The translations under genes were made by a program, and so were the position numbers. This document shows, piece by piece, positions 1 through 64,000 of a DNA stretch of 64,000 nucleotides (within the stretch, counting starts at the first letter, position 1; each line of letters begins with the position of its first letter). The stretch spans positions 1,922,001-1,986,000 of the forward strand of contig NC_089448.1 in NCBI RefSeq assembly GCF_026210795.1, written 5' to 3'. Origin of the DNA: Rhizophagus irregularis. Lineage: Eukaryota; Glomeromycota; Glomeromycetes; Glomerales; Glomeraceae. Below the pieces are notes generated by a model. That model was not told where the DNA came from and ran no database searches. It saw nothing but the letters and a program-made list of their open reading frames with translations.

Positions 1-23059: not shown

Positions 23060-24235
23060 AAGAAATATAAAAGATTTATGGTCAAAATAAAATCTATTTG
23101 ATGAAGGATAAAAAGAATTTGTATTTAAAAATGTTTAGATATATTGTAGTATTCGAAATTATTTAAAAGATAATTTTTCAAATTGGACATCCGAAAATGA
23201 TGATCTTGATAATTTAACACAAAAATATCAAATGGAATTCACTTGAACCGGAAGAAAATAATTGAATGGATTTCATTTAATAATTTATTATTTAACGAAA
23301 GGGGAATTTTTGGAAATTTATTCAGCAAGATTAGGATTGATGATTATTACAATGAATGGAATTCTAAAAAAAGACAAATAAAAAAAATTTGGAAAGTAAT
23401 AAGTAATGCTTAAAAGATTAGTAAATCATAATCGGTTTGGAGAGGTATGTAATCTAAATAACTTAGTAGTCGAGTTACTTTTTATCTAATTAATATTTAC
23501 ACCCATTTTTTTTTACAGTCAAATCATATTAGCAGTAATATACAGATATTGTCCCCTATTATGGAATGAAGATTACATGCTTGTAATGATCGTAATGACG
23601 TAATGTACGTAAATTTAAAAGAATATTTACTAATAAATCATAATCAACTTATATGAAAAGAAAGAATCCAAATTATTATTTTTGATATAATTTTTGCACT
23701 CTCAAAATTCATGATGAAAATTCAATTCAATTTACATTCTAGAAATATATCATTTATATAACTTGATCCGAGATTCTTGGATTTTGTGGTCTTTTAAATA
23801 AAAATCATCAAAAAGCGATATGGAAATCTTCATTATATAGCACCTACTCCTAAATCTGAAATTTATAGTATAGCAATGATTATGTGGAAAATTTCCTTTG
23901 GTCAACCACCATTTATTGATCATGAACATGATCAATTACTTTGCAATGAATACAATTAATGGTATAAGGCTAATAATAGTACCAGTACCAGAAACTCCTT
24001 TAAAGCATAACATTGCTGGGATGCTGATCCATCGAAAAGCCTGGTATTTATTTATACACTCAAGAAACATAACGAAAGAAATTAACCTATCATAGCAAAA
24101 TGGAGAAGTAAAAATAAATAGGACAAATGATTTATTAGAATCAAATTTCACTATCGGCAAAAGTAAAATTCATAATTCTGAAAATTTTTCTGAACCAAGA
24201 AAATGTAACAGAAGGTTAAAGGTATTATTTATATA
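23060..24235 (+). pseudogene. Decayed zinc-ribbon TKL kinase copy
   Basis: It aligns by eye along its length with the intact gene at 25201-27486. The coding-like run [17 protein letters not shown] appears at about 23150-23205, remains of the glycine-loop region at about 23300-23340, an intron-like gap ending in ACAG before 23520, then QLLHSRNI-like catalytic loop debris near 23725, LGFCG-like debris near 23770, a SEIYSIAMIMWKISFGQPPF segment near 23855, and an NSENFSEPR-like tail segment near 24175. Many stops and indels interrupt all parts. No single frame exceeds about 75 codons. This is a long-dead paralogue and the oldest of the three local copies. Confidence 0.8.
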
Positions 24236-25200
24236 TTATCTAGTTAATTATAAAATTTATTTACAAAATAGATCATTAATTATACCTTTATTTTAACAAA
24301 AGAACTTGAAGGTATATATAAATTGTTTATAATTATCCATTTAATATTTACGTTATAATTTTTATTTATATTTAAAGTAATGAGTTATTAATTGACTTTT
24401 TTGACAATTTTGAGAGAAACAGCAATATAACATAACTTTATTTTGCATAATGGAAATTTGTCTGAGTCTCCATACAAATAATTTGAATTGTGTAATATGA
24501 AAATCGTTGCGCCTGATCTATTCCTTATTTATTTGTTATTATTACACTAAATTGTTAGGTACCACACATAATGTAATTTATGATGTAATAATTTCTTTCC
24601 ATTTTTCCATTACCCATATATTTTTATTCAAACCTATTTGCGATCATTAAAACTTTTTAAAAAAAAAGTAATTATAATTCTACAGAAATTCTTCTCTTTA
24701 TACGACTTTTTTTAGTAGAAATAATAAGTTGGATGATTTCTTAATCTTTCATGTTCATTATTCACCATGTTGTTTATTTAAAATAAATTCAATTGAAAAT
24801 AACCAAAGAAAATTGACCTTTCATTAATCATGTTTATATTGATTTTTAAGTAATATTTAAAAAATTACTACAAATTAATAGTCTATTGAATAACGATCAT
24901 TGATTTTACCAAATTATTTGAATATTAATCAATATAATCAAGGAATATTATTTATTCATTAAGTATGACAATCAAATTTGTTAAATTGTATTCGCTGAAA
25001 AAATGAAAAAAAAAAATAAAATAAAATTATAAAGTACGATAATATTTTTCTTTTTTTGGAAATAAGGCGTAAAATACTTCACAAAATTTATGTGGGCACA
25101 ACATGAAGTTTGATCAACAATTTGCATTTACTAATTTATCTCGGAGTAACCGAACTTGAAACATAATTCTTTCTATTCCTTTTAATTTATTAATTACATT
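24236..25200. other. Intergenic upstream of intact kinase
   Basis: No gene. AT-rich DNA with A/T tracts; no clear TATA element was found within 100 bp of the ATG at 25201. Confidence 0.4.
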
Positions 25201-27486
25201 ATGTCCACTCTTCGATATGAATTAATTTATGCGACAGTTAATAGAGCAACAACATTAACAGATACTAATATTTACAATGATATACACAAACAATTTGAAT
25301 TTCAAAAACAAACAGTCCTTGCTGATAAAATTCTTACCAATGATGAAAAAACTGAAGCGATAAGAGATTTAACTAAAAATTATGATCGAGATAAAGTTAT
25401 ATTTAATAATGGTACAAGAAGAATTTGTGAAAATTGTAACCAAGAATGTTTAGCCACATTATATTGTGAATATTGTGTCCGAAATTATTTAAAAGAAAAT
25501 TTTTCAAATTGGACATCCGGAAATGATGATATTGATAATTTAATACAGAAATGTCAATTGGAAACAACTAGACCAAATGTAATAGTTGAATGGATACCAT
25601 ATAGTAATTTAGAAAATATTAAATATTTAACAAAAGGTGGATTCTCAGAAATTTATACAGCAGATTGGATTAATGGAGAGTATGATGAATGGGATTCTGA
25701 AAAAAAACAATTAAAAAGAATTGAAAGACCTGGAATACAAAACATAAGGATGAAAGTAGTACTTAAAACGTTAGAAAATGTCGAAAGTGCAAATAAAAGT
25801 TGGTTTGAAGAGGTTTGTATTATTGTATTCTATATTTATAAAATTGTTGTAATTTTTTGTATTAGCACTAGTATTTTTACAAATTATTATATTTTAGGCT
25901 AAATCACATTTAACTATAAGTAATAAATGGGCGGATGTTGTTCGATGTTTTGGTTTAACACAAAATCCATCAAATGGAAATTATATGCTTGCAATGATGA
26001 AATTTGATATAGATTTAAGAACATATTTACAACAAAATCATAAACAACTTACATGGAAAAAGAGAATTAATATTGCTTATGAAATAATTCGTGCACTTTA
26101 TTTCATTCATTATGTGAAAGCAATTCATAGAGATTTACATTCTGGAAATATATTATACTCACAATTTAATGATCGTTGGTGTATCAGTGATCTTGGATTT
26201 TGTGGACCTGCTGATAAATCTTCAACAAGTATATATGGAAATCTTCCTTACATAGCACCCGAAGTTATTGTTGGAAGAGAATATACTTTTGCATCTGATA
26301 TTTATAGTATTGCAATTCTTATGTGGGAAATTTCATCTGGACAAACACTATTTATAAATTATGAACATGAAAATGATATTGTAATGAATATTATTAACGG
26401 TATAAGACCAAAAATTGTGCCAGGAACTCCATTAGAATATAAAAATTTAATGAAAGAATGTTGGGATGCTGATCCATTAAAAAGACCTGACGCTTATACA
26501 CTTGGGGAAAGAATGAAAAGATTTAATTTAGATTATCAAAATATGACAGATGAATCATTCAAATCAGAAATAGTAGATAATTTAGAAATGAATAAAGCAG
26601 AAGAAAATTATACGAGTAGCAGATTATTCACAAGTAAAATTCACAACTTTGAAAATCTACCTGAACCAAGAAATGCAACAGAAGGTATAAGTGTATAATA
26701 TTTTATTAATGAATGTATTTATTTATTATTAATGTTATCTTTTTATTATAATAGAAGAACAAGGTATAACCGTATAAATAATAATTTCTACCATTTTTTG
26801 ATGACTATAATAATTTAGTTTTTAAAATAAATACTTTATTTTACTACTAATAGGGTTTCATAGTAAATTGTATGATTTTAACATTCCAAACAACAGTAAG
26901 TAATTATTAATATTACATCGTTGAATTATTACATAATGATGTTTAATAATTGATATTTATTTTAGTTAATGATTTTAATAAATCAAATAAGCGAGATAGC
27001 AAATCATCTAAAGTAATTACTATTTTTAGAGGTAATATATTTTAATTATTGCCAAATCGAGATTGATTTATATATTAAATCTGTATCTTAATTTTTAGAT
27101 AGTAATAAAAAATTATCTAAATTATTTAAAAAGTTGCAAATAAAGTCAAAAAGTAAGTAAATTACTAACGAATAAAATTACTATATTAATTTCATTTATT
27201 TAACGCGACTTTTATTTAAAAATTAGATGATGAAAAGGAAATAACTCAACAACATGTCGATGGTAGGTGAAAATTTTACGTAATAGCCAACAATTTTTAT
27301 ACTATTTTAAGTATGTTTATTTTCTTATAGATGATGACGATGTATATAATAATCCAAATCTTCATTCGAAAGAACAGGATGAACTTGAAATTCCTGATGG
27401 TAGGTTCTTAAGTAAATAAGATTTCTTTTTAAAGCAAATAATTAATTTATAATTTGTTATTTTTTTTATCTTTAGATGGATTTTGA
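25201..27486 (+). CDS. Zinc-ribbon TKL protein kinase with microexon tail
   Basis: Nine exons join in frame to 561 residues: 25201-25812, 25898-26684, 26755-26763, 26854-26895, 26966-27031, 27099-27152, 27227-27262, 27331-27399, 27476-27486. The head (about residues 75-120) has a Cys4 zinc-ribbon-like module, CENC...CEYC, followed by the NWTSGNDDIDNLIQ phrase. The kinase lies at about residues 140-420: TKGGFSEIY glycine loop, lysine in VVLKTL, HRDLHSGNIL catalytic loop, DLG in place of DFG, YIAPEV (APE present), and CWDADPLKRP. After the kinase comes the family motif SRLFTSKIHNFENLPEP, then a polar acidic tail encoded by tiny phase-1 exons. It is probably a cytosolic signalling kinase; substrates are unknown. 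Flanking copies on both sides are broken. Exons 3-9 rest on splice consensus, frame and conservation in the tandem copy. Confidence 0.88.
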
Positions 27487-29617
27487 ATAATCATTTAACA
27501 ATGTTTTTTTTTATATTTTTAAATTATAATTTATTTATTTATTTATTTTATTTTGGATTATTTAAACACTAAGACTAGAGTAGTAAATGTTTTACAAAAT
27601 TCTTAGTTTGTAATTTAAATAATTTTAATAAAATTTATTCAAATTATTAAATGTATAAATACTGAACGTAAATTTATTTAGACGAAATTAAGTATCTTAA
27701 CGTAAATTTATGTCATAAACATTATAAAATCATGACAGATCACAGATTATTCCATTCGTTATACATGAATTTATTAAAACAAGTTGAAGGAATAATCTTT
27801 AACATCATAAAAGCATGACAAGAAGCAACGTAAATATTGTGTACACGTTATATGTTAAAAAATTTATTTTATTTATGATAAATCGTTTAGATTGTTAAAT
27901 TTTTTACAATAACATCTTGGTTAAACTTATAAATATTGATTTAACGTAAAATCAATATTTATAAGATAGTTAATATCAAATAAAATAAAATTATGATCCT
28001 TAATTATTGATGGTATGCCAAAACAATTCACTTAACAAACTTAACAAGTAACGAAACATTTTTTTATGAAAATCACAATAATCCTGATATTTGATCATGC
28101 AAATGATAAAGAATTTTTTCAAAAACATTTAGATACCGAAAAATTATCTTCAACACTATTAAAGATTAGAATAGTAAGATTTCATATATAAAATTTCTTA
28201 GCTTATAATTTGTTATCTGATAAATTTTTAAGTTTATTATTTGTAAATATTACAGTATTGTAATAAACTTTTAATGAATTAGTTTAGTTATACTATTTAA
28301 ATTATTCAAATTTTTTAATGTTGATTTTGATTCTTCTATTATATTAAGAAAAAAAGATTAATATTTCGATGATAGTACAAATTAAATTCACTTTATTAGC
28401 TAAAATCGAACGATCTCCAATCTTATTATAAATTATAAAAATTTATTCGCGATATTAGACTTTTTAACTATAATAAAGTTAATTTTAAAAATTAAAATTG
28501 TTAATAATAATAATCTTACACATGATAATATACTAGTAAAAAATTAGTTGATAGGAATAAATTGGGAAGATCTTGGCAGAAATCGTTGTACTTGAAAATG
28601 CGCAAATAAAAAATTTTTTCAATTCACGAAATCTAATCAAAATTTTTTATTAGCTTTTTAGAAAAAAAAAGTTATCAAATATTATGATTTTAAGTACAGG
28701 TTATCTATAAATTAACCCAAAAAAAAAAAATAAGACGTAAAAAGTCACAAACCCTTTAACTGCTTAATTAAAGTTGCAAATTAGTTAAATATTTTATCTT
28801 TAATTTTTAATGTATCGAAGTTTTTAATTGTTTAAAGTCATATATTCATTGTAGTAAATTCGTAAAAGACTTAATATCATATTTTTATCATACATACTTT
28901 TTACTTAACATTGAAGTGAATAATCTCAAATATTTTTATTGTAATATTTAGTAAAAATTATTTTATTTATTAAAGGAAAATTGAGGATTATTAGCTCGAC
29001 AAATAAAAAAATTATGATAATACATTAGGAATTCACAAATGTATTTTATTTATTTTATTTTATTACTAGAAGAGAAGTACACCCAAAACTAAATTCACAA
29101 ATGTAAATATGATCCATATTGAAATTTTTTTTTTTTTTGATAATGTCACGTGATCTTAAATAATTTCCCATAAAAACGTGACCAAGTGAACCTTCCCATA
29201 AAACATCCGTAAAATGTTGAACTCTTTGTAAAAATTGAATTGATAAATTTTCTAATTTATATTCTAGAATTTTTTTTACAAAAAGTTACAAATAGACAAA
29301 ATTCAGTATTTGTTATAGAAAATCTTTCAATTCTAAATTATAATAAATAATTTAATAATTTTGTTTAAATTCACAACATACCTGAGTTAATATCAAAATT
29401 TTTGCACGGTTTTATTTTTTTATTATTTTCCAATTTCGTACGTATTTGAACATTTTACATGTAAAGCCTAATGATGCTGTGCTACATAGAGTTTAGGTTT
29501 GTTGTAGCATGTGATACACATTTGTTGATCAAAAAGGCGGCGGCGGCGGCACAATCGGTACATAAAACTCCGTTCCGAAACTCTTCTTTCCCACAAAATT
29601 AAAAGAATTATTTTGTT
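27487..29617. other. Spacer between tandem kinase copies
   Basis: The first part is the 3' flank of the intact kinase. AAACACTAAGACTAGAGTAG at about 27564 reappears after the next copy at about 31998, marking the duplicated block. A short (GGC) microsatellite sits near 29536-29549, and a CACGTG E-box near 29145. No gene was found. Confidence 0.5.
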
Positions 29618-31914
29618 ATGCCTGTTATACGAGTTTAGCTAATTAATGTGGCAATCAATAGAGCGATTGCATTAATAGATTATAATATTCATAATGATAT
29701 AGACAAACAATATGAATTTATACGACAAACGGTTCTTGCTGATAAATCTTTTACAAATGATGAAAAGACTTATGCAATAAGAAGAATAAATAAAATTATT
29801 GATAAAAATAAAGTTTTAAATATTGGGGGAACAAGAAGAATTTGTGAAAATTGTAACCAAGAATGTTTAGCTATATCATATTGTGAATATTGTGTTCGAA
29901 ATTATTTAAAATTAAATTTTTTAAATTGGACATCTGGAAATAATGATATTGGTAATTTAATACAAAAATGTCAAATGGAAACAATTTTACCAGAAAAAAT
30001 AGTTGAGTGGGTTCAATATGATAATTTGAAAAATATTAAATATCTAACAAAAAGGTGGATTCTCGGAAATTTATACAGCAGTTTGGATTGATGGAAGGTA
30101 TTATGAATGGGATACTATGAAGCAGCAATTAACAAGATTTGGAAATCAAGGAGTAATACTTAAAAGATTAGAAAATTTTGAAAGTGCAGATCAAAGTTGG
30201 TTTGAAGAGGTTTGTAACCTAATGAATCAGTAATTTATAATTATCTTATTAGAAATAGATTAACTAATATTTTAGGCAAAATCACATTTTACTATAAGCA
30301 ATAAACATCCAAATATTGTCAAATGTTATGGATTAACACAGGATCCATCAAATGGAAATTACATGCTTGTAATGAATATAATGGATTTAAATTTAAGAGA
30401 ATATTTACAGCAAAACTATAATCAACTTACGTGGGAAAGAAAATTTCAATTTGCTTATAACATAATTACTTCACTCAAGCAGATTCATAATGAAAATGCA
30501 ATCCATAGAGATTTACATTCTGGTAATATATTATTTAAACAAGTCAATCAAAGATTTGCTATTGGTGATCTTGGATTTTGTGGTCCTGCGGACAAATCGT
30601 CAAAAAGTATATATGGAAATCTTCCTTATATAGCACCTGAGGTTATTGCTGGAAAAGAATTTACTTTTTAATCCGATATTTACAGTATTGCAATGCTTAT
30701 GTGGGAAATTTCATCTGGAAAACCACCTTTTAATAATTATGAGCATGATTATTATCTTGCAATGAATATAGTTAATGGTATAAGACCAAGAATAGTATCA
30801 GGAACTCCTCTAAAATATGAGAGTTTAATGAAACAATGTTGGGATGCTGATCCATCAAAAAGACCTGATATTAAAACACTTCAGAAAAAAATAAATGAAG
30901 TTTATAAAAGATACCTGGATATGCCAAATGAATTAGAAGAAAGTAACAATTTAGAAATAAATAAAACTAATAGCTCAGAAGAAGCAAAAGAAACAAGCAG
31001 CACACTATTTACAAGTAGCAAACTTCATAATTTTGAAAATTTTCCTGAGCCAAGAAATGCAACAGAAGGTATATTATTACATATTGATTATTAATTCAAA
31101 TTACTAATAATTAATATAATATATTTTATTTTTATTTTATTTAAAAACAACAGAACAACAAGAAGGTATAAATTGAACAATTTTTTATACCAATCAATTT
31201 ACAGGTTGTTGACTATTTTATAAATTTTTAGCATTTCATAGCAAATCTTATGATAATTTTTATATCCCTGATAGCAGTAAGTATTTTATTAAATTCGTGA
31301 TGAATTTCTTATAATTGAATCCAATGCTTTTTAATTGATTTTAATTTATTTAGTTGAAGATTTTGGCAAGTCTAGTGATCAGGAGAATAACAGCACATCA
31401 AATAAAATCAGTATTTTTAAAGGTAATTATTAGTATTTTTTTGCATATTTAAAATAACTATGTAAAATGAATGTTAAATACATATCTTAAAATTTTGTAG
31501 TTAATAATGCTGATAGTCAATTATACGAAAAATTTGAGAAACTACAAGTAAAAATGGTGAGTAAAATAATCAAATATAATGTACTAAATTGATCAAAGGC
31601 ATTTTGTTAAATATGATTTATTTATTTAGATTTTCAAGAAGATAATAATTATAACAATGAAACAATGAAACATCATTCTTATATTGATGGTATGTGAAGT
31701 TTAGCATTTGTATAACTGGAGTAATATTACTGACAATAATAATTTTATGTTCTTATTTTACAGATGAAGTACATAATAATCCAAATCTTCATTTGGAAGA
31801 ACAAAATGAATTAGAAATTCCTGATGGTAAAGAAAATTTTTCTAAATGATGATGATATTTTAGATACTTAAATCTAATTTGTTAAATTTTTTCAATTTTT
31901 TTTTAGATATTTAG
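29618..31914 (+). pseudogene. Tandem kinase copy with three disabling changes
   Basis: A close paralogue of the 25201 gene, about 4.42 kb downstream of it, with the same exon plan, including the 9-nt microexon and the phase-1 tail exons that end at the stop at 31912-31914. Three lesions are visible. Codon 7 is TAG (29636-29638), where the intact copy has GAA. An extra A in the run at 30049-30053 shifts frame at the glycine loop. A TAA at 30669-30671 replaces a GCA codon in the APE-SDIYS region. The zinc ribbon, HRDLHSGNIL and the DLG motif are otherwise preserved, and the splice sites are intact, so decay is recent. Automated gene callers could hide the lesions with short introns or a later start (GTG/ATG near 29648). 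It may still be transcribed. Confidence 0.8.
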
Positions 31915-33340
31915 ATACGAGTTATATAAAGTTTTTATGATTGATAAATAAAGTATTCTTCATATTTTTTATTTTTTATCATTTTGAATTATTTTAAACA
32001 CTAAGACTAGAGTAGTAAGGTATCTTACAAAGCTTCTTAAGTTTGTAATTTTAAATAATTCATTTCATATTTATATTATAAATTATTCAATTATTATATA
32101 AATTATTATTATTTAAGTGAAATTGTTTTGATAAACCAAAGTAACGAGAATTAAGCGTAAGTGCGTAACCCGCATCTTTAATAATGATTATAATGTATAT
32201 CATGAATTATTTGGTATAAAATTACACGATTTACATCGTCAAAAATAATTACAATATTTCATCATCAACACAGATGTAGTATAGACATCAAGTGGTGTCC
32301 AAATGGGTCGTAAATGTTTGGTTATTAAACTAAATATATCTGAACGTACTGTATAATCTTTAATCTTTTCTCTATTAAGCCCTTACTTGAATAAAGTTTG
32401 AAAGCGTTCTCAAAGAATGGATAAAAATTATCTTTAAGAGTAAAGAGAATAAGATTATCAGTTTCGCCAATTAAGAAACTATATTAAACATTTTCAATGA
32501 AATATTATTATCATAAAATTTAACTTTTAACTTTTACAGTCTAATGTAATAATTCGTGAAAAAGAAAATTTCTTAAAAAGAAAAATTTTAAAAAAGAAAA
32601 ATTTCAAAAATTTTTTTTTTTAATTAATTCATATAACTATAGAGAGATTATTTGATAAGATTATAAGTGCTCTAGAAATTTTCATTCATTTACGATAAAA
32701 ACGTGATTAACGGTTGTTAGAAAATTTCTAGAAACTTCAGAGATTTTATTCTGATAAAGGTTACGATTGTAAATAATGTATTAACTACTAATCGATCTTA
32801 ATAGACAATGGTTACAACTATTTATGTAAAAAATGTAAGGCCATTCCAAACTAATAATTAGTTTCCGGTTGAAAAACAAACAACATATAAAAAATTTCGG
32901 AAGTTTTCGGTAAAATCGGAAATATTCGGTATCACTCAATTTCAGAAAATAGAGGAGGTGCTTTAAACATATGTGAACATATCTGTTTAAATTATTTTAA
33001 AATATTGTATAATAGAGTAGAGGAGGAGGACGTAAAACTAAAAATTAATTTGGATGGCCTAATTTCGAAAAAATCATTATTATTCGAAGTGTACACGTGT
33101 CATCGTCACGTGCCTGACATTTTCGAGTACATATTAAAGACAAAAATAACTTACAAGTCCATTAAAATTTTTCCAATACTGTATATAAATTCTTCAATTT
33201 TAATTCGGACTTCTTCAATCGTAAATCGCAAAAACAATAGAAAAAAAAGAATAACAAAATTCAGCTTATAAATGATTATTAACAGTTAAGCAGTTATTTC
33301 TTATAAATGGGTATCTCTTTACTGACTTCCAGAATTTTTT
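31915..33340. other. 3' flank of the kinase copy and spacer
   Basis: It includes the duplicated 3' flank to about 32060. An 88-codon frame at 33005-33271 has no recognisable domain, and its composition is like the surroundings, so it is not called. AACTAATAATTAGTT at about 32849 is a perfect palindrome. Confidence 0.4.
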
Positions 33341-33374
33341 CTAACCACGCGTGCCAATCTATAGCTTAATTTTG

Positions 33375-33600
33375 GTTCTTTTTCCGAACCTTCCGACTCG
33401 TCTTCAAAAGCTTTTTTGATCATCTTTTTCTAAATCTTCTGACTCATCTTCCGAAGTATGCTTGGATTTTTGATCATCTTTCTTTGAACCTTTGAACTCA
33501 TCTTCAAAAGTGACCTCAGCTTTTTGACCATCTTTTCCGAACATTCTTCTGACTCAGCTTCTTTTGACTCATCTTCGAAAATAACAACTTTAGCTTTTTT
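33375..33600 (-). repeat. Degenerate acidic coding minisatellite
   Basis: On the minus strand about four units of 42-67 nt each encode variations of EDESEGSEKDDQKS. Units keep the GAAGA(T/C)GAGTC core and AAAGATGATCAAAAA, but lengths differ, so frame shifts between units. Only a 67-codon frame (33430-33633) is intact. It is a relic of a protein with an acidic-lysine repeat tail, or a minisatellite. Confidence 0.45.
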
Positions 33601-33818
33601 TATAAAAGACACTTGCAAGTACATTTTTTTCATATAATCGGTTAGTTTGGCGTTGTTTGGTAATCACGCTTGCGTTTCTGATCATAATGATGACATATTG
33701 TTAATATAGAATTTAACAATAATACAGATATTTAATAACATACTTACTAGGGAGTGAGAAGAAACCTCGCGATTATAACTTCTTTGAATATTATACTGTA
33801 ACATGCCATTACAGATAA

Positions 33819-34177
33819 TGATGCCGATTTTTCCACACAATACACACTTCAGTCTTGGAAACTCCATTCTACATAAAATAAATGCATTAAAATTCATATC
33901 ATAAGAGGTAAGTGTATCCACGTTCTTACCTTCCATTTTTTCTGAATTTCCTGAAATAATGCCATTCTCTCTTTGGGAATTCTTTCTGATAATTTTAAAA
34001 CGAATGAAGAGCATCAGAATATGCGTTCGTAGCGATACGTTTCGTTTTACGATTAAGGTATCGATAAAACTCCAGTGGTTCGAGGTTAAATAAACGCAAC
34101 ATCCATTCAATGTTGGACTTATTTTTATCGGATAACTTGACATATATTGAAAGTGCAAAATAGATATACTTAGTCAA
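33819..34177 (-). pseudogene. Small gene remnant, unknown family
   Basis: The minus strand has a coding-like opening of 60 codons (start MTKYIYFALSIYVKLSDKNK, containing WMLRLFNLEPLEFYRYL). After a one-base frame change near 34000 a second run follows (ERIPKERMALFQEIQKKWK) that ends on a GTAAGA donor at about 33930. A matching acceptor before 33869 continues with NGVSKTEVCIVWKNRHHYL and a stop at 33819-33821. The composition is protein-like and the splice keeps frame, but the frameshift and short length suggest a remnant. I do not recognise the family. Confidence 0.4.
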
Positions 34178-35095
34178 TTACTTTTTTAATAAGAATAGAA
34201 CGCCATCTGAATACGACAAGTCTTACACGATTGGTTATGATAGTAACCTATTGACTAGACTACCATCGCGCTTAACAGTTTGCAAGCTCAGAAGAACTTG
34301 TAATATACTGTAAAATGACTTACGTTCGAAAAAGTGTTTAAAAGATCGTTACGCCATAAAGTAGATTAGAAATTTGCCTGAGTATTTATCTCAAAAAAAA
34401 AAAGATAACTAGGGTGCAAAAATTACGTCAACGCAGACGCTCATAACAATTTAATTATATTATAAGTGGGCTTTTGCCATGTCAAAACCCGTGTTCGATC
34501 ACGTGATATACACGTACACACTATAAATAGCCAGACATTATGATTGGCTTATGATCACGTGAACGAACATGACTTTATGGGTTGCAGTCAACTGTGAAAG
34601 CATAAAATAAAAAAAGTATGCATACATGTTGAGGTTACCCAATAATTATTCCATGACTGAAAATCCTAAAGTATTTTCGAGCCGCATACAGTTTTATTTA
34701 TTATAGGGGTAAGTAATTAAGATGTAAGCTTATCTTGCGTAAAGAATAATCTTATTCAAAACCTGATAAAAAGCACAAGGAGTCAAGGATAAAATATAAT
34801 GAAATAGGGCTAAATAACTTACTGTAGTTACGCAAAGGGGCAAATTATATACAAAGTTGAAACTATCGTGAATGAATAATATCTTTAGTAAAAAAGGCGA
34901 TTTATTGTTTACAAATATAGCAATAGATCATCTTGTTTACTAAAATGTTACTAAACTACCGATAGTACTACCGATGATCGTCACATATATATATATATTA
35001 CAGCATTACAGCCATTTTTTCGACGGCGCCCAGGGCAATTATTATTTTTTCGTAATAAACCTTGTTTTACAACTTTTTGATAAACAAACAAATAT
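34178..35095. other. Intergenic upstream of the helicase
   Basis: Apart from the promoter-like cluster, it holds a short (TA)n run near 34986-35000 and no gene. It probably contains the 5' regulatory region of the helicase. Confidence 0.4.
34498..34562. promoter_or_regulatory. Orphan promoter-like cluster: paired E-boxes, TATA, CCAAT
   Basis: ATCACGTGAT at 34498-34507, TATAAATAG at 34522-34530, ATTGG (inverted CCAAT) at 34543-34547 and ATCACGTGA at 34554-34562 lie within 65 bp. The TATA points right, toward the helicase, but its ATG is 670 bp away and has its own TATA element. The cluster could serve an unannotated transcript or be an enhancer. Confidence 0.4.
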
Positions 35096-35103
35096 TATAA
35101 AAG
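35096..35103 (+). promoter_or_regulatory. TATA box of the ZNFX1-like helicase
   Basis: TATAAAAG lies about 100 bp before the ATG at 35203, the expected side and range for a fungal TATA element. It is followed by a short AT-rich leader whose last bases resemble those before the second paralogue at 62145. Confidence 0.4.
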
Positions 35104-35202
35104 CCGGTAAGAAATAATTTTATAACCAAGAAAATATCACATTTTCGTTATATTAATATTTCATAAATATTAAATACTTAAGTCTTATTATTCAAAGTCA
35201 CT

Positions 35203-38200
35203 ATGAGAGGACGAGGCAATTCTAGTCCAAGAGCAAACTCTCGTGGAGGACACGGTGGTAGCAATTACCATAATCAAAGAGCAAACTCCCGTGGAGGACG
35301 TGGTAGCAATCACCATAATCCAAGAGCAAATTTTCGTGGAGGACGTGGGAGAGGACGTGGTGGCGACTATTTCGTAGAAAGACCAAACTTCCGTGATAGA
35401 CGAGATGGTGGCAATTATGGTGAATCAGAAAGCTTCCGCGATGAACGTGGTGATGGTAATGGAAGATATAATATACCACCAAAACTTAGTATTCCTAAAA
35501 TCAAAGAATTGCAACAACGAACCACTATTGCGAATTTCAGTTCTTCTAAACTCACATATGGAGGTAGTGATCAATTAGTTTTTATTGTTAATGGAGAACG
35601 GATTACAACCGTTTGGAAAAAAATATTGGAAGAAACTCCCTGGTATCAAAAAGATATTAGAATTTTTATTTGTTCAGCACTAGTAACAGCTGATTCTCAG
35701 AAAGCCGGAGAATTGGTAACAAAATTAAGTAATCCTAAAAGTGGTCTAGAGAGATTAAGTGAAATCATGAATTTTCCTATGTCATGTGATGCGGGACTTC
35801 AACCTGGAGTATTATCTTTTCAATATGTCATATTACCTTTATTGGGACTATTGACCAGAACAGCTATTACTAAATGCACTTTGGAAAAACATGTAGACGA
35901 AATTTTTATGGTGGTTTACGAGAAACTCGTAAGTACTATATTATGGACGAATCTAACTAAATTGATAAATTAATATTTTTCACAATTAACATGCCTTTTT
36001 TTTAAAAAAAAAATAGGATTATATAAATGTGATGAAAATGTTGGAAACATTGGTTCAACGTAATTCTATCGAAGACTGTAATGTTGATGTAGATACATTA
36101 TTGTCACATGAACGATATTCATTCATCCCATATTCGTAAGTACTAATTTTTAACTTACACTGTGTTTATATGCAAAACCTGTTGTAATACATTAATTAAT
36201 TTCCCTGTAAAATGTCAATAGTTTAGGGGTATTTTTCTTGATAATTGTACGATTTCTTGCAGAAATGTTACGTCGAATCAGGGGAGCATCTACTAATGAG
36301 ACTATGCATAAAATTTTTCAAAATTTGCAAGAATTAAAGGCTAAGTATCGTCGATCAATTGAACAACAATCGTCATTTTCTATTTCAACAGATCCGTTAA
36401 TTAATAATTCAAGTACCAGAGAATATTTTTTTACGGTATTAGACGATGAAATGGGAAATATTATTGAAATGTTAGTAACTTATGGCTTACCTAATGAATC
36501 TTCAAATGATGAAGAAAGACATGATAATGATTTTGGAAAAATTTCAAAAATATCAATTATTCCTACAATGAAAGAAATATTACTTGATCGCCCACCTTAT
36601 TTACCTTCACTCTCTGACGCACATCACTCTTCACCAATTGGTGCGGCTGGATTACTTGATAGACAATTTCGCCTTTTAAGAGAAGATATGTTAAACCCAA
36701 TTCGTGGTGGAATATCTAATTTTTTAGCATTACTATCAAGAAATTATTATTTCTCTTTAAATAATAATGGTAGATTATCTAATGAGTTGGAGAATGTACT
36801 ATATAAAAATAAAGGAAAATTTACGTACGATAAGGGCATGAATCATGATAATGGTGATCTAAACGTATATACAGATATACAATTTGCTGGTGTTGGTTGT
36901 GATAGAAAAAATGGTTTGATTTGTACTCTAAAATTTGCTCCATTTAATAACTCAACAAATGCAAAAAGAGGAAGTGGAAATTGGAAAAACAGTAAAAGGT
37001 TGTTACCTGGTAATCTCATTGCTCTTTTATTACCAAATCCGAATTCCAAACAAGTACAATCGATTAGTGATAATAATATATCTATGAGTAATTTTGATTT
37101 ATATTCAACTTATTTCGGTATAATTATGTCAAGAGATGATGAAGTGATGGAAGATGAACGTATTAGAATATATATCAATTTTCATGATCCATCAATTTAT
37201 TCTATTGCATTGAACGAACTTCGTAATCAAATCAAGGAATATAATTCAAAAAATTCGTACAAAGTAAAAAGTTACATGGTGGAGTCAACTAATATTTATT
37301 ATGAAGCTTATTGCCATGTTCTTAAAATACTTCAAACTACCAACCCTACTTCTCTTCCTTTTAAACGATATTTAGCTCCTGCTCTCGATCATCATTTGGA
37401 GAGCGCTTGTATGAATGTTGAAATCAAACCTCCTAAGTATACTATAGCGCCAGGATTTCAATTTGATTTATCAGTTTTATGTAGTAATAATAAGCAACAG
37501 AACTTAAAACTAAATGTTACTAATACAAATACTTACGATGAAGTAGCACAAAAAATAAATGAATACAGTAAATTAGACGAGTCACAAGGTAACAAAAAAA
37601 TTATCGATATACTACAAAAAGATTTTTATTAATTCTGTCTAAATTTTCAATCATAGCTAAAGCATTAGTATCTGCTTTAACACGAGAAATTGCATTAATT
37701 GAAGGTAATGAATATTTTTTTATTTGAAAGATGGAAAAAAAATGAAAATAAGAGGATTAAAATAACAAAAAAAATTTTAATTATTAGGACCTCCTGGTAC
37801 CGGTAAAACTGTAGTCGGTGTTGAAATAATGAAAGTATTATTGGCTGAAAAAAATCGAATAAATATTTCTGGCCCTATTCTTACAATTTGTTTTACTAAT
37901 CATGCACTTGATCAATTCTTGGAGGTAAATTGTATTTTCAATAATAAACAATTATTTATATTTAATTTAAGATACTGTATCTAATCATTATATCATTTTT
38001 GTGATTAGCACTTACTTGATGATGAGATAACAGAAAAAATAGTGAGATTAGGTTCTCGAACAAAATCTGAAAGGATTAAAAAGTTTACTCTAGGTAAACT
38101 TCGCCCCAATAATAGTGGTATCCCTTTACTAACGCAAATATTTGAAGATATTGAAGATATTGAAAATGACGTTGAAGAAATAATAAAGTTAACTAAAAGT

Positions 38201-41200
38201 CACATAACATGGAAAGATGTATCTGATTATCTAGAAGAAGAAGATAGAAAATTTTTCAATAAATTTAGTAATGTAACTTATAAAGATTTACCTAATTGGG
38301 TCTTGGGAACTAATAATGCTACTGAAGAAACTGATGATGAAGATGATGAAGATGAAAATTCTGAAACTGGTGAAAACTTTCAAGATAGTAATGCAGAAAT
38401 TGATGAAAAAAGTAGTAGTGATGAAGAAACTGAGGAAGAGTTTCAAGAAGTTAAAGGAAAGCAGAAATCAATTTTTGAAAGATGGTTAAGGGCAGAAGAT
38501 ATTAGAAAAATAGACGAGCGAAAAAAATATTGGTCAGATTATGGAGATATAGATTTAGATGATGACGAATTTATTAATGATTATGATGAAATAAAATTTT
38601 TAAGAAATTATAATGAACCAAAAACAAATCGTTCTTTATATGAATTATTAAATATTCATTCAATTTGGGAGATGACAATAGAAGAAAGAAAAAAACTTCA
38701 TGATTGTTGGCGTGCAAAACTTGATGAAGAAAATTTATCATCATTACAAAAAGAGCATGAAGGATGTCGTCAAGAGTTGAATGATATTTATGATGAGGAA
38801 CGTCGTCAAATATTATTAAATAGTGATGTTATTGGTATGACAACAAGTGGTGCTGCTAAATTACAAAATTTGATTAAATATATTGATCCTAAAATTATTA
38901 TATGTGAAGAAGCTGGTGAAGTCTTAGAAGCTCACATTCTTAGTGCATTAACTCCTTCTACTCAGCATTTAATATTAATAGGAGATCACAATCAACTTAG
39001 ACCTCATGTTGCAACTTATTCTCTTAGCATAGAATCACATATAGGAGAGAATTATCAATTAGATAAATCATTATTTGAAAGATTTGTTGATGGCACTAAT
39101 AATACAATTAAAATTGAGAAAACTAGACTTTTAACTCAGAGACGTATGAGAGGAGAAATTTCTGATTTAATCAGATACACAATTTATGATGATCTAAAAG
39201 ATGGCGAAAACACTACCGAATATCCAAATGTAAGCGGAGTTCAGCATAATGTATACTTCATTGATCATGATTATCCGGAAGAAGATTGTGGTAGTGATTT
39301 GGCAATGCAGTCTCATGTGAATATGTATGAAGTTAAAATGGTGGTAGAAATGGTTAAATATTTCGTAAAATATGGGTATACTAAACCCAAAGACATAGCT
39401 GTACTTACTCCTTATTTAGGACAAATGAGTAAAATTAAGGAAGCTTTATCTGAATCATTTATTGTTGACATTGATGAAAGAGATGCACAGAATATTGCTG
39501 ATATGGAGGAAGAAGAAAGTGATACTTCAAAATCATTAAATCAACGAGTTACACTAAGAACTGTTGATAATTTTCAAGGCGAAGAAGCAAATATAGTTAT
39601 TATTTCATTAGTTCGTAATTACTCTGATAGTAAATATAATTCTATTGGATTTCTCAAAAGTAAAAATAGAAGTAACGTGTTATTGTCACGTGCTCGGGAA
39701 GGGATGTATCTTATTGGTAACTCCAAGTTGATGGCATCAAAATCTGAAGATATGTGGGCTCCTGTTGTTAATATTTTACGTAAGCGTAATCAAATTGGTC
39801 CCGGTATGCCAATCGAATGTAAGCATCATCCTGATTGCAAAAACATTGTTAAAGTCCCTGAACAATTTGATGAAGTTTGTTCTCCAACTGGAGGATGCCG
39901 TAGTACTTGTGATATACCGCTTTCTTGCGGACATACATGTGCTAATGAATGTCATTTCGATAATCTTGAACATAAAAGAGTTAAGTGTCGTAAACCTTGT
40001 AAAAATGAACATTCAAAATGTGGTCATAAATGTTTAAAACTTTGCTACAAAGATTGCGGAAAATGCAATGTACCTGTTGGAGAAATTATATTACCTTGTG
40101 GACATATGTTACAAAATGCTGAATGTTGGGAAAGTCAAAATAAGGAAAAAATCCAATGTAATACTATTATTGATACTGTACTACCTGATTGTGGACATCC
40201 GTTACAAAATATTGAATGTTGGAGAGTTCAGAATAAAGAAAATTTTACATGTCACATTCCAGTTAATATTACATTACCTAATTGTGGCCATCCATTAAAA
40301 GATGTTGAATGTTGGAAAGTTAAAAATGGAGAAGAATTTATTTGTTATTTTCCAACTGATATTATGTTACCTTGTGAACATGTATTACAAAATGTTGGAT
40401 GTTGGAGAAATAAAGATAAAGAAAGCATCAAATGTAAGTCTTCTATTGATGTTGAATTATCTTGTGGACATATATTAAAAGATATTGAATGTTACAGAGT
40501 TCAAAATAAAGAAAAGTTTACATGTAATTTTGCGATTGATATTACGTTACCTTGTGGACATACATTACAAGATGTTAAATGTTGGAAAAGTCAAAATAAA
40601 GAAACAATTGAATGTAGCGCTCCTATTGATATTGAACTACCCGGTTGTGGACATATATTACAAAATGTTGAATGTTGGAGAAATAAAGATAAAGAAAACA
40701 TCAAATGTAAGTCTTCTATTGATGTTGAATTATCTTGTGGACATATATTAAAAGATGTTGAATGTTGGAGAAATAAACATAGACAATTACCTAAGTGTGA
40801 TGTTTCTACTGATATTGCATTGCCTTGTGGACATATATTACAAAATGTTGAATGTCATAAAAATGAAAATAAAGAAGTAATTGAATGTGATGCCCTTGTT
40901 GATATTACATTACCTTGTGGGCACATTGTACAAAATGTTGAATGTTGGAAAAATAAATATAAAGAAAAAATCCAATGTAATACTACTATTGATATAATAT
41001 TACCTAATTGTGGACATCCTTTACAAAATATTGAATGTTGGAGAGTTCAAAATAAAGAGGAATTTACATGTAACTTTCCCATTGATATTACATTATCTGA
41101 TTGTGGGCATACATTTAAGGTTAAATGTTGTAAAAAAGAAAATACACGTAAATGTAATTATCTTGTTGATATTGAATTACCTTGTGGACATACATCAAAT

Positions 41201-43382
41201 TATGTTGAATGTTGGAAAAAAGACAAAGTAAAAATCAAATGTATTACTTCCATTAATTTTGAATTATCTTGTGGACATATATTAGAGGGTATTAAGTGTT
41301 GGAGAACACAAACAAATAATACGCTTGAATGTAATTTTATTGGTGATATTACATTGCCTTGTGGACATGCATTCAAAAATGCTGAATGTAGAGAAAAAGA
41401 ATCAATCAAGTGTACAGAACTAATCACAAAAAGTATGTCTCGCTGTGAACACATTAATGACATCCAGGTATATTTATTTTCATAGTATTGGATATTTTAT
41501 GTTTAAATAATTTTTATCATTAATTATAATTATTTTAACTATTTTATATTAAGTGTTCTGAATCATCTAATGACGATATTCAATGTAAAAAGAATTGTGG
41601 AATACGATTGGAATGTGGCCACGAGTGTTTAAAGGCTTGTTTTAAATGTCAAGAACGGACTATATCACAAAATTTCGGATACGAAAACGAAATAATAGAG
41701 AGGACAGATCATGGAAAATGTAAAACTAAATGTAATAAGTTATTATATTGTGGACATAGGTGTAAGCAATATTGCCATAAGGGTGAATGTCGGCCATGTA
41801 ATGATAAATGTGCGATATCATGTGAGCACACTAAAAAAGTATGTAATAAAAATTGTTTAGAACCCTGTGCTGTATGTGCAGAACAGTGTTCGTGGGAATG
41901 TGAGCATGGAAAATGCGATTTGAGCTGTGGAATTCCTTGTGATAGATTACCTTGTGATGAAAGATGTGATAAAAAAGTGAAATGTGGTCACAAATGTGCT
42001 GGAATTTGTGGTGAAACTTGCCCTACTCATTGTGCTAACACTAACTGTGTTCAAGAAAAAATTAGAAATCAAGGTAAGCATTTGTAAATCATTTGCTATT
42101 TTATAAAACTTAATGATCTTTATTAACATTAATATTATTAATATTATTATTTTTGGAACAGTATCAGATATAATCAATAATATTACATTTAGTATGGTAG
42201 ATTGGAATAAAGAAAAGATGGTTGCTCTTCCTTGTGGGCATATATATACAATGAAATCTATGGATATGCTTATGGAAATGGGAGATTATTATGAAGGTTC
42301 AATTGATGGAAGATGGACGTCAGTTAAAACATTTCCAGCTTCAACAAATATAAAAACATGCCCGGAATGTCAAGCACCAATCAAAGATATTAAAAGATAT
42401 GGAAGGATTATTAAAAAATGCACATTGGAAATACAGAACAAGAAATTCATATCAAAATATGACGACGAATTAAACAAAATTGCTAATTGTATTGTAGCAT
42501 CTTTTAAGAAAATGGAAACAAAGAGAAATAAATTAAGAAATAATTTATGTGTTATTTCTAAATTAAAAACAAAAGAAGAATTTAAGGATAAAGATAGAAT
42601 ATTGCCGGAAATTACTCGTTATCATTATTTTGAGTGCATTGCAGAATATCATGGATTTGATGAAAATAGTCAACAAGTATGGGTTAGTCACGTTAAAAAA
42701 TTATTAAATTGCTATGAAAATTTGTTTCCCATTATTCGTACCACAAAAATACCACCTCATAAAAGAGCTCTTGTTGTAAGTTTGTAAGTATACACAATTT
42801 TTTTAATGAACGTTTTTTTTAAATATTTTATATTGATTTTATTTATAATTTACTAGAAATGCAAAGCAAGAATTAACTTTCATGCCGAAATTAGATCAAT
42901 TAAATCATAGAATTTATTCAATTTATGTAGATGGTGTTTTGAAAGTTATCCATATACAAAAAATCTTGTATAATGAAATTTTATTCATAATTGAAGAATT
43001 ATCTTTAGTAGAAAAAAATGTTACAGATATTAAAGAACTTTGGAAAGATTTTGCTGAAAAATTACAACAATCTATTCAAGACCATTTATTCATAATTAAA
43101 GATGTAACAAAATCTACTAATTATGGTATACATTCATTTTTAGTTAATTTGGAAATGATAGAATTTGATATGATGATGCTTAAATATCCACATAAGAGAA
43201 ATTTTATCAGTAAAGCAGAAATTAAGAAACAACATGAAGGTGTTGTAAAAAGAATCGCATATATATCTAAAAGTTTCGATTACATAAACGTTGAAGAAGA
43301 ACCCAGGAAGGTTATTTATAATAGAATAGAAACATTATGGGAAAATAATGAAAAATTTGAAAAGGAAAATTTAAAGTATTGA
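35203..43382 (+). CDS. ZNFX1/NFX1-type zinc-finger SF1 RNA helicase
   Basis: Nine exons join in frame to 2507 residues: 35203-35928, 36017-36135, 36222-37588, 37657-37704, 37788-37924, 38009-41467, 41554-42073, 42162-42783, 42857-43382. Residues 1-90 are an RGG/RG-rich RNA-binding box with a repeated RANSRGG unit. The helicase core follows: Walker A GPPGTGKT (about 754-761, spanning an exon join), TNHALDQFL, DEAG-like ICEEAGEVLEAH (about 1098), GDHNQLRP, LLTQRRMRGEI, TPYLGQM, VDNFQGEEANIVI and LLSRAREGM. An acidic insert lies at about 905-965. NFX1-type Cys/His fingers fill about 1407-2110, including 15-16 degenerate units. A RING-like LPCGH...CPECQAPI with RYGRIIKK follows at about 2145-2205, then a helical tail. 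Relatives (animal ZNFX1, fission-yeast Hrr1) act in small-RNA silencing; that role here is inferred from family. A second copy begins at 62145. Confidence 0.93.
40091..41460 (+). repeat. Array of 15-16 degenerate NFX-like coding repeats
   Basis: Inside exon 6 of the helicase, a 30-36-residue unit repeats with the core L(P/S)CGH.LQNVECW followed by a K-rich linker, C, and a (I/V)DI.LP junction. Only one CGH, one C after about six residues and one later C are kept in each unit, fewer ligands than the classical NFX1 finger. Several units alternate between two subtypes (ending QNVECWRNKDKE and LKDIECYRVQNKE), showing block duplication. Confidence 0.85.
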
Positions 43383-45070
43383 AGAAAATTAGAAATTCAT
43401 CAAACTGACAAGTTTTAAGTGCGTTGATTATTTTAATCTTAAAAAAAATATTTATATATTATGACATACTCTATGTAAAACACAATTACACAATTAAATA
43501 AATTTAAATATTAATAATAAAAATCACATTATAAAAAATTTAGTACCTAACGTTTTTTTTATATTTCATAAACCCACTTTATAAATTTATCTTAGGATTA
43601 TATTTCACCAATTTATATTTAAGTAAATTTCATTTATACGGTGTGGCATATTAATTAAAGTATACTTTTTTATGTTTCTTAATTTTTTTAAAAAAGAATA
43701 AGAATAATTAAAATATTGTCATATTGTTTACATATATTGCGTCAAATAGACAATTTAAAATAATTAAAAAAAATAATAGACATGAAAATTTGCAAATTTA
43801 TACAATCAGTTATTTATTTTTGTTGATTATTATTTAATTCTTTAGAAAAAATATTTCACCTATTTCGTTTAATTATTTCTCTTTTTTATGATAATCCACC
43901 AAGAACGAATAAAAACTTGCTCATTTGTGAGGAGTCTGATTGCGAAGAAAATTATTGATTAATTAACTTCAAGTCGCTTGACAAATATATTTTTTTTTAA
44001 CTTAGTTCGGTTTTCAATTTTATTAAGTATCTTGATGTAATAAATCTAATACATTACAAAGAAAGAATAAAAACTAGTTCCTCAACCTACGCAAACAAAT
44101 CTATAGTAGGTGAACTCAACCTTGCAGGCTCAACAAAAAATTTGTTTGATCGATATAAAATACCTTCAATTTGATCAGATTGGCTAGTGATGTCATTGTG
44201 TAATAGAATTATGAGCTTAAGCATAGTACCTTTTATATTTTAAAAATTTCTTGCATTAAAATAATAATTTTTGCTGTATTGAAAAAAATGCATTTTTTGT
44301 TATACTAAAAATAAAATAAATTGAAATGATTACACTAAGTTAGTCAAATTGTCGAATTTATTTTATTTTATATTTTATTGTACTATTTTTTTTTTTCTCG
44401 ATTTTTTAAAAACAATATCAGGTTCCTGCAATGGTAGGCATCAATCTTTAATTTTGCTATTATTATTTTTTAATTTTTTCGGAACTCATGGATCAGATGA
44501 TGCGGTATCATGGTAAGTGTTGACCGATTCTTACTGTTACTGCTAATTATAATTGACTAATCAATATTGATTAATCGTTCTAATTTAGTTATTACCGCTA
44601 GCTTTAATGATAATTATCCAAATATGGTATTGCCTGGTTAACTTAGAACGGATTGTGCAATTTATATTGAATGTTGCAACAATTAAAATAAACAATTATA
44701 TTTAAAATAGTTGAATTTATTTGGCAATGATGTAATTCAAATTAAATCAATCTTATATATACATATATTTATTTATTTAATTGATAAAAATAACATTGCA
44801 GAAATTTTTTAATTTTTAATAGACCTTATACAATCATTACAGTAAGTTTAAATAGGTTGTATTGTACGTGATAAATTGGAAGTTCGGAATATCTTTTAAC
44901 ATTCGATAATTACTGCATCAAACCTAATTGCTATATAAATGAGACATTAATGTCATTTTTTAAAAGAAATGTATGAATGAATAACTATTAGTCATTCCAA
45001 TATTTCAAAGGACTTTTCTTTATTATATTAAATAATGCTGATTAATATAATGTTATTATTCAAATAAAAT
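43383..45070. other. Intergenic, no gene seen
   Basis: 3' flank of the helicase and AT-rich spacer. No domain-bearing frame, RNA gene or clear element border found. Confidence 0.4.
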
Positions 45071-45545
45071 ATTAAGGAATTTCGAACACATTCAGTTATT
45101 TTACGTGCTCATTCTTATTTCAAAGACGCTCTTTAAGATGATTGGATTACGAAGAAAATAATATAATTTTGTTAATAAACCAAATGTTGTTCTAATTATT
45201 TATGAAATGATTTAAAGTGAATAATTAAAATAATTTAATATAAGCATTATTTATTTAAATTATTTTAATAAAAAAAAATATGAAAAATATGTCAGTTATT
45301 TTAAAGTATATTTACGCTGGAGAATGAAGCCATTCTCGGATTATTGTTTCAGCTGATGAATTACTACTTAAATAATTATTTGGTCACGTTCAAGATTATT
45401 TAATTGAAGAACAAAATAGCAGGATTGATAAAATTTTATTCTTGTTCTTCTTGCTGTATTTAATCTTCCTATCTGGTTGCAAGAAATCAGTACAAGATTA
45501 TTGTATTGATTCTATCTACAAAGATCCGCTACATTTATATTTTCA
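45071..45545 (+). pseudogene. BTB-domain gene relic
   Basis: Fragments in order and in shifting frames match the layout of Glomeromycotina BTB (often BTB-TLDc or BTB-Kelch) proteins: FRTHSVILRAHSYFKDAL, then DWITKKNN, then NKPNV-like sequence before IYEMI, then LKYIYAGE, SADELLL, LFGHVQDYLIEEQNSRIDK, and CKKSVQDYCIDSIYKDPLH. Stops and frame changes occur between nearly all of them, and an AT-rich insertion lies near 45220-45290. The classical BTB order (H..IL...S.YF...F, VF..mLkYIYtG, ADeLlL, L...IQdyLi) is kept. The gene is dead. Confidence 0.7.
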
Positions 45546-47432
45546 AAATCTATAAATAAGGTTGATCTTATCGTGAAATTTATTGTATTGCATAGACATT
45601 ACATCAAGTTCTGACTGTAATTACGAAAAATAAACCATGAAAAGCTTTAAGAACAAACTTCCATCCATCAAAATATGAATATAGTAATTAATATAAAAAA
45701 TAATATAAACAAATAATATAAAACTATTAATACAAACTAAAATAAATATTTTTTAACCTTTTTTTACAGCAGCTGAAATTAGTTAATTTTGATAAAGTTT
45801 TTCTTCTGAGAAGAGGGGATATAGGACGTTTAGTTAATAACTTAAATCCGGGATCATTTTATTTCGCCATATAATAAATAATTATAAATCAAAGTATAAA
45901 GGATCGTGTACTACGAATTGATCTTGCTTTGTCTAAAATATAAATAAATCATTCATATCTACATAATGCCCAGTCATTCATATGAATAAAAATAATGTTA
46001 ATATTGGTGATATTAACAAAAAACCTATTATCAGTTATATCTACTATATATTTATTCGATGGACATTTATTATTACCATAATATATAAGTTCATTTTTCG
46101 GTTCTTTTGATGCTTTTGCCTATTGATATTGATATTGACACTAATCCGATAGTTAATTCTCAAATATTGACTAGTGAATTTAATTGACCAAAAAAATATT
46201 AATTATTACATTATTACATAATTGATCATGTTCTTAATCACAGGATTCGAGAAAATTTGTATTACAAGGAGTAAACTTTTCCCGAACTATGATTAATTTC
46301 GGCTAGATTAGGTTGATATTCTAAATTTATCGATCAATTGATTGATTAAAAAATTAGTTTTTCTTTGAAATACTATTGTTTTACTTAAAAAATATTGAAT
46401 TAATTTCATCCACTTAATTTGAAATATGCGTCAAATAACACAATTATTATATGACTACAAATGTTAAAAAAATGATTACTTAATATTGAATATGAGCGTG
46501 ATTGTATGAACAAAATTTCGAGGATTTTGTACCTCTTTCTCTTGTTGAAGATGACCAAAATGATTATTTTAATATATAATGTTTATAATATCAAAAATTC
46601 ATCATGTACGGTACATCATGACACTAGAATCAAAATAATCCAATGCAATGTTCTTAATTTTCATATCCACTGAATTTATCTTGATATATATACATATACA
46701 TATATAATACTTTTCTTCTGATAAAGAATTATTCACTAATAATTATGGTAGTTAATATTTAATAATCATTGATAAAATAAGTGTAAATTATTTAATTTAT
46801 TGTGAAAGATTAGGATTTATATTACGAAATAAAAATCAATTAGGTTAATTGCGGAAACCAAAAGCAAAAAAAAATAACATGTTTGCTTATTAATGCTTAT
46901 ATATTTTGATTGATTAATTGCAATCCTTTTCATCTCGAATGAATTTTAGTTAACTTGATCTAACTACTTTAAGTTCCTAAATAATAAAATAGTTTTGATT
47001 ATTATTTTTTAAATTCAGTAAAATCAGTACTTCTTTTTAGATTGGCTTTATTCAAGTAGATAATTAGATAATGTACTACGGTTATTTGATTAAAATAAAA
47101 TATTACGCATAAAATGATACAATCAAATGAAATTTCACTAAAAATTTGTGACAATTATCATTGAGCAAAGATACATTGAGCGAAATATTTGCAGTTGCAA
47201 ATATACTTACTGTATTACAGTTTTATGTAAAAGTTGCGCGTGATATAATTCTTAAAATTTAAAATCTTATTTATATAGAATATTCTTAAATATAAAATCC
47301 AATAATCTATATGTACTACATATTAAAAAAAAAATAAGATAAAAATTTATAAAGTTTAAATGAAAGAAAAATAAAGGTAAACTAACTTCAATACATAAAC
47401 TATTTGACTTCAACTTTCACATAAAAGAAACT
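45546..47432. other. Intergenic, possible decayed BTB downstream part
   Basis: AT-rich DNA. A short coding-like phrase near 45775-45830 (KLVNFDKVFLLRRGDIGRLV) may continue the BTB relic. Nothing else supported. Confidence 0.35.
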
Positions 47433-49343
47433 TCATTCAATATTATATTCATTGTCTTGACAAATTTCATTTAGTTCTATAAAAAAAAGTTTAAATTATA
47501 TATTATGCAACAAAAATAAGTAAATTAGATATAGAATATCAATAAAATTACAAATAAAAATAACTTACCTAATTCACTTAATTGAACATCTAAGCATTCT
47601 GAAACTGTATATTATGTATTTATAGTATATTTAAATGTTAACAAAATTAAATAAAATAATTATAATAATAAAGGGAATACTTACTTGGATTTGCCGATGT
47701 TGATTGAGTAGTATAACTAGTGTCTATTAAAAAATAAAAATAACATCAATAATGTAAAATGGATTATATGATAAAACAAAATCAAATTAAATTACCTGAA
47801 CTGAATTGAAAAGATGATAAATCTAAAGAATTTACTGGTTTTGAAAGATTTTTGAAATTTAAAAGTCTACTAGTATAAATTGCTTGTGGATGTATTTTGA
47901 AGCTTTTGGGTTTATCTTCACTTGACCTGTTTTTGAATTTTTCTTTTCTAATTTTATCACATTCTTCTATTTGAAAATAAATTTCAGTTTCGCTATTATA
48001 TTTTTCCCCATCCCATCTTGTTAATAGTTGATACAATTCTTTAGTAATTGGTCTATTTTTTATTTCAGGATCCCAACATTTTATTATCAAATCTGCAAGT
48101 AACTTTGGTATGTCTTTAGAAATTGTTGGTCTAAGTCCTTTACATATTTTAATAGCTAAAAATTCATCATGAGGAATATCATTAAAAGGAATTTCTTCAG
48201 AAAGAAATTCATTCATTATTATTCCAAATGAGTAAATATCTGCTGCTTTTGTATATTGTTGTCCACGTAAAACTTCTGGTGCCATATATGGTAATACTCC
48301 ATAAATTCCTTCTTCTTTAACTGTTTGCTTTATATTTGTTGGTTGACACATTCCTAAATCACTTATATATGAAAATCTTTTAGATATTAATATATTACCT
48401 GAATGAAAATCTTTGTGAACTTTTTCAGCATTATGAATATCTAAAAGTCCTCTTGCAATTTGTTGTAATTGATAAATTTTTAAATTATAATTTATATAAT
48501 TTTTAGATCTATTTAAATAATTTCTCAAATTTCCATCATCACAATATTCTATAACCATCATATACTCTTTATTATTTGGATCTTGAGTAATTCCAAAACA
48601 TTGAACAATATCTACAAGATGAATCTGAAGATGAGATTTAATCTAATGATCATCAAAAAGGAAAAGTTTTATTAGTAAATAAATGCAAATAACAAACTTT
48701 ATATATAAGACAAAATAAGTTTAAATTACCTCATTTAAAAAATCTGAACATACATCAGATGAATTATTATTTAAACTTTTTAATGCATATTCACCAAAAT
48801 TATTTCTATACCATTTTTGATTTATAATATCCCAGAATTCAATATGTCCTTCAGGCCATTCAGCTGAATAAATCTTACCAAAACCACCTTCTGCAATATA
48901 AGTGATATTTTGAAATTTTTCAAAAGGTATCCATTCAAGATATTTATTATAATGTACAGCATTAAGTTGTGATTGCTGTATAAATTCATCAATATCCTTA
49001 TTTTCACTGGTCCAATTTTTAAAGTTATCTTTAAATCTTTTAGCATTACAAGGTTGACACCATTTGTTTCCTGTGCCAGGTTCTTTACATTCTCCACATA
49101 TTCCATATGCTTGTTTTCTTTTTTCTAAATCTCCTATATAAACTACTCTTTCATCTACATTTTCTGATTCAATAGTTGAATCAATAGTAGGAATAGTAAC
49201 ATGGAACTTTTAATAGACAAAAAATTATTAATATTTTTAACTACAAAAATTCAATAAAAAAATTATAATTATTAAAAATATTAAATTACCAAATATTTAC
49301 TTAAATCAGTATTCTCCCATAAATTTTTTGGGGTTTCATCCAT
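47433..49343 (-). CDS. Zinc-ribbon TKL kinase with small phase-1 tail exons
   Basis: Six exons (49343-49290, 49206-48730, 48642-47796, 47724-47695, 47604-47569, 47476-47433) join in frame to 495 residues. After a short leader, a Cys4 module CGEC...CQPC and the NWTSENKDIDEFIQ phrase are followed by the kinase (about residues 105-385). It has the AEGGFGKIY glycine loop, a lysine in YALKSL, the HKDFHSGNIL catalytic loop (HRD is HKD), DLG in place of DFG, PYMAPEV, AADIYSFGIIM and CWDPEIKNRP. The motif AIYTSRLLNFKNL follows, then a tail encoded by 30- and 36-nt phase-1 exons. The domain order and tail plan match the 25201 kinase, but the sequence is clearly diverged, so this is an older paralogue in opposite orientation. 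It is a predicted cytosolic signalling kinase; HKD makes catalysis slightly unusual but not excluded. Target unknown. Confidence 0.9.
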
Positions 49344-50678
49344 ATTAATTGAGCTGTGAATTATAATTTTAATTTTAGTTATATATATAAATAAATGACT
49401 ATGTTACTCTAAATAAATTTCAGAATTATTATGGGCAAAAGAAAAAAAATTATGGTTCAATAAATTAATAAATTGCGCACATTTGTATTACTTATTTGTA
49501 TTACTATTGGTACTACTATTGTGTACAAAAATTACTATTTTTGTAACAAAGAAAATCGTAAGCAACAGCTGAAAATAAATCTAACCCGAAATGGTTAAAA
49601 TGAAAATTGCGAAGTAAAATTTTTTTCATTTTTTTTGGTAGATCATATAATTTTTTTTTTATGTATTTTCAAAAAAATAAATAGCAATAAGCCTATATTA
49701 GAAAAATCATTGCCAAATTATATATCAAAAAATAAATTAGTTTGGAATAAAAATTTTAATTAATATATTTTTAATTAACGAAAATCAAGATTATAGTTCG
49801 CACAAACCGCAGTGATGTAACTATTGGAGGAATCTTCCAATTCTTCCAATTCCAACTCTTTCAATTCCAATAAATTTTTATTGGAGGCTTCCAATGCACA
49901 TCACTGCACATAAGCTTTTTTGTCTTTACGCTAAGAGGATAAATAATAATATTGTATGATTGGTTAAATGAACCTTGTCTAGTAAATATGGTAAATGAAA
50001 GAAATGTAAGGTATTTCCATATGGAGAAGATAATATTATGAAGATGAGCAAACATTGTAAGATCAAAAATTTTATTGTATATATGTAAATTATTAACAAT
50101 CTTGAAAAGTTTATTACGCAATTTTAAATTGAGTAAATTTAAACAAAAAGAAAATTCATTTATCTTTTATCTTTAACGATATTTATTTAATTATATATTA
50201 AGAGATATATTTTTTGAATTGAGACCATATCTTCCATATTACCTTTGCACTAATCTTACTAATTTTGATGAGGCATAAAAAAAATTAAGAATGAATAGTA
50301 TGAAAATTATGGTCAAGTAGTAAATAGCTCAAATCAATTTCTACGATAAAATATTAATAAATGTTTTAAAAAGGACAATCTAATGGACTACAGGTTTCAT
50401 GAAGATAAATAGTACATCATATTTTGAATATTGTATTTTATAGAGAATTTTTAAAATTAATGCAGAAAATGTCAAATACTTCACGAAGAATGAATAATTT
50501 GACAACCTAAAGAACAATAATTAGAAAGATCAGGATTCAGGCATAATATGAAGTAATGCTCAAAAGTTGGAGAATGCTGAGAATGTTTATAGATATTCAG
50601 TTGGTTTTATAGGTGCATGTTTTAAATTTATTTTACAAAATTACATTTCTATTAACTCATATCAAGCATAAAACTATA
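49344..50678. other. Intergenic upstream of kinase, with a MITE
   Basis: It contains the promoter side of the leftward kinase and the 97-bp MITE at 49810-49906. The 86-codon frame at 49861-50121 begins inside the MITE and is not a gene. Confidence 0.4.
49810..49906. mobile_element. 97-bp hAT-like MITE
   Basis: The left end CAGTGATGT and the reverse complement of the right end (CAGTGATGT) are identical over nine bases. They are followed on each side by ATTGGA and CTTCCAAT-like blocks, so the whole element can fold back. CAGTGATG ends are common among hAT transposons. No clear 8-bp target duplication is visible, so the assignment is tentative. It has no coding capacity. Confidence 0.55.
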
Positions 50679-50818
50679 GCTTACGATATAATTGAGTCAC
50701 TTTATATAACTCATGATAGTAATGCAAATTTATCAAGACTTTACACAGGAAATATTTTATTCACAATATCATGATTCCTAATATATAAGTGATTTTGGAT
50801 TTGTGACCTGCTAAAATT
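50679..50818 (+). pseudogene. Short kinase catalytic-region relic
   Basis: Remnants of the same kinase family are readable: YDIIESL-like helix, a damaged catalytic loop reading RLYTGNILF where intact copies have RDLHSGNIL, then KDFGF and VTC in place of the DLGFCG segment. Stops and frame changes intervene. It lies on the opposite strand to both neighbouring genes and far from the kinase cluster, so it is an isolated dispersed or leftover copy. Confidence 0.6.
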
Positions 50819-50967
50819 ATATAAAAAACCAAATCAATAATTTAGGAAATTTAAATATATTTATTCAATTTATTATTAATTTTCTTATAATTGATTACAA
50901 ACTGGTCCATTTAATACTCTATCTATAATTCCAGTGATCAAATTATAAAACTAGCATAATATTAAAA

Positions 50968-53900
50968 TTATTTTGCTTGTACTATTTCTTCCAATAATTT
51001 TTCTAATCTCTCTAACTTATCTAATTTCTCACAAGAAGATTTTTCTAATTCTTCTAACTTAGCTAATTTCTCACAATAAGATTCCCCTAATTTTTCTAAC
51101 TTATCTAATTTCTCTAATTTCTCCAACTTATTTAATTTCTCATCATTAGATTTTAATCTCTCTTCATTAGATTTTAACTTCTCTTCATTGGATTTTAATT
51201 TCTCTAATATTACCTCATTATCAATAGGATTATGTTTAATTTGAAGTACTTCTAATAATTTTTTCCGCATCTCTGTGAATTCCTTAGTATCCCATTCACC
51301 TTCTTTAATCAATCTTTTAATTTCTATTTGAGTCTTATCAGCATCAGCATAATAATGTCTTGAAAAATGAATTGAAAAATTAATAAAATCATAGTATTAA
51401 TGTTTTTAAAAAAAGCAAAATTACATACATTACTTCAGGAAACCATGTTCGCCAACGTCTCTGATGTGGTAGCAGGTAAAATAACTCAATTTCAGCCAAA
51501 ACCTTTAAAATAAAAATTGAGACATATTAGTATATTTTCAGAAATGATATTCTGTTTCTATATTTATATAATATATTTTTTTATAAAATTATATATAATT
51601 TTCCTTTAAGAGTTAAGGAATTATATAGTTTCTGTTATATTAATATTATTTACCTCTGCCTTCTGCATTAAATATGAGACTCTATTATTATCTTCTTCAA
51701 TTGCATTACTGAGTAATCCAATTAACAAGTTCATAAGATATATAACAATTAAAAGGGAAAATAAAACAATCAATATTGCAATTGATGGATTGTCTGCATA
51801 TGGCCAATTGGATAATGCGCTTGAATCACCTATTGATGTAGAAAGAAGAATTGCTTAAAAATATTAGAAAAATATTTATGTAATAAATTATGAAATTTTA
51901 AATATACCTGTTAAAAATAAATACATAGCAAAAAGAGAAGTTCTAATATCTACAAACATGTTTGTATTTTTATCAGGAATTTGAAACATAAATGGATTGG
52001 AGTTGATATTTCCATCATTATCAATTATTTGGCTATAACTAGGAACTAAATTCCAAGGATTATTTGGATCATACTCATTTGTATTATGTTGATCAAGTGA
52101 AAATTTAGATCTTGGTGATAATAAAATATAAAATGCATGTGCAAAACTTATTATAATAATGAATAAGACTAATAAAAAAGAAAAAATCTTTTTTCCGACA
52201 CTAATAATAATTGCAAAATATACACCAAAATATTCAAATGCTCTAAAAAATAACAAAAATTTTATATCCAAAAATAAGCATGAAAAAGAAAGCAATTGAA
52301 TTAGATAATTATTGTTTTTATCATTTGTTTGAAGCCAATAAATAGAAGTGTAAGTTGAAAGCACATAAGCAATTATATCTGAAATATTAAATTATTACAA
52401 AATTAATTTCATTCTTTAAAATATTGTAAAATAATTAAATTAAACATTTTATATTTACCAAATATATTCCAAAAATTGTAGAACCACTTAGTAATATTAT
52501 TAAAAAATTGACGAATTTCAAAAATCAGATGAATAAATCCAAGTATAATTGAAGCAAAAAAAAGTTGTTGTCTAACTTCTTCATTGATATATTGCTGAGG
52601 AATCGTTGCAGCAGCCGTAAAGCATCCAAGTAAAGCCATAAATAAAATCCAAATCATTACATAATAATATTTTCCATAAGCATTCCATTTAAAATTAATT
52701 AATGCTTCTCCACTCCATGTTTTATAAATATTTCTATTTATTGTTTCAGTAAATGGACTAGGTTGAGGTTTAATTAATTCTAAAAACCAATTATAATCTT
52801 TTGAATAATTAACAAAATTAATATAAGGAACCATAAAAGTAATTGTTGGTATTGTTGTTACTATATTTTTTTTAAAAAATTTAATAATAGAAGGAATATA
52901 GAAATAAACTATAGAAAATGCATCCATAATGTAAATATTATTAATAAAATCGTATTTTGATAAAATATAAAATGTAGCCAAATAAAAGGGTAAAGTTATA
53001 AGTATTATTAAAGCTTGGGTAGCACATATAATTAAAAATAATAAATCTGTATAACCAAATATGCAATAAAGTTTATAATGGTACTTCGTCCACAAAAGAG
53101 ATTGAGATAAATTAGCTATTTGAGGAGATTGAATAAAAGGATAAAGATGTACTAAATTTTTATTTCGATTCTTTTTAATATAAAAAGATGAATATATGAT
53201 CATATTCGTTTCTGATGAATATTTTAGAATATATTCTGGATAATATTCATTTAATAATGGCATTGTGGAAGTGATAATGCTTAGAAATGACTTATTATTC
53301 ATTAAATCCTCTTTAAAATATGTCATACAATTTTTATAGATATCATTAATTAATTCTAAATCATGTACTTTAATTGCATGTGTTAATGAATCAACTCCAT
53401 ATTTCAAAAGACTTGACTTATTATTTCTTGTTTTTTCATAAATATCTTTAATTAATTCTAACTCATGTTCTTTAATTGCAAATGTTAATAATTCAGCATC
53501 ATATTTCAAAAGACTTGACATATTATTCCTTAAATCAGAAACCCACATAGGTAATCTAAAACTATCATAATTTGGTGATGGTAAAGTAGATTTTGAAAAT
53601 ATGCTTTTGTAATGTTTAAGTGTTTTTATATACTCTTTACTATTCCCATAATTCTTTAATTTCATAGAATAAAAATAGTTTAAAGAAATTCCGTTATTTT
53701 CACTAAAAGTAAAAATGAGAATACCAAATGTTGTCAATATAACAATATCATTATTAAATAATGAGCTCACAATTAAACCATGATTGTAGAAATACGTAGA
53801 CATTTCAACTCTCATGTTAATGCATTTCCATTTAATATTGATTTTTTTGAAAAAACTCAGTTCAATTTTACTATCATCAAGATATATTTCCCATTTAATT

Positions 53901-55394
53901 AAATTTCCAGTTAATTTAGTTGATTTTTTAATATTATAATCAACATTTGTTATGACTTTTTGAAATAATGTAGACACAGTATCCACATATAGATTAAATG
54001 AATTAACATTTAAGTATTCACCAATGTTATTATTTTCATTATTTAATCCATCAGAATTTTCGGATGAAAAGTTCGTCTTTGACATCTTTTCGTCAAATTT
54101 AGATTTCCAAACACGTCCATTTAAAATTCCAAACACAAACTTTGTTTTTTTATCAGTTGGTTCATCAGTTGGTTTAAACCTATTCCTATTTTTGTATTTA
54201 TTGTTCCAGCAATATTTGATTTCTTTATCTGGTGTATAATAGAATAAAGAAGGTAAAAGAAATAAACCAGTACGATTCATAAAATTATAAAGTTGAATAT
54301 CTAAATAAAAAAAATGATGATTTAATATGAGTAATAATTAACGCATAAATAAAATTTTAAAATGGTTACCATTATTTATTTCCAAAGAAGCAATAGGAAT
54401 TTTCAATTCGATTGAATAAACGATGATTTTATCTTTGATTTTTAGAAAAATAAACTTTTCATTACTGAATATTCCGATATTATATGTTCCAAACTAAAAA
54501 AAATAATTAGTATTTATATATTTAATTATAATTTAACATTGATTGGTTTGAAAATAAATTTTATAATATTTATTACCTTATTCTCATTATTACCAAATAT
54601 TTTTACACTTCTTTCAATATTAATATCCCATTCATAAATGTAATCATTTGAATTCAGGTAAACTTTATCATATTTTGATATACTAATTAATCCATAACCT
54701 TCAGGTATCCTGTAAAATCTTTTACATTCCCATTTGTCATTTTTAGTTTGTGTGGAATATATCCAAATAATACTATGGTATTTAGAATTAGTGTGAACTG
54801 AACTATATAAAACAAATTCATTTTTTGAATTAAAGATACAATACTTTACTTTAACTCCTTTACCAAAACTTAATGCAATATTTTTATCATTATTCATATC
54901 GATTACTAAAAATATTAAATAAATATCAATTACCATAATTTAATAATTTCATGATCAAATAATTATTACTTACCAGTAATAGTATATTCTCTATAAATTT
55001 TATAATGGTCAATAGTAGTAATACGAGTAATATAAGCAAGTTTCTTATCATCAGAAACACATAAACTTTCAATTTTATATTTCTTATCTTTATTATCTTC
55101 ATTAATTTTAACAATTTGATGAAATTTAAGTTGAACCTTATCTATGTCTTCAACATTCCAACCGATAATTGAACGATCTTCATTACTATAAGTAATAAGG
55201 TAGTTTTCATTTGGTGATATTTCTATCCTGGTAATAGGTTTGCCATTATGTGGTTCATAATCGAAGGTAAATATTTTATATATTTTATCATCATCATTTT
55301 TATCAACTTCGATTTTATCAAAATCTATTTTATCAACTTCGATTTCGATTTTGTTAGCATCATCGTAAATTTCGATTATTGAATTGTCACTCAT
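50968..55394 (-). CDS. WD40-like/ion-channel fusion with C-terminal coiled coil
   Basis: Eight exons join in frame to 1275 residues: 55394-54974, 54905-54577, 54493-54370, 54300-52459, 52378-51908, 51829-51654, 51502-51429, 51358-50968. Residues 1-540 are beta-rich with WD40-like blades (for example ENYLITYSNEDRSIIGWNV). At about 543-620 two ~38-residue helical repeats (SLLKYDAELLTFAI and SLLKYGVDSLTHAI) look ankyrin-like. From about 700 to 1110 come multiple hydrophobic segments typical of a six-helix cation channel. The last (LLIVIYLMNLLIGLLSNAI) resembles a TRP-type S6, preceded by a pore-loop region with FAMYLFLTGDSSAL. The C-terminus is a Lys/Glu/Leu coiled coil of heptad type (SNEEKLKSNEERLKSND and KLEKLEKL runs). 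It is a predicted membrane cation channel, tetramerising through the coil; gating and ion are unknown. The acidic N-terminus contains a repeated VDKIDFDKIEVDK phrase. Confidence 0.88.
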
Positions 55395-56785
55395 TTGCGA
55401 TTATATACTTTTTTTTTATTTGAAATACGTGTAAATATGTATGGTTGTAAAATTTCTCCTTTTACATAAAAAAAAAATCTTTTTTTTAGTTAACACATGC
55501 ATAAATATGTATGGCTGTTCATAAAATTTCGCCTCTTGCATGAAAAAAAAATTTTTTCTTATTATGAAAAATTAATTGAGCAATGATCAACTTTCGACAT
55601 AAAAAATTTTGTGTCCAATTTTAAGTATTTTTTTTTATTTGTGCATATATATAAGGAAATCTCAAATGAAAATATGGCGTTTTTAAGAACGATACTAAGA
55701 TCGGCATCATTGAAGAAATCCTTATTAGGAAAATGGTTTCATATAAAAAATTGATTAATAAAGAAAAATAAACAAAGTAATCAAAGATAATCTTTTTACG
55801 AATGTAGCAAATAAGATATGAACACTGCTATGTTACATGCCCACAATTTCTAAAGGTAAAAGATATTCAAATTTAAAATTTTTTCAGTATTATCCGAAAG
55901 TTCTGCAATCACTTATTTTCGAATTTGAATTTATTTATTTTTCTTTGTTTTTTTTAATTTTCATTTAATCAGTTAATGCAAGCAATAACGAGCTTGCTCC
56001 TTAATGTAAAGCAGTATTAAAAATTCAGAAAACAAACATGTTTCGCAAAATGCACAATGATGATAAACTTGACCAAAAATCGGTTTTATGCATAAATTAA
56101 TTAAATAAATGGGCGTTTTATAATGGAACGTATTTTTTTTTTAAAAAGTATTATTTTTTTTTAACGGGAGAAATTATTGGCTAGAATATCAACCATCTTA
56201 AGTAATTTTTTTTTAAACAAAAGAAACCACAAATCTTTGAAAGTTTTCAAAAAATTTTTTTTTTCATATTTTATTTATTTTTTCTTTTTTAACTCACGCA
56301 TATCGTCATAAATAAAAAAAATGGTTTAACCAATTATTTTCTTTTGAAAAAAATTTATAAAAATATAAACTGTTTTGATTCAAAAATTATTTCTTAATAA
56401 AAAAACAAATCATAAATACAATAATTATGCTCGCGAAACTTATCAATTCTGTCACTGAACGGGATAACCATGGAAATTAAAGTAATATCTTTTATTCCAA
56501 AAGATAATTCTGTACCCAAATGAGTTTCTGTATTTGAAGCTAAGATTTACAGGAAAATTTTCTCTTAACAAACAACCTCTTCATATGTTATTAGAAATAA
56601 TATTATATTACATAATTATATTAGTTAATTAATAAAACAGATACTGTATGTGTTATTTTGTTTTTATAAAAAAATTCTATTATTTAGGTTGAAAATATTA
56701 AGTAATCTCACTTAGCAAAAATATTATTAATCAAAAAGTTGTTCATAAGTTTTTATACTAAAATTAAAAAAATCTAAATCTGACC

Positions 56786-57000
56786 CGGCCATACTAATTT
56801 TCGCCCCAGGTTCTCATTGGATCCGACGTGAAATTAGCTCGGATTCCATATAATGACGGTAGGAGACATGGGTCCGGATGATTACAAATGATTCCAAATT
56901 ACAAATGATTACAAATTAAAAAAATTCCAGATGATGATCAATCGGACTTGGTTTACCAGCCAGAATCGACGGAAGTTAGGGGCGAAAATTAGTATAGCCG
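56786..57000. mobile_element. 215-bp MITE with near-perfect inverted termini
   Basis: The left end CGGCCATACTAATTTTCG and following CCCC match the reverse complement of the right end at 21 of 22 positions. The element is flanked by ATCTGACC (56778-56785) and ATCTGACT (57001-57008), an 8-bp target duplication with one mismatch. The interior has a small cluster of ACAAATGATTAC repeats and no coding frame. The superfamily is unassigned; an 8-bp duplication fits hAT, P or Merlin, but the CGG terminus does not fit a standard hAT end. Confidence 0.8.
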
Positions 57001-59078
57001 ATCTGACTCTCCGGATGTTGATCGAAAATTTTTGCATTTACAGCAGTGCTGCCTTATAATTTTTTATTTTTAATAGCTTTTTTTTAAAGTAAATTTTTAT
57101 TTTAAAAGACAAATAATATTTTGATAATTACAATACTTGTAGTATTATTAAAATCATATTATCAAATAAAATTATAAAAATTATTTATCATATCCTTTCC
57201 TAATAACTTTTTTTTCAAAAAAAAAAATATTTCAATTTTATATTTTCTTTTTATTTAAAGTAAATAATTTTAATAATATATATATATATATCTATGAGAA
57301 TGTCAAAATGTCACCAATCCAATTTTTTAAATTTTATGATTAATATAAAATTAAATAATCGACTACACATATTAAATAGTTATCCTGTATGTAAATTTAC
57401 AAGAGATTTTTCTAAGGTCAAAAAGGCTGTTTTTCAGATAATTTTTGAGAAAAATGCAAAATTTTTGATTTTTTTCATTTTTCACCTTACTAAAAGTTTT
57501 TTTTTGACGAAAATTTCAAAATTTTGTCACGGTTAACATCAAATCAATGTTCGTTAACATATTTATTTATGTTAATTTTGCAATCAGTATTTTTTAACTC
57601 TGGCCAAAATTATAAACCGGTTCGGCCGATCATGTTCCGATTCTAAGTAAAATTTTACTATTTCAATTAGCCAGGAGATAATTGATTTATTCCCTGCCAT
57701 TTACACATTAATAAGTGTTTTATAGTATATCGTGAGTATAATATAGTATATTTTATTGTTGAATCTTATTTTTCTTTCGCTTGGTTTTTTTTTTCATTTT
57801 AAAAGATTTTAAAAAAATAATTAAATTTTAAAAAGCTTCGGAACTATTACTATTACACTTGAAAAATAATATTGAGATTACAAATAAATTAAAAGAAAAT
57901 TTTTCTCATTTTGAAAATGCAAATCTTTCCGAATTACTCAAATTTTCAATTCAGTCCATTATAGTATAATCAATAGTTAATTTTTACCGCAAAATTTCCT
58001 AGAAACGGATAAATAAATACATATAAATTTTGCTACCCAGTAGGTATAACTACATTTGCATAATCGTGTAAATGGTGGATAATTAACTTTATGTTAACGT
58101 CGATAAAAATAATTTTTTTTTATAATAAACTGTGACCCTAAACATTATAATAACTTGATAATAATATTCAGAGTTTTAATAAATACATTTTAAAGTTAAT
58201 AATTTTTTTTGTTTGAAAGTTTCGCGAAAAAGAAAACCAATTTATTCAAATGAATCTGACCGTGGTACAAGATAAGGATACTCATAAAAACAAATTCAAT
58301 ATAGTGATAAAATTATTTGATCATTTATTATTGCATCAGAAGTTGTTGATAAATAATAGTCCAAATTTGAATAATTACAGATAAGCACAAAAATTTATAA
58401 ACCGTAAAGCGTGAAAATTTTTGGACCGAATATCAATTCTGTTGAGCCGAGTGGTTTGTTTTGCCAAAGTTTATTAGTGATAATAGTATCTTGCACTTAA
58501 TTAGTAAATATAAACTATATCTAATTTATATTTTATCAAATCATAATATAATAATGTATACTGTTTTTCAACATTAAACTTGAAGCGTCATTCTATTTAA
58601 AGATTATAAAAATTTAAATATTTTTTTTTTTACATTGAAGTAGCATCATATTTTCTGTCATACCTGGCTCGTTAAACTACCCGTGACATATCTGATTGGA
58701 CCATGTGCAAAACAAACTTTGTAATAAATAACTTTTACAAGAAAGTGCAAATAAAGTGCTTTCAATTCATATTTTAAGAATAACGAAAGTCATTTTTTTC
58801 GAGTAATTAACAAAAGTCATTGATGAATGGCCTTTTGGTTATTGTCTAAATATATTTTATGTTTTAAACCAACCAAAAGTGGCATTAAATTTACTTAATC
58901 ATTTGAGATATAATAATATACAAATTAATCCTAGATTCCTAGGGTAGGAAGATTCTTTTCCATCTCACCTGATTTTTGAAATTACGTTTAACAGTATTTT
59001 ACTACTAATTTTGCTCTAAAATTTTGATATTTACAGTAAATGTTGCAAAAAAGATAGACAGCCGGTGTTCGTCCTTTG

Positions 59079-59622
59079 CAGAGCTGCGATCCGTTACCCG
59101 TTTACCTGGATACAATGCGGGTATACTCGGGTATTTATGAGCATCCGGGTCAGGTCATGGAATGGCAAACAGGTAATACCCGTTTTGTATCCGTTTTTAT
59201 GTTAATGCATATATACTCCGGGTAATTACTCCAACCGAAAATTAAATTTTGCCAGAGTTAAGATGTTAACTCTGGCCAGAATTTTATTGTCGGCCAGAAT
59301 TAAGGTTTGTATTGATTTTAATTTTTGGCCGAATGAAATGTTCATTAAATCTGCCCAAAATTATAACTTTCGGCCAGAATTAAGAGGTGTGCTGATGGTC
59401 ACTACTGATGAACTTTAGTAACTCTTCTTTATTATTTAAACTTTAGAAAATAAAAAAAAAATAAAATAAGTTATAAATTTCAATAAATAACTTGATGTGT
59501 ATATTTATTAGAAAAAAAATTGATTTTTATCCCGGTAATACCCGTTATGGAGTAGGGTAATATTTTTTTTGATTTTGGTATGACTATCCGGATCCGGAAA
59601 TTCTAACGGGTCAGCAGCTCTA
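59079..59622. mobile_element. 544-bp hAT-like MITE
   Basis: The left end CAGAGCTGCGATCCGTTACC and the reverse complement of the right end (TAGAGCTGCTGACCCGTTAG) share AGAGCTGC and CCGTTA-type blocks. The sequence next to each end is rich in ACCCGTTT/GGGTA and GGATCCGGA phrases, as seen in hAT elements with CAGAGCTG ends. Flanking GTCCTTTG (59071-59078) and CGGCTTTG (59623-59630) agree at five of eight positions, a worn 8-bp duplication. The interior has several GGCCAGAATTAAG repeats and an inverted pair around 59255-59280, maybe a nested insertion. Non-coding. Confidence 0.65.
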
Positions 59623-60169
59623 CGGCTTTGCAAGATCTAACTCACTTTATCGCAAGAAAAAAAGGTCTAGGATAAGCTATATTGATTATTGTTCATTTGT
59701 AAGGTCTCGGCAAAAAATGAATGGGCTAGGAGGAATCCATGTTTCTAGTGAAGGCATATGTATGACCGTCACTAGCGATAACTTTAAGATAAGTCCCCGA
59801 TAAAGTATCCTCCCTAAAATAAATAGTACCAGGGGCACTACGCAAGCTATTATTTATCAAAAACTAATATGCTATAATGCTTCAAAAGCCACTTTTGCTT
59901 GATAAATATGGATGAGATAAAGAACTCTCAAATTCCATTATCTCATTTCGGAAGTAAATTTAAAAGGCATAGATGAGATATTAATGAGACATTATTTTTC
60001 TTTAGCAAAAAAAATTGGCGTTTGTTTCTTTTTAATTGCTAATATATTAAACAGGCATTTAAACAATTTACATACTATCGAAACGCGCGTTTGCTCGAAT
60101 ATTAATTTATATCATGATTTCAATTTGTAACTTGTATAATTCTTTATTTAAATCTGATATGCAAACTTA

Positions 60170-60245
60170 TTAGACGTAACTTGACGTAACTTTATTAAGT
60201 CATGTCACTCATGTGTCGTAATTAGTTAAGTCATATGTCGTAGCT
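60170..60245. repeat. Short degenerate tandem repeat (GACGTAACTT and TAAGTCATATGTCGTA units)
   Basis: AGACGTAACTTGACGTAACTT is a direct repeat of about 10-11 bp. It is followed by two units of the form TAAGTCAT(A/G)TGTCGTA, the first interrupted by an insertion. All carry the GTCGTA/GACGTAA core in either orientation. Non-coding. Confidence 0.45.
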
Positions 60246-60443
60246 TCTCTAAGTCTCATAATTCAAATAAAATCATTATCAAATATAAATTACTGATCTC
60301 CATTTTTTTATTCTAATTATTTGATTATACCTAATGCATGTTTTTGTTTAATCGTTCTTTTTTAAGTGGTGGTATGGTTTATGAATTTATATTTTCTATA
60401 TTTTCAAAAGGTCGTTCAGACCTCTTAGCACTTGCTTATATTA

Positions 60444-60514
60444 TTTCGGTCAAACCGGAATCACATCGTGAAGAGGTTCTTTGAGAGTTTGCCAATCGGG
60501 AGGTTCGACCGAAA
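60444..60514. repeat. 13-bp inverted repeat, 45-nt loop
   Basis: TTTCGGTCAAACC at 60444-60456 pairs with GGTTCGACCGAAA at 60502-60514 with one mismatch. The intervening 45 bp contains no frame. It could be a worn element core or an operator-like palindrome. Confidence 0.4.
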
Positions 60515-62029
60515 CTTAAAGCTGAATCAGTTGTGATACACGGAGTATAAATTTGAGTTATTTCGAAGATGGAGAAGTACAAAACCTTGAGTTAATCAAT
60601 AATACCATTACCGGTATTATTACTTTTCCTTCTTTGTATAGATGTTACTTGCACTTTTATTCATTTATTATTTCTAACTCTCCAACTCTTATAATATTTT
60701 GTTATTCTATTATTTTGTAAAAAATAAAGAATATTTGTATTTCTAGCTTTTTTGATATGCTAATAAAACAATTTTTAACCTAGATTGAAAGTTTAGATCT
60801 CTACATTTAATATCAGTATCTGTTCATTCTTTGATCATCAGGAATATCAATGACGAACACGTGAACTGGTTTTGCTACACAAGATCCGAAGTTCATTTGG
60901 TCATGTGATATCGGGCTTGCCTACGGACAACGGTGATCCAAACTTTTAATTTCCCGCTGAAGAAATTCATTATTATGTTATCATTAAAAACTTGTTATGA
61001 AACTAAAAAATTTCGGGCATTTTCGGAGGTAATATTATAATGCTGTGCTTGCAATTTAAGCATAATTTTTGATTTTAAAATATTACTATACTATTTAAGT
61101 ACGATAAGTCAACGCCAAAGTTTCTCAAGTTTCAGATAAAACATATATTGTATTACTATATTTTTCGTAAATTCTAAAAGATAACGCAATATTGCATAAT
61201 TTACTCCTCGAGTGTTTGATTTCAATAAAATTTAAAAATAAGCTTTCACCATTTGGGTTATGAAGGCGTAAATTTATTATTAAAAAAGTATACGCACATG
61301 CCGTGTTACTATTTTCTATTCTATTTGTATTTCTATACTGTATACAGTTTCTATTATTTACACAGAATTAATTAAACGATCAATTAAAATAAATACTGTA
61401 TTTCATACGCCTAATAAAGTTCGAATAAATATGGTTAGATCATTTAGTTACGTAAAGAGCTTATCCGGAGACGGAAACTTTTATAATTAATTATTTTTGT
61501 CATTTTCTTTATTGTCCAAGTAACACATTATCTTATGCATTATCATTATTCTTTATTTCTTTGTTCTTTATCTTTTAATTTTCCTTTTTCTGGGGTGTGG
61601 TGAATGTTGTATTTCCTTTGTGTTTAGTAAGTAGGTCAATCTTAACAAAAAAGGTTTTAATTGTTTCCCAATATAGTAATTTGCAATTTTTTATTATCTA
61701 TTTAGTTATTTTATTTCTTTCATTATTGAAACTATATTGAGGAAAAAATATTTTGACAATTTTGTTTACTCTATCAAATATATTGATTAACCAAGCCACT
61801 TTCGTGGCATTTTTTGATGGGTACGCTGCGCAGGTAATTCACGGGTCCCATATTAACTCGACTATATGTACTTTGTTGATCATCATCTATTTAAACTGTG
61901 TTTTATAGCTTCATTATTTAAATATATGGCTAAATAAAGAAATATGCATACATTTGCGCATGGCTGATTTCCGTTAATAAATTTTTATAGGGGTAACCGT
62001 TATCTGTTATATCGTTGTCTTTTTTTCTT

Positions 62030-62060
62030 ACCTTTTTTTTTTAAAAAAAAAAAAAAAGGT
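62030..62060. repeat. Perfect ACC-T10-A15-GGT palindrome
   Basis: ACC followed by ten T, then fifteen A and GGT, forms an inverted repeat about 85-115 bp upstream of the ATG at 62145, in the promoter or leader of the second helicase gene. Poly(dA:dT) tracts are known to exclude nucleosomes in fungi; that role is inferred. Confidence 0.5.
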
Positions 62061-62144
62061 TTTGAGATCAAAAAAAATATTATCGTTATTTAAAACGATA
62101 TCATACAAATATAAATTCTTAGATCTTATTATCTGAAAGTTATT

Positions 62145-64000
62145 ATGAGAGAACGTAATACCAACGGAAGTGCAAACTTCCGCGGAGGACGCGATAGACA
62201 AAATGAAGCCGATAGGAATAATAACATGCCACCAGAGCTCAGTATTCCTGAAAGAAAGAGATTGCAACAAAGAACCACCATTGAAAATTTCAAGTCTTCT
62301 AAATTAACATATGGAGGTAGTGACCATTTAGTTTTTATTATTAGTGGAGAACGGATTACAACAGTTTGGAAAAATAAATTGAAAAAAAGTCCTTGGCATC
62401 AAAATGATGTTAGAATTTTTATTAGTTCAGCATTAGTAACAGCTGATTCTCAAATAGCCAGTGAACTAGTGTCAAAATTGAGTGATTCTGGAAATGGCCT
62501 AAAGAAATTAAAAGAAATTATAAAATTTCCTATGTCGTGTAATGCGGGACTTAAAGAAGGAGTATTATCTTTTCAATATGTTGTATTACCTTTATTGGGT
62601 TTGTTGACCAGAACAGCTATTACTAAATGTACTTTGGAGAAGCATGTCGACACTATTTATATGACTATTTATGAAAATCTCGTAAGTACTGTATTATTAA
62701 CGAAATTAACTAAATATGATGACCTTTATGATTGATTCATTCCTTTTATTTATTTTTTTTTTAAAAAAAACAGGACTTATTTCTTAATAAGAATGTAATG
62801 AAAATGTTGGAAAAGTTGGTTCAACGTAATTCTATTGAGGACAACTGTATTAATGTAGATGCATTATTATTACATGAACGATATTCATTCATCCCATCTT
62901 CGTAAGTAGACGTACAGTACAACGTGTTAATATACAAAAACCTGACGCAATAATACACTAATTAATTTTCTTCAATATTTTAATAGTTTGGGAATATTCT
63001 TCTTAATAATTGTACGTTTTGTTGCAGAATTATTACGTCGTATTAAAGAAGCATCTGCTAATGAGACAATGCAAAAAATTGTTCTCAATTTACGTGAATT
63101 AACGACTAAATATCATCAAACAATTGAACAACATTGGTCATCTTTGTCTTCAACAGATCCATTAAATAATTCGGAAATCAGAAAATATTTTTTTAAGACA
63201 TTAGGAAATGAAATTGATGAAATTGATGCAGTGATTGAAGAGCTTAATAATGAACGTAATATTTCGGAAACTTATGGCGCAACTAATGAATCTTCAAATG
63301 ATTATGAAAAAAGACATAATAATGATTTTGATGATATTTCAAAAATATCAATTATTCCTACAGAAGAAGAAATATTATGTGATCAACATCCTTATTTACC
63401 TTCACTTTTTGACGAACGTCACTCTTTACCAAATGGAGCGGCTAAATTACTTGATAGACAATTTCGACTTTTAAGAGAAGATATGTTAAATCCAATTCGT
63501 GGTGTAATATCAAATTTTTTGTCTTTATTATCAAGAAATTATTATTTTTCTTTAAATAATAATGGTAGATTATCTAATGAGTTAATGGGTGTACTAGATA
63601 AAGGAAAATTTACGTACAATAATAGCAAGAATGATATAAATGATAATGGTGATTTACAAGTATATGCAAATATAGAATTTATTAATATTGGTTGTGATAA
63701 AAGAGGTTTGTTTTGTACTCTAAAATTTACTCCAAAACATAATTCAACAAGCTTAAGACAAAGAAGAATATATTGGCAAAATAGTAGAAAATTATTATCT
63801 GGTAACCTAGTTGCTCTTTTATTACCAAATCCAAATTTCAAACAATCACCATCGGATATTAACGGCAATATACCTATGAATGATTCAGAATTATATTCAA
63901 TTTATTTCGGTGTAATTATGTCAAGAGATGAAATTACAGATGATCATATTAGAATAAATATCAATTTTGATGATCCATCAATTTATCCTATCGCATTAAA
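62145..64000 (+). CDS. Second ZNFX1-like helicase, 5' part (cut by window end)
   Basis: Exons 62145-62681, 62774-62901 and 62997 onward reproduce the first three exons of the 35203 gene with the same splice phases. The third exon stays open to the last base of the window. The N-terminus is shorter: a single NFRGG motif instead of the multi-RGG box. From PPELSIP onward the two proteins align closely (QRTTIENFKSSKLTYGGSD, ALVTADSQ, FPMSCNAGL, LTRTAITKCTLEKHVD). The visible 580 or so residues come before the helicase motifs, which must lie beyond the window. It is a paralogue about 27 kb downstream in the same orientation, probably from an old local duplication, since introns are retained and substitutions are spread evenly. 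Intactness of the helicase core cannot be judged here. Confidence 0.88.

Follow-up and report, generated by a model that had tools for sequence, protein, structure and literature searches.

Symmetric phase-1 exons in the C-terminal tails of an expanded kinase family in Rhizophagus irregularis

Do fungi with short introns skip cassette exons when the architecture of a gene allows it, or do they diversify such genes through exon turnover in DNA alone? The question is raised by a kinase gene of Rhizophagus irregularis that ends in a run of very small exons. The gene lies in a stretch of 64,000 nucleotides, called the window here (contig NC_089448.1 of assembly GCF_026210795.1, positions 1,922,001-1,986,000; G000:C20:1922001-1986000 in our coordinates), of a 146.7-Mb genome in 32 contigs. 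All exons of the gene are on the plus strand and are numbered by window position. Exon 1 (25201-25812) encodes the N-terminal part, with a Cys-rich, zinc-ribbon-like stretch and the start of the kinase domain, and is followed by a phase-0 intron, while exon 2 (25898-26684) encodes the remainder of the domain and ends in phase 1. The spliced frame runs for 561 residues to a stop, and residues 141-407 match the PF07714 (PK_Tyr_Ser-Thr) profile at 120.1 bits against a gathering cut-off of 23.1. The tail begins with exon 3, a 9-nt microexon (26755-26763), followed by exon 4 of 42 nt (26854-26895); exon 5 of 66 nt (26966-27031), the length of which differs among paralogs; exon 6 of 54 nt (27099-27152), which has two sequence types among paralogs; and exon 7 of 36 nt (27227-27262), which measures 33-36 or 54-60 nt in close paralogs and has a tandem duplicate in one subclass. 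Exon 8 (69 nt, 27331-27399) bears the conserved peptide NNPNLHSxEQDELEIPD, and terminal exon 9 (27476-27486) has 11 nt including the stop. The six internal tail exons are all of phase 1-1, and the seven tail introns, of 67-90 nt and with GT..AG borders, are all of phase 1. A sequence-only reading had proposed this series of lengths and phases after the kinase exon, and our gene model agrees with it.

The same reading held that any subset of the internal tail exons could be skipped without loss of frame. All 64 subsets are indeed in frame, and they encode 64 distinct proteins; together with the exon losses and gains among paralogs described below, this backs the description of the tail as a modular set of symmetric exons. 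If one of the seven tail introns is retained, whichever it is, an in-frame stop follows within seven codons, and when the first of them (from 26685) is read through, the fifth codon is already an in-frame stop. Phase 1 does not extend to every intron of these genes, as the phase-0 intron within the kinase domain (25813-25897, 85 nt) makes clear. We also observed that this intron contains no in-frame stop, so that its retention would read through and shift the frame.

Two further kinase copies in the window had been described as having tails of this kind, and each description stands in part. The broken tandem copy (30276-31914, plus strand), which comprises a kinase exon and a tail, keeps some of the exon series, with tail exons of 12, 45, 69, 56, 60, 63 and 8 nt, but its 56-nt exon 6 is not a multiple of three and breaks the frame; a premature stop lies at 30669-30671. 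The distant kinase (47433-49343) had been credited with phase-1 tail exons of 30 and 36 nt. Its tail (47433-47723, minus strand) has internal exons of 39 nt (47723-47685) and 36 nt (47604-47569) and a 44-nt terminal exon, so the phase and the 36-nt length are right and the 30-nt length is not. All three tail introns of this gene are of phase 1, and its two upstream introns are of phase 0. By eye, a third remnant of a kinase of the same family, badly decayed, occupies 23080-24290 and ends near the recognisable start of the tail boundary.

A genome search with the kinase exon scored at least 145 places, counting the window gene, from 3787 first-look candidates. The 3' ends of 100 of the 144 other places were fetched, with one degenerate copy carrying four stops deliberately left out. 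All comparisons are between paralogs inside one genome, which share ancestry and are not independent draws. An alignment of 63 rows holds the window gene, 61 close paralogs with 79-91% identity in the kinase exon, and the broken copy. When the exons of the window gene were projected onto the other 62 copies, 323 of 372 tail exons had AG..GT or AG..GC borders; the filter on borders and lengths excluded 49 of these exons and 59 of 434 introns. Lengths divisible by three were found in 311 of the 323 filtered exons, against 121 of 375 filtered introns. Where an exon differed in length from its counterpart in the window gene, the difference was a multiple of three in 124 of 136 cases (100 of 318 for introns), or in 63 of 75 once the microexon is set aside, its 61 cases counting as a single change in the window copy. 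All 62 other aligned copies have a microexon of 12 nt, so the 9-nt length reported for it earlier is correct for the window copy and peculiar to it. Its AG..GT or AG..GC borders are kept in 61 of those 62 copies, and the genome at large, behind kinase exons or elsewhere, has 133 exact copies of it flanked by TAG and GTA, against none for the reversed control.

A splice-chain finder that weighs splice sites, codon usage and intron length, with no phase prior, was run on 102 tails and gave 101 models (the remaining locus, L047, had no anchor), of which 19 miss the strict C-terminal pattern. Internal tail exons are of phase 1-1 in 457 of 459 cases in the 82 models that reach the conserved C-terminus, and in 530 of 537 over all 101. 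Sixty shuffled tails yielded 59 models, of which 45 consist of one exon only; the 21 internal exons in this set comprised 13 of phase 0, six of phase 1 and two of phase 2. With phase 1 in only six of 21, a phase-1 bias of the finder is ruled out. Because the splice-site weights come from close paralogs, distant loci (66-76% identity in the kinase exon) provide the fairer test, and those whose models run to the end have the same predicted tail plan. On these alignments and models, the phase and length rule of the tail is not chance. As a separate matter, the predicted tails of two distant paralogs (L078 and L092) close with another C-terminal peptide in place of the usual exons 8-9.

We estimated divergence and NG86 dN/dS from 59 of the 63 rows, with pooled pairs that are not independent of one another. 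The tail as a whole has a pooled dN/dS of 0.51 and the final 33 kinase-exon codons one of 0.52; taken singly, exons 4 to 8 have values of 0.40, 0.60, 0.85, 0.35 and 0.37, respectively. Intron cores diverge by 0.11-0.22 and tail exons by 0.01-0.16, each exon being less diverged than its adjoining introns. Among the seven tail introns, divergence is lowest in the first and second, which flank the microexon. Exons 5-7 diverge by 0.149-0.158, which exceeds the values for the sequence downstream of the stop (0.124) and for introns 1 and 2 (0.112 and 0.132), and divergence in these middle exons is nearly flat across codon positions. Judged by these substitution patterns, constraint on the middle exons is weak, and exons 3, 4 and 8 are held tighter than the middle of the tail.

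Paralogs also differ in which exons they possess. In the models of one subclass of 12 close paralogs, exon 7 is preceded by an intron of 202-212 nt, and in the nine of these loci that could be parsed, that intron contains a second copy of the exon (7a), 83-92% identical to the copy in use (7b). None of the nine has an AG at the expected acceptor of 7a. An internal AG a few codons in might serve instead, so constant skipping of 7a is not certain. The same subclass has a donor within exon 5, giving an exon of 30-36 nt that is still of phase 1. Elsewhere, exon 5 has been deleted together with its intron (L018), and exon 8 is shorter with the frame kept (L033). The finder models omit exon 6 in five loci on contig C10 (L086, L088, L089, L093 and L097) and exon 7 in L063-L065, L071 and L077; these losses are provisional, because the finder can miss a weak exon. 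The genomic copies thus show a tail that evolves through gain and loss of exons at the DNA level. Larger rearrangements were noted as well: in L001, the region aligned to exons 4-5 is by eye their reverse complement, and an inversion of the tail seems likely, while the tails of L015, L020 and L046 seem to be split by insertions, perhaps mobile elements, with exon 8 or the microexon further downstream.

The gains include tandem arrays of exons 7 and 8, which we located through clustered matches in peptide searches with the two exons. Adjacent homologous in-frame exons within one gene are present in two relatives on C10 and absent from the window gene. In the larger (L103; array at C10:3927313-3930032), ten copies of exon 7 alternate with nine of exon 8, all 54-69 nt long and of phase 1. 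Between the open kinase frames upstream (3925239 and 3925928) and the array lie exons 3, 4 and 5, so that the predicted tail has 23 exons, including nine full exon 7+8 pairs, with every internal exon of phase 1. The introns measure 76-85 nt within the array and 277 nt before it; at its end, the tenth exon 7 copy is truncated, at 54 nt, and the terminal exon, at 143 nt, does not resemble its usual counterpart. Over nine copies each, mean identity is 86% for exon 7, 91% for exon 8 and 85% for the introns, and dN/dS between units is 0.39 for exon 7 and 0.29 for exon 8. Exon 7 copies are hardly more alike than the array introns. Several exon 8 copies in this gene have two acceptors three bases apart (TAGCAG), of which the finder chose the first in two; such pairs could produce variants differing by one residue. 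The second array gene (C10:4360028-4361657) has six exon-7-like and five exon 8 copies, with some exons predicted short and uncertain. A fragment on another contig (L102, G000:C13:803793-804460) looks like a copy of the first C10 array with fewer units, because its units match units 4, 5 and 7 of that array at 96-98% identity; one of its exon 7 copies has a stop. At L101 (G000:C1:645500-653500), a kinase gene has its 3' end in four copies that recur every 1016 nt; the copies are 91-100% identical, and copies 2-4 lie downstream of the first stop. From this identity, the fourfold repeat looks recent.

Exons also appear to have been exchanged between paralogs. Among 47 close models with seven tail exons, every pairing of exon 6 type (A or B) with exon 7 length (short or long) is represented: 20 models are A-short, 7 A-long, 6 B-short and 1 B-long. 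The remaining models are the 12 of the duplicated subclass, which are B-long, and one that is untyped. Trees of the two tail halves, computed on 51 of the 63 alignment rows (12 dropped), reject each other with logL differences of 325 and 578. This incongruence is not clean proof of recombination, because control splits into odd and even columns, each with half the columns, are likewise rejected, with differences of 63-104. Taken with the combinations of exon types, recombination between the tails of paralogs is likely.

We think it probable that the tail is a mostly constitutive, translated module of frame-neutral exons that diversifies by exon turnover in DNA. Since every internal exon is of phase 1-1, exons can be lost, lengthened, duplicated or exchanged without damage to the frame. 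Each gene would then for the most part produce a single full-length tail, its introns of about 75 nt being recognised through ordinary intron definition, and the diversity of cassettes would arise mainly between genes and over evolutionary time. The run of phase-1 introns may persist because symmetric exons alone survive such turnover. The product would be a putative polar, flexible docking segment whose ends (exons 3-4 and 8) are conserved and whose middle is variable.

The sequence-only reading instead took the exon set to be a device for alternative splicing, in which regulated skipping within each gene would generate many tail variants as its main role. The 64 distinct in-frame products fit that idea, and schistosome micro-exon genes offer a precedent (PMC4350168 and PMC8293314), although exon turnover predicts the same symmetry equally well. 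The microexon, at 9-12 nt, is the best single candidate for skipping, because the donors of the introns around it (26685-26853 region) are conserved in the consensus-poor form GTATAA (48 of 60 and 45 of 61 close loci) and these introns are the least diverged of the tail. Introns of about 200 nt must, moreover, be spliced in exon-loss paralogs if those genes are expressed, and the introns of that size in the duplicated subclass suggest that splicing past one exon is mechanically possible in expressed genes. The remainder of the tail speaks against regulated skipping: donors of introns 3, 5 and 7 are mostly GTAAGT, those of introns 3-7 match it at a mean of 2.0-4.0 of four positions, at least as well as the kinase intron does (GTTTGT or GTTTGC in five genes), the introns are only about 75 nt long, and no exon is as diverged as its flanking introns. 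One survey, covering 23 fungi, attributes 3% of alternative events to skipped exons and 61% to retained introns and argues for intron definition (PMC3925392). We therefore regard skipping as an unlikely main role for the tail. A reading that joins both levels, in which exon pairs are amplified and traded among well over 100 paralogs in DNA and then skipped combinatorially in RNA to give a large repertoire of kinase tails, strikes us as more doubtful again. If it were true, the microexon and the exon 7-8 arrays would be the foremost skipped exons, and the family would be a fungal counterpart of the schistosome micro-exon genes.

A plainer account would have the tail constitutively spliced, its uniform phase an ancestral chance kept through gene duplication and its modularity without consequence. 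The paralogs do share an ancestor, and short introns whose retention brings an early stop suit intron definition. Exon duplication, arrays, loss and boundary shifts by multiples of three have nevertheless occurred several times, and the distant kinase, a separate gene, obeys the phase-1 tail rule too; we consider this account improbable, somewhat behind skipping as a main role. That the gene simply stops in the intron at 26685, the remainder being decaying DNA, is suggested by the stop at the fifth codon of that intron and is scarcely credible: conservation of frame and splice sites among the paralogs all but rules out an end there, dN/dS is below 1, and the exact, bordered microexon is abundant in the genome and lacking from its control. 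Introner-like spread of the introns was also considered and rejected. The tail introns of the window gene are 42-56% identical to one another, compared with 27-49% after shuffling, and in our judgement this likeness, although above the shuffled controls, is no more than AT-rich sequence and shared splice signals would give.

The small symmetric exons make up the rapidly changing portion of a kinase family with strong expansion in an arbuscular mycorrhizal fungus, and the tandem exon arrays provide a ready copy-number series of one tail. For R. irregularis, an assembly of strain DAOM197198 has been published along with Nanopore long-read and short-read RNA (PMC10234402), and because such RNA exists for this fungus, the kinase tails make the question of cassette skipping directly testable. 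Expansion of the tyrosine-kinase-type (PF07714) family in this species has been reported (PMC6123716 and PMC8647823); those accounts concern the same Pfam domain and a similar genome-wide expansion, and their passages on the family contain neither the tail exon plan nor the arrays. More generally, we found no description of either in these kinases in the open-licence literature searched.

Runs of symmetric small exons are best known in animals. Within R. irregularis, the SP7-like effectors are secreted proteins with a variable number of hydrophilic repeats, treated in a paper on effects on plant splicing (PMC11333574). Like the kinase tails they are repeat-variable proteins, and no repeat-per-exon plan appears for them in the sections of that paper describing the repeats. 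Animal genes with mutually exclusive splicing resemble the kinases in having tandem duplicate exons in one gene (PMC9741552), but the kinase-tail duplicates are added in frame. The schistosome micro-exon gene is the closest precedent for the gene plan known to us. In those genes, small symmetric exons of at most 36 bp account for the bulk of the coding sequence, and both differential splicing and exon duplication have been reported (PMC4350168 and PMC8293314). What the two share is a series of very small symmetric exons whose removal leaves the frame intact, as holds here for every subset. The difference is that the small exons of the kinase family (9-81 nt) occur in the tail only, and just two of the six internal tail exons in the window gene are of 36 nt or less. 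With its small exons confined to the tail, the window kinase is not itself a micro-exon gene.
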